Below are positions 1 through 64,000 of a stretch of 64,000 bases of DNA, piece after piece. The translations under genes were made by a program, and so were the position numbers. The notes beneath the pieces were generated by a model. The model ran no database searches. It saw nothing but the letters and a program-made list of their open reading frames with translations, and was not told where the DNA came from. Source of the stretch: an archaeon (GTDB taxonomy: Archaea > Thermoproteota > Nitrososphaeria > Nitrososphaerales > Gagatemarchaeaceae); assembly GCA_016432545.1 (NCBI GenBank), contig CP066694.1, forward strand, positions 496,001-560,000, read 5' to 3'. Position 1 is the first letter of the stretch, and every line of letters starts with the position of its first letter.

Positions 1-78
1 CCGGTCTCCTTCAAGAAAGCCCCCTCCCAGCCCCGATTGAAGGGCGCTTGGCCCGCGAGCAGCCCGGACACCGAGGCC
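1..78. other. Left-edge sequence with no recognised feature
   Basis: These bases lie beyond the stop codon of the first gene. I see no start codon with a convincing protein, no TATA box and no RNA structure. It may be the 3' flank of a gene outside the window. Confidence 0.3.
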
Positions 79-618
79 CTAGCGAGGCGGACCGCTTCTT
101 CTCCCTCTTCTGGCGACAGAGGCAATCGATTTCTCCCTGAGGCGCCTCTCAAGCGACCTTAACTTTTTCCAGTGGCTGCCCTTCCAGTAGACCTTCCCGC
201 ACTCAGAACAGGCGTAGAAGAGCCTGTGCCGCTCTTCCGACGCCCGAGGGACGCGTCCCCTGAGGTCTCGCTTCGCAATCGCTTGCAGGGTGCCGTTGCA
301 GACCGAACACCTTGGAGCACCAAGGCGCAGTGGGTTCTCGGCCTCTTCGAATTCCTTGGCCATGGACGCGATCCGGCCCGAGTCACTGATGCCGATGACC
401 AGCACGGCTCTTACCCCTTTGGACCTAGCTCGCGCCGCGAGTGCCCTGTCCGCAGTGACTACGACCCTGCCCTGTTCCCTGGCGATTTGGATGAGGCCTT
501 CGTCGTTCCCATGCTTGTAGTACAACGAGTCGACGCCGAAGGCGCGGAGCTTCCTGGCAAGGGAGCCGAGCATTGCGTCCACGATGACGCCTTCTGGGGC
601 TCTTCGGTGCGGAGACAT
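79..618 (-). CDS. Mut7-C family RNase (PIN-like) with C-terminal zinc ribbon
   Basis: The 179-residue protein matches the Mut7-C (DUF82) layout. An N-terminal PIN-like fold carries early acidic residues (VDAMLGSLARKLR, then VVVTADRALA), followed by a four-cysteine zinc ribbon (CSVC and CSEC) with the basic patch typical of the family. Mut7-C proteins are predicted RNases, and the acidic residues in both PIN motifs needed for metal binding are present. It reads in the same direction as tyrS, 15 bp downstream of it, so the two may be co-transcribed. The substrate is unknown. The family call rests on the motif layout. Confidence 0.8.
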   Translation of the reverse strand: MSPHRRAPEGVIVDAMLGSLARKLRAFGVDSLYYKHGNDEGLIQIAREQGRVVVTADRALAARARSKGVRAVLVIGISDSGRIASMAKEFEEAENPLRLGAPRCSVCNGTLQAIAKRDLRGRVPRASEERHRLFYACSECGKVYWKGSHWKKLRSLERRLREKSIASVARRGRRSGPPR

Positions 619-633
619 CTCCGCCTCCTTTGC

Positions 634-1722
634 TTACCTCGTCGTCTCTGCAGACTTGACCGCCATGTAGAGGCGCCTGGCGGCAGGGTCTTTCTCGAAG
701 TGCTCCCTGATCGGAGAGATTATCCTGTCCAGAGACTCCCCTACACCCCTCTTCAGGTCCGCCGGGTGCAGCTTGCCAGCGAGGAAGGCTGTTTCCAGCT
801 CCTCATAGGAGGCGAACTCCTCGTTGCCGCCGAACTTCTCAGGCCGCTCGACCTTGAGGGTCTTCTGTTTCCTGAAGATGATGTACTTCGAGTACTCCAT
901 TGGAGCGTTCCCTTCGAGGACCTTCGCAGGGCAGTAGGCAGAGTTGAGCTTCTTCAGTATCACTTCTTTGCCGTCGTGCACGAAGATCGATGTCTCAGGC
1001 TTGCTCTTGCTCATCTTGCTGGTGATCTCCGAGTCCACCGCCGCGCTCTCGTCGAAGCCCTCCGCCTCCTTCTTCCCCTGCAGCCCTATCAGCATGTGAT
1101 GATGTATTGCCACTGGCTTCTTCCACTTCATCTTCTCCGCGATCTCTCGAGCGAGTATGTTGGCCCTGCGCTGGTCGAGGCCGAGCTGGCATATGTCCAC
1201 GTCCAGCCAGAAGATGTCGGCGACCTGCATCATCGGGTAGAAGAGCTGGGCCGTATGGACGGCCTCCTTGGTCGTCCGGCCTGCGATGGTAAGCGCCCTC
1301 TGAGTCCGTGCCAGGGTAGTCTCCTGTGCGACCGTGACCACACGCTTCCAATAGTCCTCTTGCCTGGCGGCCTCGCTCGTCCAGAGGACCTCGACCTTTG
1401 ACATGTCGACGCCGGCCGCGCGCCACACCTCCACGAAGTACTTCCCGACCTCCTGGATCTTGTCCAGGTCGCCGCCCATCTTGTTGTTGACCCAGGCGAA
1501 CCAGTCCGCTATCCAAAGCTTCATCTTGACCCCGGCCTTGACCATGTCCTCGACGAGGATCGGCCTCAAGACTCCGAAGGGGAGGTGGGCGAGCCCGCTG
1601 GGCTCGAAGCCGTCGTATGCGGTCGGATGGTCGTTGGTCTCCAAGAGGGTCCGGAGCTCCCTCTCAGTGATGATCTCCTCGCCGACACCCTTGAGGAGGC
1701 TCATCCTGGACTCGAGGTCCAT
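634..1722 (-). CDS. tyrS: Tyrosyl-tRNA synthetase
   Basis: This class I aminoacyl-tRNA synthetase of 362 residues charges tRNA-Tyr in the cytoplasm. The HIGH-type signature is PSGLAHLPFG at residues 41-50, and the second signature KMSKS occurs in the C-terminal third. Length and lack of a bacterial S4-like tail fit the archaeal/eukaryotic TyrRS type. That type recognises a C1-G72 pair, and the tRNA-Tyr gene at 6182-6340 in this window has that pair. The start is the ATG at 1722. The Mut7-C gene follows 15 bp downstream on the same strand. Confidence 0.95.
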   Translation of the reverse strand: MDLESRMSLLKGVGEEIITERELRTLLETNDHPTAYDGFEPSGLAHLPFGVLRPILVEDMVKAGVKMKLWIADWFAWVNNKMGGDLDKIQEVGKYFVEVWRAAGVDMSKVEVLWTSEAARQEDYWKRVVTVAQETTLARTQRALTIAGRTTKEAVHTAQLFYPMMQVADIFWLDVDICQLGLDQRRANILAREIAEKMKWKKPVAIHHHMLIGLQGKKEAEGFDESAAVDSEITSKMSKSKPETSIFVHDGKEVILKKLNSAYCPAKVLEGNAPMEYSKYIIFRKQKTLKVERPEKFGGNEEFASYEELETAFLAGKLHPADLKRGVGESLDRIISPIREHFEKDPAARRLYMAVKSAETTR

Positions 1723-1807
1723 CTAGCGCTGCCTCCCTGAAGGCGCGGTGCTAAGGTAATGAGACTGAAGCTCTTGGAGCAATGGGCCCATTCGGGGTCG
1801 GACCTTC

Positions 1808-3052
1808 CTAGACCTTTGGCACGTCCCTTCCGTTTTTCCTCGAGAGCAGGAAGGAACCCACGATAAGGATTGTGACCAGGACGGCCGCCGGCGCCTGGGC
1901 CGGGAATTCGGGGATGCCGCCCGACGACAGGGTCGTTGTGGACTGGGTGCTCGATGTGGCGACGGAGGCAGTCGTCTGGGTCGAGACCGTGGTCGGAGAC
2001 CAAGTGGTCTGGCTGAGGGTCGAAGTGGTCGCTGTCGTTGCGGCGCTGGACTGGCTGGTCGTCGCCGCCTCGGGGGTCGCGAAGTAGGCCGAGTCTATGT
2101 ACGGCGAGGCGTTCTGCCCTCCTACGCAGAAGACCGAGCCCGCTCCGGAGACACACGAGAGGCCTGTCACCTTCAGAGGATAGTCGGGGCCCTTCGTCCA
2201 TGCTCCAAGCGCGGAGCCGCTGACCATCGAGTAGTAGGTCGAGTTCACGTAGGCTCCGTGGTATCCGGCCGCGCAGTACACGTAGCTTTGGACCAGCGCG
2301 CAGGCAAGCCCGTATGTTGCCATCGGATAGCCGGCTGTCGTCGTCCACTGGGCAAGGCCGCCCGAGTTCATCGTTGAGTGGTAGACCGAGCTCGTGGAGC
2401 CCGCGATGCAGAAGACGTCGTCGGAGGACACGACGCAGCTCTGGTCGTAGACTTTCTGAGGCAGGCTATGAGTGGTGGACCAGGAGCCGATCCCGGACGA
2501 GGACACGGGAGCGAAGAAAGCCCCTGACACAGACCCGTTGTCGGAGAGGCCGCCGGCGCAGTAGAGGTATCCCGAGTGAGCGAAGCATCCCCCTTCGGCT
2601 ATGGGTATCGGGTAGTCCGCAGTGTTAGTCCATGCCCCGACCCCCTGCGCTGACACCTGAGCGAAGTAGGTCTCGTTGGTAGGGCTTGGGGCGTAGCCAC
2701 CGACGCAGTAGACGTAGCCCCCAGACAGTGCGCAGTCCTCCACGCTGACATGGAGCGGGTAATCCGTGGTCTTGTTCCAGGCGCCGACTCCGTCGGATGA
2801 GAGCACTGCGAAGTAGACCGAATTTGAAGGCCCTGGGCTGCCTCCGCCGACGCAGTAGACATAGCTCTGACCTTGGGAATCCTCGACGCAGCTACCTCCC
2901 GAGATGGGCTGTGGATAGGAAGTGGTGGGGTTCCACCCTGTCAGGACTTGGCCATGGGCAAGCGGAACCGTCCCTGAAATCAGTAGTAGGACTGTGAAGA
3001 ACCCGAATACTGCTGAGCAGGAGGGCAGACGGACCCCGGACTTCGTGTGCAG
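1808..3052 (-). CDS. Secreted six-bladed kelch-like surface protein with PEF-type C-terminal anchor
   Basis: Read from a CTG at 3052, this gives about 414 residues. They comprise a signal peptide (VFGFFTVLLLISGTVPLAHG), six repeats of roughly 50 residues, a Ser/Thr-rich linker, then IPEFPAQAP, a membrane helix and a short basic tail. Each repeat has a W...YP...C...YCxGG pattern, which suggests a six-bladed kelch propeller with paired cysteines. The tail resembles archaeosortase PEF-CTERM signals. The first ordinary start codon, GTG at 2806, would delete the signal peptide and the first blade. No ATG, GTG or TTG precedes the signal peptide in frame. A TATA box (TTAAATAA, about 3075-3083) predicts a transcription start within a few bases of the CTG. 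The function is unknown; adhesion or sugar binding is possible. Confidence 0.75.
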   Translation of the reverse strand: MHTKSGVRLPSCSAVFGFFTVLLLISGTVPLAHGQVLTGWNPTTSYPQPISGGSCVEDSQGQSYVYCVGGGSPGPSNSVYFAVLSSDGVGAWNKTTDYPLHVSVEDCALSGGYVYCVGGYAPSPTNETYFAQVSAQGVGAWTNTADYPIPIAEGGCFAHSGYLYCAGGLSDNGSVSGAFFAPVSSSGIGSWSTTHSLPQKVYDQSCVVSSDDVFCIAGSTSSVYHSTMNSGGLAQWTTTAGYPMATYGLACALVQSYVYCAAGYHGAYVNSTYYSMVSGSALGAWTKGPDYPLKVTGLSCVSGAGSVFCVGGQNASPYIDSAYFATPEAATTSQSSAATTATTSTLSQTTWSPTTVSTQTTASVATSSTQSTTTLSSGGIPEFPAQAPAAVLVTILIVGSFLLSRKNGRDVPKV

Positions 3053-3072
3053 GAGCGGACGAAGGCCCGGGT

Positions 3073-3084
3073 AATTATTTAAGA
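3073..3084 (-). promoter_or_regulatory. TATA box of the kelch surface-protein gene
   Basis: On the minus strand the sequence reads CTTAAATAATT. It lies about 26-28 bp upstream of the CTG proposed as the start of the kelch protein, the usual archaeal spacing for a leaderless transcript. This position is what argues for the CTG over the GTG at 2806. Confidence 0.55.
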
Positions 3085-3124
3085 ACGATGAACCGCGAAT
3101 CGTCCAACACCCTCGGGCCGAGCC

Positions 3125-3580
3125 CTAGGTTGATCCCTGTTGCTTTGGCCTACTCTTGGCCAACGCAGCGACCACCAGCCCGAATATCACCACTGCCACA
3201 CCCTGATGCAGCGCGACCAGGGACGGCTGCAGCTCTCGGGACACTACAAGGCCCCCTAGGAGGATCTCACCAAAGATCAGGGCTATCGACGCGAGCAGAA
3301 GTTTCCTCGCGGGGTCCCCGCCGAAACTCCCGCGCCAATAGATCGCGGCAGAGGCGAGGAGAAGGAACGTGGACAGGAGCGCCAGGATCCTGTGTGTGTA
3401 CTCGGCCACCGGGCCGAGCTGTGCAGGCGGTAGGAGCCCCCCGAGACACGTGGGCCAGTCCCTTGGGAGGTCGGTGCCGCATGCACCACCGAAGCCCGCC
3501 GCTGTGACGTAGGCGCCGACCATTAGCTGGAGAAGCAGGGCCACGACTGACGCGAACAGAGCGATTCGCTTGAAGTCCAA
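3125..3580 (-). CDS. ctaA: Heme A synthase (CtaA/COX15), half-length archaeal form
   Basis: This four-helix membrane protein of 151 residues is half the size of the eight-helix bacterial CtaA and matches the short archaeal form. Visible markers are the conserved cysteine pair after helix 1 (C34, C45) and two likely heme-ligand histidines, H63 in EYTHR and H125 in ALHQG. CtaA oxidises the C8 methyl of heme O to give heme A for cytochrome oxidase. The partner farnesyltransferase ctaB lies 1.6 kb away on the same strand, with thioredoxin and thiI between. Half-length forms are thought to work as dimers. Confidence 0.85.
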   Translation of the reverse strand: MDFKRIALFASVVALLLQLMVGAYVTAAGFGGACGTDLPRDWPTCLGGLLPPAQLGPVAEYTHRILALLSTFLLLASAAIYWRGSFGGDPARKLLLASIALIFGEILLGGLVVSRELQPSLVALHQGVAVVIFGLVVAALAKSRPKQQGST

Positions 3581-3617
3581 GCCTTCGGTGCCGGCCCGCG
3601 TTGTCGTCTTAAGGGTT

Positions 3618-3953
3618 CTAGGCCTTCGTGAGGAGTTCGTCGACCTTAGTCTTGAGGACCGCCGCGGGGACCGCGCCGATCACGATATCCTCGACCTTGC
3701 CCTTTGCGAAGAACATGACCGTAGGTATGCTCATGATACCGAAATGCATCGCGAGCTCCTGGTTCTGGTCGGTGTCGATCTTGACGAACTTCACTTTCCC
3801 TTCGTACTCCTTGGAGAGGCGCTCCAGGATCGGCTCCACGACCTTGCAGGGGCCGCACCAGTCCGCGTAGAAGTCCACCAGCACGGGCTGGGAGGACCGG
3901 ATGACCTCGTCCTGGAACCTGCTTCCTTCGATGTGCATCACTTTCTCACTCAA
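3618..3953 (-). CDS. trxA: Thioredoxin
   Basis: This single-domain thioredoxin of 111 residues has the canonical active site WCGPCK at residues 32-37 and the cis-proline region (SIPTVMFF). It is a cytoplasmic disulfide reductase. The start is TTG at 3953. A TATA-like stretch (AAAATTATAAG on the minus strand, about 3985-3996) overlaps the 3' end of thiI, so the gene may have its own promoter inside the ctaB-thiI-trx-ctaA run. Its position beside ctaA could reflect a need to keep the CtaA cysteines reduced, but that is inference. Confidence 0.93.
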   Translation of the reverse strand: MSEKVMHIEGSRFQDEVIRSSQPVLVDFYADWCGPCKVVEPILERLSKEYEGKVKFVKIDTDQNQELAMHFGIMSIPTVMFFAKGKVEDIVIGAVPAAVLKTKVDELLTKA

Positions 3954-3985
3954 TGTTGTTCTTGGTGTTCTCCCCGCGCCCTTGC

Positions 3986-5206
3986 TTATAATTTTGCCTC
4001 GGCCTTAAGCTCTTCTGCGGGCAGGTGCAGGCCTTCCCTTAGGGGGCCGGACTTCCAGGCCCTGGTCGTCTGGTTGTAGGTTGCCAGGGTGCCCTTTCCA
4101 ATCGAGTCCCAGACCAGCTGCTTGAAGGAGTAGCCGCCCGCATACTCTGAGACCAGTTGGGCCTTGACCCTGGTGCGCGGATGCCTGGACACGATCGCGC
4201 AGCAGTCCTTGTATTCCTCGAGGGAAGTCTCGTACGTGCCGATTCTTCTCGCGAGCGCGATCACTTCCTCCTTGTCATAGGAGAGGAGCGGCCTCAGTAT
4301 CGGGAGGGTCGAGCCCTCGTCGAAGGCCTTCAGATTCCAGAGCGTCTGCGAAGCAGCCTGCGAGAGAGCGTCGCCCGTGGAGATCCCCGAGGCTCCGAGT
4401 GCGGGCGCGACCGCCTCCGCGGTCATGCGCATGAACCTGCGGAACAAGGAGGGCTCCAGCTCCCCCGGGACCCCGAAAGTAGAAATCTGATAGTCGGCAA
4501 AAGGCACGAGGATCAGTGTGTTCTTGCCAGAGTAGGCAGACAGCATCTCGACGAGCCTCGCGACTTTGCTCGTCAACGGAACCTCGGGCGTCGGTGCCAG
4601 GTAGAAGTGGAGGTAGACCGGCCTGCATCCGCGCTTCATCATCAGCCATGCCGAGACCGGGGAGTCGATCCCCCCGGAGAAGAGGTGGACGACCCTTCCA
4701 GCAGTACCCACTGGGAGCCCCCCCGGGCCCTTGGACCTGTCCGAGTATACCAGAGCCCTCTCCCGCAGAACGTCCACGTGGATCGTCAGCTCCGGCCCGT
4801 CTAGGCGGACCTTCTTGCCGGTCTTTGAGACGACCTCGGCGCCTAGTCTTCTCTCGAGCTCCGTGGACGAGAGGGGAAACGACTTGTCCGACCTCCTTGC
4901 CGCGATTTTGAAAGTAGCCTCGTTGCCGGATGCATGCAGCATGACCTCTTCACGGATCTTGCCGTAGTCTCTCTCCGAGATCGTAGCACGGGCGAACCAT
5001 GAGAGGCCGAAGACGGTGGAGAGGGCGGGAGCGACCTCCTCTGCGCTGCCCTTAGCCCTAATCAGGAACCTCCCATCCTCGAAGGAGATGCTCGCCTCGA
5101 GGCCTGAGAGGGCCTTGCCAAGGTTCCTGCGCAAGAGCCTGACGAACTCCGGCCTGTTCTTGCCCTTCAGCGCGATCTCAGAGTAGTGGGCTACGAAGGT
5201 CTCCAT
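3986..5206 (-). CDS. thiI: tRNA 4-thiouridine synthetase ThiI
   Basis: The 406-residue protein has an N-terminal ferredoxin-like region and THUMP domain (about residues 1-165) followed by a PP-loop ATPase with SGGIDS at 177-182. ThiI adenylates U8 of tRNA and inserts sulfur; some archaeal forms also serve thiamine thiazole synthesis. The C-terminal rhodanese domain of E. coli ThiI is absent, as is usual in archaea. A cysteine pair occurs late (KDCCAIVSRHP) and may take part in sulfur transfer. It starts at ATG 5206, 10 bp after the ctaB stop, so the two genes are probably one transcript. Confidence 0.92.
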   Translation of the reverse strand: METFVAHYSEIALKGKNRPEFVRLLRRNLGKALSGLEASISFEDGRFLIRAKGSAEEVAPALSTVFGLSWFARATISERDYGKIREEVMLHASGNEATFKIAARRSDKSFPLSSTELERRLGAEVVSKTGKKVRLDGPELTIHVDVLRERALVYSDRSKGPGGLPVGTAGRVVHLFSGGIDSPVSAWLMMKRGCRPVYLHFYLAPTPEVPLTSKVARLVEMLSAYSGKNTLILVPFADYQISTFGVPGELEPSLFRRFMRMTAEAVAPALGASGISTGDALSQAASQTLWNLKAFDEGSTLPILRPLLSYDKEEVIALARRIGTYETSLEEYKDCCAIVSRHPRTRVKAQLVSEYAGGYSFKQLVWDSIGKGTLATYNQTTRAWKSGPLREGLHLPAEELKAEAKL

Positions 5207-5216
5207 GGCAAGGCCC

Positions 5217-6080
5217 TCAGAGGACCGCGGCCGCCATCGCCGCCAGGAAGATGACCGCGAGGTAGGGGCTGGAGAACTTGAACGCGAGCCAGGCGTTCTC
5301 CTTCGTCGGCGAGCGGAGCACCTTGATGTTGGTCCCGAGCAGCAAGGCGTCGAAAACGACTGTAACCACGAGGTAAACGGCGAGGCCTAGCCCGCTGAGA
5401 TAGAAGGCCAGCAGGAGGCTGACGGGTATCAGGAGGAGCGTGTTGGCCACTATGTACTTCGACGCCCGGGCGGGACCGAGGACCGAGGGCAGCATGGGAA
5501 TTCCGACTGAGCTGTAGTCCTGTTCGGTGATCACCGCCAAGCTCCAGAAGTGGCTAGGGGTCCAGACGAAGACCAGCGCCCCGAGGACCCACCCGTACTC
5601 AGCGAAGGCAGAAGTCACCGCATACCAGCCTGCCAGCGCGGCGCAGCTCCCCGCGAACCCCCCTAGGACGATGTTCCAAGTCGTCCTTGGCTTCAGGAAC
5701 ATGGTGTAGACCGGGACGTATACGAAGGCGCCGAGGGCGATGAAGATGGTGGCCAGGTAGTTGAGGGTCAGGAGCGCGACTGCGAGCCCGGCAATGATCA
5801 GTCCAAACCCGAGAAGGAGCGCATGCGTGGCCGGGACGATCTTCTTTGCGGGAAGTGGCCTGTTCATCGTCCTCTTCATCTTCGCGTCGATCCCCATCTC
5901 GAGGTAGCTGTTCAGGGCGAGCGCCCCGGCTGAGGTGGCCGCTCCTCCCACGAGGAGGCCAATGATAATCAGTAGCGACGGGATCGTGCGAGCGGCAACG
6001 ACAGCCGACCCCACCGCGACCATGAGGAGCAGGGGGACGATCTTCGGCTTTGTCAGCGCGACGTAATCAGATAGTGTCAT
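5217..6080 (-). CDS. ctaB: Protoheme IX farnesyltransferase (heme O synthase)
   Basis: This UbiA-superfamily membrane protein of 287 residues has about nine helices and the first Asp-rich prenyl-diphosphate motif (NSYLEMGIDAKMKRTMNRP). It attaches a farnesyl group to heme B to give heme O. With ctaA downstream in the same direction, it provides heme O/A for a heme-copper oxidase, implying aerobic respiration. The start is ATG 6080. The tRNA-Tyr gene diverges from it. Confidence 0.93.
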   Translation of the reverse strand: MTLSDYVALTKPKIVPLLLMVAVGSAVVAARTIPSLLIIIGLLVGGAATSAGALALNSYLEMGIDAKMKRTMNRPLPAKKIVPATHALLLGFGLIIAGLAVALLTLNYLATIFIALGAFVYVPVYTMFLKPRTTWNIVLGGFAGSCAALAGWYAVTSAFAEYGWVLGALVFVWTPSHFWSLAVITEQDYSSVGIPMLPSVLGPARASKYIVANTLLLIPVSLLLAFYLSGLGLAVYLVVTVVFDALLLGTNIKVLRSPTKENAWLAFKFSSPYLAVIFLAAMAAAVL

Positions 6081-6148
6081 GCAACGGCACCGGTAGAAAC
6101 CCGCGCCGACCCGAGCGCGTATTATTGCTTTGCTCGAATCTCGGAAAC

Positions 6149-6160
6149 CCTTAAGAAATC
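6149..6160 (+). promoter_or_regulatory. TATA box of the tRNA-Tyr gene
   Basis: CTTAAGAAAT is centred about 28 bp before the first base of the tRNA, the expected archaeal spacing. No open reading frame competes for it on the plus strand. Confidence 0.6.
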
Positions 6161-6181
6161 TTTGACGCTCGCCCGTCTCGT

Positions 6182-6340
6182 CCCGCGGTAGCTCAGCCTG
6201 GTAGACCTCTCAAGAGGACCAAAAGCTTCCGGCTGTAGTGGTCGGCCATCGGCTGACCCGTTCAGCCTACTCAGGCCACAGTCACCGGAGTGTCGTCGGC
6301 TCAAAAGGACCGCAAGGTCCTCAGGATCCGACCCGCGGGA
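6182..6340 (+). tRNA. trnY: tRNA-Tyr (GTA) with three introns
   Basis: Removing three segments gives a perfect 74-base cloverleaf. Acceptor CCCGCGG (6182-6188) pairs with CCGCGGG (6333-6339), with discriminator A at 6340. U8 and A9 follow, then D-stem GCTC (6191-6194) pairs with GA+GC (6204-6205 and 6225-6226). Anticodon stem TCCGG (6228-6232) pairs with CCGGA (6285-6289) around anticodon GTA (6235-6237). T-stem GTCGG (6295-6299) pairs with CCGAC (6328-6332). The inferred introns are about 6206-6224 in the D-arm (19 nt, internal hairpin CCTC/GAGG), about 6239-6283 at 37/38 (45 nt), and about 6305-6325 in the T-loop (21 nt, internal hairpin GGACC/GGTCC). Exact splice points may slide by one or two bases. 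C1-G72 and A73 are archaeal tyrosine identity elements. Confidence 0.9.
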
Positions 6341-6532
6341 TTTCCCTTTCTCGGGCTTATTTCGTCAATCCGAGGGCGTTTCCAGCCTTCTTTTCCATAG
6401 GGAGGGTGTCAGGAATGGGCAGGGCGTATGGGGTCTTGTAGGTGCGCATCGAACTTCATCCTCGGAAGATAGCCTCCCCCTACTTTCCTATCCAGGCAAC
6501 GCTTATGGAGCCGAGCCGAAGGGCGCCCAACA

Positions 6533-6718
6533 ATGAAGGTCTGGATACCCGTGGCGCTGGGCGCAGTCATAACGTTCGCGTATGTCTTCTTCTACTTCCT
6601 GAGCACCGTCGGTGGCGCAACCTCCTTCGGCCTCGTCAACTCCGTGGGCCTCGCGGCCGTATTCATCGGGCTAGTCGCGGCGGGTCTCCTGCTCAGGCGA
6701 GCGACCCCGCCCAAATAG
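6533..6718 (+). CDS. Small two-helix membrane protein
   Basis: The 61-residue protein has two hydrophobic helices joined by a short Gly/Ser-rich turn (STVGGATSFGLVNSVG) and a basic C-terminus. A TATA-like GCTTAT sits about 30 bp before the ATG, supporting a leaderless transcript. I do not recognise a family. It is followed by another membrane protein on the same strand. Confidence 0.6.
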   Translation: MKVWIPVALGAVITFAYVFFYFLSTVGGATSFGLVNSVGLAAVFIGLVAAGLLLRRATPPK

Positions 6719-6774
6719 TCGCGTCTCATCTCGAAACGCTTAAGAACGCTGAGACGCTCGATTGGTTTTGAGCT

Positions 6775-7242
6775 TTGGACAACGAGTTCCTGGCCCTTTC
6801 CGCGGCTTTCATGATCCTCGGCATCACAGGTATCATCCTCTTCAACGGGCCTCCGACTCCGGCCGGCGACTCTTGCTACTGCCTGATTCCCAGCCCCGAG
6901 CCGGGCGCCGCGCAAGGAACTTCCAGCATCCTCCTTGCGCTCGGGGTCATGTTCTTCCCGATGGGCCTGATGAAGGGAGGCCTCCCCACGTTCCGCAGAG
7001 CTCCGGCTGCTCCGCAGATGATCAAGTCCCCCGCAGGGACAGTCATCTCTCCAGTGCATGTCATCAGCGGGAACGCGTTCACTTTCGGAGTCGTCGTGCT
7101 CCTCATTGGGGTAGACGCTGTCTTGATACCCGGGTACCTGGTCTACAGGAACGTCTGGTACGAGCTGGCGGGCGCTCTGCTGGCAGCGGCTGGCGGAATC
7201 TCCGCCTTATGGAGCCTCAGGAAGCCTTCGGGCGCTTCATAA
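6775..7242 (+). CDS. Multi-helix membrane protein of unknown function
   Basis: The 155-residue protein has four predicted membrane helices: one at the N-terminus, one near residues 48-65 and two in the C-terminal half. A CYC motif (DSCYCLIP) lies in the first outer loop. The start is TTG at 6775, with a TATA-like CTTAAGAA about 33 bp upstream. I recognise no family. Confidence 0.6.
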   Translation: MDNEFLALSAAFMILGITGIILFNGPPTPAGDSCYCLIPSPEPGAAQGTSSILLALGVMFFPMGLMKGGLPTFRRAPAAPQMIKSPAGTVISPVHVISGNAFTFGVVVLLIGVDAVLIPGYLVYRNVWYELAGALLAAAGGISALWSLRKPSGAS

Positions 7243-7287
7243 TCGCGAGGAACCGTTTTATCCGGTCGCGAGAGGGGTCGGAAAAGC

Positions 7288-7713
7288 ATGAGCGCGAAGC
7301 CCTCAAAGACCAAGGCCACCAAGAAATCGAAGGCCGAGCCCAAAGCAGCCAAGGTAGCCAAGGTCGTATCAATCCGTCCGTCTGGGACTCCTCCCCGGCC
7401 GATGGTCCTGAGCAGGCACGTCGACACTATGATCACGAGGGAGGGCAGAGGATTCTCGATGGTGGAGCTGGCCGGGGCGAGCGTCTCTCAGAAGGACGCC
7501 TGGAAGTGGGGGGTGAAGCTGGACTCGAAGAGAAGGAGCTTGTTAGACCACAACGTGGAGTCGCTGCGGAAGTGGGCCTCTACGGCCCAGAAGCCGAAAG
7601 TGGCCGAGCCCAAGCCTGAACCAGTCGTCGAGGCTGAGCCTGAGCCCAAGCCGAAGCCGGCCGCGGCCAAGAAGGCGACGAAGAAGCCAGCCGCAAAGAA
7701 GAAGAAAGCCTAG
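7288..7713 (+). CDS. rpl13e: Large-subunit ribosomal protein eL13 (L13e)
   Basis: The central part of this 141-residue protein carries the L13e signature (REGRGFSMVELAGA, then KLDSKRRSLLDHNVESL). It is flanked by Lys/Ala/Pro-rich tails at both ends that would contact rRNA. L13e occurs in eukaryotes and in Crenarchaeota/Thaumarchaeota-type archaea but not in Euryarchaeota, so this gene supports a TACK placement. Both low-complexity tails are longer than usual. It converges directly with the OGG gene, whose stop codon begins at the next base. Confidence 0.8.
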   Translation: MSAKPSKTKATKKSKAEPKAAKVAKVVSIRPSGTPPRPMVLSRHVDTMITREGRGFSMVELAGASVSQKDAWKWGVKLDSKRRSLLDHNVESLRKWASTAQKPKVAEPKPEPVVEAEPEPKPKPAAAKKATKKPAAKKKKA

Positions 7714-8643
7714 TCAGTCTTCCGATGCTCTTGCTGCCATGTACAGGTACTGCTGCGCGTATCCTGCGTGGGGCCCGAAGTACCGCCTGGCGGACCTCGA
7801 TATCGCCTCGTAGTCCCCCTTCCCAATCTTCGCCTTGCCCTCGCGAGCAAGCTTCTTGCGCACTTCAGGCGCAATGAGGCGCGGATAGGAGCTGGCAAGG
7901 ACCTTGGCGATCCACACGTCGATGGGGAAGGACTCGTCCTTGTCGCAGGAATAGAGTAGGACGCAGTCCGCGACTTTCGGGCCGACCCCGAGCAGGAGCT
8001 TTTCCCCGAAGAGCTTCTCGAGCATCGAGCTCCTGGCGTCCTCGTAGTCCCTCATGGCCAGCTCGCTGAAGTCCACCTTCCCGAGCTCCACCGAGGTGGC
8101 CACGTGCTTCAGGAACGGGGCCCTGTAGCCGAGGCCGCAGGCCCTGAGGTCTTCGACCTTCGCTGAGGCAAGGGCCTCCGGCTTGGGGAAGGAATGGTGC
8201 TCCACGCCCTCGAACTCAAAGCTCTGCCCGTACTTCGCGCAGACGGCAGAGACCATCTTCTTGATCCTGGGTATGTTGGCGTTGGTCGCGAGGAGGAAGG
8301 ACGCGAGGCACTCCCACCTCTCCTGTCTGACAAGGCGCGTCCCGTAGAACTTCTGGACCGCCTCCCGGATGACCTTGTCCTTCGCGATCGAGGAGATTAT
8401 CGGGTCCAGGTCCTCGTCCAGTCGGAAGTATCGCCTGACGAACTCGCTGGAGATCAGGTCGGAGGACGCGTCGAGCCTGAGGGCCGAGCCCTCCTGCCTA
8501 GCCTTGAGGACCTCGCCAGAGACGACTCCGTACCACCACTCTCCCCTGCGCTCCCACCGGAAGACCTGCCCGCTCTCCAGGGTGTAGTCGAGGTTGAAGG
8601 GTGACTCAAGGCCGACCGTGAACTCCAAGTCTGCGAAGGTCAT
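7714..8643 (-). CDS. ogg: 8-oxoguanine DNA glycosylase/AP lyase (OGG family)
   Basis: This HhH-GPD glycosylase of about 309 residues excises 8-oxoguanine and cleaves the abasic site. Markers include the N-terminal OGG domain (FNLDYTLESGQVFRW), the helix-hairpin-helix (LLLGVGPKVADCVLLYS) with the catalytic Lys near residue 222, and the GPD Asp (FPIDVWIAKV) near residue 241. It resembles eukaryotic OGG1 and the archaeal Ogg1 type rather than Ogg2. I chose the ATG at 8643: the in-frame start at 8682 would lie inside the shared TATA box, and 8643 is at a workable distance downstream. It is divergent from the HemL-like gene. Confidence 0.9.
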   Translation of the reverse strand: MTFADLEFTVGLESPFNLDYTLESGQVFRWERRGEWWYGVVSGEVLKARQEGSALRLDASSDLISSEFVRRYFRLDEDLDPIISSIAKDKVIREAVQKFYGTRLVRQERWECLASFLLATNANIPRIKKMVSAVCAKYGQSFEFEGVEHHSFPKPEALASAKVEDLRACGLGYRAPFLKHVATSVELGKVDFSELAMRDYEDARSSMLEKLFGEKLLLGVGPKVADCVLLYSCDKDESFPIDVWIAKVLASSYPRLIAPEVRKKLAREGKAKIGKGDYEAISRSARRYFGPHAGYAQQYLYMAARASED

Positions 8644-8680
8644 GGGAGCGGTCGGTAAAAGACTCTTTTCGCCCTTGGGC

Positions 8681-8693
8681 ACATTTCAAATAG
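8681..8693. promoter_or_regulatory. Palindromic TATA box serving two divergent genes
   Basis: The sequence CATTTCAAATAG is nearly symmetric, with ATTTGAAAT on the other strand. It is about 29 bp before the TTG of the HemL-like aminotransferase on the plus strand and about 40 bp before the ogg ATG on the minus strand. One box may therefore drive both genes. Confidence 0.5.
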
Positions 8694-8716
8694 GCTGGGA
8701 GGGCGCGAAGCCCTTC

Positions 8717-10015
8717 TTGTCCAGCGAGTACCGGGCCTCGACGAGGAAGTCCCGGGCCCTCTTCGAGCGTGCCAAGAAGGTCTTCGCAGGAGGGGTCAAC
8801 CACAACGCGAGGTTCTACGAGCCCTACCCGATCTTCGTCAAGAAGGCGAAGGGCCAGCACATCTGGGACGAGGACGGGAGGAGGTACACCGACTACTGGA
8901 TGGGGCACTTGGCCCTGATACTTGGCCACTCGCCGGACGTGGTGGTGAAGGCGCTCGCGGAGCAGATTCCTGAGGGGACGCACTTTGGCATGAGCAGCCG
9001 ACTGTCCGTGGAGCTGGGTGAGGAGGTCCAGAGGGCGGTAAGGTGCGCAGAGATGCTGCGGTTCTGCAACACCGGGGCCGAGGCGACGATGTACCTGGTG
9101 AGGCTCGCGCGGGGGTCCACACGGAAGAGGGTCATAGTGAAGATGGCGGGGGGCTGGCACGGGTACAACACGGAGCTCAACAAAGGGGTCCAGAGGCCGT
9201 TCGGCAAGCCCGAGAGCGCCGGGATACTGCCGGAGGAGCAAGAGTTCGTGGTCACTGCTAAGTTCAACGACCTCGAGGACGCCCGAAGGGTCCTGAAGCG
9301 AGCCAGAGGCGACGTGGCCGCGATACTCCTCGAGCCGGTCCTCGGGGCGGGCGGGTGCATCCCAGCCGAGAGGGACTACCTAAAGGGCCTGAGGGAGCTG
9401 GCGGATGAAACGGGTGCGCTCCTCGCCTTCGACGAGATAATCACAGGCTTCAGGGTCGCCTACGGCGGCGCGCAGGAGTGGTATGGGGTGACCCCGGACC
9501 TGGCGGCGTTCGGGAAGGTCGTTGGAGGGGGCCTGCCGATAGGGCTCGTCTGCGGGCGGAAGGAGATCATTTCCCTTGCGGACCCGACGAGGAGGGCGGG
9601 ATTCGTCTCGATTGGGGGCGGGACATTCTCGGAGAACCCCCTTACGATGGTGGCTGGGCTCGCGACGCTCAGACTACTTCGCAAGGACAGGACCTCGATC
9701 TATCCCCGGCTTGAAGTAATTGGGAACTCTCTTAGAAAGAGGGTAGACGAATCCTTCGCAGAGTCTGGCAAGAAGACACTTACGACTGGGCTCGGTTCTC
9801 TGTTCATGACCCACTTCGTGAGGGGGTCCGACAGGTCTGTGAAGACTCGGAGGGAAGAAGAGGAAGCCTACCGAAAGTACGCCCTTTACCTGATGACCAA
9901 AGGAGTGTTTCTTCTTCCGGGACACCCTGCCGGCATTTCGCTCTCACACACGAACTCGAACATCGCAGCCTTCGTTCGGGAGAGCCAGAACTTCTCGGCA
10001 GAAGCAGTTGCCTGA
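8717..10015 (+). CDS. Class III aminotransferase, glutamate-1-semialdehyde aminomutase-like
   Basis: This PLP enzyme of about 432 residues belongs to the HemL-like class III family. PLP-binding Lys is in AFGKVVGGGLPIG near residue 265, with a preceding Asp in AFDEIITGFR. It is paralogous to the HemL of the heme operon at 32284-33570 but lacks heme-gene neighbours, so it probably acts on another amino compound or as a spare GSA aminomutase. The TTG at 8717 fits the HemL N-terminus and leaderless spacing from the TATA box; an in-frame upstream extension to 8594 would overlap ogg. Confidence 0.85.
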   Translation: MSSEYRASTRKSRALFERAKKVFAGGVNHNARFYEPYPIFVKKAKGQHIWDEDGRRYTDYWMGHLALILGHSPDVVVKALAEQIPEGTHFGMSSRLSVELGEEVQRAVRCAEMLRFCNTGAEATMYLVRLARGSTRKRVIVKMAGGWHGYNTELNKGVQRPFGKPESAGILPEEQEFVVTAKFNDLEDARRVLKRARGDVAAILLEPVLGAGGCIPAERDYLKGLRELADETGALLAFDEIITGFRVAYGGAQEWYGVTPDLAAFGKVVGGGLPIGLVCGRKEIISLADPTRRAGFVSIGGGTFSENPLTMVAGLATLRLLRKDRTSIYPRLEVIGNSLRKRVDESFAESGKKTLTTGLGSLFMTHFVRGSDRSVKTRREEEEAYRKYALYLMTKGVFLLPGHPAGISLSHTNSNIAAFVRESQNFSAEAVA

Positions 10016-10100
10016 CTGCAATCCTAGACTAGCAAGTTTCACTTTCACCCGACTCTGTCACGGCTAGTGATACTTTGGGCCGTGGTGCCTAAAATCGAGT

Positions 10101-10964
10101 TTGACCCCCTCAGGTCCGGTGGCGCAAGGGAAGATTCCTGCCCTAGAGTCGAGGTTGAAGGCATACGATGAATTTTCGTCGATTAGACACCACAGAGCAC
10201 GGGTCCATGTGGTGGCGGACATCACTTCCAAGTATGGCATTTCAAGCACAACAATATACTCGTGGTACAGGGGAAAGACCCCTTGGGGTAAGAGAGCGGG
10301 GAGGGTGTCCATTGTCCCTGAGCTCTTGTATGTCCTCGGCGCTCTGTTAGGTGATGGATGCATATACCACTGGAGGGGAGTCTTCCAGGTCTGGCTGGTA
10401 GGAGATAGGAAGTTCGTTCAGAAGTACGCCATGAAGCTCGGGCGCTGCCTTGATAGAAACGTTCCCTATTACAAATATGGTTCTAAGAATGCGTGGTTCG
10501 TAAGGGTCAATAACTCCGAGCGTTACTTCCTTCTAAGGGACATTCGCAAGAATCACGGCTTGCTTCAGGATCTGGTCAACAGGGTGGGCCGCAACCGAGG
10601 ATTGCTCGAACTTGTGGAGGGGTTCTTCGACGCAGAGGGGTGCGTGAAAGCCATCAAGGAGCGTCAAAGGAAGACCGCAAAGATCTGTCTTGACGTCTGC
10701 AACACCAATCTTGGTCTGATCAAGGTCATGCAACTCTCCATTGCTGAATCGTTGCACATCCCTTCGAAGATTTCGATTCAAAGACCCAAGCCACCTCGAG
10801 TTACCGCCTATCACCTCAGAATTTACAAGAAAACAGACGTGAAGCGGTTCTTGTCAATCGTACCTACGACCAAGCTCAGGGAGAGCAGGCGGCGTTTAGC
10901 AGAAGTCTGGTTTGCGAAAAAAGGGCGATGGGGAAAGTCTACTTTGCAACTTTCCCGAGTCTAG
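10101..10964 (+). CDS. Free-standing LAGLIDADG homing endonuclease
   Basis: The 287-residue protein has two LAGLIDADG-type motifs, LGALLGDGCIY (near residue 78) and LVEGFFDAEGCV (near 170), each with the acidic residue for metal-dependent cleavage. An N-terminal helix-turn-helix-like segment (YGISSTTIYSWYRG, about 45-58) may help bind DNA. Two motifs in one chain imply a monomeric enzyme with a pseudosymmetric site. It is not inside a recognisable intron or intein: the flanking genes are complete. It is less GC-rich than its neighbours, consistent with transfer. Its last 26 bases overlap the end of the convergent sod gene. Start is TTG 10101. Confidence 0.85.
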   Translation: MTPSGPVAQGKIPALESRLKAYDEFSSIRHHRARVHVVADITSKYGISSTTIYSWYRGKTPWGKRAGRVSIVPELLYVLGALLGDGCIYHWRGVFQVWLVGDRKFVQKYAMKLGRCLDRNVPYYKYGSKNAWFVRVNNSERYFLLRDIRKNHGLLQDLVNRVGRNRGLLELVEGFFDAEGCVKAIKERQRKTAKICLDVCNTNLGLIKVMQLSIAESLHIPSKISIQRPKPPRVTAYHLRIYKKTDVKRFLSIVPTTKLRESRRRLAEVWFAKKGRWGKSTLQLSRV

Positions 10965-11547
10965 CGTCCACATCCACCCAGTTGACGACGTTCCACCAGT
11001 TGTCTATGTACTTTGGTCGGTCTGGCCCAACGTCATACAGGTAACTATGTTCCCACATGTCACACCCGAGGAGTATCGTGGCTCCGCTCAGGTTCATTAT
11101 GTTTTGTTTCTCGATCTGGGTCAGGACCAGGGAGTCTGTCAGGGGGTCGTGTAGCAGCAGGGCCCAGCCCGAACCCTCTACGGTCTTGGCCGCATCGGTG
11201 AATTGGGTCTTGAATTTGTCGAACCCGCCGAAGTCCCTGTTGATCCAATCTGCGAGCTTCCCTCCCGCCGATCCCCCGCCTTTCCCAGCCGGCGCTAGGT
11301 TGGGCCAGAAGATCGAGTGAAGGACGTGTCCGTCGTAGTTGAAAGAGAAGTCTCTGAGGACTGCACGAGTGTCGATTTGCATCTGGCCGCCTCTGGCCTT
11401 CTCAAGCTTCTCGAGGGCCGCATTCGCTCCGTTTACGTAGGCCTGGTGATGCTTTGTGTGATGGAGGGTCATCGTCTTCTCGGAAATGTGCGGTTCTAGC
11501 GCGTTGTATGCGTATGGAAGTTGTGGAAGTGTGTATGTCTTAGCCAT
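10939..11547 (-). CDS. sod: Superoxide dismutase (Fe/Mn family)
   Basis: The 202-residue protein has the family metal ligands in order: His in TLHHTKHHQAYV, His in the FNYDGHVLHS region, and Asp and His in CDMWEHSYLYD. It dismutates superoxide in the cytoplasm and supports an oxygen-exposed lifestyle. The metal (Fe or Mn) cannot be told from sequence alone here. Its 3' end overlaps the stop of the convergent homing endonuclease. The start ATG is at 11547. Confidence 0.95.
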   Translation of the reverse strand: MAKTYTLPQLPYAYNALEPHISEKTMTLHHTKHHQAYVNGANAALEKLEKARGGQMQIDTRAVLRDFSFNYDGHVLHSIFWPNLAPAGKGGGSAGGKLADWINRDFGGFDKFKTQFTDAAKTVEGSGWALLLHDPLTDSLVLTQIEKQNIMNLSGATILLGCDMWEHSYLYDVGPDRPKYIDNWWNVVNWVDVDARLGKVAK

Positions 11548-11586
11548 GGGACGAGGCGATTCCGACCTCGTAATAATCTTGTTCCT

Positions 11587-12252
11587 TCAGACGGTGATGG
11601 AAGGCTTCGCCTTCTTCGCCTTCTGCCAGTCGTCGAGGAACCTCTTGAGCCCGGAGTCGGTCAGCGGGTGCTGCATCATCTTCTCCATTATTTCAGGAGG
11701 CATTGTGGCGATGTCCGCGCCGATCTTGGCCGCCTCGAGGACGTGCTGCGGGTGCCGTATGCTGCCGACGAGCACCTCGGTGTTCAGCCGATAGTTGTCC
11801 CTGATCTTTACTAGATCTTCGACCACTTCCATGCCTCTCTGTCCGATGTCGTCGAGCCTTCCGATGAAGGGGCTGATGAAGGAGGCGCCGGCTTTCGCCG
11901 CCAGGAGGCCCTGGTTTGCCGAGAAGACGAGCGTGACGTTGACCCTGATCCCCATCCCTGAGATGGTCTTCGTGGCCCTGAGGCCTTCGGGGATGACCGG
12001 GACCTTGACCACGACGTTCGGCGCAAGCGAGGAGAGGTGCTTCGCCTCCGCGACCATGGCGTCGTGCTCTGTAGCGACCACCTCTGCGCTCACGTCGCCC
12101 TTTACCTCCTTGCAGATCCTCACTACTATCTCCTCGAATTCTCCCTGCTCCTTGGCCACCAGGCTGGGGTTGGTGGTAATCCCGTCAACGACTCCCATTT
12201 GGTTGAGCTTCCTGATCCACTCGAAGTTGGCTGTATCGAGGAAGAGTTTCAT
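11587..12252 (-). CDS. tal: Transaldolase / fructose-6-phosphate aldolase family (short type)
   Basis: The 221-residue protein is the short TalC/MipB-type. Its N-terminus MKLFLDTANFEWIRKLN followed by GITTNPSLVAKE is diagnostic, and the Schiff-base Lys is in VVVKVPVIPEG. Such proteins act as transaldolase or as fructose-6-phosphate aldolase. With the transketolase and epimerase genes at 13.1-15.5 kb on the same strand, it completes a non-oxidative pentose-phosphate route. A TATA box (GTTTAAAACCC, minus strand about 12277-12287) precedes ATG 12252. Confidence 0.92.
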   Translation of the reverse strand: MKLFLDTANFEWIRKLNQMGVVDGITTNPSLVAKEQGEFEEIVVRICKEVKGDVSAEVVATEHDAMVAEAKHLSSLAPNVVVKVPVIPEGLRATKTISGMGIRVNVTLVFSANQGLLAAKAGASFISPFIGRLDDIGQRGMEVVEDLVKIRDNYRLNTEVLVGSIRHPQHVLEAAKIGADIATMPPEIMEKMMQHPLTDSGLKRFLDDWQKAKKAKPSITV

Positions 12253-12289
12253 GCTCTGCTACAAACCTCCGAGTTGGGTTTTAAACGTT

Positions 12290-12440
12290 GACGGAAGTTG
12301 AACCCTCGACCGCGATTCAAAGTGGTAGCGCAGAACACATTGTGGCGAGCAGAGCCGGTAGAGCCTGCTTAGCCCCTCTGTCTGGGTGACTCGATGGACT
12401 GTTGGCCTAAGCACGCCTGCATCATAAATGGAGGCGGCGC
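12290..12440 (-). ncRNA. Candidate structured non-coding RNA
   Basis: No convincing protein is encoded here. A strong minus-strand TATA box (CTATTTAAGG, about 12451-12460) predicts a transcript starting near 12432. The predicted RNA contains a hairpin: TGCTTAG-CC near its 5' end pairs with GG-CTAAGCA about 35 bases later, enclosing a large internal loop like a guide-RNA pocket. It could be an H/ACA-type guide or another small RNA. The type is not established. A short open frame (12259-12456) is the alternative. Confidence 0.3.
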
Positions 12441-12449
12441 GCTCCTTAA

Positions 12450-12460
12450 ATAGCACACAT
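12450..12460. promoter_or_regulatory. Bidirectional TATA box
   Basis: CCTTAAATAG reads as a good TATA box on both strands. On the plus strand it is about 30 bp before the vapB ATG at 12486. On the minus strand it would start a transcript through the structured region below 12440. Confidence 0.55.
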
Positions 12461-12485
12461 AGTATAATTTTACAGCTCGTCAGAC

Positions 12486-12698
12486 ATGAGGGTAAACGCG
12501 AGGGTCAGAAGGTTCGGTAATTCGCTGGGAGTCGTAGTCCCTTTTGAAGAAGCGGAGCGGATGGGGCTCTCGCCAGGCGACTCGGTGGAATTAGAGGTGG
12601 TTAGGAAGGCCAACCTCAAGGACTTGTTCGGGACCATCAAATTCGCCAATAGCGCGCAAGAGATCAAGGACGAGGACAGGCAGGGTTGGCACGACTAG
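12486..12698 (+). CDS. vapB: VapB-type antitoxin (AbrB/SpoVT fold)
   Basis: The 70-residue protein has an N-terminal AbrB-like swapped-hairpin DNA-binding domain (VRRFGNSLGVVVPFEEAERMGLSPGD), then an acidic C-terminal tail that would wrap the toxin. It probably represses its own operon and neutralises VapC, whose start overlaps it by 13 bp. It appears leaderless, with a TATA box about 30 bp upstream. Confidence 0.88.
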   Translation: MRVNARVRRFGNSLGVVVPFEEAERMGLSPGDSVELEVVRKANLKDLFGTIKFANSAQEIKDEDRQGWHD

Positions 12699-13078
12699 CA
12701 GCAGAGCGGGGTTACTTCCTGGACACGTATGCAATGATCGAGTACCTTTCAGGGAACAGGTCCTACGCAGCTTACTTCGAGTCGGGCCGCCTCGCGACCT
12801 CTCTTCTCAACCTCGCCGAACTCTACTACCGCGTGCTCTTCGAGCGAGGGAAGGACGAAGCAGAGTCGACCTACACGGCCTTCAGGGCGTACCAAGGAGA
12901 GATTACGCACGAGGACATAACGCTTGGCATGCAGTTGAGGTTGAGGAGGAGGGCAGGGGGATCTAACCTATCTTACACCGACGCGATCGGCTACGCGATG
13001 TCGGAGAGAATGGGCCTTAGATTCCTTACCGGTGACAAGGCCTTCAAAGCAATGGGGAACGTTGAGTTCGTGAAGTAG
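12686..13078 (+). CDS. vapC: VapC-type PIN-domain toxin
   Basis: The 130-residue PIN domain has acidic residues in FLDTYAMIEYL, NLAELYYR, YTDAIGYAM and FLTGDKAF, the four positions that bind metal in VapC RNases. Start TTG 12686 lies inside vapB. PIN toxins usually cleave tRNA or rRNA. It forms a complete, apparently intact module with vapB. Confidence 0.88.
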   Translation: MARLAAERGYFLDTYAMIEYLSGNRSYAAYFESGRLATSLLNLAELYYRVLFERGKDEAESTYTAFRAYQGEITHEDITLGMQLRLRRRAGGSNLSYTDAIGYAMSERMGLRFLTGDKAFKAMGNVEFVK

Positions 13079-13097
13079 ACCTGAGCGCCGGGGTTCT

Positions 13098-14042
13098 CTA
13101 GTCGGGGCGCCTCAGGAGTAACTCGGAGGCCCGCTCGATTTCACTCGAAGTGAGGCCGTACTTTGCCAGAAGCTCCGGGGCCTCCCCACTCTCGCCGAAC
13201 GTGTCCATCACCCCGACGCGCTTCATGGGCACAGGGGCCTGCTCGCCGAGGACCTCGGCAACCGCGGAGCCCATCCCGCCCATGATGTTGTGCTCCTCCG
13301 CCGTAACTACGCGCCCGCACCTCCTCGCGTACTTCGTGATTGTATCAGAGTCTATGGGCTTTATCGTGTGGAGGTCTATCACGGCCGCGGAGGTTCCCCG
13401 GACTTTGAGGGACTCGGCAGCCTTGACCGCCTCCGGGACCATGATCCCGCATGCGACGATTGCCACGTCCGACCCGTCGATGACGACCTTGGCCTCCCCC
13501 TTCCCATACTCAAACCCCGAGTCGTACACGACCTTCGTCGTTGGCCTCGTCAGGCGGACATAGAACGGCCCTGGGATTGACGCGACCGCCAAGACAGTCG
13601 CTTTCGTCGAGACCGCATCCGCGGGGACAACCACGCTCATCCGGGGGATCGCCCTCATTATGGCGATGTCCTCGACCTGCTGGTGGGAGGCCCCGTCAGG
13701 GCCGACGGAGATCCCCCCATGGGAACAGACGATCTTGACGTTCAGGTTGGGGTACGCGATGTTGTTCCTGATCTGGTCTACGCACTTCCCAGGGACGAAG
13801 ATAGCGTAGGTTCCCGCGTATGCGACCTTGCCGGCGAGCGCCATCCCGGCCGCCACCGAGATCAGGTTCTGTTCCGCGATCCCGATGTTGAAGAACCGGT
13901 TCGGATACTTGGTGGAGAAGACCCCCGACTTCAGGGAGCCTGTTGTGTCGGCCCCTAAGACCACGACCTCCGGATTGCTGGCCCCCAGTTCTAGCAGGGC
14001 CTCCCCGTAGGCGTCCCGCATGGCGCCCTGTTTCGAGAGCAT
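13098..14042 (-). CDS. Transketolase, C-terminal subunit
   Basis: The 314-residue protein holds the pyrimidine-binding and C-terminal domains of a split transketolase. The catalytic Glu is in FFNIGIAEQNLISVAAG, and a conserved SHGGISVGPDGASHQ loop follows. It pairs with the N-terminal subunit at 14730-15548, with rpe lying between the two halves. Start ATG 14042 overlaps the rpe stop (TGATG), implying translational coupling. An upstream extension of the frame runs antiparallel inside rpe and is not real protein. Confidence 0.92.
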   Translation of the reverse strand: MLSKQGAMRDAYGEALLELGASNPEVVVLGADTTGSLKSGVFSTKYPNRFFNIGIAEQNLISVAAGMALAGKVAYAGTYAIFVPGKCVDQIRNNIAYPNLNVKIVCSHGGISVGPDGASHQQVEDIAIMRAIPRMSVVVPADAVSTKATVLAVASIPGPFYVRLTRPTTKVVYDSGFEYGKGEAKVVIDGSDVAIVACGIMVPEAVKAAESLKVRGTSAAVIDLHTIKPIDSDTITKYARRCGRVVTAEEHNIMGGMGSAVAEVLGEQAPVPMKRVGVMDTFGESGEAPELLAKYGLTSSEIERASELLLRRPD

Positions 14043-14725
14043 CAGGCACCACCGCCCTTGGACGCGGCTTCCCTCAGCTTTCCGATGGCCTTCACCGGGT
14101 CTGGCTTGTTGAACACGCCCGCTCCGGCCACGAGCACGTTCCCACCCCTCTTTACGACTTCCCGGGCGTTCTCTGGCTCGACCCCTCCGTCCACTTCCAG
14201 GTCGGTGCCGAGCCCCTTCTCCTCGATGTGCCTTGCTAGCCTCTGCAGCTTGGGGAGGACTGACACGTCCATCGACTGGCCGCTGAACCCGGGGTTGACT
14301 GTCATCACGACCAGGGCAGAGATCTTGTCCAACCTTTCGGCCGCCCACTGGGGGAGCTCCGTCCCAGGCTTGAGGGCCAGCCCCACTTCCTTCCCCCGTC
14401 CCCTGACAGTCGAAGCGAGCCTGTCAAACTTCGGGCCGTCGAGGATCTCCGCATGGAAAGAGAGCAGGTCGGAGCCTGCCTCCAGGAACTTCTCGACGTA
14501 GAGCTCGGGCTTCTCGATCATCAGGTGGGTGTCGAACATCAGGTCGGTGTGCTTCCTCAGGGCCTTGACCATGCCAGGGCCGAACGTGATGTTGGGAGCG
14601 AAGTGCCCGTCTATGACGTCGAGGTGTACCTGGTCGGCCCCGCCGCGGGAGCAGATCTCCGCGGCCTTTCCTAGTTCCCCGAGGTCCCACGCGAGGATCG
14701 ACGGCGCGATTCGCACTCGCTTCAA
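14042..14725 (-). CDS. rpe: Ribulose-phosphate 3-epimerase
   Basis: This TIM-barrel enzyme of 227 residues interconverts ribulose-5-phosphate and xylulose-5-phosphate. Signatures include APSILAWD at the N-terminus, VHLDVIDGHFAPNITFGP with metal-binding His/Asp, HLMIEKPE, TVNPGFSGQS and the phosphate-binding GGVEPEN. It lies between the two transketolase halves with no intergenic space, so the three act as one pentose-phosphate operon. Confidence 0.95.
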   Translation of the reverse strand: MKRVRIAPSILAWDLGELGKAAEICSRGGADQVHLDVIDGHFAPNITFGPGMVKALRKHTDLMFDTHLMIEKPELYVEKFLEAGSDLLSFHAEILDGPKFDRLASTVRGRGKEVGLALKPGTELPQWAAERLDKISALVVMTVNPGFSGQSMDVSVLPKLQRLARHIEEKGLGTDLEVDGGVEPENAREVVKRGGNVLVAGAGVFNKPDPVKAIGKLREAASKGGGA

Positions 14726-14729
14726 GAGA

Positions 14730-15548
14730 TCACTTCAGTTCGCTGAGGGCGTCCGAGAGGTTGTCCTTGGACGGGGGCGTGCCGTGGTACGCGGGGGACC
14801 ACTCCATGAAGGAGATCCCCTTGCCCTTTACCGTGTGGGCTATCACCACTGTCGGCCTGTTCCTCGTCGAGGCGGCAAGCTCGAAGCCGTCGAGGAGTTG
14901 GAGAAAATCGTATCCGTCGACCTCTATCACGTTCCAGTTGAAGGCCCTCCACTTCGCAGCCAGTGGTTCGATCGGCATGATCTGCTCGGTGAGGCCGTCC
15001 TGCTGGATCCCGTTCCTGTCGATGATCGCAGTGAGGTTGTCGAGCTTGTACTTTGACGCCGCCATCGCCGCCTCCCAGACCTGCCCCTCCTGCTGCTCGC
15101 CGTCTCCCATCAGCACATAGGTCCTGTAGGCCTTCCGGTCGAGCTTTGCTGCGAGCGAGGTCCCGACCCCGAGGGAGAGTCCGATCCCCTCCGAGCCCGC
15201 TGGCGCCTCGATCCCCGGGATGCCCATGGAGGGGTGCCCCTGGAGCCTGGAGCCCATCTTGCGAAGGGTCATCAGCTCCTCGACGGGGAAGAAGCCCGCC
15301 TGGGCGAGGATGGAGTAAAGGAGAGGGGCGGCGTGGCCCTTGCTTAGGAAGAAGCGGTCCCGCTCCGGCCAGGAGGGGTTCTTCGCGTCGAACCTCATCT
15401 GATGGAAGAAGAGAGTGACGAGGAGCTCCACCGCCGAGAGCGAGCCTCCGGGGTGCCCCGAGCCTGCCTCCGCGAGGCTCCTGAGTATCAGCCTTCGGGT
15501 GTCGCGCGCGAGCTCCTTGAGCCTGAGGACCTCCTGCGCGGTCTCCAT
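14730..15548 (-). CDS. Transketolase, N-terminal subunit
   Basis: The 272-residue protein has the thiamine-diphosphate motif (MGDGEQQEGQVWEAAM, ending in an Asn about 20 residues on) and the GHPGGSLSAVELLVTLFF region. Together with the C-terminal subunit it transfers two-carbon ketol units. Split transketolases are common in archaea. The start ATG 15548 overlaps the stop of the PfkB kinase gene. Confidence 0.94.
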   Translation of the reverse strand: METAQEVLRLKELARDTRRLILRSLAEAGSGHPGGSLSAVELLVTLFFHQMRFDAKNPSWPERDRFFLSKGHAAPLLYSILAQAGFFPVEELMTLRKMGSRLQGHPSMGIPGIEAPAGSEGIGLSLGVGTSLAAKLDRKAYRTYVLMGDGEQQEGQVWEAAMAASKYKLDNLTAIIDRNGIQQDGLTEQIMPIEPLAAKWRAFNWNVIEVDGYDFLQLLDGFELAASTRNRPTVVIAHTVKGKGISFMEWSPAYHGTPPSKDNLSDALSELK

Positions 15549-16588
15549 CAGCGCCTCACCGGTACCTGGACAATGCGCTGGACGAGGTCGTCTGTGCCCT
15601 GGACCTTGCCCTCGAGGTCGTGGAGGGTCAGAGAGGTGGTCCTCTGCAGCTCGCTCCTAGCCTCCCCTGCTCCGTTGCTGAGCACGGCTGCCTGGTAGGC
15701 ACTGCCGCCTGACGCGACCGCAAGGGCGAAGACGCCGGTCATCGCGTCCCTGACCCCGACCTTGCTGAAGAGGTTCTTCTTCCCTCTGATCGGCGGGAAG
15801 AGGGTCACGTTGTCCTTGTCGAAGAGCGTCACGCCCTGGTCGCCCCTGGTGATCAGGATCGACTTGCAGTCCAGGCGGCTGAGGAGGTTGACCCCCATGT
15901 TCCTCAGGCTCGTCTCGTTGACTATGGTCATCCCGGTCGCGTGGGCAGCCTCCTCGAGGTTGGACTTCACGTACGTCACACCGGAGAAGTCGAGGTAGTG
16001 GTGCATCTTGGGCTGAGCGACCACTATCTTCCCGGCGTCGTGCGCTGCGCCCACCACCCCGCTGATCAGGAAGCTGGTGATGGCCCCCCGGTCGTAGTCC
16101 GAGAGGACGACGCAGTCGATGTCCTTGATGAGCGGCTCGGCCTCGGCGAGGAGCTTCTTTGCCATCGCCAGGGGCACGTCGCGCCTATCCTCCCTGTCGA
16201 TCCTAAGCATGTGGAAGGTGTTCACCATGATCCACGTCCTCAGCGAGGTGGGCCTGGATGGGTCGGTGACGACCCCGTTGTGAGAGACCCCGTACTTTGC
16301 GAACTCTGACTTTAGCCATGTACCGTATTCGTCGGCGCCGGCCAGGCCAACGAGGCTGACCGAGGCGCCAAGAGAGACCAGCTCCCTTGAGAGGTTCGCG
16401 GCCCCCCCCGGCAGGAATGTCTCCCCGATGTAGTCTCCGGCAGGGACCGGGGCCTCGCGGGCGAGCTTCCTGGCTGCGACCTCCACGAACCTGCTGACTA
16501 TGAGGTCCCCGATGACGAGAACCTTGCGCCCTTGGAACTGTCGCAAGAGACCGGTCAGGCTTTCCTTGTCGACCGTGTCTAAGGGCAT
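15548..16588 (-). CDS. PfkB-family sugar kinase, RfaE/HldE-like
   Basis: The 346-residue protein resembles the kinase domain of heptose-7-phosphate kinases (RfaE/HldE). The first signature (LPGGAANLSRELVSLG) is clear. The second, normally GAGD with the anion hole and catalytic Asp, reads KVGVRDAMTGVFAL: the Asp is kept but one Gly/Ala is replaced by Val/Arg. It heads the transketolase-rpe operon, so a phosphorylated pentose or sedoheptulose is a plausible substrate, as is a link to heptose for surface sugars. Substrate and activity are unproven because of the altered anion hole. Confidence 0.8.
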   Translation of the reverse strand: MPLDTVDKESLTGLLRQFQGRKVLVIGDLIVSRFVEVAARKLAREAPVPAGDYIGETFLPGGAANLSRELVSLGASVSLVGLAGADEYGTWLKSEFAKYGVSHNGVVTDPSRPTSLRTWIMVNTFHMLRIDREDRRDVPLAMAKKLLAEAEPLIKDIDCVVLSDYDRGAITSFLISGVVGAAHDAGKIVVAQPKMHHYLDFSGVTYVKSNLEEAAHATGMTIVNETSLRNMGVNLLSRLDCKSILITRGDQGVTLFDKDNVTLFPPIRGKKNLFSKVGVRDAMTGVFALAVASGGSAYQAAVLSNGAGEARSELQRTTSLTLHDLEGKVQGTDDLVQRIVQVPVRR

Positions 16589-16674
16589 CCTTTTTCGATA
16601 ATTCTGCCTCCCCCTGACACATTTAACCTTTGAAGAGAATTTTCGGACCGGATGAAAGTCGAGACCTTGTCCGG

Positions 16675-17640
16675 TCAGCCGGGGACCAAGCGGGGCCTGG
16701 CCAGGCCTCTCCTCGCGACGAAGTAGGAGGCTACGAGAGCTGCGGTCACCGCGAGCGCCAGCCCGGCCTGGGGCGGGAACTCTGGGATTCCGCCTCCCTG
16801 GTTCGTGGAGCAGGAGGTCGTCGTCGACTTTGTTATGGTGTCGTAGGTGGTCTTGAACTTGGAGACGTCGTAGCGGGTGCTCGTAGAAGAGATCGTGACC
16901 CTGGTGACGACGTTGCCTGTGATGGTCGTCGTAAGCTGGCTCGTTGTGGCCGACGTCGAGTTGACCGTTTGCGTGGTCGGCACGTTGGTGGTGCTGTAAG
17001 TCGTTGCTTCGGTGACCTGGGTTGTGTTGCCTGTCAAGGTCGAGGTCGTAACGGTCCCGACCGTGTCGGAGAAGGTCTGCTGAGTGGTCGTCACGTCGGC
17101 GTGATAAGTGGTGTAGTACGAAGTATCCTGCTGTACCGTGCTGGTGACTGTGGTGAGCGCGCCGACCGCGCCCACGGTGGTGTAGGTGGTGGTGTAGTAG
17201 GTCCCGTACGTCCCTGTGAAGGTCTGGCTTGACTGGTATTGCGTCGTGTAAGTGTTGGTTTGCCTCGTCACGACCGAGGTCGTAATGGTCGTCGTCGAGC
17301 TAGAGTTGAGGGTCACAGTCGTCTGCGTGAGCTTGGTGTCTACCAACTGGGTGGTGTAGGTGGACGCCACTGGGAAGGTAGTCGCTATGGTGGTGTTGCC
17401 GGTGCTCGTCGTCGCGTGCCCGATGGTGTCCGTGCCTGTGGCGCGCGTGATGGAGGTTGTCGTCGAGGTGGTGATCGTCCTAGTCGAGGTCACGACCGTC
17501 CCTCCTGACACCGTGATGGTCTTGCAAGGGGCGGCGGCCTGGCCCTCTGAGACCGGAGACGGGAGAAGCGTGAGAAGTACGAGAAGGCCCAGCACCACCG
17601 CGAGGATCAGAGGTTTTCTGGAGCCCCTTGGTTCCATCAA
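16675..17640 (-). CDS. Secreted Thr/Ser-rich surface protein with PEF-type anchor
   Basis: The 321-residue protein has a signal peptide (LILAVVLGLLVLLTLL...), about 230 residues of low-complexity Thr/Ser/Val sequence, then GGGIPEFPPQAG, a membrane helix and a basic tail (FVARRGLARPR). The tail matches that of the kelch protein at 1808-3052, indicating a shared sorting route. The Thr-rich rod is probably heavily O-glycosylated. It may act as a spacer or mucin-like coat. No enzymatic domain is visible. Confidence 0.75.
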   Translation of the reverse strand: MMEPRGSRKPLILAVVLGLLVLLTLLPSPVSEGQAAAPCKTITVSGGTVVTSTRTITTSTTTSITRATGTDTIGHATTSTGNTTIATTFPVASTYTTQLVDTKLTQTTVTLNSSSTTTITTSVVTRQTNTYTTQYQSSQTFTGTYGTYYTTTYTTVGAVGALTTVTSTVQQDTSYYTTYHADVTTTQQTFSDTVGTVTTSTLTGNTTQVTEATTYSTTNVPTTQTVNSTSATTSQLTTTITGNVVTRVTISSTSTRYDVSKFKTTYDTITKSTTTSCSTNQGGGIPEFPPQAGLALAVTAALVASYFVARRGLARPRLVPG

Positions 17641-17711
17641 TCTCTCGTGGCGCTGGGGTGCGGGCGCTGTCTAAAGAACGTATGCCGCTGAAGAGGGCAC
17701 GTTGCCCCGTC

Positions 17712-18215
17712 TCATGGCTCGCTTGCTGCCTTCTTCTCGGAGGCCCAGGCCTTCTCCAGGAGCTCCTGGATTATCGGGAGGGCCTTCTTGAGCTCCCTGT
17801 CCATCGCGAGCGGGTCGTACCCCTTCGGCGGGGGGAAGTCCAGGAACTTTTGGTTCGGGTCCGCGTTCACGTAGTCCTTGCTGGCCTCGAAGATCCCCAT
17901 CAGGGCGCGTCCGTCAAGACGGGAGAGCTCTGACTTCCATGAATGGTGGAATCCTTTGTCCGAAAGGAATGTGAGCTTGACGTCGCCTTCCGCCTCCTTC
18001 CTCACGTCCTCCCAGAAGGCCTTGTCGAGGTCTCCGGCCACTACCTCTCCCGACTTCAGCTTGTCCGAGTAGGACTTTGCCAGCCTTTCGACTCTCGCCG
18101 GGGTGGACTCGAAGCGCTCAGCTATCGCCTCGTCGGAGAGGCCCAGCTGCGAGAGATAGTAGCATCCTTCCTCGAGGACTTCGTCGCTGATCTCGGCTTC
18201 GTGGGCGGTGGGCAT
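17712..18215 (-). CDS. Hypothetical protein with N-terminal helix-turn-helix-like region
   Basis: The 167-residue acidic soluble protein begins with a region (LSQLGLSDEAIAERFESTPARVERL) that reads like a helix-turn-helix. The middle holds FLSDKGFHHSWKSEL and the C-terminus is helical and charged. I do not recognise a family. It lies just downstream of the MMPL gene, 30 bp from its stop and on the same strand, so it might be co-transcribed and regulatory. Confidence 0.6.
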   Translation of the reverse strand: MPTAHEAEISDEVLEEGCYYLSQLGLSDEAIAERFESTPARVERLAKSYSDKLKSGEVVAGDLDKAFWEDVRKEAEGDVKLTFLSDKGFHHSWKSELSRLDGRALMGIFEASKDYVNADPNQKFLDFPPPKGYDPLAMDRELKKALPIIQELLEKAWASEKKAASEP

Positions 18216-18245
18216 GGGCTTGAGAGGGTTGCTCGCGCTATTAAC

Positions 18246-21194
18246 CTAGGCGCCGAACTTCTTGTCCCTCTCGTAGAGGGAGTGCGAGCGGTTGAGGTAG
18301 GGTATCGGGCTGAACCAGTTCCACTTGCCCATGAACTGCATCACCGCCGGGACCAGGTAAGTCCTAACCACCAGGGCGTCGATTAGTATCGAGAACGCGA
18401 AGGCGAAGCCCATCTGCTTGAGGAGGAGGTCGCTCGAGAGCATCAGGGCCCCGAGGGAGCCCGCAAGGATGATCGCGGCCGCGGTGATGATCCCGCCTGT
18501 CTGCTCGATTGCCCCGACTATGGAGTCGTCAAGGGATCTGCCTTTGGTCGCCTCCTCGCGGATCCTCGTCAGGATGAAGACGTTGTAGTCCATCCCAAGG
18601 CCCAGGAGGGTTACGAAGAGGAAGAACGGGGTGATGAAGAGGATCTGGTAGTTGAAGTACTGGGCGAAGACCAGGCGGGTGACCGCGAGCGTCCAGATTA
18701 TACTCATGAGGACCGACAGGACTGCGAAGACCGGGAGGAAGAGAGAGCCCAGGACGACCAGGAGGACGAGCGCGACTCCAACTGCCACTATCGGGACTAT
18801 GGAGTTGAACTGCGCGTCGAAGACGTTCTTCGTGTCGAGGATCGAGCCCGAGGCCCCACCTACGTAGACTCCCGTGACCCCCTGCGCCGAGTCGTAGTTC
18901 GCGTGGGCGTACTGCCTGATCGCCTGCGCGTCAGCGATCGCAGCCGTGGAGAAGGGGTCGATGGCGAGGTTGACCGTGATTAGCGCCGTGGAATTGTCCT
19001 TACCGATGCTCTGCAGGACCTTGTTGAAGGTCCTCTGGCCCTCGGCCGTGGAGGTGTTGATCGCTGCGTAGTTTACCTGCTCGCCAAAGGGCCTTGTCGG
19101 GCCGCTGACGTTGCGTATGTCCGCCGACTGCGCCAGGTGGGTCGAGAGTTCATCGACCTGGCCCATCGACGAGCTGTCGAAGCTATGACCCGTTACGATC
19201 GCATGGTCGAAGGTAAGGATGACGTAGGTCGGCGAGAGCCTTCCGCCGCCGAAGGAGTCGGTCAGCTGGTTGGAGGCCGAGACGGACTCGAGGTTGGACG
19301 GGGCCGCCGAGAGGAAGTCGTAGGTAGGGGTCGTGGTGGAGTAGACGTAGATCGCTGGCACAGAGACCAGGAGGGCGACGATGATGAGCGCCTTCGAGTT
19401 CCGGACTGCGAACGACCCGCTCCTCGAGAAGTACCCGGACTTCTTCTCGAGCTTCGAGAGGACCGAAGCGGAGTATCTCTCGAACCTTTTACCGGAATTA
19501 GGCCAGAAGGCCCTGCCTCCGACCATCCCTATGATTGCCGGAACGAGGGTGAGGGCGACCGCCAGGGCCACCAGGACGCCGAAGCCCACCACGAAGCCCA
19601 TCGTCCTAAGGTAGACCACTGAGGTGAAGGCGAGGGAGAGAAATGAGATGATGACCGTGGCCCCGCTCGTCGCGATGCTCTCCCCGGCCCAGGTCACCGA
19701 GGTCTCTACGGCGTCCTGGACTGAGAGCCCACGGACCCTCTCCTCCCTGTACCTCGCGATGACGAAGACGCTGTAGTCAGTCCCGACCCCTATCAGTACG
19801 GTGAGCAGGATCGTCGGAATGGTGAAGTCCACCTTGGCCACGTACGTCCCTACGATCACGATGAAGACCTGGGAGATCCCGAGGGCGACCCCGATCGTCC
19901 CCAGCGTGATGAAGGGGGTCAGAAGCGACCTGAAGAAGAGTCCCGTGGCCACGATGAGAAGCACCAGCGTCACTGGGAGTATGAGGTCGAGGTCCTGCTG
20001 GGTGGACGTGCCGAAGTCGTTGGAGATCGCGTCCTGGCCGGTCACCTGAGGAGCTGCCAGGCCCGCGGCCGCGCTCTGAGAGTAGACGTGGGCCACGATC
20101 CAACGCACCGCCAAGAGGTTGGGTGTGCCACCCGTGTTGAGCCCCAGGGAGACGATCGTCGTGTCCCTGCCAGGGGAGACGAAGGACGAGATGAGCGACG
20201 CAAGCCCGGGGTCGACCGCGTATCCCTTCGGGTCGGCGACAACGTTCCCGGCCAGGGCGTAGAGCGACTCGTTGTCTGGCGATGGGCCCAGCGAGTAGGC
20301 TGCGTCGACGAAGGTCTCGGAGAAGCCGCTCGAGACGCTGACGTAGTGGACCGCAAAGACGCCAAGTGAAGAGGAGAATTGGGCCTTCGTCTCGTTGAGG
20401 AAGTCCCCGAAGGTGATCGACCTTGTCAGGCCTTCGGCGAAGGGCTTCGGCCCGGCATAGTGGGATGCGATGAAGGCCCGGTCTGCGACGTCGGCCGCGT
20501 AGGCGGCCCTGGCCCCGAAGGAGAGGCCGGATGTAGTCGAGTTTGACCAGGATGCGACCCAGGCGTCGTTGAAGTCTGTGAGCATGAATGATGTGTAGTG
20601 TTGGTACGCCGTCGCGTTCGCTGAGGAGAGTGTTGCCCCCGCGTTCTGGTATGCTATGTTGTTCGAAGCGTTGACGTCGTGGGTCGAGTTGAAAGCCCCG
20701 CTCCAAATCCCGAGGTAGAGGGCGGGCACGCCGTACAACGGCCGCAGGGTGGCGTTAGCCCCGTCGCGCGCAGAGTATGCACCGATGTTGACCCCCGAGA
20801 TTGCGGCATAGAGCCTGGAGTAAACGTCGACGGTCTGGTTCAGGCCGACGATGGTCGTGTTCGACTTCAAGGAGGAGGTCAGTTCCCTCACCAGCCGCTG
20901 AGTGGCGGCAGAGGAGACGTTGTCCGCCGAGATCACGATGAGCAGAGTGCTGTTGGGGACGGACTTCGCGAACTGGGCTGCGACGAGGTCGGCCGCCTTG
21001 ACCGACTCCAGCTGGTTTCCGGTGGCCGAGCCTTGCTGGAGGGAAGTGACCTTGCCGACGTTGGAAATGATGGGGATGACGAGTACTAGTGCGACAATCC
21101 AGGCGACGAGCACGACCTTCCTTCTACGATAGACGACCTTGCCCAGCCTCTTGAAAGGAGTCGAGGAGGGCCTTTGAGATGACTCAGAGACCAA
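18246..21194 (-). CDS. MMPL/RND-family membrane transporter
   Basis: The 982-residue protein has the RND layout of two repeats, each with one helix, a large outer domain and five helices. Proton-relay motifs GTDYSVFVIARYREE and GMDYNVFILTRIREE are at matching places in the two halves. MMPL proteins export lipids or glycolipids, and archaeal members are thought to move membrane or surface components. Its surroundings are surface-protein and sugar-nucleotide genes. A TATA-like box (TTCTTATAGG, minus strand about 21217-21226) precedes ATG 21194. The substrate is unknown. Confidence 0.9.
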   Translation of the reverse strand: MVSESSQRPSSTPFKRLGKVVYRRRKVVLVAWIVALVLVIPIISNVGKVTSLQQGSATGNQLESVKAADLVAAQFAKSVPNSTLLIVISADNVSSAATQRLVRELTSSLKSNTTIVGLNQTVDVYSRLYAAISGVNIGAYSARDGANATLRPLYGVPALYLGIWSGAFNSTHDVNASNNIAYQNAGATLSSANATAYQHYTSFMLTDFNDAWVASWSNSTTSGLSFGARAAYAADVADRAFIASHYAGPKPFAEGLTRSITFGDFLNETKAQFSSSLGVFAVHYVSVSSGFSETFVDAAYSLGPSPDNESLYALAGNVVADPKGYAVDPGLASLISSFVSPGRDTTIVSLGLNTGGTPNLLAVRWIVAHVYSQSAAAGLAAPQVTGQDAISNDFGTSTQQDLDLILPVTLVLLIVATGLFFRSLLTPFITLGTIGVALGISQVFIVIVGTYVAKVDFTIPTILLTVLIGVGTDYSVFVIARYREERVRGLSVQDAVETSVTWAGESIATSGATVIISFLSLAFTSVVYLRTMGFVVGFGVLVALAVALTLVPAIIGMVGGRAFWPNSGKRFERYSASVLSKLEKKSGYFSRSGSFAVRNSKALIIVALLVSVPAIYVYSTTTPTYDFLSAAPSNLESVSASNQLTDSFGGGRLSPTYVILTFDHAIVTGHSFDSSSMGQVDELSTHLAQSADIRNVSGPTRPFGEQVNYAAINTSTAEGQRTFNKVLQSIGKDNSTALITVNLAIDPFSTAAIADAQAIRQYAHANYDSAQGVTGVYVGGASGSILDTKNVFDAQFNSIVPIVAVGVALVLLVVLGSLFLPVFAVLSVLMSIIWTLAVTRLVFAQYFNYQILFITPFFLFVTLLGLGMDYNVFILTRIREEATKGRSLDDSIVGAIEQTGGIITAAAIILAGSLGALMLSSDLLLKQMGFAFAFSILIDALVVRTYLVPAVMQFMGKWNWFSPIPYLNRSHSLYERDKKFGA

Positions 21195-21241
21195 TGAAGC
21201 CGGGCGAATTTCTATCCTATAAGAATCTGTCCGGCTGAAAT

Positions 21242-21553
21242 CTATCTCTTCTTGACGTAGAGCATCCCGGCCTCTTCCTTGACTTCGTAAAGAGGCTCGT
21301 CCGCGACCGGCTCGTCGTAGACTCCTTTACCCGTGTTGAGGTCCCAGACTGTCCCGTGGCCCGCGCAGGTGACCTTCGTCCCCTCCAGGGTTCCTTCGGA
21401 CAGGTCCCACTCTTCGTGGGTGCAGATCGCCCCCATGCCGTAGTACCTTCCATCGACGTTGCAGATGAGGACCGACTCCCCGTCCACCTCGACCGTCATC
21501 ATGTTTCCGGTGGGAATCTTCGACGCCTCGACGGCCTTCGCGAAATCGTTCAT
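21242..21553 (-). CDS. Rieske [2Fe-2S] ferredoxin-like protein
   Basis: This soluble Rieske domain of 103 residues has both cluster motifs, CTHEEWDLSEG (C-x-H) and CAGHGTVWDL (C-x-x-H). It lacks a membrane anchor and resembles the NirD/BphF small ferredoxin type. It would carry electrons for an oxygenase or reductase, but no partner is adjacent. Confidence 0.9.
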   Translation of the reverse strand: MNDFAKAVEASKIPTGNMMTVEVDGESVLICNVDGRYYGMGAICTHEEWDLSEGTLEGTKVTCAGHGTVWDLNTGKGVYDEPVADEPLYEVKEEAGMLYVKKR

Positions 21554-21589
21554 AACCCACGCGGCCTGCGGTCGGAGATAAAACCTTCC

Positions 21590-22285
21590 CTAGGCGGGCT
21601 GCTGCAGCGCTTCTTCCAGTTCCTTGAGATCCTTTGGCGAGTCAATGTAATGCCAGTCGCCGTAGTGGGGAAAGGAGAGGAGCTCTCCGTGCGCTACCAG
21701 CTTCGGGAAGGTCTCCCTCTCGATGTCGCCGTTCTCAGGGAGGTACTTCAGCGCCTTGCGCGCGTTGAGCACGTAGACCCCGCCGTTGATCCAGACGTCC
21801 GGAAAGACCGCCTTCTCTTCGAATCCCCTCACAGTCTTCAGCTTGTCTATCTTGACCACGCCGAACCTGGACTTGTACGGGACCACGAGCATCGATGCCG
21901 TGATGTCCCCGGCCTGCCTGTGGGCGTCGACCATCCTGCTTGGCGAAAGGTCGGTGACGATGTCCCCGTTGACAATCAGGACAAGGTCCTCGTTGGGCAC
22001 CCCGGAGAGGGCCTTCTTCACAGCGCCACCCGTCCCCAGGGGAGATTCCTCCACGGAATACCCGACCTTGACTCCTTTGTAGTCGCTCCCAAAGTGCTCC
22101 TGGAGCTTCTGCCACTTGTATCCGCAGGCGAAGGTGACCTCGTCGACTCCCCCTTCCTTTGCGAGCCAGTCGATCTGGAGCTCGGAGATCGGCCGCCCGT
22201 TGACGAGGACTAGAGGCTTTGGGATGTCCTCGGTCAGGGGCCTGAGGCGCATCGCCTGCCCGCCCGCCAGGATTATGGCCCTCGT
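21590..22285 (-). CDS. Sugar-phosphate nucleotidyltransferase
   Basis: This NTP-transferase makes nucleotide sugars for surface glycans. The nucleotide-binding loop reads ILAGGQAMRLRPLT, with PKPLVLVNGRP next and LIVNGDIVTDL as the metal-binding Asp region. Half the loop lies upstream of the first ordinary start (ATG 22252), so that start gives a truncated, inactive protein. The frame continues upstream to a family-like beginning RAIILAGG, whose preceding codon is ACG at 22285 and not ATG/GTG/TTG. Either a near-cognate start or a one-base frameshift is needed (a GTG at 22296 is out of frame by one). Neighbours are surface-protein genes. Confidence 0.82.
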   Translation of the reverse strand, partial: TRAIILAGGQAMRLRPLTEDIPKPLVLVNGRPISELQIDWLAKEGGVDEVTFACGYKWQKLQEHFGSDYKGVKVGYSVEESPLGTGGAVKKALSGVPNEDLVLIVNGDIVTDLSPSRMVDAHRQAGDITASMLVVPYKSRFGVVKIDKLKTVRGFEEKAVFPDVWINGGVYVLNARKALKYLPENGDIERETFPKLVAHGELLSFPHYGDWHYIDSPKDLKELEEALQQPA

Positions 22286-22369
22286 CGCGAAAGCACCCGG
22301 TCCTCGCCCGGCTTGCCTTCGGACATAAGCGTTCTCCCTGGAAGAGGTGCAGAGCTTACGCTAGGTTTC

Positions 22370-22392
22370 GGAAAAAAAGAAAGAAGAGAAAG
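22370..22392 (-). terminator. T-rich terminator after the S-layer-like gene
   Basis: Read on the minus strand, a run of T-rich sequence (CTTTCTTTTTTTCC) begins just past the stop of the large surface protein. Archaeal termination commonly occurs at such T tracts, and a strongly expressed S-layer gene would need one. Confidence 0.6.
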
Positions 22393-22400
22393 CCGTCTGT

Positions 22401-25070
22401 TTAGGACAGCTTTCTGATCAGGATTGCAAGAGCCAGCACTAATGTGATGGCTGAGAGTGCAATGGCTACTAGGACGTACGTCGAGACTTGGTTAGCGGCA
22501 TTTAGCGTGTCCGTAACCTGTCCCGAAAGTCCTGATAGACCATTGACAGACGTCTGAACTTGGCCCAGGGTTGTGCTGATCGAGTTGACCTTCGTTGTCA
22601 GGTCGTCGATCTTGGAAGTGATGCCGGAGGTGCCAGTACCTAGTGAGGTACTGATGTCGGCGACTGTTGCCTTGATGGACGAAACATCCGACTGGATGCT
22701 CGTGACCATCGAAGAGATGCTTGTGACTGATGCTTGTAGCGATGTTACACTAGCTGAGAGGGTGTTGACAGAGGACTGGATGGATTGCACGGTGGACTGG
22801 ATGGAGCTGAGGGTCGAGGAGAACGAAGCTATCATCGCGCTGAGCGCGGACAGCTGGTTCGACAGGCCGTTGTAGACCGTGTCGTTGCCCGTCCCTACCC
22901 AGAACGTGTCATAGACTTCTGGACCGTATACGTGAGGCGAGCCCGTGTAGTTCTCCGGGGTACTGGTGAGTGAGATCTCGTGGATGCCTGGCCTGAAGCC
23001 GGCTGCTACGATCCACAGCCACGCAGTACCGTTGGGGTTGGATGTGACCAAACCGTGTACTCCGACGAAAGAGCCGGAGCTTCCGGTCACGGTGATTGTC
23101 TTGCAGGTCACGTGGACCTCGCCGCCTCCGATACCCGAGCCGGTGGTCTTAGTAGTGCAGACCACTTCGGTGTGGGTTCCACTAGTGACGCCGCCAATGA
23201 GTGTAGTTGAGAAGTCCGCCATCTGGTTGTCGATGTTGACCGAGTAGTAGTTGACGGGGATGAGCCCTTCTGCTACCACCTGGATTAGGGATCCGGTGTT
23301 GTTGAAGGCGTTGTTGTTGTTGACTTCAAGGCTTGCGACGACTGTGAATGGGGTCATAGTGATTCCTGCTTCTGGGAACTCTTCGCACATGTCCTCGTAC
23401 AGGCCGTCACCAAGGTCAAAGCAGCCCTTGTTGTTCGGAAGGACCGCGTATGACGTTAGTACGCCCGACTCGAGGATGTCTTGGGTAGTGTAGTCGATTG
23501 CAGCGACATTGTGGCTACCGCCGAAGGTCTCTGGAACGGTGAACCAAACGGTCCCGTTGAACTGACCGTTGGATCCAGTGGTTCCGTTGACTAGGTTGTA
23601 CCAGTTACCGTCATTCCACGTAGTGGAGTTCCAGTAAATGAGCACCTTGATGTCCGCCGGGAAGCCATAAGCGCTTAGAGTGACGTTTGTGTTGGGGTTG
23701 CTCGCAGTTCCCTGCGATGGTGTGAGAACAAGAGTTGGGAGGACCCAGATGTTGAAGTTGTACCACACGTTGTTGCCAAGGTTGACCTTGACATTGTGGA
23801 GGCCGTTGGAGAGGGTAGTCGGGACTGTCAAGCTTCCGTTGAAGAAGCCCTTGGAGCTGGAAGTTGCGCTCCCAACTTGGGTTCCGTTAATCCAGAAGCT
23901 GATGGCCGAGCTGACGTACGACCAGTTGCCAGCGATCCAAATTGCGCCGAAGATCTTGGCATAGACGCACTGGGTAGGGCCGGAGCACGGCTTCGCCAGG
24001 GCGAGAACGCCCGCAGAGGTTGTGATCGCTGTGTCGTTGGCGTAAACCTTGCCCGAGACCCACGAATTGGTCACATCCACCGCGGTTCCACCGCTGTCGT
24101 AGGAGAGTATAGAGGCGAAGCCCCTGTTGCTCTCCGTGAACGTGGTGGTTGCATACGCGGTGTGGGGGCTGTTGCCCTTGTAGGCTGTGAAGGTGATGAC
24201 GGTCGTCGCGTGAGGACCGCCTGTTCCACCGACACCCTGCTTTGTGTCCAACATCACGGCTGATTGGTTGAAGTAGCCTGGACCGGTGCTGAAGTTGCCG
24301 ACGATGTTACCCGTCTTCAACTTTGCAGTTCCGTTCGTCCAGTAGTAGAAGGTGTAGCTGTAGCCGAGGAAGATGTTGATGCCCGCTGGGAATCCACCGC
24401 CCATGAAAGTGGCTGGCGTTCCAGCCGCACCCGAGGAGGGTGTCACCTGGAGACCAGGCTTTACGATGAGCCTCTGGAGGGCGCCGGCGATTCCGGTACC
24501 ACCGCAGAAGGTTGGATTCGACCCGCAAGATCCGTCGTATATCTTGATGTAGGCATACGCGCTAGAGATTGTGATCGGGATTGGTCCGATGATCAGCTTC
24601 TTCGTAGTTGAACCAGTTCCGATGTAGTAGGTGTGACCCGAGAAGGTCTTGGTCTTGAACGCGCCGACTAGGTCGGTCACGTTGAACGGACCGGCATACC
24701 TGATGTCGCCAGCCGTGGTGTTCACGTTACCAAAGCCGTTCTTCGAGATGTAGAGGAAGAACTGCGGGGCAGTGAATGTGACTGGGCCCGTAGTGAAGTC
24801 GATCGCGAGCTCAGCAGGGAGCGTTCCCGATGGGACCGCGTTGTCCTGCAGAGTCACGAGTGAAGAACCTGCGACAACCGTTACGTTGTTTGTTGCACCA
24901 GCGTAAACGGTGTGTGCCGGGTTCACGTGACCAAGTACCATGTTGCCTGTGATCGTTGCATGAGAGATGCCGATCGGGACGAACAGAATCAATCCCGAAA
25001 CCAGCAATAGAGCTAGTAATGTTCCTGAACCGAGTTTTCTTGCATACGAATTACTCGTATGTATGTTCAT
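22401..25070 (-). CDS. Large S-layer-like surface protein with coiled-coil stalk and C-terminal anchor
   Basis: The 889-residue protein has a signal peptide (LLALLLVSGLILFVPIGISHA), about 700 residues of beta-rich extracellular sequence with Ig-like segments and many N-x-S/T sites, and a stalk of roughly 120 residues. The stalk has heptad-like SSIQSTVQSIQSSV repeats predicting a coiled coil. A membrane helix and a two-Lys/Arg tail end the protein. It combines features that Sulfolobales split between SlaA (lattice) and SlaB (stalk anchor). A strong TATA box and a T-rich terminator flank it, and its codon use is less GC-rich than its neighbours, as expected of a very highly expressed gene. It is probably the main S-layer protein; this is inference. 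Confidence 0.75.
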   Translation of the reverse strand: MNIHTSNSYARKLGSGTLLALLLVSGLILFVPIGISHATITGNMVLGHVNPAHTVYAGATNNVTVVAGSSLVTLQDNAVPSGTLPAELAIDFTTGPVTFTAPQFFLYISKNGFGNVNTTAGDIRYAGPFNVTDLVGAFKTKTFSGHTYYIGTGSTTKKLIIGPIPITISSAYAYIKIYDGSCGSNPTFCGGTGIAGALQRLIVKPGLQVTPSSGAAGTPATFMGGGFPAGINIFLGYSYTFYYWTNGTAKLKTGNIVGNFSTGPGYFNQSAVMLDTKQGVGGTGGPHATTVITFTAYKGNSPHTAYATTTFTESNRGFASILSYDSGGTAVDVTNSWVSGKVYANDTAITTSAGVLALAKPCSGPTQCVYAKIFGAIWIAGNWSYVSSAISFWINGTQVGSATSSSKGFFNGSLTVPTTLSNGLHNVKVNLGNNVWYNFNIWVLPTLVLTPSQGTASNPNTNVTLSAYGFPADIKVLIYWNSTTWNDGNWYNLVNGTTGSNGQFNGTVWFTVPETFGGSHNVAAIDYTTQDILESGVLTSYAVLPNNKGCFDLGDGLYEDMCEEFPEAGITMTPFTVVASLEVNNNNAFNNTGSLIQVVAEGLIPVNYYSVNIDNQMADFSTTLIGGVTSGTHTEVVCTTKTTGSGIGGGEVHVTCKTITVTGSSGSFVGVHGLVTSNPNGTAWLWIVAAGFRPGIHEISLTSTPENYTGSPHVYGPEVYDTFWVGTGNDTVYNGLSNQLSALSAMIASFSSTLSSIQSTVQSIQSSVNTLSASVTSLQASVTSISSMVTSIQSDVSSIKATVADISTSLGTGTSGITSKIDDLTTKVNSISTTLGQVQTSVNGLSGLSGQVTDTLNAANQVSTYVLVAIALSAITLVLALAILIRKLS

Positions 25071-25096
25071 TTTCAGAATTCGCCTCCCAAATCTAG

Positions 25097-25104
25097 TATT
25101 TAAG
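25097..25104 (-). promoter_or_regulatory. TATA box of the S-layer-like gene
   Basis: CTTAAATA on the minus strand is centred about 30 bp before ATG 25070. A purine-rich GGGAGGCG between the box and the ATG could also serve as a ribosome-binding site. Confidence 0.65.
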
Positions 25105-25108
25105 CCCC

Positions 25109-25125
25109 ATGGACAAATTGTCCAT
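25109..25125. promoter_or_regulatory. 17-bp perfect palindrome upstream of the S-layer promoter
   Basis: ATGGACAA-A-TTGTCCAT is a perfect inverted repeat around a central A. It abuts the upstream side of the TATA box, where archaeal activators or the BRE region sit. It is a candidate operator for a dimeric regulator. Confidence 0.5.
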
Positions 25126-25341
25126 TCTTTGTGGCGTTCGCACCGCTTTGAGGGCTTTTCTCCGGTTCGCCCGGGAAAAAAGAGTGAAAACGTGGCATTA
25201 GAATCGTTCAGACGCGTTCAAGAGAGATTTTCAAAGAATCGAAGTGTTTCCTTTTAGAATGGCGGGCAAATGGGGCTCGATTCCCGGTCCTTTATAGCGT
25301 TCAACCTCGCGAAGGGGAGTTCTGGGTCCGGAGGCTCTGAG

Positions 25342-25896
25342 CTACTTGCTCTGCGCTGCGGCCTTTGCGCCCGCTGGCCTGCCCAGGAAAGCCCTCGCAT
25401 CTGCTCCTCGGAGGTAGTAGACCCCGTAGGCTCCGAAGAGGATGCTGGGGACCCCCAGCTGCCACGCCCCGGTTATCAGAGCGAGGACCCCGAATGCCAG
25501 GACCCCGGCTGATGACCACAGGGCGACCGTCCAGGCCCATGGCTTGAGCCTGAAGATCCCATAAAAGGCTGCGAGGGTGGCTGTCCCCAGGACGAGGAGT
25601 ACCACTCCAAGAAGAATCGCACCCGCAACCACACCTGGAAGGCTGAGTGAGCTCAGGGCTATGAGTAGAATCAGAACACCAGCGAAGGCCTCGAGGACCA
25701 TCAATGCGGTCACCCCGTTGGGCCTCGGAGGGCCCCTGGGAGCAGGAACATAGACTGGGACCTGAGGGGGAGGCGGAGGCGACTCCTGCAAGCTGGGCGC
25801 CGCCTGCTGCTGGGCGACCTGCTGGGGTGTTCCGCAGTTTGGGCAGAACTTCGTCCCAGTCACGAACTCCTTCCCACAATTATTGCAGTATGGCAT
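25342..25896 (-). CDS. Membrane protein with N-terminal zinc ribbon
   Basis: The 184-residue protein begins with a zinc ribbon (CNNCGKEFVTGTKFCPNCG), a Pro-rich linker (SPPPPPQVPVYVPAPRGPP) and then about four hydrophobic helices. This zinc-ribbon plus transmembrane pattern is common in archaeal proteins of unknown role. A TATA box (ACGCTTATCT, minus strand, about 25923-25933) is about 31 bp upstream of ATG 25896. Confidence 0.7.
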   Translation of the reverse strand: MPYCNNCGKEFVTGTKFCPNCGTPQQVAQQQAAPSLQESPPPPPQVPVYVPAPRGPPRPNGVTALMVLEAFAGVLILLIALSSLSLPGVVAGAILLGVVLLVLGTATLAAFYGIFRLKPWAWTVALWSSAGVLAFGVLALITGAWQLGVPSILFGAYGVYYLRGADARAFLGRPAGAKAAAQSK

Positions 25897-25981
25897 CGGC
25901 GAAAAACCGAGGCTCGGTTGTTAGATAAGCGTATCTGGGTGAGCGGCCCCTTTTTCTATCGAGCTCCCACGATGACCGGCC

Positions 25982-27613
25982 GTGGACGCACCCGCGTTGC
26001 CAACCCGAAGGGACGGGCTGGCCCGCATAGCCCTGCGGCTGGGGGCCGGCGCCCTCGTTGCCCTTGGAGTCTTGCTCTCTCTCCTCGTCCTCAATGCGGC
26101 GAGTCCGGGACCCATCCTGTTCGCGGGAGTCGAGTTGGCGTTCTTAGCCTTCTTCGTGTTTGTGACATCTGCGATTTTCTCCGGGTTGTGGCACGCGTAC
26201 TCGACGCACCCAGCAGAGAGGAAGGCAATGCTGGCGGTCGGAATCATCCTGGGCTTGACCCTAGGAGCGCACCTCTATATCATCAACTCGCCGGCGACGG
26301 CGGACTGCTACGACTCGGGGGACATGGTCAATGGGTGCATCGGGGACGAGCAGTACTACGTCCTTGCCGGGGAGAGGATCCAGCATGGCGTCAGCTGTAA
26401 CGTTGACTTCCGCTCTCTCGTTTCAGATTGCAACTTCGAACACCCCTACCTCTCGAAGGCCTTCGTCGGGGCCGGGATTGCGCTCTTCGGGGACAACGAC
26501 TTCGGTTGGAGGATATTTCAAGTTCTGCTTGGAACGTCCAGCCTCCCCCTGCTCTACCTCTTGGCGTGGAAGTTGACCGCGAGCCGGAGGTTCTCACTCA
26601 TCGCTACGGTCCTCCTGGGGCTCGACACTATGTTCTTCGTCCATTCGAGCGCCGCCCTCATCGATGTGCACATGGTCTTCTTCTCCTTGCTGGCATTCGT
26701 CACTTACTTCTACAGAGTCAAACTCTGGAGGCTCGACAGGTTCGTCGTCTCAGGCGCCCTTATGGGGATTGCGGGGCTGACAAAGGAGACTGCGGTCTTC
26801 CTCGCCCTGACGCTCCTGACTTACCACCTGCTGGCCGGAGAAGCCGGGGAGGGGATCACGGGGGGAGGGTGGATGGCTGCCTTGAAGGCGAGGCTGAAGC
26901 CGACCGTGGTCATCGCCGTCTCCGGGTTCGCAGTATTCGCCGTGGGGCTTCAGGTCTACGACTCGCTGTTCGTCAGTTCCTCCGTCCACAGCTTCATAGA
27001 CCACATAGTCTTCATGCTGAGGTACGGGGCTTCGCTGGTCGGGAAGGGAAGCTACGTGTATGGGCCGAGCAACACCCCAGTCACGCCCTTCTCGTGGCTT
27101 ACGTACTACTGGCCGATCCCCTACCTCGTCGAGACGTACAGGTACTGCCCGAACCCAGGACCCGGACCTGCCTGCGTGAGCGTCTTCTACACCACTGTTG
27201 GGTACCGCAGCTTCACGAACCTCCTTGAGGCTTGGGCTACTTTCCTCTGGGTTCCGCTCACCGTCTACACTCTGTGGAAGAGACTGAAGCCCAGGTCACT
27301 CTCCCCCGAGGCAGCGGAGGCTCAGGTGACTGGACCTTCGGACCTCAAGGTCTCGCTACTCTCACTCCTCTGGTTCTCATGGAACTACTTTCCTTATCTT
27401 CTCCTCTACGCCTTGGGACGAGTGACCTACCCATTCTACCTGATACCAGCGATGCCGGGCCTCGCCCTTGGTACGGCGTACCTCCTGACTAGGAAGGGGA
27501 TCCCACGGCCGATCGTCTATCTCTATCTGGCAGGAGTCTTCGGAGTCTTCTTCGTCCTCTTTCCCGTCAAGGCCTTCCTTCCTGAGTGGCTGCGCATCCT
27601 GATCGGGTACTAG
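25982..27613 (+). CDS. PMT/ArnT-type membrane glycosyltransferase (GT39-like)
   Basis: This 543-residue protein with many helices is of the GT-C fold. The first outer loop carries the acidic pair GDEQYY near residue 120, and a conserved FEHPYLSKAFVGAGIALFGDNDFGWRIFQ block follows. This matches the protein-O-mannosyltransferase/ArnT superfamily, which transfers sugars from polyprenyl phosphates to Ser/Thr of exported proteins or to lipids. A close relative lies at 58785-60158. Start GTG 25982 has TATA-like sequence about 28 bp upstream. The S-layer-like gene is its near neighbour and a plausible substrate. Confidence 0.82.
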   Translation: MDAPALPTRRDGLARIALRLGAGALVALGVLLSLLVLNAASPGPILFAGVELAFLAFFVFVTSAIFSGLWHAYSTHPAERKAMLAVGIILGLTLGAHLYIINSPATADCYDSGDMVNGCIGDEQYYVLAGERIQHGVSCNVDFRSLVSDCNFEHPYLSKAFVGAGIALFGDNDFGWRIFQVLLGTSSLPLLYLLAWKLTASRRFSLIATVLLGLDTMFFVHSSAALIDVHMVFFSLLAFVTYFYRVKLWRLDRFVVSGALMGIAGLTKETAVFLALTLLTYHLLAGEAGEGITGGGWMAALKARLKPTVVIAVSGFAVFAVGLQVYDSLFVSSSVHSFIDHIVFMLRYGASLVGKGSYVYGPSNTPVTPFSWLTYYWPIPYLVETYRYCPNPGPGPACVSVFYTTVGYRSFTNLLEAWATFLWVPLTVYTLWKRLKPRSLSPEAAEAQVTGPSDLKVSLLSLLWFSWNYFPYLLLYALGRVTYPFYLIPAMPGLALGTAYLLTRKGIPRPIVYLYLAGVFGVFFVLFPVKAFLPEWLRILIGY

Positions 27614-27656
27614 GTGCGGTGCCGCCCCTTCTAGAGGGGTTTTTGGAGTATAACAA

Positions 27657-27674
27657 CCGTTAAATAAAATATTA
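27657..27674 (+). promoter_or_regulatory. TATA region of the heme operon
   Basis: CGTTAAATAAAATATTAG is the most AT-rich stretch between the PMT gene and hemA. It predicts transcription starting near 27690-27697. This is about 65 bp upstream of the GTG usually chosen for hemA, so the mRNA either has a leader or the protein starts earlier. Confidence 0.6.
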
Positions 27675-27759
27675 GAGCGCGGCCGATGCCCTGCCTAAGA
27701 TAGCAGACATCACGAGCCAACCGATTCGAGGACTCTCCCTACTGCGCCCAGTTCCCCTG

Positions 27760-28926
27760 GTGGTCGGATGTTCCTTCAGGAACTCGACCTTGGACTATCG
27801 CGAGAAGTTTGCTTCCTTGCTTGGAGGGGTTGGGCTCAGGCGAGCCGTCGGGGACTCGGAGTGGGCGGTCATAGTCACCTGCAACAGGGTGGAGCTGGTG
27901 ATGGCGACCCAGGACCCCGAGGGCGCCCTTGGCAAGGTCACTGCTTGGTCCATGAGGCGGATCGGGCAAGCACCACTGTACTGCATACAGGGGAGAGAGG
28001 CCCTCTCACACCTCTACAGGGTCGCCTCCGGCCTCGACTCTCTTGTAATCGGAGACGCCCAGATACTTGGACAGCTGAGATCCGCTGGGAGGCAGGCGCG
28101 TCTCGCCGGGTCCTCCAAGGGGATACTCTCTTCGGTCTTTGACTCCGCTGTGGAGGTGGGATCCAGGGTCGGAACCAATCTTAGAGCGAGAAAGGAGTCT
28201 GTGGCTACGCTCGCAATCGCGTTCGCCAGGAAGAAGCTCGGGAGGCCGCCGAAGGGAGTCCTCCTCGTCGGAACGGGCAAGATATCGAGGATCGCTGCGT
28301 CCAGCCTCGGGGGGCGGGTCCGAGTTGCTACAAGGAGGCCGAAGCTCCCTCCAAGCTTCGCAGGTGCGGAGCGCGTGGGTTGGAGCCGGATAAGGGAGGC
28401 GCTCTCTGAATCAGAGCTAGTGATATGCGCGACGTCGGGGAGCAGACTGGCAGTAACGACCAGTGATGTGAAGGACACAAAGAGGAGAGTGATACTAGAC
28501 CTCGGGTTCCCGAGGAACGTCGACCCAAGGGTCCGTGGCCGGGGAAGGACGCAGCTATTCGACCTCGACGACCTTGCAAGAGTCGTGAAGGCCCCTGACG
28601 ACCCGTCGGTCGCCCAGGCGCTGGCCGCCGTGGAGGCCGAGTCATCGAGGTTTGAACGATGGCTCAATGCGAGCAAGCTTGCGCCCGAGCTGCCCGCGAT
28701 GTTCCAGTGGGCGGAGGCGATAAGGGTTAAGGAGACCGAGGGGACCCTGCGAAGGCTCGACGGGCTGAGCCCAAGGGAGAAGCGGCTCGTAGAAGCCCTC
28801 GGGCGGAGGATAACCAGTAAGGTCCTGGCGAAGCCCGCGGCGTTTGCAAAGTTGTCTACTCCTGACCTTCCTCAGGAACAAAGGATGAAGCTCCTTCGTG
28901 AGATATTCATCGAGGAGAGACCATGA
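27760..28926 (+). CDS. hemA: Glutamyl-tRNA reductase
   Basis: HemA reduces glutamyl-tRNA to glutamate-1-semialdehyde, the first step of heme synthesis. Visible are the N-terminal catalytic-domain motif (VTCNRVELV, catalytic Cys about residue 41), GLDSLVIGDAQILGQ, the NADPH loop LLVGTGKIS and a C-terminal dimerisation helix; length is 388 from GTG 27760. That start trims a few residues of the first beta strand (PLVVGCSFRN). No ATG, GTG or TTG occurs upstream in frame, but CTG codons at 27691 and 27742 do. A CTG start would restore the strand, and 27691 coincides with the predicted transcription start. First gene of the hemA-C-D-B-Q-L-E-H operon. Confidence 0.9.
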   Translation: MVGCSFRNSTLDYREKFASLLGGVGLRRAVGDSEWAVIVTCNRVELVMATQDPEGALGKVTAWSMRRIGQAPLYCIQGREALSHLYRVASGLDSLVIGDAQILGQLRSAGRQARLAGSSKGILSSVFDSAVEVGSRVGTNLRARKESVATLAIAFARKKLGRPPKGVLLVGTGKISRIAASSLGGRVRVATRRPKLPPSFAGAERVGWSRIREALSESELVICATSGSRLAVTTSDVKDTKRRVILDLGFPRNVDPRVRGRGRTQLFDLDDLARVVKAPDDPSVAQALAAVEAESSRFERWLNASKLAPELPAMFQWAEAIRVKETEGTLRRLDGLSPREKRLVEALGRRITSKVLAKPAAFAKLSTPDLPQEQRMKLLREIFIEERP

Positions 28927-29840
28927 GGCGGATCAAGATCGGCACGAGGGGCAGCAGGCTGGCCTTGGTCCAGACCGAGATTGTATGCGGGCTGCTTCGG
29001 GCACGCGCGGCAACGGAGATCGATGTGCTAGTAGTCAACACCACCGGGGACAAGCTACCCGAAGAGCGAAGGGGAGAGGTCGAAGGCAAGGGAGCGTTCA
29101 CTGGAGACCTCGAGGCTATGCTCCAGTCCAACGAGATAGACCTCGCCATCCACAGCATGAAGGACCTCCCCACCAGCCTTGGAAGAGGCCTAGAAGTAGG
29201 CGCGACCCCGGTCAGGGCGGACCCGCGCGACGCACTTGTCTCCGCGCACGGGCTACTGCTCTCCAACTTACCAAACGGGTCGGCAGTGGGAACGAGCAGC
29301 ATACGGAGGAAGGCCCAGCTCAGGGCGCTCAGGGGGGACCTGGAGGTCGTGGACCTTCACGGCAATGTGGACACGAGACTGAGGAAGGTGGGAAGCGGGA
29401 GCCTGGAGGGCATCGTGATCGCTGCGGCAGGCCTCGAGAGGTTGGGCGAACTCCAGAGAGTCACCGAGTTCTTCTCGATCGACAAGGTCGTCCCCAGCCC
29501 CTGCCAGGGGACCATCGCGGTCGAGAGCAGGGTCGAAGACGCGGATGCCGCCTCTTACCTTCGGAGCATCGAGGACCCTAGTGTGAGGACGGAGTCCGAG
29601 TGCGAGAGGGCCTTCGCAGCTCGGCTCGGTGGAGACTGCGACCTTCCGGCCGGGTTCTGCGCGAGGCTCGAAGGCGGGTCCATCAGGATGACCGGCGCAA
29701 TCGCTTCACCCGACGGCTCGAAGGTTGTTCGCCTGGTCGACAATGCTCCGGCCGAAGAGGCTTCGCGGGCGGGCAGAGACTTCGCGGACCGGATGCTCAG
29801 CATGGGCGGGAGAGAGATCCTGGAGGAGGTCTTGGCTTGA
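28923..29840 (+). CDS. hemC: Porphobilinogen deaminase (hydroxymethylbilane synthase)
   Basis: The 305-residue enzyme joins four porphobilinogens. The dipyrromethane-cofactor Cys is in LGGDCDLPAGFCARL near residue 238, the N-terminal IKIGTRGSRLALVQTE is typical, and HSMKDLPTS is conserved. ATG 28923 overlaps the hemA stop (ATGA), so translation is coupled. Confidence 0.95.
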   Translation: MRRIKIGTRGSRLALVQTEIVCGLLRARAATEIDVLVVNTTGDKLPEERRGEVEGKGAFTGDLEAMLQSNEIDLAIHSMKDLPTSLGRGLEVGATPVRADPRDALVSAHGLLLSNLPNGSAVGTSSIRRKAQLRALRGDLEVVDLHGNVDTRLRKVGSGSLEGIVIAAAGLERLGELQRVTEFFSIDKVVPSPCQGTIAVESRVEDADAASYLRSIEDPSVRTESECERAFAARLGGDCDLPAGFCARLEGGSIRMTGAIASPDGSKVVRLVDNAPAEEASRAGRDFADRMLSMGGREILEEVLA

Positions 29841-30586
29841 CCGCCGAGCGAAAGACCGTCCTGCTTACTCGGTCCCATGAGGGGAACTTGGAACTCGAGG
29901 GAAAGCTCAGGGCCATGGGACTCGAGGTAGTCGCTCTCGACCTTCTCGCCTTCCGCTCCCCCTCATCCTGGTTTGAGGTGGACTCGAAGCTCGAGGAACT
30001 TGCGCGGTTTGACTGGCTCGTCTTCACCTCCTCCACCGGGGCCAGGTTCTTCTCGGACAGAATGAAGTATCTTGGCCATCCTCTCTCATGGGGGCCCAAG
30101 CCTAAGGTGGGGGCCGTAGGAGAAGGGACTAGGGGAACTCTTGCAGAGCGCGGCGTCCGTGTCGACTTCACTCCTCGGGAGTATCTTACCGAGGCCCTGG
30201 CGCGCGACCTCCCCGGGCCGCCAGGGAGCGTCCTGCTTCTCCGGGCAGACATCGCCGAGAAGAGGATGACAGAAGTCCTTCAGGGGAGGGGATTCTCGGT
30301 CGAGGATGTTCCCATCTACAGGACTGAGAAGATGAAAATCGATGACCCGGGGCAGGTCCTGGGCACCCAGGTGATAGTCTTCGGCAGTCCGTCAGCGGTT
30401 GACTCATTTTGTACCTCCATCCCGGAAGGGATGCTGAACCAGGTCCTTGCGAAGACTGCGGTCTGCATAGGGCCGGTGACAGCCGCAGCGGCGAGGGACC
30501 GCGGCTTCACCTCGGTGGTCATGCCCGACCGGAGCACTTTCGAATCCCTCCTCGACCTTGTCCGAGAGACCATGGGGGACCGCTAG
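29837..30586 (+). CDS. hemD: Uroporphyrinogen-III synthase
   Basis: The 249-residue protein has the two-domain HemD pattern: VLLTRSHEGN, FDWLVFTSSTGARFF, KVGAVGEGTRGTLAERGVRV, VPIYRTEK and VIVFGSPSAVDSF. It cyclises hydroxymethylbilane with D-ring inversion. The start is a TTG sharing bases with the hemC stop (TTGA). The reading frame is open further upstream inside hemC, but that part is antisense-like noise. Confidence 0.88.
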   Translation: MTAERKTVLLTRSHEGNLELEGKLRAMGLEVVALDLLAFRSPSSWFEVDSKLEELARFDWLVFTSSTGARFFSDRMKYLGHPLSWGPKPKVGAVGEGTRGTLAERGVRVDFTPREYLTEALARDLPGPPGSVLLLRADIAEKRMTEVLQGRGFSVEDVPIYRTEKMKIDDPGQVLGTQVIVFGSPSAVDSFCTSIPEGMLNQVLAKTAVCIGPVTAAAARDRGFTSVVMPDRSTFESLLDLVRETMGDR

Positions 30587-31567
30587 GTGGACGCACGCGC
30601 CTCACGGCTAAGGAGGCTCCGCGGCTCGGCAGGGATGAGGGCCCTACTGAGAGAGACCGAGCTGAACCCGTCAAGACTCGTCGCCCCACTTTTCGTGTGC
30701 GGCGGGACTGGAGTCGTCCGTCCGGTCGAGGGCCTTCCGGGGCTTACCTGCTACTCCGCAGAAGCGGCGGCTTCGCAGGCTAAGAAGCTGAGCGATCTCG
30801 GGATCCGGTCCTTCCTTCTCTTCGGGGTGACCGACAGGAAGGACGAGACAGGGTCGGGGGCCTACTCCCCCGATGGAGTGGTGCCGAGCGCAGTCAAGGA
30901 GATTCGGACGAAGGTCCCAGACGGCGTGATAATGGCTGACGTCTGCCTCTGTGAGTATACGTCGCACGGGCACTGCGGTGTCCTCTCAGGCGATGTAGTG
31001 GACAACGATGCGACCATCCCGCTGCTGGGGAAGGCTGCACTTGCCTATGCGAGGGCAGGGGCAGACGTGGTCGCACCAAGCGCCATGATGGACGGACAGG
31101 TCGCGGAGATACGCTCCGCTCTCGACGGCGGGGGATTCAAGGAGACCCTCGTGATGGGCTACTCGGCAAAGTACGCCTCCTCCTTCTACGGCCCCTTCAG
31201 GGATGCAGCCGGGTCAGCCCCCTCATTCGGGGACAGGAGGGGCTACCAGATGGACCCACCGAACGCGAGGGAGGCCCTGAGGGAGATCGAGAGCGACGTC
31301 AGGGAGGGCGCGGACATCGTGATGGTGAAGCCGGCCCTGGCCTACCTCGACGTGATTGCGAGTGCAAGGGCGAGGTTCGACCTTCCCATCGCCGCCTACA
31401 ATGTAAGCGGGGAGTATGCGATGGTCGTCGCCGCGTCCCGCATGGGGTGGGTGGACGAAGAGAGGGCAGCCATGGAGGTCCTCACATCCATCAGGCGCGC
31501 GGGCGCCGACATCATAATCACATACTTCGCGGAGAAGTTTTCCGGCTGGGGAGGGTCCAGGCCTTGA
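30587..31567 (+). CDS. hemB: Porphobilinogen synthase (ALA dehydratase)
   Basis: This 326-residue TIM-barrel enzyme condenses two aminolevulinates. The zinc-ligand segment DVCLCEYTSHGHCG with three Cys marks the zinc-dependent type. The two active-site lysines are in MGYSAKYASSFYGPFR and DIVMVKPALAYLDV. Start GTG 30587 directly follows the hemD stop with no gap. Its end overlaps hemQ (TTGA). Confidence 0.95.
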   Translation: MDARASRLRRLRGSAGMRALLRETELNPSRLVAPLFVCGGTGVVRPVEGLPGLTCYSAEAAASQAKKLSDLGIRSFLLFGVTDRKDETGSGAYSPDGVVPSAVKEIRTKVPDGVIMADVCLCEYTSHGHCGVLSGDVVDNDATIPLLGKAALAYARAGADVVAPSAMMDGQVAEIRSALDGGGFKETLVMGYSAKYASSFYGPFRDAAGSAPSFGDRRGYQMDPPNAREALREIESDVREGADIVMVKPALAYLDVIASARARFDLPIAAYNVSGEYAMVVAASRMGWVDEERAAMEVLTSIRRAGADIIITYFAEKFSGWGGSRP

Positions 31568-32274
31568 CAGAGGGCCAAGGTCCGACCGACGAGGGCAAGG
31601 TCAGGTACCTGAAGTACACCTTCTTCAAGCTCTCGAAGGGCTTCCGCTCCAAGGACGGGGAGGCCCGAAAGGCGATGAAGGCAGACTTCCTCTCCGCCCT
31701 CGGGAGGCACGTTGGAAAGGTCGGTCTGCAGTGCTTCTCACTTGTCGGACTAAGAGGCGACGTCGACTTCCTCGTGGTCGCCGACGCTGACGACGTCCTA
31801 GAGTTTCAGGCGCTCGTCTCCGACCTACTCGGGACCAGCCTGGGAAGATACCTGGACGTTCCCTACTCTTACCTAGCTCTGAGGAGGGGCTCGCAGTACC
31901 TTGGAGAACACCGCCATCCCGGACAGGAGGTTGCGGGGCAGTCTGGGACTGGGATTTCCAAGTTCATCTTCGTCTATCCTTTCGTCAAGAAGAGGGAATG
32001 GTACAGGCTCCCGTTCGAGGAGAGGAGGAGGATGATGGGAGACCACTTCAGGATAGGCCACAAGTACCCAAAGATCAAGATCAACACCGGCTATTCGTTC
32101 GGCCTGGACGACCAGGAGTTCGTACTCTCGTTCGAAGGAGACGACCCAAGCGACTTCCTCAAGCTCGTCGAGGAGCTCAGAGGTTCGGAGGCGAGCATGT
32201 ACACCGCCCTCGAAACGCCGATATTCACCTGCGCGAGGGTCCGGCCTGAGAGGATGCTGGACCTGGCGGGATAG
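31564..32274 (+). CDS. hemQ: HemQ/chlorite-dismutase-family coproheme decarboxylase
   Basis: The 236-residue protein has the HemQ (ChdC) C-terminal signature KFIFVYPFVKKREWY, then FRIGHKYPKIKINTGYSFG with the proximal heme His, and LDDQEFVLSFE. The family decarboxylates coproheme to protoheme in the coproporphyrin-dependent route; some relatives split chlorite. The chlorite-dismutase distal Arg cannot be assigned here, and the operon context argues for heme synthesis. The start is TTG 31564, overlapping the hemB stop. HemQ homologues occur in some aerobic archaea. Confidence 0.88.
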   Translation: MTEGQGPTDEGKVRYLKYTFFKLSKGFRSKDGEARKAMKADFLSALGRHVGKVGLQCFSLVGLRGDVDFLVVADADDVLEFQALVSDLLGTSLGRYLDVPYSYLALRRGSQYLGEHRHPGQEVAGQSGTGISKFIFVYPFVKKREWYRLPFEERRRMMGDHFRIGHKYPKIKINTGYSFGLDDQEFVLSFEGDDPSDFLKLVEELRGSEASMYTALETPIFTCARVRPERMLDLAG

Positions 32275-32283
32275 GGAGCGAGT

Positions 32284-33570
32284 TTGGAAACCGCAAGGTC
32301 AGCGTCGCTCTTCGAGAGGGCGAAGGAGGTCATGGTGGGCGGGGTCAGCAGCCCAGTGAGGTCCTTTGGCTCGGTCGGTGGAGTGCCGCGGTTCATCGAC
32401 CGCGGCGAGGGGGCGCGCTTGTGGGACCTGGACGGGTCGAGGTACACGGACTACGTGCTCTCTTGGGGGCCTCTGATAATTGGTCACGCCCATCCTGACG
32501 TCCTTAAGGCGATAGTGAGCACTGCCAAGCGGGGGACGAGCTTCGGGGCGCCCACGCTCCCAGAGCTGGAACTCGCCGAGGAGATCCACAGGTCCATGCG
32601 CGGAATCGAAAAGTTGAGGTTCGTCAATTCGGGCACCGAGGCGGCGATGTCCGCACTCAGGGTGGCCAGGGCCCACACTCGGAGGAGGAAGGTCCTGAAG
32701 TTCGAAGGATGCTATCACGGGCACGCTGACCCCTTCCTGACCGCCGCCGGCTCCGGCTTGGCCACGCTGGAAATACCAACCTCGCCGGGGGTTCCCGAAG
32801 GGGTCACCTCAGACACCGTCACTGTTCCGTTCAACGACGTCGAAGCGGTCGCCAAAGTGGTAGAGGCTGAGGGTGAAGGCTTGGCCGCGGTGATAGTCGA
32901 GCCGGTCGCAGGGAACATGGGGGTGGTCCCGCCCGAGGAGGGATTCCTACGAGCACTCCGAACGCTGACAAGCTCCTGCGGGGCGGTCCTGATCTTTGAC
33001 GAGGTCATCACTGGATTCAGAGTCGCTCGGGGCGGGGCCCAGGAACTCTACGACGTCGCCCCGGACCTGACGCTCCTGGGCAAGGTGATCGGCGGAGGGC
33101 TGCCCGTGGGGGCGTACGGAGGGTCTTCAGAACTGATGAGCCTCGTCGCCCCAGAAGGCAAGGTCTACCAAGCGGGGACGCTCTCAGGGAATCCAGTTGC
33201 CATGGCGGCAGGTCTCGCCACGCTGCGGGCCCTTGACCTGAGGGCCTACGAGCGCCTCGAGAGGACATCTTCGGCCCTGGAGGAGGCCCTACTTCAGGCG
33301 GCCTCGGAGGCGGGAGTGGAAGTCACCGTGAATCGGGTCGGATCGATGGTAGGGTTCTATTTCGGCGGCTCGAGGGTCCGTAGCTTTGGCGACGCGAGGG
33401 CGACGGCCTCCGATAGGTACCCGAGATTCCATCAACGGATGCTGAAAAGGGGAAACTATCTCCCGCCGTCCCCGTTCGAAACAATCTTCCTCTCGACGGC
33501 GCACACCGAGCAAGACGTCGGAGAGACTGGAGGTGCGGCGCTTGCCGCCTTGAAGGAGGAAGGAGACTGA
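32284..33570 (+). CDS. hemL: Glutamate-1-semialdehyde 2,1-aminomutase
   Basis: This PLP enzyme of 428 residues converts glutamate-1-semialdehyde to 5-aminolevulinate. PLP-lysine lies in LLGKVIGGGLPVGAYGG (near residue 265), with FVNSGTEAAMSALRVAR and LIFDEVITGFRVARGGAQ upstream. SSPVRSFGSVGGVP at the N-terminus is a true HemL hallmark, which the paralogue at 8717-10015 lacks. Start TTG 32284. The gene's 3' end carries GGAGGAAGGAG, a ribosome-binding site for hemE, and its TGA overlaps the hemE start. Confidence 0.95.
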   Translation: METARSASLFERAKEVMVGGVSSPVRSFGSVGGVPRFIDRGEGARLWDLDGSRYTDYVLSWGPLIIGHAHPDVLKAIVSTAKRGTSFGAPTLPELELAEEIHRSMRGIEKLRFVNSGTEAAMSALRVARAHTRRRKVLKFEGCYHGHADPFLTAAGSGLATLEIPTSPGVPEGVTSDTVTVPFNDVEAVAKVVEAEGEGLAAVIVEPVAGNMGVVPPEEGFLRALRTLTSSCGAVLIFDEVITGFRVARGGAQELYDVAPDLTLLGKVIGGGLPVGAYGGSSELMSLVAPEGKVYQAGTLSGNPVAMAAGLATLRALDLRAYERLERTSSALEEALLQAASEAGVEVTVNRVGSMVGFYFGGSRVRSFGDARATASDRYPRFHQRMLKRGNYLPPSPFETIFLSTAHTEQDVGETGGAALAALKEEGD

Positions 33571-34592
33571 GTCCTTTCATAGACGCGTGTTTCGGCAGGG
33601 AGGTCGAATACACCCCTACGTGGTTCATGCGCCAGGCAGGACGATATCTCCCATCGTACCGGAAGCTCAAAGGAAACAGGTCCATCCTCGACGTCGCCAA
33701 GGACCCAGGACTTGCCTCGACTGCGGCCTGCGACGCAGTCAGGGAGCTCGGGGTAGACGCAGGCATAATCTTCGCGGACATAATGCTCCCTCTGGAGGGC
33801 ATGGGGGTCGGTTTCAAGATAGAAGAGAATGTGGGACCGGTCGTCTCCAACCCGATCAGGTCAGCGGATGGGGTCGCGGCCCTTGGAAACTTCGACGCCG
33901 AACGAGACGCGGGCGCGGTCTATGACGCAATCGATGAAACGGTGAGGAAGCTCGACGGGGTACCTCTGATCGGATTCTCGGGCGCGCCGTTCACCCTCGC
34001 CGGCTATCTCATCGAAGGGATGCCGAGCAGGGAGTTGGGAGTCACAAAGTCGATGATGTACACTCAACCCGAATCCTGGGGGGAGCTCATGACGAAGCTC
34101 ACCAAGATGGTGAAGGACTATCTCAGGGGGCAGGTCGCCCACGGCGTCCAGGCTGTCCAGCTCTTCGACAGCTGGGTCGGCTGCCTCTCGCCGGAGGACT
34201 ACGCCCGGTATGTCCTTCCGTATACGAAGGAGATCTTCGATTCAGTCGACCAGAAGGTGGCGACGATCCACTTTTGCGCGTCTTCATCCCACCTCATAGA
34301 AGGCTTCCGCGAGACCGGGGCCAGAGTCCTGAGCGTGGACTGGAGAGTCCCCATAGGCAGCGTGTGGAAGAGGTGCGAAGACTCGGTTTCCGTCCAGGGC
34401 AATCTAGACCCCTCGCTCGCCGTGGCGGGGGGAAGACGGATGGATGAGGGTGTGACGAGGATAGTCGAACAAGCCAAGCAGCACCGCGGGCATGTTTTCA
34501 GCCTGGGGCACGGGGTCCTGAAGGAGACGCCGCCGGAGAACCTGAGGGCGATAGTGAAGACAGTTCGCGAGAGGACGAGGGTCAGGAATTGA
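33567..34592 (+). CDS. hemE: Uroporphyrinogen decarboxylase
   Basis: HemE decarboxylates the acetate chains of uroporphyrinogen III to coproporphyrinogen III. Motif WFMRQAGRYLPSYR with the catalytic Arg is clear, as are VSNPIRSADGVAAL and VPLIGFSGAPFTLAGYL. The first ATG (33627) lies inside that motif and drops about 20 conserved N-terminal residues. Read from CTG 33567 the protein begins SPFIDACFGREVEYTPTWF, matching family starts, and is 341 residues long. The CTG shares bases with the hemL stop (CTGA) and has GGAGGAAGGAG 7 bp upstream. No ATG, GTG or TTG lies in frame before it. Confidence 0.93.
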   Translation: MSPFIDACFGREVEYTPTWFMRQAGRYLPSYRKLKGNRSILDVAKDPGLASTAACDAVRELGVDAGIIFADIMLPLEGMGVGFKIEENVGPVVSNPIRSADGVAALGNFDAERDAGAVYDAIDETVRKLDGVPLIGFSGAPFTLAGYLIEGMPSRELGVTKSMMYTQPESWGELMTKLTKMVKDYLRGQVAHGVQAVQLFDSWVGCLSPEDYARYVLPYTKEIFDSVDQKVATIHFCASSSHLIEGFRETGARVLSVDWRVPIGSVWKRCEDSVSVQGNLDPSLAVAGGRRMDEGVTRIVEQAKQHRGHVFSLGHGVLKETPPENLRAIVKTVRERTRVRN

Positions 34593-35512
34593 CGAAGGGC
34601 GTGATTCTCATGGCCTACGGGACCCCGGCGTCCCTCGAGGGCGTGGAGGCATACTACACCCATATCCGCGGGGGGCGGAAGCCAAGCGACGAGCAGCTGG
34701 AGGACCTCGTGGGGAGGTACAGGGCCATCGGCGGAGCATCTCCCCTGATCAGGATAACCGAGAGCCAGAGAGACGGCCTGGAAGCCAGACTGAGGAGCGA
34801 GGGGTCGGAGACCTTGGTCTACGCGGGTATGAAGCACTCCCCGCCGTTCATCGGGGAGGTCGTCGAGAGGGCAGAAAGAGACGGAGTGGACAGCTTGCTC
34901 GGAGTAGTCTTGGCTCCGCACTACTCAAAGACCAGCACTGGCGGCTATCTCGCGGCCATGGAAGAGGCCAGCAGGAAGCTCAATGGCAAAGTGAAAATCG
35001 ATTTCGTGAAGTCTTGGCACGAGAACCCGAAGTTGGTCGAGTTGTGGGGCGTCCTAGTCAACGAGGCGCAAGGACGGTTCGATGGCAGTCACTGGCTGGT
35101 CTGCTCTGCCCACAGCCTCCCCGAGAGAATCCTCAAGGAGGGCGACCCCTACAAGGATGAGCTGCTCGAGACCTCGAAGCTTGTCGCGGATGCGACCGGC
35201 AACGGGAAGTGGTCATTCGCATTTCAGAGTGCCAGCCACACGGGCGAGCCATGGCTAGGGCCGGACATACTGGAGCATGCAGAGGAGCTCGGCCGCCGCG
35301 GGGAGAGGAACCTCCTGGTGGCACCGCTCGGATTCACGTCGGACCACCTCGAAATTCTGTATGACCTGGACGTCGAGTGCAAGAATTGGGCAAAGGAAGC
35401 CGGGATGAGGGTCGAGCGGTGCGATCTGCCCAACGCCAGGCCAGAGATGATAGATGCTCTGTATTCGGTCGTCGAGTCGGCTGGCTACTCGGGCTCAGCG
35501 CCTCGGGCGTAG
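34589..35512 (+). CDS. hemH: Ferrochelatase (HemH/CpfC type)
   Basis: The 307-residue protein inserts Fe2+ into a porphyrin. N-terminal VILMAYGTPASLEGVEAYYTHIRGG, the metal-site His in VCSAHSLPERI and the Glu in GFTSDHLEILYDLD are present. With HemQ in the same operon, the substrate is more likely coproporphyrin III (CpfC role) than protoporphyrin IX. TTG 34589 overlaps the hemE stop (TTGA). It is the last gene of the operon. Confidence 0.93.
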   Translation: MTKGVILMAYGTPASLEGVEAYYTHIRGGRKPSDEQLEDLVGRYRAIGGASPLIRITESQRDGLEARLRSEGSETLVYAGMKHSPPFIGEVVERAERDGVDSLLGVVLAPHYSKTSTGGYLAAMEEASRKLNGKVKIDFVKSWHENPKLVELWGVLVNEAQGRFDGSHWLVCSAHSLPERILKEGDPYKDELLETSKLVADATGNGKWSFAFQSASHTGEPWLGPDILEHAEELGRRGERNLLVAPLGFTSDHLEILYDLDVECKNWAKEAGMRVERCDLPNARPEMIDALYSVVESAGYSGSAPRA

Positions 35513-35604
35513 CCGGCCCAAATCGGTCGAACAAAACTACCCAAAGGGCCAGCGAGAATAAAGCATCCGCCATTAGAACCGACTGGAGCTTCACAGGGCT
35601 CAGG

Positions 35605-36255
35605 ATGTCCGGGTTCTCCAAGAACTGGCAGAATAAGCAAGACCAGAGCGGCGGGGGCAAGGGGCTCAGCGGGCTGCTGAGGAGCTCCGCACCTATCCGC
35701 CCTCAGATCGACAAGGCCACACGTGACATCAGTCTTCTCATCTCCAGGCTCGGCGCCGCCGAAGCCAAGATCAAGACTAGGGACGAGACGATCTTCAGGA
35801 AGGTGGTCTTCGCGATGCAGAAGGGGGACAGGGACCACGCTGCGATTTACGCTAACGAGCTATCTGAGGTAAGGAAGGTCGGGTCCACAGTGACCGGGGC
35901 CAAGCTCGCCCTCGAGCAGGTCTCGATGAGGCTACAGACGATCACCGACCTCGGGGACATCGCCGCTACGCTGGCGCCGACCGTGGCAGTCGTAAGGGGC
36001 GTCAAGGCGGGCCTGGGGACGGTGCTCCCGAACGCGCAAGGCGAGCTGGACGAGATTTCATCGCTCCTGAGCAGCACTCTGGTTGAGGCCGGCTCGGTGG
36101 GCGGAACGTCGCTGAACTTCGGGGCCGCCAACGATGAGGCTGAGAAGGTCCTTGAGGAGGCCTCGGCGGTCGCGTATCAGAGGATGGAGCAGGAGCTCCC
36201 TAGGGTCCCCGCGACCGCAGCGCGGAGCGAAGAGGACGAAGGGCTCCTCGCGTAG
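35605..36255 (+). CDS. cdvB: CdvB-family ESCRT-III protein
   Basis: The 216-residue protein has the ESCRT-III core: a basic first helix after APIRPQIDKATRDISLLISRLGA, then long helices KVVFAMQKGDRDHAAIYANELSEVRKV and an acidic C-terminal part. The winged-helix domain that lets CdvB bind CdvA is missing, so this resembles CdvB1/B2/B3 paralogues that act later in membrane constriction. The short acidic tail (EEDEGLLA) could serve as a MIM-like motif. ATG 35605 was chosen because upstream frame is open but runs through hemH. A degraded partial copy lies at 37640-37712. Confidence 0.85.
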   Translation: MSGFSKNWQNKQDQSGGGKGLSGLLRSSAPIRPQIDKATRDISLLISRLGAAEAKIKTRDETIFRKVVFAMQKGDRDHAAIYANELSEVRKVGSTVTGAKLALEQVSMRLQTITDLGDIAATLAPTVAVVRGVKAGLGTVLPNAQGELDEISSLLSSTLVEAGSVGGTSLNFGAANDEAEKVLEEASAVAYQRMEQELPRVPATAARSEEDEGLLA

Positions 36256-36341
36256 ACCATACGATAGGCCCGGCCCTTGCCGTACGGGCGCGGCTCCATT
36301 TCCAGAGCATTCTCTCTTTTCTACAATCTACCAAGATTATG

Positions 36342-36354
36342 TATATATATATGG
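36342..36354 (+). promoter_or_regulatory. TATA box of the AbiE-like operon
   Basis: TATATATATATGG lies about 29 bp before the TTG at 36376. It is the strongest AT signal between cdvB and the toxin gene. Confidence 0.55.
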
Positions 36355-36375
36355 ACGGTTGATTCTTGATGCGTC

Positions 36376-37026
36376 TTGCCGGCCCTCGCGCTCGCGTTCC
36401 GACTCAGGAGCAGGGCCCAGAAGGACCTCGCCTTTGCGCAGGATCTGGCGGCCGCGGCCGTATACGATGTCTTCCCCAGCGCAGTACTTCATGGCGGGAC
36501 CGCAATCTGGAGGTGCTACGGGGGAAACAGATTCTCTGGAGACCTCGACTTCTACCTTCCCAAGTCTGCGGGCGGGCGGTTTGAACTAGTCTCGAGACGC
36601 CTGGAGTCGGACGGGCTGGAAAGAGAGAAAGTGAAGAGGACCGAGAGAGCGATCTTCGCGAGCTTTCGGTATCAAAGGTCAGCCGTCAGCCTCGAAGCCG
36701 TCCTACGAGAGAGAGAAAGGTCGGTAACTAGGCCATTCGAGACGCTGAACGGAGGGTACTTCGCGGTCAGGACTCTTCCTCCGGAAGGACTTCTCGCGGA
36801 GAAAGCCGCGGCCTACTCGGACAGGAGGAAGGTTAGGGACCTCTACGACGTGTTCTCCCTTCTCCCACTCGTCAAGACCAGGGATGAAGCAGTCTCGGCT
36901 GTCGAGGAGATGCTCACCAAGTATAAGAAGCCCATCGACGAGAACAGCCTGAAGGCCCTCGTGCTCTCGGGCGTGGCCCCGCGGGCTGAAGAGATGAAGG
37001 AGGCGATCCAGGATTGGGCAAGGTAG
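36376..37026 (+). CDS. abiEii: AbiEii-type nucleotidyltransferase toxin
   Basis: The 216-residue protein has the AbiEii/AbiGii signature LHGGTAIWRCYG then RFSGDLDFYLP, giving the GG(S/T) and D-x-D residues of a minimal nucleotidyltransferase, and the K-x-RDLYD motif (KVRDLYDVFSLL). Such toxins act on tRNA or block growth and some give phage resistance. Start TTG 36376. It overlaps the next gene by 13 bp. In bacterial AbiE the antitoxin gene usually comes first; here the toxin does. Confidence 0.87.
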   Translation: MPALALAFRLRSRAQKDLAFAQDLAAAAVYDVFPSAVLHGGTAIWRCYGGNRFSGDLDFYLPKSAGGRFELVSRRLESDGLEREKVKRTERAIFASFRYQRSAVSLEAVLRERERSVTRPFETLNGGYFAVRTLPPEGLLAEKAAAYSDRRKVRDLYDVFSLLPLVKTRDEAVSAVEEMLTKYKKPIDENSLKALVLSGVAPRAEEMKEAIQDWAR

Positions 37027-37598
37027 TACATCTCAGCAAGGTGAAGGACTTCATCCGGATGACCCCCGTGTTCAGGGTCCGGGACGTGGAAATCATCGTC
37101 GGAGACAAGGGATACGCCTCCCTCCTGCTGCACAACCTGGCGTGCAAGGGGGAAGTAAGCAGGGTTGCGAGGGGGTGGTACAGCGCGAGGACGGACCCGA
37201 CCTTCGCGGTCATGGCCTTCATGCCGGCCTACTTGGGGCTCGAGGAGGCCCTCAGCCTCCATAGGCTCTGGGACCAAGCCACCAACCCGGTGATAGTGAC
37301 CCCATCGAGGGTCCGACCCGGGCTAAGAGAGAGCATGGGCGGGAGGATAGTCGTCCACAGGATCGAGGAGCGGTACTTCTTTGGATACGACTACCTAGAG
37401 TACGAAGGCGCCGCTCTTCCAGTATCCGACATCGAGAAGACTTTGATCGACCTGGTCTACTTCGGCGTGAGCCCGGGGAGGGAGTTCGTCAGGAGTGCCT
37501 TGAAGCAATCCGATCGCGAGAAGTTGCGGAAGTATCTCCAGAAATATGAAGTCCCCACGAGGAAGAAGCTGGCCTCCGGTGGGCTGCTCGGGCCTTGA
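37014..37598 (+). CDS. abiEi: AbiEi-type antitoxin/regulator
   Basis: The 194-residue protein has an N-terminal winged-helix-like region (TPVFRVRDVEIIVGDKGYASLLLHNLACKGEVSRVARG) and the AbiEi C-terminal part including SDIEKTLIDLVYFGVSP. It should neutralise the AbiEii toxin and repress the operon. Start TTG 37014 overlaps abiEii. Confidence 0.8.
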   Translation: MGKVVHLSKVKDFIRMTPVFRVRDVEIIVGDKGYASLLLHNLACKGEVSRVARGWYSARTDPTFAVMAFMPAYLGLEEALSLHRLWDQATNPVIVTPSRVRPGLRESMGGRIVVHRIEERYFFGYDYLEYEGAALPVSDIEKTLIDLVYFGVSPGREFVRSALKQSDREKLRKYLQKYEVPTRKKLASGGLLGP

Positions 37599-37639
37599 CT
37601 TGACGGATGGCAACCCCTACTTTAGTCGCCTTGATGCAG

Positions 37640-37712
37640 GAGGGAACGTCTGCCGTCGCTGAACTTCGGGCCGCACACGGCGAAGCCGAGAAGGTCCTGG
37701 TGGATGCTTGCA
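37640..37712 (+). pseudogene. Degraded fragment of a cdvB-like gene
   Basis: The stretch resembles part of cdvB at 36106-36170: shared blocks include GGAACGTC, GCTGAACTTCGGG and GAGAAGGTCCT in order. One frame reads ELRAAHGEAEKVLVDA, against LNFGAANDEAEKVLEEA in CdvB. No start codon or promoter belongs to it. It probably results from a partial duplication of about 70 bp. Confidence 0.6.
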
Positions 37713-37718
37713 GCTCTT

Positions 37719-37859
37719 CTATCTCTTCTTCCGGCCCGGCCAATGCTTCAGCGCCTTCTCAGCCTGTCCGGCCATGAATTCTTCCCACCTCTTTGGGTCC
37801 TTCTTGATTTCCTCCAACTCCCCGACAAAATCCTCTTCGTTATGTTGACTAGGCCTCAT
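37719..37859 (-). CDS. Small charged protein, 46 residues
   Basis: An ATG at 37859 opens a 46-residue frame (MRPSQHNEEDFVGELEEIKK...) ending in WPGRKKR. It is highly charged and probably helical. I see no clear TATA box, and it overlaps no other gene. Size and neighbourhood fit a small antitoxin-like or accessory protein, but I do not recognise it. Confidence 0.4.
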   Translation of the reverse strand: MRPSQHNEEDFVGELEEIKKDPKRWEEFMAGQAEKALKHWPGRKKR

Positions 37860-37952
37860 TCTCGCTGACTCCGAATGGTGTACAGACGCTCAAAGGCTTC
37901 GCGGGGCGGCCGAGACTCTCACGATGGAGAGGGATGAAAGTGAAGCACACGC

Positions 37953-38375
37953 TCACTCCCCTGCGACCGGATCGAAGGCTTCGAGCCAGTCCACCTTCTT
38001 CAGTGCTTCGTCATGGGTCATGATCTTCTTCACCCCGGCCCTGCTCATCAGTGCGAGGATGGTTGCGTCTCTGCCCCCCACGCCAAGATGCGAGTACCTC
38101 TTGAGCATCTCCAGGGAGTCAAGCGCGCTCCTGTACTCAAAGTCTGAAATGACCAAAGGGAAACGGAGAAACAGGCCGAGTCTTTCCCCTCCCTCGACTG
38201 GGCCCAGGTTCTTGATCAGGAAGTGGCCCAACTCCATGATTATTGTCGTGTTGATTGCTATCTGTTCCGATTTCAGCGCCTTTTCCACTGGCTCGACCAC
38301 TGACTTGTGCTCGGGAGAGTCACGATCGAAGTAGTAGGCCCAGATGCTGGTGTCAATGATGAGGATGGACGACAC
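37953..38375 (-). CDS. vapC: VapC-type PIN-domain toxin
   Basis: The 140-residue PIN domain has SSILIIDTSIWAYYFD, MELGHFLIKNL, GGRDATILALM and KIMTHDEAL, the four acidic sites. Start GTG 38375 overlaps the antitoxin by 23 bp and gives a normal PIN N-terminus; a longer frame runs upstream inside vapB. Module partner: AbrB-type antitoxin at 38353-38604. Confidence 0.88.
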   Translation of the reverse strand: MSSILIIDTSIWAYYFDRDSPEHKSVVEPVEKALKSEQIAINTTIIMELGHFLIKNLGPVEGGERLGLFLRFPLVISDFEYRSALDSLEMLKRYSHLGVGGRDATILALMSRAGVKKIMTHDEALKKVDWLEAFDPVAGE

Positions 38376-38604
38376 CCCAAATTGTCTTGAGGTCCTCTGG
38401 CTTGACGCTCGACCCCCTGACGCATCCTCTGAGTCCGGAGGCAAATTCGTCCACGCCGACCTCCGGCGACAGGACGAGCTCCTTTCCTTTCGTGGAAATC
38501 TTCAGCCTTTGCTCAGGTCTTAGCTTGAGCTCCACCCTAATCTCATTGGGTATCACTATCCTTCCTCGTTCGTCGATTACTGCCTCTCCCACGTCGGTTC
38601 CCAT
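38353..38604 (-). CDS. vapB: VapB-type antitoxin (AbrB fold)
   Basis: The 83-residue protein opens with GEAVIDERGRIVIPNEIRVEL, a classic AbrB swapped-hairpin, followed by an acidic toxin-binding tail. A TATA box (GGTTATAATCG, minus strand about 38621-38631) precedes ATG 38604. Confidence 0.88.
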   Translation of the reverse strand: MGTDVGEAVIDERGRIVIPNEIRVELKLRPEQRLKISTKGKELVLSPEVGVDEFASGLRGCVRGSSVKPEDLKTIWGVVHPHH

Positions 38605-38703
38605 CCCACTGAAGTCCCCACACGATTATAACCCTTCCTCCAGCTGCCTAGTGCGTTCGCTCCCGGTTCACACCAGGAACTGCGACGTCCGAAGACCGCG
38701 CCC

Positions 38704-39186
38704 TCAATAGCGGTCTGGTTGATGACGCTCCCAGCGAGCCAGGTCCCAGACCTTCAAGCCTAGGGTCTCCGATTCTTCAAGGACATACCTATCGCTGGTC
38801 AGCAAGGGAAGGTCGTATCTCCTCGCAGTCGCCACGTGGAATGAGTCGAAATAGCTCAGCCTCCGTCGGCCGCCGTGCCTTCGGTAGAGGTCGAGTGCGT
38901 CTTCGGCGATCTCGGGGGTCATCGGAAGAGAGGTCTGTCTGAAAGACTTGATGTCGGCAACGAATCTTTGCGCGACTTCGAGCGGCAACCCGTCAGCCCT
39001 TATCGCCGTGATTGCGTCATCGTAGACCTCCGAAGAGGTTCTCAACTCGAGTTCCCCTTCTTCGGCCGACTTCAAGACTAGCTCGGCTTGGACCTGGCAC
39101 CTTCCGCCCTTGAGGTAGAAGAAGAACACGTCGGTATCGCACAGGAGGGAAGGCGGGTTCTCCCTACCTTCGCCCTGAATCGACAA
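38704..39186 (-). CDS. PIN-domain toxin
   Basis: The 160-residue PIN domain has LLCDTDVFFFYLKGG, SEVYDDAITAI, YFDSFHVATARRY and LLTSDRYVLEE. Start TTG 39186 overlaps its antitoxin by 23 bp. It reads as an intact RNase toxin. Confidence 0.85.
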   Translation of the reverse strand: MSIQGEGRENPPSLLCDTDVFFFYLKGGRCQVQAELVLKSAEEGELELRTSSEVYDDAITAIRADGLPLEVAQRFVADIKSFRQTSLPMTPEIAEDALDLYRRHGGRRRLSYFDSFHVATARRYDLPLLTSDRYVLEESETLGLKVWDLARWERHQPDRY

Positions 39187-39400
39187 GGTCTTCTCCCTTT
39201 TCCTCCAGTTCTTCCCACTCTGACCCGATCAAGTCCCTGTACTTGCCCTTTAGCTCGGCGAGTCCCTGGATGGGTTCAAGTTCTATCTTGTTCCCCTTTA
39301 CTGTCACCTGAAAGCGCCTGACGTGCATTCGCTTCCTCAACTCCAAAGGCAGCAGTATCCTTCCTTTCTCGTCCACCTCTACCACCGTCCTCATTCCCAC
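39164..39400 (-). CDS. AbrB-fold antitoxin
   Basis: The 78-residue protein begins with RTVVEVDEKGRILLPLELRKRM, the AbrB-type DNA-binding hairpin, and has an acidic, helical C-terminus. A TATA box (GCTTAAATATC, minus strand, about 39416-39428) is at leaderless distance. Confidence 0.85.
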   Translation of the reverse strand: MGMRTVVEVDEKGRILLPLELRKRMHVRRFQVTVKGNKIELEPIQGLAELKGKYRDLIGSEWEELEEKGEDLVDSGRR

Positions 39401-39520
39401 CAGTTCACTAGTGGGCTGATATTTAAGCCCCCCAAGGGACGACTAATAGGCGCCTCAGAATGCAAGGTCTGCCCACTTCTATGCATTTTCTAAACCCTTT
39501 TAGCCGGCTGTGCCTCGGAC

Positions 39521-40762
39521 TTGCACGTGCAAAAATCACGAAAACTACTTGCACAATCACTTATTGCGACTAGCATACTATTGCTCTCCGGCCTCGGCGG
39601 CGTGATGTCAGTTGCGACTGCCCTTAGCGGGACGAGCGCAGCCACGGCGAGCCCACTCTTCCATGTGAGGGGCGACGCCACCACATCACCGACCGGTCTC
39701 TCTCCTACAACAATCAACCAGCTCTATCAGTTCAACCTCCTGTCATGCAGCTCAGGCTTGACCTGTGGCTCAGGGCAGACGATCGCGATTGTGGACGCCT
39801 TCGACGACCCAACGGCGGAGAGCGACCTTGCCACCTTCAGCACCCAGTTTGGCCTACCGGCTTGCACTACGGCCAACGGCTGCTTCACCAAGGCAACGCC
39901 CCAGGGACTTCCGAGGGCCGACCAGGGTTGGGCACTTGAAATCTCCCTAGACATCCAGTGGGCTCATGCCATAGCGCCTGGCGCCAAAATACTCCTCGTA
40001 GAGGCCGCGACCAATAGCTTCACAAACTTGTTCGGCGCCATCGACTACGCCGCGACTCAGAGCGGAGTACACCAACTATCGATGAGTTGGGGAGGCGGCG
40101 AATTCTCCAGCGAAGCTTCTTCCGACTCGCACTTCCAGGTTTCCGGCGTCAGCTTCTTCGCGTCGTCCGGAGACGGCGGACACGGCGTGATCTATCCATC
40201 TTCCTCTCCGAACGTCATAGGCGTGGGAGGAACCACACTGAACTTCAACAGGGACAAGACCTTCACGGGCGAGACGGCTTGGCCCGGCAGCGGCGGTGGG
40301 ATTAGCGCCTATGAGAGCGAGCCGTCCTACCAGGTCACATACGGCGGGACCTCCACAGGGACGCTTCTGACCACCACGGGCGGGAACAGAGGCGCGCCTG
40401 ACGTGTCGTACGACGCGGACCCGAAGTCGGGCGTCTCCGTTTACGACAGCTATGGCTACCACGGGCAGCATGGCTGGTTCCAGGTCGGAGGCACCAGCGC
40501 AGGGTCCCCACAGTGGGCCGCGCTCTTCGCCATCGTGAACAGCGGAAGGTCTACTCCCATCTCCTCCACTTCCTTCGGCACTGGCTCCATCGTCTACAAC
40601 TCCGCAACTGGCAGCGCCTATGCTTCGAACTTCAGGGACATCACCGCAGGGACCAACGGAAACTGCGGAACAGACTGTAGCGCCTCCTCAGGCTACGACT
40701 TCGTGACCGGAGTCGGAAGCCCGCTGGCAAACAACTTAGTGCCATACCTCCAGTCGCATTAA
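39521..40762 (+). CDS. Secreted sedolisin-family serine-carboxyl peptidase (S53)
   Basis: The 413-residue protein has a signal peptide (LIATSILLLSGLGGVMSVATA) and an S53 catalytic domain. Landmarks are GQTIAIVDAFDDP, the Glu-Asp pair in WALEISLDIQWAHAIAPGA, the oxyanion Asp region SMSWGGGE and the catalytic Ser in QVGGTSAGSPQWAA. FRDITAGTNG near the C-terminus is the calcium site. Sedolisins work at acid pH, so an acidic habitat is suggested. The usual long N-terminal pro-domain is missing (mature-like domain follows the signal at once), which is unusual. Start TTG 39521. A T-rich run after the stop may end transcription. Confidence 0.87.
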   Translation: MHVQKSRKLLAQSLIATSILLLSGLGGVMSVATALSGTSAATASPLFHVRGDATTSPTGLSPTTINQLYQFNLLSCSSGLTCGSGQTIAIVDAFDDPTAESDLATFSTQFGLPACTTANGCFTKATPQGLPRADQGWALEISLDIQWAHAIAPGAKILLVEAATNSFTNLFGAIDYAATQSGVHQLSMSWGGGEFSSEASSDSHFQVSGVSFFASSGDGGHGVIYPSSSPNVIGVGGTTLNFNRDKTFTGETAWPGSGGGISAYESEPSYQVTYGGTSTGTLLTTTGGNRGAPDVSYDADPKSGVSVYDSYGYHGQHGWFQVGGTSAGSPQWAALFAIVNSGRSTPISSTSFGTGSIVYNSATGSAYASNFRDITAGTNGNCGTDCSASSGYDFVTGVGSPLANNLVPYLQSH

Positions 40763-40790
40763 AAGATCCATCCGATATTTTTTGCAGAGT
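40763..40790 (+). terminator. T-rich terminator of the sedolisin gene
   Basis: The stop codon is followed within about 20 bp by ATATTTTTTGC, a T tract of the sort that ends archaeal transcripts. Confidence 0.45.
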
Positions 40791-40837
40791 CCTAGTGAGA
40801 ACCAGGTCTCGGCATGCGCTGGTGGATGTGCCGTGGC

Positions 40838-41581
40838 CTAGGTGCGAGCTTCGGACCTTTGGAGTATGCAGCCGCCGGGAGGTACTGCGACCCCGTTGAC
40901 CTGGACTTGGGCCTTGAACGTGCAAGCAGACGCGGGAGGGGCCCCGGAGTATGGGACCCCGAGGTAGTAGCATACAAGCTGGCCGTCATTCTTCGTCTCG
41001 TTGTTGACCAGCAGTGCGCAGTGGTTGGCCTTCCATCCGGAGGTCTTGTTGATCCAAGCGAGTACGGCGTGGGAAGAGTACACTGGGAGTGAGGTGCTCG
41101 AGCCATTCCCAGTGACAACGAAGATGTCTGAGAAGAGCTGCTGCAGGGGCGCGAAGGTCATCGTGCACCCGTCGAAGGGTACCAGAGTCCCGTTGACGCG
41201 GGGCGCGGGGCCGTTGGGCGCTATGTTGCAGTCCGTGCCTACCTTCCCTTTGTAGTCCTGGCCGTTGTAGGAACAAGTTATGACGCTCTCTGGGGATATC
41301 CTGCTGAAGAGGCCGCCGAAGCCCCCTTGGAGATTGTCGGCCCGGCAGCTCTCGGTGGCGAGCTCCCCGTTCTGGTCGAAGACCGCGAAGGAACGCCAGA
41401 CAGGGGCCGGACCGGTGTTGAAGGCTGACATCAGATAGGGTAGGAGGAAAACGATGCTCGAGACTATCAGGATGACGACAACCACGACGGCAGCGACCAA
41501 CTTCAGAGGATTGCGACCGACTTCCCAAGACTCGCCGTCGGTCGGCTCCTTCTGGGCTGGGGGAACACCTTGGACTTGCAA
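40838..41581 (-). CDS. Membrane-anchored, cysteine-containing extracellular protein
   Basis: The 247-residue protein has a short cytoplasmic N-terminus, one membrane helix (LVAAVVVVVILIVSSIVFLL) and about 190 residues outside. The outer part holds eight Cys in a spaced pattern and several N-x-S/T sites. I recognise no family. Start TTG 41581; a TATA box (GACTTTAAGTCG, minus strand, about 41614-41625) lies about 37 bp before it. Confidence 0.6.
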   Translation of the reverse strand: MQVQGVPPAQKEPTDGESWEVGRNPLKLVAAVVVVVILIVSSIVFLLPYLMSAFNTGPAPVWRSFAVFDQNGELATESCRADNLQGGFGGLFSRISPESVITCSYNGQDYKGKVGTDCNIAPNGPAPRVNGTLVPFDGCTMTFAPLQQLFSDIFVVTGNGSSTSLPVYSSHAVLAWINKTSGWKANHCALLVNNETKNDGQLVCYYLGVPYSGAPPASACTFKAQVQVNGVAVPPGGCILQRSEART

Positions 41582-41722
41582 TCCGTTTCGGGGCTGATGG
41601 GTTGGTTCACTCCCGACTTAAAGTCCTCTGAGGCCAATTTGTGCAGACTTTCGCGCGAAGGGTCAAGGCCTGTTGACACCGCTCATTAGGAACCGTAGCG
41701 CCCAAGTGTCGACTGTCTGACG

Positions 41723-41959
41723 ATGCGAAGCGACACCGCTGCGACTGGAATCTTCCTGTTCGCGCTGGGAGCCGTTGTTGTGTCCATTGGATACGGCTTG
41801 CAGGCGAGCACCCCCGTCCCTGAAGGCCCGGCGATGGCCTTCTACTATCCCCTGGCTTACCTGGCGACGCTCACCCAGATGGGAGGGTGGCTCGCGACGG
41901 GTGCGGGGGCCTTGGTTGCGACGTACGGGACCATAGGGAAGAGCCAACAGAGCTTTTAG
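41723..41959 (+). CDS. Small two-helix membrane protein
   Basis: The 78-residue protein has two hydrophobic helices around a conserved-looking loop (PLAYLATLTQMGGWLATG). A degraded copy of the loop lies at 43766-43818, and the final TYGTIGKSQQS recurs in changed form at 48828-48935, so this gene belongs to a mobile or recombining family. Confidence 0.5.
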   Translation: MRSDTAATGIFLFALGAVVVSIGYGLQASTPVPEGPAMAFYYPLAYLATLTQMGGWLATGAGALVATYGTIGKSQQSF

Positions 41960-41965
41960 TGCAAC

Positions 41966-42150
41966 CTAAGTTGGCCTCGTAAGTAGTCGAGGGAACTCTC
42001 GGTCCTCCAACGTCACCCTAGAAACTTCCGCTGCGTCTACGACTTTCCCTTTCTTCCTGCCCAAACAGAGTTCTGGAGGTCAACCGACGTCAACCCCCCG
42101 TAGTCTTCCTTCAGTTTGCCCTTCATTGCTTGGCGTATCCTGTGGGGCAT
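41966..42150 (-). pseudogene. Frameshifted small gene remnant
   Basis: From ATG 42150 the frame reads MPHRIRQAMKGKLKEDYGG..., ends at a premature stop, and continues in the next frame as LGRKKGKVVDAAEVSRVTLEDREF up to 41966. A single-base change near 42060 would join the two. Each half looks protein-like. It probably is a broken small gene, perhaps once an antitoxin, though no family is recognised. Confidence 0.4.
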
Positions 42151-42239
42151 GGGTACTACTTACTCTCGTTGCCTTTTGAGATCAGGTCTACCTCCCGACC
42201 ATACGTCGGTCTTAAATACATGGAATTCATTTATTTCGC

Positions 42240-42488
42240 ATGGTAGTGACCGACACCGCGACGATTACAAGCAAGAGCATGGTCAACATCCCTGCCAGCT
42301 TGAGGAGAAAGTACGCGCTCAAAGAAGGCACCAAGGTGGCGTTCGTCGAGTACGAGGGGGCGATTTTGCTTGTCCCTCTCCTGTCACCTAGCGAATTGTT
42401 CGGGATAGACAGGGACCACAAAGACGAGATTGTGAAGGCGGTACGAGGCTTAGAGAGTGAGCGCAGAAGAGAAGCGGGAAAGGATTGA
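42240..42488 (+). CDS. vapB: VapB-type antitoxin (AbrB fold)
   Basis: The 82-residue protein has an AbrB-type hairpin (TATITSKSMVNIPASLRRKYALKEG) and an acidic/basic tail. A TATA box (TCTTAAATACA, about 42209-42219) is 25 bp upstream of ATG 42240. TTGA overlap links it to the PIN toxin. Confidence 0.85.
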   Translation: MVVTDTATITSKSMVNIPASLRRKYALKEGTKVAFVEYEGAILLVPLLSPSELFGIDRDHKDEIVKAVRGLESERRREAGKD

Positions 42489-42883
42489 CCGGTTACACCT
42501 TCGATACTGGGGTAATCTCCCTTCACTTCGCTGAAGACCGACGGGTAGAGGGTGCGTTCCGCGACGTCGAGTCGGGCCGCTCCCCTGGAAGCGTGGCCAG
42601 CGTGAACATGGCGGAACTCTTCTATCTGACGTGCCGCGTCCTCGGAAGACAGACGGCAGTGATCCGGTTCCGTCAGACTGCCGAGATCCTGAACGTGGTT
42701 GAGACGGATGAGGACCTTACGTTGCGGGCGGGGGCGTTCAAGTGCAGGGACTCCCAGCTCTCGCTCTCCGACTCCTTCGCCCTGGCGTTGGCACAGAGGA
42801 CGGGTGCGATCCTCCTTACCACAGACACCCAGCTCGCGAATAACAAGGCGGTGCGGACTAAGCACTTTCCTGTGTCTACCTAG
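42485..42883 (+). CDS. vapC: VapC-type PIN-domain toxin
   Basis: The 132-residue PIN domain has TFDTGVISLHF, VNMAELFYL, LSDSFALALAQR and LTTDTQLANN. Start TTG 42485 shares bases with the vapB stop. The domain appears intact. Confidence 0.85.
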   Translation: MTGYTFDTGVISLHFAEDRRVEGAFRDVESGRSPGSVASVNMAELFYLTCRVLGRQTAVIRFRQTAEILNVVETDEDLTLRAGAFKCRDSQLSLSDSFALALAQRTGAILLTTDTQLANNKAVRTKHFPVST

Positions 42884-42977
42884 GACTCGGCCCGGGGCCC
42901 CTTCATCGATTCATGGGTTGGCCCGACCTAGTGCTGAGGCTCACGTGCAGGTTAGGCCCTCCTGCCGGAGTGGTTTG

Positions 42978-43085
42978 CCACCGGCCAAGTTCACCAGGAG
43001 CGAACTCCCAGTCATCGGGATAGGAGGGAAGATCGGCGACGCGGAAATCGAACGTCTGAGTCCGAAGCCGCGTGGGAGCTTCAGG
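42978..43085 (+). pseudogene. Decayed copy of the small gene at 48691-48831
   Basis: About 100 bp here align with the small gene at 48691: both encode FTRSELPVI or VTRSELPVI, then KIGDAEIERL. After that point a one- to two-base deletion (CTGAGTCC against CTGATATCC) breaks the frame. No start codon remains. The pair shows a cassette duplicated about 5.7 kb apart. Confidence 0.6.
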
Positions 43086-43089
43086 ACGA

Positions 43090-43491
43090 TTAGATGAGCA
43101 CCGCCCTCAGATCAGCTACCTTTTCCACCTGTTGGAAGTCGAGGTCTGATGTGACTATCGCGCTTGCCTTGTTAGCCACGGCTACCCCGGCAATCAATAC
43201 GTCTAGAGCATTGATAGGTCTCCCGACTCTAAGCAACGCGCCCATGATTTGGGCCGCCTCTTCCGAGGCCTTTTGGTCTAGGGGGAGCATCCGGATTTCG
43301 CCAACCAGGGCTCTGATCGCCATCTCCTCTTTCTTGAGCCTCATGTGAGAGATGGGGGCCATCAGTTCGAAGTAGGAAATCGCCGTGGTGGCGATGACCT
43401 CTCCGGACTGCAAGGCTGCCGCCACAATGGACCTAATTCTCTCACCGCCGCGCAGGAATTCTATCACTGCAGAAGTGTCGAGGATCATCAA
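43090..43491 (-). CDS. vapC: VapC-type PIN-domain toxin
   Basis: The 133-residue PIN domain has MILDTSAVIEFLRGG, SYFELMAPISHM, ALDVLIAGVAVANK and IVTSDLDFQ. Start TTG 43491 (or ATG 43488) overlaps the antitoxin stop (TTGA). Confidence 0.88.
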   Translation of the reverse strand: MMILDTSAVIEFLRGGERIRSIVAAALQSGEVIATTAISYFELMAPISHMRLKKEEMAIRALVGEIRMLPLDQKASEEAAQIMGALLRVGRPINALDVLIAGVAVANKASAIVTSDLDFQQVEKVADLRAVLI

Positions 43492-43703
43492 GTCCGGGAC
43501 CTTGCGCCATTCCGGATCGCCCGCGACTCCTTCTCCAACTTCGCCAGGTGCTCGCTGTCAGAGAGTGCGCCCCAGAGAGCAAGCGGGTCTTCCTTCCTGT
43601 CCAGAATCCTCTCGATGAGGTCGCTGAAACTCTCGCCGGCGCGTTTGACCCCGGCTAACTTCCGATAGACCTCCTCCCTTATGGCGAGGGTTTTGGTGGG
43701 CAT
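43488..43703 (-). CDS. vapB: VapB antitoxin, DUF217-like
   Basis: The 71-residue protein MPTKTLAIREEVYRKLAGVKR...ESFSDLIERIL has the ribbon-helix-helix-like pattern of the archaeal DUF217/VapB class, distinct from the AbrB antitoxins of the other modules here. It is co-transcribed with the PIN toxin. An AT-rich promoter with repeated ACATA words lies just upstream. Confidence 0.82.
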   Translation of the reverse strand: MPTKTLAIREEVYRKLAGVKRAGESFSDLIERILDRKEDPLALWGALSDSEHLAKLEKESRAIRNGARSRT

Positions 43704-43765
43704 CTACATATGTGTATACATCACTACATATTTAAGACCTGCTGCGCCCGGTAACGGTCTTTGCA

Positions 43766-43818
43766 ATCCCCCTTGCCTGCCTGGCGATGATTAACCAGAT
43801 AGGAGGATGGCTGGCAGG
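43766..43818 (+). pseudogene. Degraded piece of the small membrane gene at 41723
   Basis: The segment resembles 41848-41905: shared order of CCTGGCGA, ACCCAGAT/AACCAGAT and GGAGG(G/A)TGGCT. It lacks start and stop in frame. It joins at once to the hairpin repeat at 43818-43848, suggesting a recombination junction. Confidence 0.5.
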
Positions 43819-43848
43819 GTGACTACTTTGATGAGGATCGTAGTCACC
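43818..43848. repeat. Hairpin repeat, copy 1
   Basis: GGTGACTAC and GTAGTCACC form a 9-bp inverted repeat around a 13-base loop TTTGATGAGGATC. About 65 bp including this hairpin recur at 45183-45249 with few changes. On the minus strand it follows at once after the final codons of a small frame (EYRRLRFALKR, stop). It may be a terminator or the end of a small mobile unit. Confidence 0.6.
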
Positions 43849-44023
43849 TCTTGAGCGCAAACCTGAGGCGCCTATACTCCTTCTTGCTGTCTTTTCCCTC
43901 TGCGGTGCTCCCGCCCAGTATTACGAACTTCACTTTACCGGGACCTTGGCGAGTCTGAACGAATAGTTCACCAAGGACTGGCCATGCATAAATTGAGGCC
44001 GTGTGCCTCTCAAGAAGTAGTTT
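43844..44023 (-). pseudogene. Truncated gene tail with no start codon
   Basis: Reading the minus strand, a stop-free stretch encodes LLLERHTASIYAWPVLGEL, then VQTRQGPGKVKFVILGGST and ends EYRRLRFALKR. The composition looks like real protein. No ATG or TTG opens it; only an internal GTG (giving 29 residues) could. The final residues match the end of the 55-residue frame at 45210-45377. It is probably a decayed or fused fragment. Confidence 0.4.
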
Positions 44024-44035
44024 TCACCGGCACCC

Positions 44036-44470
44036 TCAGACATGGCCGATTTCGGAGGTCTTCTCGGGCGTGAATACTAGGACCGAATCTGGCTTCCTTC
44101 CATTAATCCTCCATTTGTCAAGATGCCAGCCCGAGAGTTCTTCTATGATGCGTTTCATCTTCGGAAAATCTACCCCCTTGACCAATTGGGCTTCCCCCTG
44201 GAGCATCACACCTCTTCCAATACCATCCTCGACTACGTCCGTTACGATGCAGCACCTAGAATTCCGTTCGATGTTACGGGCTTTCTTTGTTTTGGCAACT
44301 GTTGGTATGTAGACAGTTCCCTTGTGATAGAAGTATCCCACAGGGACACAGTGGGGATAACCTTCTGAGTCCATAGTTGCGATGCGGCAAGTATCGATCC
44401 GCTTCAGAAATTGTTCGTGCCTTTGACTGAATCGTACTGCGGTTCCCTTCAAGGGTTCACAATCAATCAT
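44036..44470 (-). CDS. Pyridoxamine-5'-phosphate-oxidase-like flavin/F420-binding protein
   Basis: The 144-residue protein has a split-barrel pattern: CRIATMDSEGYPHCVPVGYFY, the TKKARNIERNSRCCIVTDV strand pair and GVMLQGEAQLV. This family binds FMN, heme or F420 and reduces or oxidises small molecules. Substrate unknown. It stands alone between two toxin-antitoxin modules. Confidence 0.78.
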   Translation of the reverse strand: MIDCEPLKGTAVRFSQRHEQFLKRIDTCRIATMDSEGYPHCVPVGYFYHKGTVYIPTVAKTKKARNIERNSRCCIVTDVVEDGIGRGVMLQGEAQLVKGVDFPKMKRIIEELSGWHLDKWRINGRKPDSVLVFTPEKTSEIGHV

Positions 44471-44635
44471 CGAGAACCTTGGAACCAGTTAGGTGTGCTG
44501 TCGCCGGACGACAGAACTACATGTAGGGCGGAAATTCTCCTCTCTCAAGAGTCGAACACTTTCACCGACCCTGTCTGGGAGTTCCGATTCAAAACTTCCA
44601 AACTGTTTTAAGCGGGAATTCCTTCAGACTTCACG

Positions 44636-44824
44636 ATGACCACCCTTGAGAGCAAGGTAGCCTCAATCGAAAGACATCTTGAGGAGCTGGAGGAGACAAT
44701 GGAAGTGATTTCCGACAAGAAAACCACCAGAAGCATAGCCAGGGGCCTCAAGGACTTGCGGGAAGGGCGATTCCGCAGGTACGAGGACGTGAACGAACTC
44801 CTCAAGGGAATCCAGCACGGTTGA
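44636..44824 (+). CDS. relB: RelB-like antitoxin
   Basis: The 62-residue helical acidic protein ends with DLREGRFRRYEDVNELLKG, a common RelB/Phd-type toxin-binding tail. A TATA box (TTTTAAGCG) about 27 bp upstream suggests a leaderless mRNA. It overlaps relE by 4 bp (TTGA). Confidence 0.75.
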   Translation: MTTLESKVASIERHLEELEETMEVISDKKTTRSIARGLKDLREGRFRRYEDVNELLKGIQHG

Positions 44825-45078
44825 GCTACGCCCTCATTTCGACGGCCAACTTCGAACGAGGGATGATGCGTTTGTCTTCCGCGGATTTCAACCGGAGCAG
44901 GCAGACACTTTTGGACATAGCTTCGGACCCCTACTCTTTCAAGGAACTGAAGGGAAGGTTCAGGAACCTCCGGAGCGCCCGTTTTGGAGACCGAAGGATA
45001 ATTTACACCGTAGTGGAACAGAAGAAGGAGGTCGTATTGTTGGCCGTTGAGCCTCGTAGATCAGCCTACGCAAGATGA
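44821..45078 (+). CDS. relE: RelE/ParE-type toxin
   Basis: The 85-residue protein has the RelE pattern: FKELKGRFRNLRSARFGDRRIIYTVVEQKKEVVLLAVEPRRSAY, including the basic patch and C-terminal Arg/Tyr used for mRNA cleavage in the ribosome. Start TTG 44821. Confidence 0.85.
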   Translation: MSYALISTANFERGMMRLSSADFNRSRQTLLDIASDPYSFKELKGRFRNLRSARFGDRRIIYTVVEQKKEVVLLAVEPRRSAYAR

Positions 45079-45182
45079 TCCGTGCAACCCTAGTTTGAAT
45101 CAGAAAGTGTGCGGTCGCCCGGACTTCAACCGCGTCGCATGAATGATCGATGGGAATTCTTGTGTTCAGATTCTGCAATCGT

Positions 45183-45215
45183 AGGTGACTACTTTGATGG
45201 GAAACGTAGTCACCT
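45183..45215. repeat. Hairpin repeat, copy 2
   Basis: AGGTGACTAC and GTAGTCACCT form a 10-bp inverted repeat around TTTGATGGGAAAC. It matches the element at 43818-43848. On the minus strand it covers the stop of the 55-residue frame at 45210-45377, as copy 1 does for its frame, so the hairpin may end both transcripts. Confidence 0.6.
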
Positions 45216-45377
45216 CTTGAGAGCAACCCTGAGACGCCTGTACTCCTTCAGGATCAGCTCCAGGGCGCCGTCGAGAGCGCGATACCTTTCGCTTTCTGGC
45301 AGGATGGACAAAAGGATGAGTTGGAGCCTCTCAGTCAGGAACTCTGCCTCGCCTGCTGAGAGCGTGCTACCTTCCAT
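45210..45377 (-). CDS. Small helical protein, 55 residues
   Basis: ATG 45377 opens a frame MEGSTLSAGEAEFLTERLQL... ending in LKEYRRLRVALKR. It is amphipathic and helical. Its tail is duplicated at 43844. It overlaps the upstream membrane microprotein by 43 bp, so the two could be translated together. Function unknown. Confidence 0.45.
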   Translation of the reverse strand: MEGSTLSAGEAEFLTERLQLILLSILPESERYRALDGALELILKEYRRLRVALKR

Positions 45378-45496
45378 ATCCTACGGTAATAAAGGAATGT
45401 CACGGCCGCGAAAAGTATTATCCCGAGGATTATTGCGAAGACGACGAACGACAGGGTGGTGCCCAACCCAGCCGGTACGTTTGACATATCCACACA
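45335..45496 (-). CDS. Single-helix membrane microprotein, 53 residues
   Basis: Starting at GTG 45496 the frame encodes VPAGLGTTLSFVVFAIILGI, then a further hydrophobic run and a basic tail (YYRRIWKVARSQQ). One membrane helix with an inside-positive tail is clear. A TATA box at 45518-45530 lies about 28 bp upstream. It is too short for routine gene callers. Confidence 0.5.
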   Translation of the reverse strand, partial: CVDMSNVPAGLGTTLSFVVFAIILGIILFAAVTFLYYRRIWKVARSQQARQSS

Positions 45497-45517
45497 CGCC
45501 TATCAGAATAAACATCG

Positions 45518-45530
45518 CTTCGTATTAAAG
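45518..45530. promoter_or_regulatory. Bidirectional TATA box between two microgenes
   Basis: CGTATTAAAGCC reads as a TATA box on both strands. It is about 28 bp from the GTG at 45496 on the minus strand and about 32 bp from the TTG at 45559 on the plus strand. Confidence 0.5.
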
Positions 45531-45558
45531 CCGCGGCTCCCCAAAAAGCCCACAGCCC

Positions 45559-45663
45559 TTGCAATGCTACTGCGGTAGGCCACTGGTCAAGACGAGGGAA
45601 GGGTTTCTGGTCTGCAGGCAGTGCAGGCGGGCACCGGTAAATTGCGATTGCTTCCCGATTTGA
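45559..45663 (+). CDS. Zinc-ribbon microprotein, 34 residues
   Basis: TTG 45559 opens a frame QCYCGRPLVKTREGFLVC followed by RQCRR and CDCFPI. The CxC...CxxC arrangement with a beta-hairpin spacer is a minimal zinc ribbon. Promoter spacing supports leaderless expression. I recognise no family. Confidence 0.45.
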   Translation: MQCYCGRPLVKTREGFLVCRQCRRAPVNCDCFPI

Positions 45664-45754
45664 ATGCGTGACGTAGGGCCCTAAAGGGAGTCGAAAGAGT
45701 CCTTCGAAGAGGCTTTAAGGAAGCTGAGAGTTCGTCTTCCTAAGTGGGAGCCCT

Positions 45755-45943
45755 TTGCTCCTCCAACACATAATGAAGCTGAACTGCGAAGAATGCAAGC
45801 TGAGAACTGAGCATTACGTCCAAATTCGAGATAGTGTGATGCTGGTCTGCCGTTGCCTGAGGTGCGGCCAGCTCAAAAGAAGTCTTGGAGAAGATGACAG
45901 GGCCTATCCTTCTGATGACCGTAGGCCGATATACGTGTCCTGA
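45755..45943 (+). CDS. Small zinc-finger protein
   Basis: The frame opens at TTG 45755, or at ATG 45773 to give 56 residues: MKLNCEECKLRTEHYVQIRD followed by VCRCLRCGQLKRS. CxxC...CxCxxC can bind one zinc ion. A TATA-like CTTTAAGG lies upstream (about 45711-45718). It sits directly upstream of amrS on the same strand with almost no gap, so they could share a transcript. Confidence 0.6.
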   Translation: MLLQHIMKLNCEECKLRTEHYVQIRDSVMLVCRCLRCGQLKRSLGEDDRAYPSDDRRPIYVS

Positions 45944-45946
45944 CTA

Positions 45947-47035
45947 GTGAGGGAAATGGTTGACAAGGAAGCGATTCTCTGGCACCCAAAGGAGAACGGC
46001 AAGGTAGTCTGCAACGCCTGTTACAGAGGGTGCCTGATACCCGAAGGGTCTCACGGATTCTGTTACGTAAGAAAGAACAAAGGAGGCAGGCTGTACCTCT
46101 CCTCGTACGGGAAGCTGGCAGCGATGCAAGTCGACCCGATAGAGAAGAAGCCATTCAACCACTTCTACCCAGGGACGTTCGTATCCACCGTAGGTACCGT
46201 GTCCTGCAACTGGCACTGCATGTTTTGCCAGAACCATTCGATAAGCAAGGAAACCGAGGTCTACGGCGAGGACGTGATGCCTGACGAGGTCCCCAACCTG
46301 GCCACAGCGAACGAGTGCGAGGGGGTCGGGTTCAGCTACAACGAGCCAACGATCTTCATCGAGTACGTAATCGACGCTGCCAAAGAAGCCCACAACAAGG
46401 GAAAGTACACCGTCTTCGTGACCAACGGGTATGCCACGGAGGAAGCAGTCAGGGCGATCAAGGGCTACGTGGACGCCGTCGTCGTGGACTACAAACGGAG
46501 CGGAGAGCAGCTCTTCCAGAGGAGGCAGACGATGACCGTCGGCGCAGAGCCCGTGAAGCAGACCCTCCTGGAGCTGAAGAAGCAGGGGATCCACACCGAA
46601 CTCACCGACCTGATTATACCACAGGTCGGAGAGGACCTTGAGGAGGCAGGGAGGCTCTGCAGGTGGCTGTACGACAACCTCGGACCCGACGTGCCGATTC
46701 AATTCACTCAATTCCACCCCGACTACAAATTGCTCGACCTCCCCGTCACCCCCTACGAACTCCTCCTGAAGCACTACGATATGGCGAAGGAAATCGGGTT
46801 GAACTACGTCTACGTCGGGAATGTCCCAGGCAGCCCCTACGAGCACACATACTGCCCAGGATGCGGAACGGCGGTCATCAAGAGGTATGGTTTCATGATA
46901 ACAGACTGGGCCCTGGATGAAAAGCACAATTGCAAGAACTGTGGACACAGAATCCCGATAACCGGCCAAAGGGCGAGCCGCTTCCGTTACAGGGACATTG
47001 AGGCCTTCTACATTCCGAAAACCTTGCCCCGATGA
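45947..47035 (+). CDS. amrS: AmmeMemoRadiSam-system radical SAM enzyme
   Basis: The 362-residue protein has the iron-sulfur motif SCNWHCMFCQN near residues 86-95 (CxxxCxxC), an N-terminal Cys-rich region (CNACYRGCLIPEGSHGFC) and a C-terminal zinc ribbon (CPGCGTAVIKR, CKNCGHRIP). That matches AmrS, the pyruvate-formate-lyase-activase-like member of the AmmeMemoRadiSam system, whose reaction is not known. Its usual partners AmrA (AMMECR1) and AmrB (Memo) are not in the window. GTG 45947 or ATG 45956 are possible starts. Confidence 0.88.
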   Translation: MREMVDKEAILWHPKENGKVVCNACYRGCLIPEGSHGFCYVRKNKGGRLYLSSYGKLAAMQVDPIEKKPFNHFYPGTFVSTVGTVSCNWHCMFCQNHSISKETEVYGEDVMPDEVPNLATANECEGVGFSYNEPTIFIEYVIDAAKEAHNKGKYTVFVTNGYATEEAVRAIKGYVDAVVVDYKRSGEQLFQRRQTMTVGAEPVKQTLLELKKQGIHTELTDLIIPQVGEDLEEAGRLCRWLYDNLGPDVPIQFTQFHPDYKLLDLPVTPYELLLKHYDMAKEIGLNYVYVGNVPGSPYEHTYCPGCGTAVIKRYGFMITDWALDEKHNCKNCGHRIPITGQRASRFRYRDIEAFYIPKTLPR

Positions 47036-47270
47036 TGCAGTCCGTAGAAGGGGAACGGCGTCCTTGGTGACATGATTAATGCGTAGTCCGCTAACTGAAG
47101 GAACCAAAGAATGACTCGCTCAAAGCTTACCAAAGCGTGGGGTCGCCGGGACCACAAACCTACGCGTGGGTCGAAAATTCGTCCCAACTCGCATGGAAAA
47201 GCCCGTAGAATTGGGCTCCCAGCAACCATTCCTGAAAGGTTTTAATTTCCAGGGCTACACTGCGTTCAGG
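47036..47270. other. Gap between amrS and the PAS-UbiA gene
   Basis: I see no convincing gene or RNA here. The last part holds a TATA box (GGTTTTAATTTCC, about 47238-47250) that fits ATG 47271 of the PAS-UbiA gene. Confidence 0.4.
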
Positions 47271-48536
47271 ATGTCGGAAGAAGCCGAGTATTCTTATTCG
47301 GGGATAGCCTGCGACAACACTGGCGTCATCACCTCTTACGGCATAGGGGCAACAAAGCTGTTCGGCTGGAGGGCGGATGAGGTCATTGGGAAGCAGAGCG
47401 TGACAATCTTTCACGAGCCTCAGGCGCTCGCGACCCTCGTCCCCCGGCTTCTAAGGACTGCAGCGGAAACGGGCAAGTTCGAGGAGGAGGTGACCCTGGT
47501 CAGGAAGGATGGGTCGAAGTTTCTTGCGATGCTCACCGTAAGGCCAATCAAGAAAGGTGGGGATATTGTGGGCTACATGGGCCTGACCAGGCCGATCAGG
47601 GAAGTTACACAATCGCCAGTTGAGATCGCGCCCAGGCAACACGGCGTCTGGATTCGCGAGCTCAGGGCACCGTTTCTCCTTCTCCCCGCAATCTTTGTCC
47701 CAGTTGGTCTGCTGATGGCCTGGGGCCAGGGGAGTTTCAACCCGCTCTACGCAGTGCTGACACTGGCTGGCGCGCTGTGCCTCCACGCGAGCGTCAACGT
47801 CCTCAACGACTACTTCGATTACACCTCGGGCATCGACCTCATCACCGCCCCGACCCCGTTCAGCGGCGGAAGTACGATACTGCCCTCGAAGTTGTTGACA
47901 CCCAAGAGCGTCCTTACTGGGGGGCTGCTCTTCCTTTCGGTCGGGACGGCGGTGGGAGCATACTTCGTGGTCCGATTCGCCTTCGACCCCGTTGTCCTGG
48001 CCATCACAGGAATCGCCGTCGCTTCTATTCTCGCATACTCCTCGTTCCTCTCCAAGTGGGGGATAGGGGAACTCGTTACAGGCCTCAACTTCGGGCCTCT
48101 CCTGGTGCTCGGCACCTACTATGTACAGACCAGGGCCCTAGCTGTCCAGCCTCTCGTGGTCGGAGGAGTCCTGGGCATTCTAACGGCTGGGATTCTTTAC
48201 ATTAACGAGTTCCCGGACGTCGACGCCGACGGCTCAAGGGGCCGGCGGGACCTGGTCGTCAGATGGGGCAAGCAGGCGGCCGCTTCACGCTTCAAGGTGC
48301 TGCTGGCGAGCGCCTATGTCGTATTGGTCTTGGGTGTGGCGAGCGGTCTCGTCACGCCCTTAGCCCTTCTGGGTCTGCTTACAATCCCGAAGGCACGTAG
48401 CGCGGCAAGAATACTTGATAATACCAAAGGAAAAACTCCTGAACTGATCCCCGGGATGGCCGCAATGGTGATGACGACTCTTCTCACCGGAGTGCTGCTG
48501 GCCTTGGCATACCTGGCCCAAGGTCTGATTGGATAA
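47271..48536 (+). CDS. PAS domain fused to UbiA/MenA-type prenyltransferase
   Basis: The 421-residue protein starts with a PAS sensor domain (about residues 12-115: IACDNTGVITSYGIGATKLFG...GYMGLTRPIRE) and continues directly into a UbiA membrane prenyltransferase of about nine helices. Both Asp-rich metal motifs are present: NDYFDYTSGID near residue 178 and NEFPDVDADGSRGRRD near 311. MenA-like wording (FNPLYAVLTLAGALCLHASVNVLNDYFDY) suggests transfer of a polyprenyl group to a quinone ring. The PAS part could sense redox, light or small molecules. ATG 47271 is 29 bp after a TATA box; a longer frame upstream to 47166 is less likely. I know of no standard family with this order. Confidence 0.85.
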   Translation: MSEEAEYSYSGIACDNTGVITSYGIGATKLFGWRADEVIGKQSVTIFHEPQALATLVPRLLRTAAETGKFEEEVTLVRKDGSKFLAMLTVRPIKKGGDIVGYMGLTRPIREVTQSPVEIAPRQHGVWIRELRAPFLLLPAIFVPVGLLMAWGQGSFNPLYAVLTLAGALCLHASVNVLNDYFDYTSGIDLITAPTPFSGGSTILPSKLLTPKSVLTGGLLFLSVGTAVGAYFVVRFAFDPVVLAITGIAVASILAYSSFLSKWGIGELVTGLNFGPLLVLGTYYVQTRALAVQPLVVGGVLGILTAGILYINEFPDVDADGSRGRRDLVVRWGKQAAASRFKVLLASAYVVLVLGVASGLVTPLALLGLLTIPKARSAARILDNTKGKTPELIPGMAAMVMTTLLTGVLLALAYLAQGLIG

Positions 48537-48605
48537 ATCTAACAAGATCGGGGTGTCCGGTCGCTGAGACTTCCGACCCACGTTCATGCAAGTCTGTGTT
48601 CGTTC

Positions 48606-48624
48606 TTAATTTACCGTAAATTAA
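48606..48624. promoter_or_regulatory. 19-bp perfect palindrome
   Basis: TTAATTTAC-C-GTAAATTAA is a perfect inverted repeat around one C. It lies about 67-85 bp upstream of the small gene at 48691 and 70-88 bp past the PAS-UbiA stop. It may be an operator, or a terminator hairpin. Confidence 0.45.
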
Positions 48625-48690
48625 AGCTCAAATCCGACCTATGGCATTATCGGCAGTAGTTTGGTCACACCAAGGTGTGAAGGCTCAAGT

Positions 48691-48831
48691 ATGACCACCT
48701 CTATTGGTGAAAGGATACCAACGCCCAAGGTCACCAGAAGCGAACTTCCGGTCATTAGGATAGGAAGGAAGATTGGCGACGCGGAGATTGAGCGCCTGAT
48801 ATCCGAAGCAGCCGCCGAAGTCTCGGGATGA
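48691..48831 (+). CDS. Small conserved-cassette protein, 46 residues
   Basis: ATG 48691 opens MTTSIGERIPTPKVTRSELP, then VIRIGRKIGDAEIERLISEA. A decayed copy is at 42978-43085 and keeps the same core. Retention of the reading frame here against decay there argues that this copy is, or was recently, a real gene. No family recognised. Its ATGA overlaps the next small frame. Confidence 0.45.
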   Translation: MTTSIGERIPTPKVTRSELPVIRIGRKIGDAEIERLISEAAAEVSG

Positions 48832-48935
48832 GCCCAGAGGCTGTCGTCTACACCTACGTGCCGGTTGACGCGACTGTCGCGGAGACGAGCGCGGACACCC
48901 ACGGGACCATCGGTAAGAGCCACAGCGGCTCATAG
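48828..48935 (+). CDS. Very small frame, 35 residues, overlapping the previous gene
   Basis: ATG 48828 shares bases with the preceding stop (ATGA). The product MSPEAVVYTYVPVDATVAET ends HGTIGKSHSGS, resembling the tail of the small membrane protein at 41723 (YGTIGKSQQSF). It could be a coupled partner gene or a remnant joined by recombination. Confidence 0.3.
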   Translation: MSPEAVVYTYVPVDATVAETSADTHGTIGKSHSGS

Positions 48936-49048
48936 CCTGGCCAATTCGAACACGTGCCAAGTCCCAGCGCCTTCGCGTAAGAGGCGTAGAGACCAAGGAA
49001 GGAAGGCAAGACCGAAAACAGAAGGGGCGCAGCCCGGATCTAGATAGA

Positions 49049-49408
49049 TCAGGACCACGCTGTTGCGGTCGTTCCGGCCACTGAAGCAGAGCACGGACCA
49101 CTCGTGTAACACGTGTGGTATGCTGAGCCTGACGGAGTATGCAGGTAGACGCTGATCCGTACAACTGGAGAACCAGTGCTCAGTGTCTTTGAGGCCCCTG
49201 TCGTTGAACAGCTCGACAGCGATACGAATGTCCAGACGCCGTTAGCTTGTCTGAAGTATGCGTATGTGTACGCCGAACCGTTGTTGTTGTTGCACTTTAG
49301 GTGTGCTACAGGGAATGATGCTGTTGCTGGGGCAATGGAAAACGCAAACGCAATCCAAATTGCTGCCCCGACCGCCAGTGTGGTCGACATCGTCTTTGAT
49401 GTGCCCAT
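49049..49408 (-). CDS. Small secreted protein
   Basis: The 119-residue protein has a signal peptide (TTLAVGAAIWIAFAFSIAPATA) followed by about 90 small polar residues and four to five Cys that could form disulfides. A TATA box (GTTTTTAACACC) lies about 30 bp before ATG 49408. No family recognised. Confidence 0.55.
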   Translation of the reverse strand: MGTSKTMSTTLAVGAAIWIAFAFSIAPATASFPVAHLKCNNNNGSAYTYAYFRQANGVWTFVSLSSCSTTGASKTLSTGSPVVRISVYLHTPSGSAYHTCYTSGPCSASVAGTTATAWS

Positions 49409-49565
49409 CGAGCTTCGTGCCGGATGAAGGTGTTAAAAACGATTGTAAGGGAACAACCTTCTGTCAGGCCCTGCGCATAAACATAAGGCACCACGGAGGG
49501 GCAGTCGTGTGGAATCTGATAATCTCCATCCAATTGCCCCGTGCTTGGCCACCGGTTGACTCGAC

Positions 49566-49997
49566 TTACCCGAATTCGACAATTATTCTCTCGGGTATGC
49601 CCGAGTTGTTCAGAAATAGGGTAAGCGAGGTGCTTCCCGCGAAGTTCAACTGTTCTAGCTCCTCGAAAGCCCGTAGGGCTTCGGCCGTCCCTCTCAGTTT
49701 GAATGCGTACTCCTGAAGTAGCTGGAGGTATACCTCGTTCTTGCCCATCAAGGGGTCCGTAATATCTACCATCAATGACCCAACCTTTTTCCATGCGTTT
49801 GGTTTCTTCGCTCGATCGGCGCGCTTAGAAGGACTCTCCCTGTGAAGGTTCTCGCGCATCAACTCCCCTGAGGCCGCCCCATACCTGTCGACCTGCTTCT
49901 GATAGTGTTCGAGAAGCTTCTTGATGTAGAGTCTCATGCTCTGGGTAGAGTCGAATGTTACAAGATAGTCGGGGAATTGGGGGACTTTGTCGACCAA
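49566..49997 (-). CDS. Hypothetical protein at the end of the pilus operon
   Basis: The 143-residue soluble helical protein lies 12 bp beyond the pilus membrane protein and on the same strand. It contains LMVDITDPLMGKNEVYLQLLQEYAFKL. It lacks a signal or membrane helix. Position suggests a pilus accessory role, but no family is recognised. Confidence 0.55.
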   Translation of the reverse strand: MVDKVPQFPDYLVTFDSTQSMRLYIKKLLEHYQKQVDRYGAASGELMRENLHRESPSKRADRAKKPNAWKKVGSLMVDITDPLMGKNEVYLQLLQEYAFKLRGTAEALRAFEELEQLNFAGSTSLTLFLNNSGIPERIIVEFG

Positions 49998-50009
49998 GTT
50001 CGATCGCCT

Positions 50010-51737
50010 CTAGACGGGTATCGGGAAGAGTGTCTGGGCGATCGCCACCGTCGCCAGGGTGAGGAGCACCATGACTACGGCGTGTTTGAATCCCTCAGCT
50101 ATGCTGGCTTCCCCCATCTTGCCGGCCACGATTCCGATCACCCAAGACTCGAACACAGCTGCGGCAAATAGGAGATCCACGGTTTCTGGATCGACCTGGA
50201 ACTGTGTTGCACTCGAAGCCAGTCCGCTCGCTGCTCCTTGTCCTAAGAAGTATATGAAAATGTAAGTCGTCGAGATTATCATTATCCCTGAGATGTAGGC
50301 GATGAATGTATACCCTCGGAGGGCCGCCCTCGTCTCCAGCTCCATCGTATTCACCCTCTTTGTGAAGTCAGCCATGTCAGAGAACGACTTCACAGTACCT
50401 CCGCCCACGACTACGACCTCCAGCATCAATGTCCCCACTGCGCGTGCTATCCAGCTGTTGACTCGGACTACGAAGGCGGTAAGGACCTTCTTCAGGGACA
50501 GGCCCCATGTCAGTTGAGACCCCATCTTACTGACCGGCCTTGACAGAGCGCCATAATTGCGACCTACGAGCCTCTCCACGCTGGCTTCAGGCGCCAGACC
50601 TATCTTCCGACCTTCTGCAACGTCTCTGATAAAGTCAGGCAGGGCCTTCTCGATCCCCCTCCTATCTGCCGAGTACTTCGTCGCGAAGATCGCTGCGGGT
50701 AGTGCGAGCACGATCAGGGCGAGCGACAAGTGCAGATAGACTCTGATAGGAAGCGGGAGGAGGTAGAGTGCGACCCCGAACGGAAGCGTGATTGCGAATA
50801 TCTTGTAGGGTCGGGTGTCCGTGAAGGGCCACTTCGGCTGTGTCCCATCAAGCACAAAGATGAAGACCCCGGAGACCAACGGAACGACCACAAACGCGAA
50901 AGTGAAGATGTTGGTGAGCCCCGAGACGTCTCCAGCTACCAGTGATTGCACGATGTACAGGGTGAAGACGATTATTCCGAGAACAACTGTTACGATGAGG
51001 TAGATTTCGGCGATCGCCCCGGTTATCTCGGAGGCCCTCTTGATTCTGGCCGCCCTCTCGTCGAAGACTTCCTTCAGCTTGATCGCGAGGTAGTTGATGT
51101 TGTCCCCGCCCGTCCGCAGGACTGTGGCGTACCCGGAAAGGAGCTCAGAGTACCACTTGTTGGGGTTGTACCTTGATGCACTCTCGAGAGCGTTGACCGG
51201 CTCTTCGCCATAGACCTCCACGTCCACGAGTAGCCTGTAGGCCTCCTTCGATGCGCCCGGGAAGATGTTCATCGTCGAGATTCTCTTCAATATCTGCACC
51301 AATGACTGCCCGCCCCCAGCGATTATGGACATGAACCCGACCACGAAGGGAAGCTCATTCTCCAGCCGACTTGCCCTCGAAGCCGCGCTGTATCCAGGCG
51401 CGTTCAGTACAATCATTGGGACTATGGGGATGGCGAGAAGCAGGAATGCCGCTGCATTGAAGCCAAGAATGGCGACCGAGAGAGTGACTATCGCAATGAC
51501 TGCTATTCCGGTCGCAAGCGTCAGAAACAAGGCAACCGAGACTAGCCCCTCGGGGGTCACCGATATGTCAGACTTCAACAGGCTCTCCCTCAGACCCGGT
51601 ATTGCCTTCGCGATACTTCTGGCTGGGGACCTGAAGATCCTGAAGGACGTGGTGGTGAGTCTGTCGAAGACTGTCAGTGGGACGGGTATCTCAGGCCTGC
51701 CGGGTTGGTCAAATCCACTTCTACTCACCCGAACCAC
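50010..51737 (-). CDS. Type IV pilus/archaellum membrane platform protein (TadC/FlaJ family)
   Basis: The 575-residue protein has two T2SSF-type domains separated by membrane helices, the layout of archaeal FlaJ/TadC platform proteins. Segments include GGGQSLVQILKRIST and a GDNINYLAIKLKEVFDERAARIK cytoplasmic helix. It would anchor the assembly ATPase and pull pilins from the membrane. Its start overlaps the ATPase gene by 17 bp. No archaellum-specific FlaH is present, so an adhesion pilus is more likely. Confidence 0.88.
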   Translation of the reverse strand: MVRVSRSGFDQPGRPEIPVPLTVFDRLTTTSFRIFRSPARSIAKAIPGLRESLLKSDISVTPEGLVSVALFLTLATGIAVIAIVTLSVAILGFNAAAFLLLAIPIVPMIVLNAPGYSAASRASRLENELPFVVGFMSIIAGGGQSLVQILKRISTMNIFPGASKEAYRLLVDVEVYGEEPVNALESASRYNPNKWYSELLSGYATVLRTGGDNINYLAIKLKEVFDERAARIKRASEITGAIAEIYLIVTVVLGIIVFTLYIVQSLVAGDVSGLTNIFTFAFVVVPLVSGVFIFVLDGTQPKWPFTDTRPYKIFAITLPFGVALYLLPLPIRVYLHLSLALIVLALPAAIFATKYSADRRGIEKALPDFIRDVAEGRKIGLAPEASVERLVGRNYGALSRPVSKMGSQLTWGLSLKKVLTAFVVRVNSWIARAVGTLMLEVVVVGGGTVKSFSDMADFTKRVNTMELETRAALRGYTFIAYISGIMIISTTYIFIYFLGQGAASGLASSATQFQVDPETVDLLFAAAVFESWVIGIVAGKMGEASIAEGFKHAVVMVLLTLATVAIAQTLFPIPV

Positions 51738-53586
51738 GGCCTCCAGTCGCTCCGAGTTCTCTCACTGCCCTCTGGTAGGTTTCATTGGGATTCTTGACGT
51801 AGGATTCGAAGAGGGGCGTTGTCTCTCTGAAATTGCGAATGTCCTTGCTCCGCATCCACTTCAAGACGACGCTCCTTCTCCTGATTTCCTCCTCGACATC
51901 CCCCATGGACTTTCCCAGGTCCGCTGCGAGCTTCTGCAGCTTTCTGCTGTTCTTGAATGGTGCCGCTGTCTGAGTGTCAGTTGTAGGATCCCAATTGAAC
52001 ATGCGTGTGTAGTCGCCGACACCACCCACCTCGTCCACCGAAATGATTCTTCTTGCTGCGATGGTTCCGCCGTCCGGCGTTGGCAGTACAACCCTCCTCA
52101 CGGTATACACGAGGTCCAGGAAGGAGATGAAAGAATCGGGCACGTCCATTGGCTTTGAAGTCAGCCTCTGTATCGCCGATGCGGCCTCGTCGGCGTGGAG
52201 GGTACAGAAACCCCCGTGGCCAGTGCTTATCGCCTGGAACAGGACGTAGGCCTCCTCACCTCTGACCTCCCCCACAACGATAATGTCGGGCCTCATCCTC
52301 ATCGCTGCCTTTACGAGCTCGAAGAGGCCTATCTCGCCGGGTCCCTCTTCGGTCACGCCGTACTTCTCCCTGGAGACAAGCGGTGACCAGTTCGGATGAG
52401 CAAGGTTGAGCTCCTGGACCTCTTCTATGGTGATTATCTTGGCGTTCGTCCTTGTCATGGTGAGAAGCGCGTTGAGGAGGGTCGTCTTGCCAGACCCAGT
52501 GGCTCCCACTACCATCGCGACAGCCTTGTTCTCCATCAGCAGCCAAGTGTAGGCTGCGAGGTTGAAATCGAGGACGCCCAGCTTGAGCATGTCGATGATC
52601 GTTATTGGGTCTTCTCTGAACCTCCTTATGTTCAGGGTCCCTCCCGAAGGCGAGACTTCCGTCATGTAGGTGGCGATCATCCTGTGCCCGCCGGGTAGGG
52701 TTCCCTGCACTATCGGATAAGCGGTCGAAACGTGCCTCCCCGAGATGTGGGCGAACCTACCTATCAGGTCCGTCATGGATTCCGCGTCTTCGAACACCAC
52801 ATTGGTGGGAATCCTCTCGTACTTGTTGTGATAAATGAAGACGGGCTTGTCGATGCCGTCGACCGAAATGTCCTCAATGTTAGCGTCCCTCAGAAGGCCG
52901 TCGAGGTCGCCAAAGCCCACAATGTCTCTCTCCGCGAAGTAAAGAATCTTGGACCAAGGAAGCTTGGGAATCTCGATGGAGTACTTTGATGCTATCTTCC
53001 TTGCCTGAAGGTCGAAGTATTCGCTTGGGTTGACCTGCGTTCTTGGAATCGTCAATTCGTTCTCCAGGGCTTTCATCAGGTAGGTGTACGTCTGCGCCTC
53101 TGAATCTGAGAGGGGGACTTCGTCGAGGAAGTAGACGGTGTTGTTCCCTGTCGGGTCTTGGGCAATTGTCGCGTATACGAACGCGCTGTAGATGGGATAC
53201 CTCTCGATGACCTTCCAATTCGGAGGGACCGGCCTTCCGGTGCGGGGGCGCATTATTTCCGAAGCGACGGGCTTTCGCTCGAATACGCTCAGCAGTCCCG
53301 GCTTCCCTGACTGAGCCACGGTTCTCTTACTTTGCTTCTCCGCTTCCTCGATGGCACGTTCGTCCTCAGCGCTCTCCCTCTTTGTCTGCTTTGCCTGGGC
53401 CCTCTCCTGATCTCTACGCTCTCTCTCTTCTCGTCGTGTTGCCTCCATCTCGGCTTTGAGCTTCCTCTCAGCTTCCTTCCTGGCCCTTTCCTGTTCCTTG
53501 ATTCGCTCCCTTTCCTCTTTCCTCGCCAAGTCGGACTCTTCACTTTTGGCCCCACCTGATTTGTTCTTCTGACTTTCGTCTGTCAA
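51721..53586 (-). CDS. Pilus assembly ATPase (TadA/FlaI/GspE family)
   Basis: The 621-residue protein opens with about 90 highly charged coiled-coil residues (KEERERIKEQERARKEAERK), then a FlaI/TadA-type N-domain and a RecA-like core. Walker A is VVGATGSGKTTLLNAL near residue 362, and TIEEVQELN and VVGEVRGEEAYVL are the Asp-box and Walker B-like parts. It powers pilus assembly with the platform protein. The charged N-terminal coil is unusual for the family. Start TTG 53586, with a TATA box (GATTAATAG) about 45 bp upstream. Confidence 0.92.
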   Translation of the reverse strand: MTDESQKNKSGGAKSEESDLARKEERERIKEQERARKEAERKLKAEMEATRREERERRDQERAQAKQTKRESAEDERAIEEAEKQSKRTVAQSGKPGLLSVFERKPVASEIMRPRTGRPVPPNWKVIERYPIYSAFVYATIAQDPTGNNTVYFLDEVPLSDSEAQTYTYLMKALENELTIPRTQVNPSEYFDLQARKIASKYSIEIPKLPWSKILYFAERDIVGFGDLDGLLRDANIEDISVDGIDKPVFIYHNKYERIPTNVVFEDAESMTDLIGRFAHISGRHVSTAYPIVQGTLPGGHRMIATYMTEVSPSGGTLNIRRFREDPITIIDMLKLGVLDFNLAAYTWLLMENKAVAMVVGATGSGKTTLLNALLTMTRTNAKIITIEEVQELNLAHPNWSPLVSREKYGVTEEGPGEIGLFELVKAAMRMRPDIIVVGEVRGEEAYVLFQAISTGHGGFCTLHADEAASAIQRLTSKPMDVPDSFISFLDLVYTVRRVVLPTPDGGTIAARRIISVDEVGGVGDYTRMFNWDPTTDTQTAAPFKNSRKLQKLAADLGKSMGDVEEEIRRRSVVLKWMRSKDIRNFRETTPLFESYVKNPNETYQRAVRELGATGGRGSGE

Positions 53587-53711
53587 TTTTCAACCCATTC
53601 CATTTCTAACTCAGGCTCGAATCGTGTACTATTAATCTCAGTCGGACACCGCCAGCTCAAATTCGACGTTCTGGTAGCCTCTCCGGGAGAGCTTAAGGTG
53701 CGCATAGCAAC

Positions 53712-54878
53712 TCAATATAGGAAAATTGTGACATAGGGCAGATTTTGGCCGTAATTTGCCGACGTGGCGGCACAACTAGCTTGGTTAGTGCCTTCGCAAC
53801 CGTGGGATAGTATGAATACGAGTAAATCCGCTGGTGGGGTTATCGAACTTGACCCCGTGGTGATTTGCCCAATACCTACTTGACTTACAGTTCGACACCC
53901 TGATCCACCTTGCTGACAGACAGGATAGGGGTTAGCCCCGCCCGATGAAGCGAAAGTGAGGGTCACCGGCTTATTGTACTGCAGGACAATGGGAGTGTAG
54001 TGGTCGAGGATTACGCTCCCAGATGTTGAAACTAGGTACCAGTAAAGGAGGCCAAAGCCGCTCGCACCATGAGGCGTAAACATTTCCAGCACAGTGTTCT
54101 CGTCCAAGACAAGGTTCTTGTGTAGAGAATTGAGGTTCTTAACGGTAATCGAGAATGCTAAGCCCGAGTAGGTTGGACCAGTGTTCGCATATAACGCACT
54201 GTTAATTGTAAATGCAGAAGAAAATGCCGCAGACAAACAGAACCCTGAGGTATCGGTCGCAACATTCGCAGCAGGGCAAGTTGGATTCTGCGCTGGAGTC
54301 TGTACTGTGTAGAAGATGAACGAGTTCTGATTGAGGAAAAGATCCCCGATCGCCCCGCTGGAGAGCGCGTTCAGCGCCGCTTGAACAGGAGTGGGCGGAT
54401 AAGTCTGAACGAATACATTGCCTCGGGAAGTGACAACCTTGAGAAGACAATTAGGGGAGCTTGCGATTGTTATGATACAAGGCACTCCTGTATCGATGAA
54501 TGAAGAGTTCCCCAGGACACTTGTCGTAACTGGAGGAAAGGGAGGTGATGAACTTGCCGTTTCGCTCGTGACAACGTTGGAGGCATCAGTTACGAAGGCA
54601 GCAACTATCGTTGTCGCAACACCACCCCTGTTCGTAGCCATGAATTGAAGATCATTTGTTATCGGGTCGATCTGGGTCGCCAGCACGAGGTTCTCGGATA
54701 AGGCAGCTTGCTGGTTCAGAAACCTCGCTTGTTGTGCCCCCTGAAGCAGGGCATTGTTTGTGTTCACACTAAGATAGAATCCCAAACCAACTGTAAAGAT
54801 CAAGGCGAAGAGGATTACCGCCGCAATTATTCCCGCGACGCCTCTGACTCTCTGGCCTCTTCTTAATTTGATTTTCAA
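53712..54878 (-). CDS. Pilin-like protein with class III signal sequence
   Basis: The 388-residue protein starts with a basic stretch and a hydrophobic segment (RVRGVAGIIAAVILFALIFTVGL), the class III (prepilin) signal form. The rest is a long outer domain of beta-rich, Asn/Ser/Thr-rich sequence with about eight Cys. Likely a large or minor pilin. TTG 54878 overlaps the stop of the gene before it (TTGA). Prepilin peptidase is not in the window. Confidence 0.75.
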   Translation of the reverse strand: MKIKLRRGQRVRGVAGIIAAVILFALIFTVGLGFYLSVNTNNALLQGAQQARFLNQQAALSENLVLATQIDPITNDLQFMATNRGGVATTIVAAFVTDASNVVTSETASSSPPFPPVTTSVLGNSSFIDTGVPCIITIASSPNCLLKVVTSRGNVFVQTYPPTPVQAALNALSSGAIGDLFLNQNSFIFYTVQTPAQNPTCPAANVATDTSGFCLSAAFSSAFTINSALYANTGPTYSGLAFSITVKNLNSLHKNLVLDENTVLEMFTPHGASGFGLLYWYLVSTSGSVILDHYTPIVLQYNKPVTLTFASSGGANPYPVCQQGGSGCRTVSQVGIGQITTGSSSITPPADLLVFILSHGCEGTNQASCAATSANYGQNLPYVTIFLY

Positions 54879-56304
54879 GGTGCCACTCCGAACTGGATAG
54901 CTACGTAGCCATAGTTCGTCAATACTCGTGCGAAGTAGATTCTACCGGAGTCGAAAATCTGACCGTTCGGAAGAGATACAGTTACAGACGCGACTTGACC
55001 TGGCTGAAGAGGCCATTGATGGATAGTCGTAGTACCCGATGTCTGGGTTGTTATTAGAAGAGTGGTCGTGCCTGAGGTAGAGGTGGTCGTTCCGGACGAA
55101 AAGGAGAAGGTACCCGCATTCGTAGCACCTGCCTCCGTGATCAGAGTCGTTTTTGTACCGCTTATCGTGGTTACTAGGAATTGAAATGGCGCTATATTGC
55201 ACCCTGAGTTCACAGTCTGCGTACCCGTGTAGAGGTTATTGATTGTAGATGTCGTAGCCGATGTCGCAGTCGAAGAGGACGCTGCGCTTGTCGTCAGTGG
55301 CGTTAGAGTAGCCGCAGATGTCGAGTAACTGAATCCAGTACTGGTAGTAGACGTTGTAGTTGTGGTCGTCAGAGTGGTTATGAATCGTGTAGTAATTGGT
55401 GTGGTTGTCGTCGTCGTGGAATAGGTCAAGGTACCCGATGTCGTGGTCTTAGAGGTAGTACTAGTACCCGAAGTGGTTGTCGTAGTTATCGTAGAGCTTC
55501 CCGATGTGGTGCTCGAAGTGGAGGTCGTCGTGCCAGATGTGGTCGTGGCAACCGAGTGCTGCCGGAAGTAGTAGTTGTGGTGGTTGTTAGAGGCACTCCC
55601 CTGCTCGTTGTGGTCACTGTGATTATCCTTGTACCAGATGTGGTGCTCGAAGTACTCGTCGTTGTCCCTGAGGTCGTCATCGTGGAATAGGTCAAGGTAC
55701 CCGATGTCGTGGTCTTAGAGGTAGTACTAGTACCCGAAGTGGTTGTCGTAGTTATCGTAGAGCTTCCCGATGTGGTGCTCGAAGTGGAGGTCGTCGTGCC
55801 AGATGTGGTCGTGGCAACCGCAGATGTCGAGGCAATGGTCGACGTCACCGTGGCCGTCGGAGCCGTCGCGGCGCTTGCGGTCAAGAATGTGGTCGTCGAA
55901 GAGATAATGGAGGTAACCGTCGGGGAACTTGTTGTCGATGTAGTCGTGGTTGTTACGAACAACGGGCTTGTACTTGTACCGTACATCGTGCTAGTCCCAG
56001 GCGAGTTGTACAAGACTAGGGCTACGATTGACAAAGGTTTTTGCCCTGAATTAAGAAGCCACAATGTTGCGGTGTTGGGGTTTGCCGCTTTGTCAAACTG
56101 AATTGCGACGACGTCGAGTTTCACGCTGAAGCAATTTACCCCAGCCTGGGCCGACGCCCCTATTTGGCTCCCGGCAACTCCTGACTGCGAGTTTGCAAAG
56201 ACGAACAGAAGCACGCCAGCGACCAGTGTGATCCCTATCGTCACAACGGACCCTAAAAGCTCGGAAACGGCTAATCTCCTGCGAAATTTCTTCCTAAGAT
56301 ACAT
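54875..56304 (-). CDS. Ser/Thr-rich pilin-like protein, frameshifted
   Basis: ATG 56304 gives a prepilin start (RRRLAVSELLGSVVTIGITLVAG), about 80 residues of domain, then a Thr/Ser-rich low-complexity rod. Near 55556 the frame is lost: the upstream frame ends at 55486 in nonsense, while a second frame resumes the same TTSGTLTYST-type rod and runs to a good C-terminal domain ending at 54875. The total of 1430 bp equals 477 codons minus one base. The break lies between two identical 141-bp repeats, so one gene with a one-base loss is the simplest reading. It may be real (phase variation) or an assembly error. Confidence 0.72.
55414..55554. repeat. 141-bp direct repeat, copy A
   Basis: This segment is identical to 55680-55820. 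The offset is 266 bp, one base short of a multiple of three, which fits the one-base loss in the spacer. Both copies encode the Thr/Ser-rich rod of the pilin-like gene. Confidence 0.85.
55680..55820. repeat. 141-bp direct repeat, copy B
   Basis: Identical to 55414-55554. Identity at the third codon positions shows a recent duplication or gene conversion, not just similar amino-acid bias. Confidence 0.85.
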
Positions 56305-56337
56305 GAGCGTACGATTAAACTCAAACGAGTCGTTGAC

Positions 56338-56346
56338 AGATTTAAG
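56338..56346 (-). promoter_or_regulatory. TATA box of the Ser/Thr-rich pilin gene
   Basis: ACTTAAATC on the minus strand lies about 38 bp before ATG 56304, leaving room for a short leader. Confidence 0.5.
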
Positions 56347-56354
56347 TTTTCCAG

Positions 56355-56459
56355 CCGTCAGTGAGGTTCTGTTAACTTGACTGGTGTCCAAGGTCCTCCC
56401 TGTTAACTCGCTGGTGCCGAATGAGTCGGCTCGGCGCAAGTTAACAGAGCCGTCAGTGA
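56355..56459. promoter_or_regulatory. Three GTTAAC palindromes and a repeated decamer upstream of the pilin promoter
   Basis: GTTAAC occurs at 56371, 56402 and 56440. The flanks extend it: CTGTTAACTTG, CTGTTAACTCG and, inverted, CAAGTTAACAG. CCGTCAGTGA occurs at 56355 and again at 56450. The group lies directly upstream of the TATA box and looks like a multi-site operator. The frame from 56493 through this stretch is probably not coding. Confidence 0.5.
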
Positions 56460-56571
56460 CGTTGAAACTTGCCTGCCGCTCGAGTTGAAGCATGAATGAG
56501 GGGCGGGCTAACTTCTGAAGTGAATAGTGAGAGGATGTTACGAGGTAAGCGAACGCTGTCTTACTTGAGCG

Positions 56572-57060
56572 CTAAGCGAACGTGTTCGCAAATGAGATTG
56601 TCTGGCCCCCAGTGAGGACCACATTGCCGGAGAAGCTGTCGCCAGGGTTCGCCGTTCCGGTTCCTACCGCGGTGAAAGTTATGTATTTCGTGGCCCCGGC
56701 AGCAAGGACACAGTTCACGCCTGAGACCGTAACCGTCCCTCCGCCTGCGTTGGATGAGATTGTCACCGACCTAATTGTGCCAGCTCCAGTTCCAGTGTTG
56801 TGTAATTCAAGCGATTGACCTGCGGTGGCGGACGCCGTGCAGGTCGCGGCTACTGCCCCTGGGGTCGCTAGTGTTCCGGAAGATATCGTGAGTGTGCTCG
56901 ACGATATGTAGGAAATCTGCGGTGGATTTCCAAAGATATTGAAGAGATTGAAAACGAACCCTGCGATGGCAATTCCTGCGATCAGTGTAATCGCAATCAA
57001 TATGACAGTGGCCAGAATTGGAGTAATGGCTTTCCTGCCATGGCTCGCATCTATCTTCAT
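56572..57060 (-). CDS. Type IV pilin
   Basis: The 162-residue protein is a typical archaeal pilin: short basic leader with GRKAITPILATVILIAITLIAG, then a C-terminal beta domain of small residues (SGTLATPGAVAATCTASATAGQ). The leader fits class III signal cleavage near Lys-Ala. It is probably the major pilin. ATG 57060 is about 28 bp from a palindromic TATA box. Confidence 0.88.
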   Translation of the reverse strand: MKIDASHGRKAITPILATVILIAITLIAGIAIAGFVFNLFNIFGNPPQISYISSSTLTISSGTLATPGAVAATCTASATAGQSLELHNTGTGAGTIRSVTISSNAGGGTVTVSGVNCVLAAGATKYITFTAVGTGTANPGDSFSGNVVLTGGQTISFANTFA

Positions 57061-57082
57061 TATTCAAAAGGCCCAAACCGGG

Positions 57083-57094
57083 CGCATATATGCG
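57083..57094. promoter_or_regulatory. Palindromic TATA box between pilin and GT4 genes
   Basis: GCGCATATATGCG is symmetric. It is 28 bp from the pilin ATG at 57060 on the minus strand and about 29 bp from TTG 57117 on the plus strand. It may drive both the pilus and glycosylation operons. Confidence 0.55.
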
Positions 57095-57116
57095 TTTCTG
57101 CCAGAATCACACAATA

Positions 57117-58292
57117 TTGCAATTGGGGTTTCACTTGCGCATAAACATCGTTCACATGGGCTTCTTTTACTCGGGCGGAGGCGAGAAGGTAGCCATCCGC
57201 CAGGCTTTGGGCCTTCGCAGGCGGGGGCATCTGGTCAATGTATTCAGCCCGATTATTTATCCGGATAGGAGCTTCCCCCGGCTTCTAAAGGAGGTGGCTC
57301 CTCAGAGGCTCGTACCACACTTCCCATTCCCATTTCCATTCCGGGAAGGTTCCGCGATGCTGGCGTCCGCGATCCTCCCCCTAGGGCTCCGGAAGTCGGC
57401 AGACTGCGACGTTCTAATCTGTCACTCTCAACCCAGCATGTGGCTGGGTCTCAGAACCAATTCGCTCTTCGACGTCCCGTACGTGGGCTATCTGCACCAA
57501 CTGACCACATTCATTCATCAACGTCCCAAGATCGGGGAGAACTGGAACACCCCCGACTTTCAACTCCTCAGTGGGTTAGTCGGGAACCTTGGAAGGCCGG
57601 TAGCCAGGGCACTAGATCAGATGTGCCACAGGAGGGCTAGGAAGTTACTGTACAACTCGGACTGGACGAGGGGCCTCTTCTCCCAGGAATACAGGGTCGG
57701 AGGAAGCACATGTTATCCCGGGGTCGACCCGCCCATCGTTCGCGGCGCAATTCGTCACAACCAGGTGGTTATGGCAGCCAGACACTACCCTTGGAAGAGG
57801 ATCGACCTCGCTTTTGAGGTAATTCGTCGCCTGAAGGGGAACATACCCAAGCTGATGATAACTGGAAAGGAGACCTCGACAACTCCCACTCTTCGGAAGC
57901 GTGCGTCGGACCTTGGGGTATCGAACTTGGTGGATTTCACTGGGTATCTGGACGATGAGACCCTATCAAGATGCTTTGCCGAGTCGAAGGCATACATTCA
58001 AACGAGCATCGCGGAGCCTTTCGGACTAGGCCCACTTGAAGCTCAGGCTCACGGAGTTCCGGCCGTCGTATGGGGTGACTCAGGGGTCAAGGAGACGGTT
58101 CTCGACGGGGAGACCGGCTTCCACGCAAAGCCCTACGACCTTGATGACTTTGCATCGAAGCTCCAGACAATTCTCACGGACCAGGAACTCTGGAGGAAGA
58201 TGTCTGCTCGGGCTGTGGAGTGGGCTTCCAGCTTTACCTGGGACAGACACCTCGACATCGTGGAGGCTGCAGTGATTGACGCTCAGAAGTGA
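57117..58292 (+). CDS. GT4-family glycosyltransferase
   Basis: About 391 residues with a GT-B fold. The N-terminus reads RINIVHMGFFYSGGGEKVAI, and the donor site includes SIAEPFGLGPLEAQAHGVPAVVWG with the E-x7-E pair. It adds a sugar from a nucleotide donor. TTG 57117 or 57135 are both possible starts; the ATG at 57090 falls inside the TATA box. It overlaps the next methyltransferase by 17 bp. Confidence 0.88.
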   Translation: MQLGFHLRINIVHMGFFYSGGGEKVAIRQALGLRRRGHLVNVFSPIIYPDRSFPRLLKEVAPQRLVPHFPFPFPFREGSAMLASAILPLGLRKSADCDVLICHSQPSMWLGLRTNSLFDVPYVGYLHQLTTFIHQRPKIGENWNTPDFQLLSGLVGNLGRPVARALDQMCHRRARKLLYNSDWTRGLFSQEYRVGGSTCYPGVDPPIVRGAIRHNQVVMAARHYPWKRIDLAFEVIRRLKGNIPKLMITGKETSTTPTLRKRASDLGVSNLVDFTGYLDDETLSRCFAESKAYIQTSIAEPFGLGPLEAQAHGVPAVVWGDSGVKETVLDGETGFHAKPYDLDDFASKLQTILTDQELWRKMSARAVEWASSFTWDRHLDIVEAAVIDAQK

Positions 58293-58788
58293 TAAGGAAC
58301 TCACCCTAAACTTGGGGTCCGGCGACCAGACCTATGGCGACGTCAGACTCGACCTCTTCCCCACCGCCTCAACAAACATCGTTGGCGATTGTCAGCATCT
58401 TCCCTTCAGGGAGGGCGCATTCGCAAGGGTCTACGAACAGAACCTCTTCGAGCATCTCCCGAATCCGGGCAGGCATCTCGACGAGGTGAGGCGGGTGTTG
58501 ATGCCTTCAGGGGTCCTAACGCTCATCACCGACAACGCGGCTTGCCTGAAGTTCTACATCTTGGGCACGCACACGGGCGGCTACCGAAAGCACGACGGGA
58601 AAGACGTGCACTACGCCGTCTTCACTCTCGAGCACATCAGAAACTTCGTGGCAAATTCAGGCCTCAGGTTGAGGCAGCTCAAGCTCGTCGACACAGACTA
58701 TTATACCAGAATCATCGACCGCGTCGTTCGCGTGTTCGCCCCGTCTCTCTCCTATCCTAGGATCTACCTTGAGGCGGAGAGGCCCTGA
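58276..58788 (+). CDS. Class I SAM-dependent methyltransferase
   Basis: The 170-residue protein is a small Methyltransf_11-type enzyme: LTLNLGSGDQTYGDVRLDL (SAM loop, motif I), IVGDCQHLPF and YEQNLFEHLPN with the acidic motif, then a C-terminal part ending in LEAERP. Between a glycosyltransferase and a PMT, it probably methylates a glycan or lipid-linked sugar. Start TTG 58276. Confidence 0.82.
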   Translation: MTLRSDKELTLNLGSGDQTYGDVRLDLFPTASTNIVGDCQHLPFREGAFARVYEQNLFEHLPNPGRHLDEVRRVLMPSGVLTLITDNAACLKFYILGTHTGGYRKHDGKDVHYAVFTLEHIRNFVANSGLRLRQLKLVDTDYYTRIIDRVVRVFAPSLSYPRIYLEAERP

Positions 58789-60158
58789 AGCTCCAGCTCA
58801 CTCTCGACCTCGACATCTACTGGGCCGGACTCAAGGACCTCGCCTCCAAGTTCAACATAACCCACTTCCTGCTCCTCTACTTCGCCGTCCATATGCTTCA
58901 GATTGCCTTCCCCAACGACGGAGGGATGGTCTTTGACGAGGCACACTACATCCCGGCGAGCCAGGACACCCTGGGAGGCATAGCGGCGAACGCGGAGCAT
59001 CCCCCGCTACCCAAGCTCATTTCTGCGCTGGGAATCGGCCTCCTGGGCAACAACTGGTTCGGCTGGAGGTTCCCCCAAGTCCTGATGCAGATTGCCGCGA
59101 TGTACCTGTTCTATCTCATCGCAAGGAGGCTCCTCGGCGAGAGATGGGGGCTGCTCGCGACGATGTTCCTCGGGCTGGACACTGTCTGGTTCATTCATGG
59201 AGGGACGCTCCTCATCGACATGCCGATGTTCCTCTTTGGCCTGCTCGCCATTGAGCTCTACATGCGCAAGCGCCCGTGGCTCTCCGCGGCGAGCATGGGC
59301 CTCGCCTTCACGGCTAGGGAGATGAGCATCTTCTGGTTCGGAGCACTAGTGATCTATCACCTCTACACAAACAGACAAACCATGGGCCCGGCGCTGAGGG
59401 TTGGCGTCAAGTACCTCGCCGTGGCGCTGCTCGTCTTCGGAGTGGTGATGTTCGCGTACGACATCAGGTACCAGCCTCCGATCTCGACGAGCGTAACGAC
59501 CACGGTCAATACCCAAGTCATCGAGAACAACGGAACGGCAGTCACGACCTTTACGACGACATTCTTGAGCACCAGCAAGCAGGTTATCTGGAACCCGATT
59601 CAACATGTCTTGTTCATCTATCAGTACCACGGCCCCAGCGGGATAGTCATAGACGAACCGTACGCGCCTTACCAATTCGCGTGGAACTGGATCTTGCCGT
59701 TTGACCCCGTGCCCTTCAACGGCACTTATCACGCTCCGGAGCCGTTCAACTCAGCCACCTACTATCGGGTGGACGTGGACGTATCGGCTGGGAACGTAAC
59801 TAACCACTACATCCCGACTTGGTATCAGGCCCAGGCCAACCTTGCGGTCTGGTATGGGTTCTGGCCCGCGCTCGCGGGTGCAATCTACTTGATACTCAAG
59901 CGGAGGGAGACCGGCACGGCCCTGTTCATTGCCGGAGGAATCGCCCTCAACTATGCCCCGTGGTTGGCCCTGAGCGTCCTCGTCCGTCGCATAGGCTTCA
60001 ACTATTACTTCATCTACACGCTGCCATTCGTCGCCCTTGGGCTCGCCTTCTTCTACAAGCAAATGCCCAGCAAGTACGGGAGAGAACTCGCAGTCTTGAA
60101 CTTAGTGTTGGCGCTCTTCTTCTTCGTGTGGTTCTTCCCAGTTCGTCCTCTCACCTAA
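58785..60158 (+). CDS. PMT/ArnT-type membrane glycosyltransferase (GT39-like)
   Basis: Read from CTG 58785 the protein has 457 residues. The first membrane helix is FLLLYFAVHMLQIAF, followed by the acidic pair in VFDEAHYIP and the conserved AEHPPLPKLISALGIGLLGNNWFGWRFPQ. The first ATG (58893) lies within helix 1 and would break it. No ATG, GTG or TTG precedes it in frame after the methyltransferase; the CTG shares bases with that gene's stop (CTGA), a coupled overlap. The enzyme is related to the protein at 25982 and likely transfers a sugar from a polyprenyl phosphate to Ser/Thr. Confidence 0.85.
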   Translation: MKLQLTLDLDIYWAGLKDLASKFNITHFLLLYFAVHMLQIAFPNDGGMVFDEAHYIPASQDTLGGIAANAEHPPLPKLISALGIGLLGNNWFGWRFPQVLMQIAAMYLFYLIARRLLGERWGLLATMFLGLDTVWFIHGGTLLIDMPMFLFGLLAIELYMRKRPWLSAASMGLAFTAREMSIFWFGALVIYHLYTNRQTMGPALRVGVKYLAVALLVFGVVMFAYDIRYQPPISTSVTTTVNTQVIENNGTAVTTFTTTFLSTSKQVIWNPIQHVLFIYQYHGPSGIVIDEPYAPYQFAWNWILPFDPVPFNGTYHAPEPFNSATYYRVDVDVSAGNVTNHYIPTWYQAQANLAVWYGFWPALAGAIYLILKRRETGTALFIAGGIALNYAPWLALSVLVRRIGFNYYFIYTLPFVALGLAFFYKQMPSKYGRELAVLNLVLALFFFVWFFPVRPLT

Positions 60159-60197
60159 GGTGAGTTCAGTACTGGACGTTTTGGCGCAGTTCGAACC

Positions 60198-60968
60198 CTA
60201 GACCGTTGAGCCGCCAAGCTCAGACAGCTTACGGCCTGTCACGATTCGAGCCGAAGAGAAGAGCATCGACCTCACCACCTCTGTTTTCACGTCTCTGAGG
60301 CCATTGGTCGTCAGCATGACCTCGGCTTCCTTTCGGTCGCCGGTTACCATCATCGAGATTGCCCCGCCCGGCTTCAGGACCCTCACCATTTCATTGACTG
60401 AGTAGATACGGTCTGCAAGCCTCTCGAACTTCCCTGTCCCAAAGCCCGAGAGCACGAGGTCAATGGCCCCAGACTTGATTGGAAGTTGCCTGGCGTCAGA
60501 ACTTGCCAGTTCCAAACTCTTGGATCCATTTCCCCCTTGTGGCTTGTTGTCGAGTCGCTGAATCTCCTGTCTCCTCGCCCCTATTGATACGTCCAGTGCA
60601 AGGACCAACCCCGAAGGGATTCGCGGCGCTACCTCCTTTGTTATCAGCCCGTGACCGCATAGGACCTCCGCGACCACTTCGTCGCCTCCCCATGGAATCT
60701 CCTTGACTAAGCGGACTGCTTCCCTTGGCTTTACGACACTTGAATTCCATATTTGAATCACAGCCGCGAACATGTACGCCGAGCCTCCGATGGCGACCAA
60801 GTACGAAAGTACCAACGCTGAGAAGTGCGAACTCCCGAACTGGTATGCCCCGAAGACCCCAAGGGCCATCAGCACCTCTCCACACACGATCAGTATCAGG
60901 GCGATTCGGCTGGGCTCTAAGAAGTAGAATGACGAATTCCTGGCCGCTCGGGTCTCCTTTTGAGTCAT
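60198..60968 (-). CDS. Membrane-anchored SAM-dependent methyltransferase
   Basis: The 256-residue protein has two N-terminal membrane helices (IALILIVCGEVLMALGVFGA and ALVLSYLVAIGGSAYMFAAV) and a class I methyltransferase domain: VAEVLCGHGLITKEV as motif I, LALDVSIGARRQE, DLVLSGFGTG and VRVLKPGGAISMMV. A lipid or membrane glycan is a likely substrate. It converges with the PMT gene. Confidence 0.78.
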   Translation of the reverse strand: MTQKETRAARNSSFYFLEPSRIALILIVCGEVLMALGVFGAYQFGSSHFSALVLSYLVAIGGSAYMFAAVIQIWNSSVVKPREAVRLVKEIPWGGDEVVAEVLCGHGLITKEVAPRIPSGLVLALDVSIGARRQEIQRLDNKPQGGNGSKSLELASSDARQLPIKSGAIDLVLSGFGTGKFERLADRIYSVNEMVRVLKPGGAISMMVTGDRKEAEVMLTTNGLRDVKTEVVRSMLFSSARIVTGRKLSELGGSTV

Positions 60969-61018
60969 CGCATACTTCGCCTGGACTCCGATATTTCTAG
61001 GTTGTTGGAGGTTGCCAA

Positions 61019-61657
61019 CTAGGGAAGTGTGGTGTCCGTCGTAGTGGTCGAATCGGTCGTATGGACTGTAGTTGAGATGTCTGTGGTAGTGGTTGCATAA
61101 GTGGTATGAAGGGTCGTAGACGTGTCAGTAGTCGTGGTCGAATGAGTCGTATGGATAGTGTTCGAAGTGTCGGTTGTGGTAGTCGAATAGCTAGTCGAAA
61201 TCGTCGTGGAGGTCAGCCAAGACGTAAGGGTCGAAGTCGCTGAAGTCGTCGTTATTGCGGGGGCCGTCGTCGTCGTCGTGCGCGTAATGGTCCTCGTTCC
61301 CGCCGTCGACCTGAACTCCACCGAAGTAACGGTGAACGTGCTCGTCTGCAACACCGTCTGAGGAAAAGTCGAAGTGACAGTCGACGTAGCGGTCTCAAGC
61401 GTGCTTGTGACCACTGAAACCAAAGTGATCGTCGAAGAGAGAGTGAGCCGCGAGGTTGACGTCGATGAGAAGCTCTCGATCGATGTTGTCGGTTGAGTGA
61501 GCGTGCTAACAACCGTCGCAGTTTTGGAGTTGGCCCCAAGGATGACCACGGAGGAATAAGTTCCCCCAATTGTCAGGAGTAGGATTAGGATAATGCCACC
61601 CAGCGCGTAGCCTCCGACCCGCACAAACTTGGCATCCGAACTCGTGCTTAAAATCAT
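61019..61657 (-). CDS. Membrane-anchored Thr/Ser-rich repeat protein
   Basis: The 212-residue protein has one N-terminal membrane helix (GGYALGGIILILLLTIGGTYSSVVIL) and a Thr/Ser-rich outer rod. The C-terminal 60 residues have tandem TTTTDTSTTLHTT-type repeats. It looks like a highly O-glycosylated stalk. It may be a target of the PMT gene next to it, though that is inference. Confidence 0.7.
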   Translation of the reverse strand: MILSTSSDAKFVRVGGYALGGIILILLLTIGGTYSSVVILGANSKTATVVSTLTQPTTSIESFSSTSTSRLTLSSTITLVSVVTSTLETATSTVTSTFPQTVLQTSTFTVTSVEFRSTAGTRTITRTTTTTAPAITTTSATSTLTSWLTSTTISTSYSTTTTDTSNTIHTTHSTTTTDTSTTLHTTYATTTTDISTTVHTTDSTTTTDTTLP

Positions 61658-61785
61658 TGGGGCGCGAAAACGACACTTTTCGTCAGAAAATCAGGACTGC
61701 GAATCCATAATCGCACATCGTATCATGCCCTTTGGAGTTTCGTGCGGAAAACGGATAAAAACACGTCAAAGGGCAGATTCCTTCG

Positions 61786-61851
61786 ATGAGAGCACCTGCT
61801 CGGTCTCCCTCCTCCCAAGAAAGGACCGCATTCCTGATTGGTGGTGTCTAG
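61786..61851 (+). other. Possible leader peptide or frameshifted N-terminus before the Ig-like gene
   Basis: ATG 61786 lies about 29 bp after a TATA box (GGATAAAAAC) and opens a 21-residue frame, MRAPARSPSSQERTAFLIGG. It stops at 61851, overlapping the start of the Ig-like gene in the next frame. It could be a leader peptide coupled to the main gene, or the true N-terminus if a base is missing. Confidence 0.35.
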
Positions 61852-64000
61852 CTCGTCTCGGCGTTTTACGGCAGTCACCCTGTGCGCGCTATTTGTCCTC
61901 GTCGCCTTCGAGATACAAGGAGGAGAGGCAGCCACCGTCCCCAAGGTCGGGCAGCCCTACGCCTTGGCTCTTCAAATCCTTCCGCCGAAGCTCCCCGCTG
62001 ACGGCAATGAATACTCGGCCGTCGTAGTCTCGCTCCTCGACCCCTCGGGCCGCCCGTCGTTCCCGACCTCTTACGTGACTGTCTACCTCACTTCGTCTCA
62101 ACAGAACGTGGCGACCGTCGACCAGAGCCTCGTGATCAGTCCGGGCTCGAACTACGGGGTAGCGAACCTGACAACCACGATTACGACCGGGTCGACCGTG
62201 ATAACCGCTGCCTCTCCCGGCCTTCAGTCCGCTTCATCAGTTTCCACGACCGTAACGCCGAGCGGGTTCCCCTCGAGCCTGAAAGTCTTCGTCGCGCCCA
62301 GCACGGTCCCGGCCAGGCCTGGTAGTCAGGGCGTAGTCATCGTCGAGCTGCTAGACAAGAACAACCTGCCGACGAAGCCCACCTCGGACATCACGATTCA
62401 GCTTACCACCAGCGAGCCAAGGGTGGCGAACCTGACGGACTCGACCTTGACGCTTCAGGCCGGGAACCTGGAGGTCCAGGGAGGGTTCCTCACCACCTTC
62501 CGCCCAGGCCAGGCGGTGGTGACCGCTTCAGCCCCGGGCCTAGGCACTGGAAGGGCCACGGTAAATGTCAAGGGGCCGGCGCCGACCAACCTCAAGGTCT
62601 ACGCCCAGCCGGCGAAGATCCCGGTTTCGACCAGCGGCAAGCTTACGATAGTCCTGACTGACTCGACGGGCAATCCTGCGAGGGCGCAGAGCGACATCAC
62701 GGTCCTGCTCAGCTCCTCGAACACCAGCCTCGCCAAGGTCAAGAGCACGCTGACAATCCCCGGAGGTAGCATGTACGCCATCACGACGGTCAACTCGACG
62801 GCTGTCAACGGCAACGCGATCATTTACGCCGCTTCCACTAACCTCGTCACCGGATCCGTCTCGATAAGGTCCTACTTCCCGTCACTTACGCCTACAAGGC
62901 TGAAGCTGGAGCTTGCGCCCCCGGTGGTCCTCGCCGACAATACAGTGTACAGCTCTATCATGGTGTCATTGGAGGACTCGGGCGGCGCACCGGCGCTCGC
63001 AGCTGTTGACACCACAGTGAGGCTCACTGCGTCAAACACCCAAGTGGGAACTGTCCCTGCATCGGTCGTGATTGTCCATTCAACGAACTTCAAGGTCATA
63101 CCTTTCGACGCCACCTTCTTCTCCGGCTCGACAGGAATCACCGCCCAGGGCCTTGACAGCTCTCTGACCATCGACACCGTCCAGCAGGCTACCTACGGGC
63201 CAGTCCCAACGAAGGTGGTCCTGACGGCGCTCTTCGGAACTTCGGGAAGGGGAGGCACACTGCCGGCTGACGGAAAGCTCTACAACGCTCTTGAGGTCTC
63301 CCTCGTGGACGCGTCCGGTTCGCCTGCGGTGGCACCGGAGGACCTCCCCATCCAGCTCCTGTCCACAGCCTCCGGGGTGGTCTCAGTTGATACGGCCGCC
63401 ACAATCCCAGCCGGCTCGACTGCGATCATAACCGGTGTCCAGACGAGCACCCTGTCCGGCCGGGCCAACCTCACTGCGTTCGCGCAAGGGCTTACTATCT
63501 CGGGGCTTCAGGTGCTGACGGTGGTCCCGGCGCCCTCTGCCCTCGCTGCCTGGGTCAGCCCTTCCACAACCCTGTACTCCTCAGTCGCGCTCTCCCCGTT
63601 GCTCTTCGTCCAGCTCCAGGACTCCGCGGGCAACCCGGCCAGGGCGCAGTCGCCCATCAGCGCGACCGTGACTTCGTCCAACGGGGCTGAGGTCCAGACT
63701 CCCATTGCCTTGACATTCCCGCAAGGTACCGACCACATCTCGGTCCGGGTTGAGCTGAAGCACAACGGGTCCACCGTGCTTACCGTGACTTCGTCCGGAC
63801 TTACCTCGGCGAACGCGAGGATCGACGCCCGGTCTCCGACGCTCGCAATCGCCATAACCGCAAACCCGCCCACGATCTTCTCGAACGCGAGCTCGATAGT
63901 CAAGCTGACCTTGATGGCAGAGGGGGCGCCGCTGCCGGGCGCGACGGTCGCTTGGAACTCCAGCCTGGGCAGAGTGGAACCCAACGCCACCTTGACATCG
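61838..64000 (+). CDS. Large secreted Ig-like repeat surface protein (partial)
   Basis: An open frame begins at TTG 61838 (GTG 61841 and 61844 are alternatives) and has no stop before the window ends. It has a short signal peptide (TAVTLCALFVLVAFEIQGGEA) then repeated Ig-like domains of about 150 residues. Each repeat has a V.L.D..G.PA/P.S...V.L.S pattern (e.g. LTDSTGNPARAQSDITV and LQDSAGNPARAQSPIS), like bacterial Ig-like/invasin domains. It is probably a large adhesin or a cell-surface scaffold. The C-terminus and any anchor lie outside the window. Confidence 0.8.
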   Translation, partial: MVVSSSSRRFTAVTLCALFVLVAFEIQGGEAATVPKVGQPYALALQILPPKLPADGNEYSAVVVSLLDPSGRPSFPTSYVTVYLTSSQQNVATVDQSLVISPGSNYGVANLTTTITTGSTVITAASPGLQSASSVSTTVTPSGFPSSLKVFVAPSTVPARPGSQGVVIVELLDKNNLPTKPTSDITIQLTTSEPRVANLTDSTLTLQAGNLEVQGGFLTTFRPGQAVVTASAPGLGTGRATVNVKGPAPTNLKVYAQPAKIPVSTSGKLTIVLTDSTGNPARAQSDITVLLSSSNTSLAKVKSTLTIPGGSMYAITTVNSTAVNGNAIIYAASTNLVTGSVSIRSYFPSLTPTRLKLELAPPVVLADNTVYSSIMVSLEDSGGAPALAAVDTTVRLTASNTQVGTVPASVVIVHSTNFKVIPFDATFFSGSTGITAQGLDSSLTIDTVQQATYGPVPTKVVLTALFGTSGRGGTLPADGKLYNALEVSLVDASGSPAVAPEDLPIQLLSTASGVVSVDTAATIPAGSTAIITGVQTSTLSGRANLTAFAQGLTISGLQVLTVVPAPSALAAWVSPSTTLYSSVALSPLLFVQLQDSAGNPARAQSPISATVTSSNGAEVQTPIALTFPQGTDHISVRVELKHNGSTVLTVTSSGLTSANARIDARSPTLAIAITANPPTIFSNASSIVKLTLMAEGAPLPGATVAWNSSLGRVEPNATLTS

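Follow-up and report, generated by a model that had tools for sequence, protein, structure and literature searches.

The window (the whole stretch of DNA that was analysed, 64,000 nt long) corresponds to bases 496001-560000 of an archaeal genome that is complete in a single contig of 1,504,237 bases. At window positions 6182-6340 it carries a gene for tRNA-Tyr(GTA), which can be parsed into four exons and three putative introns; a tyrosyl-tRNA synthetase gene is located 4.5 kb away on the other strand. The features are as follows:

6182..6204 (+): exon 1, tRNA positions 1-22, with D-loop A14-A21 at 6195-6203 (from the parse, 21/21 stem pairs)
6205..6223 (+): putative intron 1, 19 nt, site 22/23; central helix 4/4; absent in three relatives
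6224..6238 (+): exon 2, tRNA positions 23-37, with anticodon GTA; G30-G34 at 6231-6235, U35 at 6236
6239..6283 (+): putative intron 2, 45 nt, canonical site 37/38; CTGT (32-35) pairs with ACAG, central helix 4/4
6284..6305 (+): exon 3, tRNA positions 38-59 (from the parse)
6306..6326 (+): putative intron 3, 21 nt, T-loop site 59/60; inner stem GGACC/GGTCC; CTCA against TCAG, 3/4; absent in eight relatives
6327..6340 (+): exon 4, tRNA positions 60-73, ending with A73 (from the parse); CCA is not encoded
634..1722 (-): tyrosyl-tRNA synthetase gene (PF00579, E 6e-39)

Excision of 6205-6223, 6239-6283 and 6306-6326 yields a 74-nt tRNA with 21 of 21 stem pairs, anticodon GTA, a C1-G72 pair and A73. 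An earlier sequence-only reading of this DNA had proposed such a 74-base cloverleaf after removal of about 19, about 45 and about 21 nt; the lengths are exactly 19, 45 and 21, and the gene ends that it gave (C1 at 6182, A73 at 6340), its C1-G72 pair with A73 and the hairpins that it placed inside the D-arm and T-loop inserts (CCTC/GAGG and GGACC/GGTCC) are all reproduced by the parse. A match to some other RNA family would have spoken against that reading; Rfam gave no relevant match. The unspliced gene was detected neither by ARAGORN nor by Rfam, in the window or in 6100-6400, as is expected for a tRNA interrupted three times. No second tRNA-Tyr was found when the whole genome was searched with the mature sequence. 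The same gene occurs throughout the genus, with a DNA identity of 85-94% and with mature exons that differ by 4.1% on average between members. The locus is best explained as the cell's single, functional tRNA-Tyr gene; joined with the introns and the guide role discussed below into one statement, this is what we consider probable. Among named contigs, the closest relatives of the tyrosyl-tRNA synthetase come from Nitrososphaerales/Thaumarchaeota metagenome-assembled genomes.

The only departure of the mature tRNA from the invariant bases is C54 (window 6300), where U54 is usual. C54 is common to most of family f1 and to f8, and in many relatives it pairs with a G of the 59/60 intron.

The parse was applied to 77 relative loci (a few of them the same gene fetched twice), and in all of them removal of the introns leaves 21/21 pairs. 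The parser gave a bonus for splice-helix pairing; a bonus-free parse, adjusted only among placements with an equal product, returned the same main sites. All junctions meet the bulge-helix-bulge (BHB) criterion of 3-nt bulges and a 4-bp central helix, the one at 59/60 in a relaxed form. At 22/23, exon TGGT pairs with ACCA, the bulges are AG|A and AA|A, and the inner stem is CCTC/GAGG. The central helix at 59/60 has one C-C mismatch in the window; the perfect partner, TGAG, is found in many relatives. As a control, the true register was compared with registers shifted by 1-3 nt. The central helix had on average 3.97 of 4 pairs at 22/23 (at most 2.41 in the slid registers), 3.98 at 37/38 (at most 2.02) and 3.52 at 59/60 (at most 1.77). 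Exon and intron also compensate each other at 59/60: position 54 forms C-G in 15 cases and U-A in 16, with 18 mismatched (eight of these from one close group), and position 57 forms A-U in 44 cases and G-C in four.

Relatives that lack one or both of the non-canonical introns bear on the boundaries. The D-arm intron is missing from this gene in L074 and L079, the T-loop intron in L041, L042, L051, L055, L056, L058 and L070, and both in L075; within the genus, the losses are those of L075 (both), L074 (D-arm only) and L041, L042, L051 and L055 (T-loop only). In every intron-minus relative the exon joint is the predicted one, e.g. GGTAGAGC and GGCTCAAATCC. The inserts are thus dispensable units, and their boundaries are settled. 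Together with the BHB pairing above the slid controls, these relatives support the three introns claimed in the sequence-only reading, whose D-arm and T-loop sites, there called non-canonical, can now be specified as 22/23 and 59/60; the helices by which it proposed to check the junctions exist, with 4/4, 4/4 and 3/4 pairs. Removal of each of the three introns at a BHB is, we infer, nearly certain, an inference made from the anatomy of the gene and from its relatives in the absence of RNA data. A chance cloverleaf was considered and rejected in view of the BHB pairing above the slid registers, the intron-minus relatives and the conservation across the genus.

The genome encodes two EndA paralogues. 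L028 (alpha) has the Tyr-His-Lys triad; its best PDB matches are 3p1z and 3ajv, and its nearest relatives are the enzymes of Aeropyrum, Sulfolobus and Pyrobaculum. L029 (beta-like) keeps the EndA fold, and the matching His is missing. A catalytic L028 combined with a His-less L029 points to an (alpha beta)2 EndA, a type of broad specificity that accepts non-canonical introns as well (PMC6379350).

According to the sequence-only reading, such a gene would extend the range of three-intron tRNAs, known mainly from Thermoproteales. A Nitrososphaerales gene does have three introns by our parse, and it is a clean example outside Thermoproteales in which natural intron-minus relatives prove the boundaries; still, the extension is modest, since 22/23 and 59/60 are already on record as non-canonical sites (PMC4090602) and Thaumarchaeota had been noted to have multiple non-canonical introns (PMC8450103). 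Each of the three sites is of a known kind, and so is the three-intron state. Like the multi-intron tRNAs of Pyrobaculum, Thermofilum, Caldiarchaeum and Thaumarchaeota, the gene combines several BHB introns, canonical and non-canonical, with 22/23 and 59/60 among the sites (PMC4090602, PMC8450103, PMC3293823). Unlike them, it is a Nitrososphaerales tRNA-Tyr whose set of sites is conserved within the genus apart from graded losses; its relatives reach four and five predicted introns rather than the reported three.

In the order, the sites of tRNA-Tyr introns include 9/10, 15/16, 22/23, 30/31, 37/38, 53/54, 58/59 and 59/60. Four-intron genes are predicted in family f14 (22/23, 37/38, 53/54, 59/60), in families f4 and f5 (30/31, 37/38, 53/54, 59/60) and in one f1 genome (L076), where a V-arm intron is included and the T-loop junction is weakly placed. 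Two f14 genomes of different genera (L176 from G114 and L180 from G100, at about locus position 1500) have five putative introns, at 9/10, 22/23, 37/38, 53/54 and 59/60, with central helices of 4/4 at all of them. The reported maximum is three introns per archaeal tRNA (PMC8450103, PMC4390854, PMC3293823, PMC4033280), and no report of archaeal tRNAs with four or five introns was found in the literature searched. Five introns in one tRNA would exceed that maximum; the four- and five-intron genes come from metagenome assemblies, and their splicing is inferred. How far the disruption of a tRNA gene can go is an open question that these genes make testable.

Several side observations concern tRNA gene structure more generally. 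In L178, L179, L181 and L182 a second copy of exon 1 (CCCGCGGTA) is located in the leader of a four-intron tRNA-Tyr, no more than 150 bases before position 1500; this copy, followed by the apparent 9/10 intron of the relatives, is a possible trace of intron loss via exon-1 duplication. L183 and L184 have tRNA-Tyr introns at 15/16 (inside the D-loop), 30/31 and 37/38, so that the D-loop strand of the guide helix proposed below is interrupted. Many other tRNA genes of the genome that contains the window (G000; loci L007, L011, L018, L020, L022, L023 and L151) apparently have one or two introns. A rough genome-wide intron solver gave apparently two introns in tRNA-Val(TAC) of L022, and by the same solver the Pro tRNAs of G000 seem to be interrupted near the 5' end; the solver was usable for many genes and failed on tRNA-Tyr and on heavily split genes, and the counts it gave should be taken as a rough lower limit. 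The window also contains, at 10101-10964 (+), a free-standing, homing-endonuclease-like ORF with a LAGLIDADG_3 domain (E 6.7e-8).

The most unusual feature of the gene is located in its ordinary-looking 37/38 intron and was overlooked in the sequence-only reading. This intron is present in 66 of 66 distinct tRNA-Tyr genes examined in the order, and in the genus its mean identity is 92%, compared with 70% for the D-arm intron and 64% for the T-loop intron. Such conservation called for an explanation, and the intron was therefore examined further. It contains the following elements:

6240..6258 (+): 8-bp hairpin GGTCGGCC-ATC-GGCTGACC, which would be the guide's upper stem
6263..6267 (+): CAGCC, proposed 3' guide element, complementary to G30-G34 directly 5' of U35
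6268..6277 (+): strand TACTCAGGCC, complementary to D-loop G15-A21; the pairing (8 bp, one C bulged out) is the proposed lower stem
6278..6280 (+): ACA box, 15 nt past the residue facing U35 and 3 nt before the intron end

Each of the order's 66 distinct introns contains CAG[CT][ACT]-N9..11-ACA (with one CGG variant). As CAGCC complements G30-G34, the distance from ACA to the residue that faces U35 can be read off; in all introns examined it is 14, 15 or 16 nt. Archaeal H/ACA RNAs follow the rule that their ACA box is 14-16 nt away from the uridine they target (PMC7991803). To extend the comparison to the phylum, 300 genomes were searched with the pattern GCTGTAG, a gap and CAGYYTRNYNRGC, from which ACA was left out. 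The pattern matched in 81 of the 300 genomes, as opposed to a handful with the reversed pattern; some matches in those 81 genomes fall outside tRNA genes. Among 40 tRNA loci fetched after a partial-motif search of the phylum, 39 have ACA at the expected distance, and one has AAA instead.

The lower stem was assessed with a regular expression that 99 sequences fit, 98 of them forming all eight pairs; seven sequences fall outside the expression, mostly by small changes in the strand. The expression fixes several pairs by construction, leaving only the partners at 17 and 20 as free tests. At position 17 (n=99) the pairs are C-G in 71 sequences, U-A in 27 and U-G in one, with no C-A; at position 20 (labelled 20a in the script, n=99) they are U-A in 82, U-G in nine and C-G in eight, again with no C-A. 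Within each of the families f9, f13, f18 and f27, C17 and U17 both occur, each with its matching partner, which means that the double change arose repeatedly. Fisher tests of the covariation were not corrected for shared ancestry. The sequences, the pairings, the covariation and the spacing are observed facts.

We also weighed a trans-acting role for the excised intron, in which GGTC (6240-6243) would serve as the 5' guide for G37-C40, and rejected it: outside the order this segment is not conserved, and the lower stem requires the exon.

We consider it probable that this is a three-intron tRNA-Tyr whose 37/38 intron doubles as a cis-acting, H/ACA-like guide for pseudouridine 35. In the precursor, the intron strand TACTCAGGC would pair with the D-loop as the lower stem, CAGCC would pair with G30-G34, and U35 would be left unpaired below the intron hairpin, with the ACA 15 nt further on as the anchoring site of Cbf5. 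Cbf5 with Nop10 and Gar1 would then convert U35 to pseudouridine before splicing; afterwards ACAG would re-pair with C32-U35 and form the splicing motif for EndA. The guide fold and the splicing fold are mutually exclusive, hence the modification should precede removal of the 37/38 intron. The D-arm intron uses the same TGGT in its own splice helix, and it would therefore have to be spliced earlier or be still unpaired when the lower stem forms, or else its helix would have to alternate with the guide fold. The action of Cbf5, the choice of U35 as the target and the order of the steps are inferred without support from RNA, and we regard them as reasonably likely. That the pre-tRNA-Tyr intron is a cis guide of the H/ACA type, built jointly from intron and exon, across much of Thermoproteota seems to us somewhat likely.

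Could the conserved parts of the 37/38 intron of an otherwise ordinary multi-intron tRNA merely fold the precursor for splicing, with no role in modification? Long-range pairing could indeed steer folding, and 78 of the 105 introns have an ACA that overlaps the splicing helix (within ACAG, the BHB partner), so that splicing alone would conserve it there. The other 27 introns, which come from 16 families, build their splice helix with another motif further downstream, yet retain the ACA (once AAA) at the 14-16 nt spacing; splicing does not explain the ACA in these. Moreover, CAGCC lies exactly one step from U35, with the spacing of H/ACA RNAs. We thus find a splicing-only role unlikely. A further account, in which the locus is a decayed tRNA pseudogene carrying insertions, has in its favour only that standard finders miss the gene, and deserves next to no credence: this is the sole tRNA-Tyr found in a complete genome that encodes the cognate synthetase too, and its mature exons diverge by only 4.1% in the genus, against D-arm and T-loop introns that are 64-70% identical.

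A different question is which enzyme would act on U35. Pseudouridine 35 is a known modification of archaeal tRNA-Tyr, made by aPus7 or, in Sulfolobus and Aeropyrum, by a trans H/ACA RNA (PMC6313347); TruD/Pus7 makes it in other archaea (PMC6313347). The genome of the window encodes both Cbf5 and TruD/Pus7, and TruD was found in 75 of 101 genomes searched. The fold of D-loop and intron might then present U35 to the protein-only enzyme, with Cbf5 uninvolved, much as the Pus7 of eukaryotes is known to need the intron for making pseudouridine 35 (PMC11408192). Yet TruD/Pus7 was not found in the listed f9 and f13 genomes (several at least 94% complete), where the intron element is intact, and a protein enzyme leaves the ACA and its spacing unexplained; we take this possibility to be quite improbable and retain the Cbf5-dependent guide as the preferred reading. 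TruD/Pus7 was also not found in f5 and part of f14 (several near-complete genomes); it is present in most of the order.

Is the element an H/ACA RNA? The ACA 14-16 nt from the target uridine, the 3' guide complementary to the sequence 5' of the uridine (CAGCC to G30-G34) and the lower stem adjoining the ACA are all present, the last built with the exon D-loop. No conserved 5' guide strand that would complete a bipartite pocket was found, and the hairpin sequences vary freely between families. No kink-turn or kink-loop was found in the upper stem: the hairpin in the window has eight contiguous pairs and a 3-nt loop, and the other introns were judged by inspection. No curated Rfam family gave a relevant match. 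With the kink-turn and the 5' guide missing, two features that archaeal H/ACA RNAs usually have, the element was not filed as canonical H/ACA; it would work like an H/ACA guide without being a canonical H/ACA RNA, and both the binding of Cbf5 and the pseudouridine product are inferred. The 37/38 intron is the main new point of this work. The literature searched did not describe any tRNA-Tyr intron with an H/ACA guide; it did not cover Muller 2009 and Bernick 2012, and for that reason the novelty is provisional.

The pre-tRNA-Trp intron with its box C/D guide (Haloferax, Pyrococcus) is the closest precedent, being also a tRNA intron that guides modification in the anticodon region of its own tRNA (PMC6313347, PMC11408192). 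The two differ in chemistry and build: the tRNA-Trp intron is a C/D guide for 2'-O-methylation of positions 34 and 39, whereas the tRNA-Tyr intron has H/ACA features aimed at pseudouridine 35, with a lower stem formed with the exon D-loop. For the same residue, a trans H/ACA RNA was predicted in Sulfolobus solfataricus and Aeropyrum pernix (Muller 2009, as far as it is summarized in PMC6313347). Within the limits of that summary, the likeness lies in a predicted H/ACA-guided pseudouridine, and the difference in a separate RNA gene acting in trans there as opposed to the tRNA's own intron acting in cis here.

Incomplete H/ACA features have a parallel too. The Pyrobaculum H/ACA-like RNAs of Bernick 2012 reportedly lack some of the usual features, and some are said to have only a 3' guide. 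They are reported to be independent small RNAs with kink-turns; the tRNA-Tyr element is without a kink-turn, and an exon strand is part of its stem. The atypical nature of the Pyrobaculum RNAs was confirmed (PMC7991803).

In eukaryotic pre-tRNA-Tyr, Pus7 modifies the same residue, and an intron at the same position is required (PMC11408192). There the enzyme is a stand-alone protein for which intron length matters and not a specific structure, while here a guide pairing and an ACA box are conserved. If the proposed mechanism is true, pseudouridine 35 depends on the intron in these archaea as it does in eukaryotes, but is made under RNA guidance, and there would be a selective reason to keep the canonical tRNA-Tyr intron while other introns, up to five in all, accumulate freely around it. 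Why the tRNA-Tyr intron is so persistently kept has thereby become a testable question: if the intron guides pseudouridine 35, its retention is functional in archaea as it is in eukaryotes, but by way of RNA guidance.
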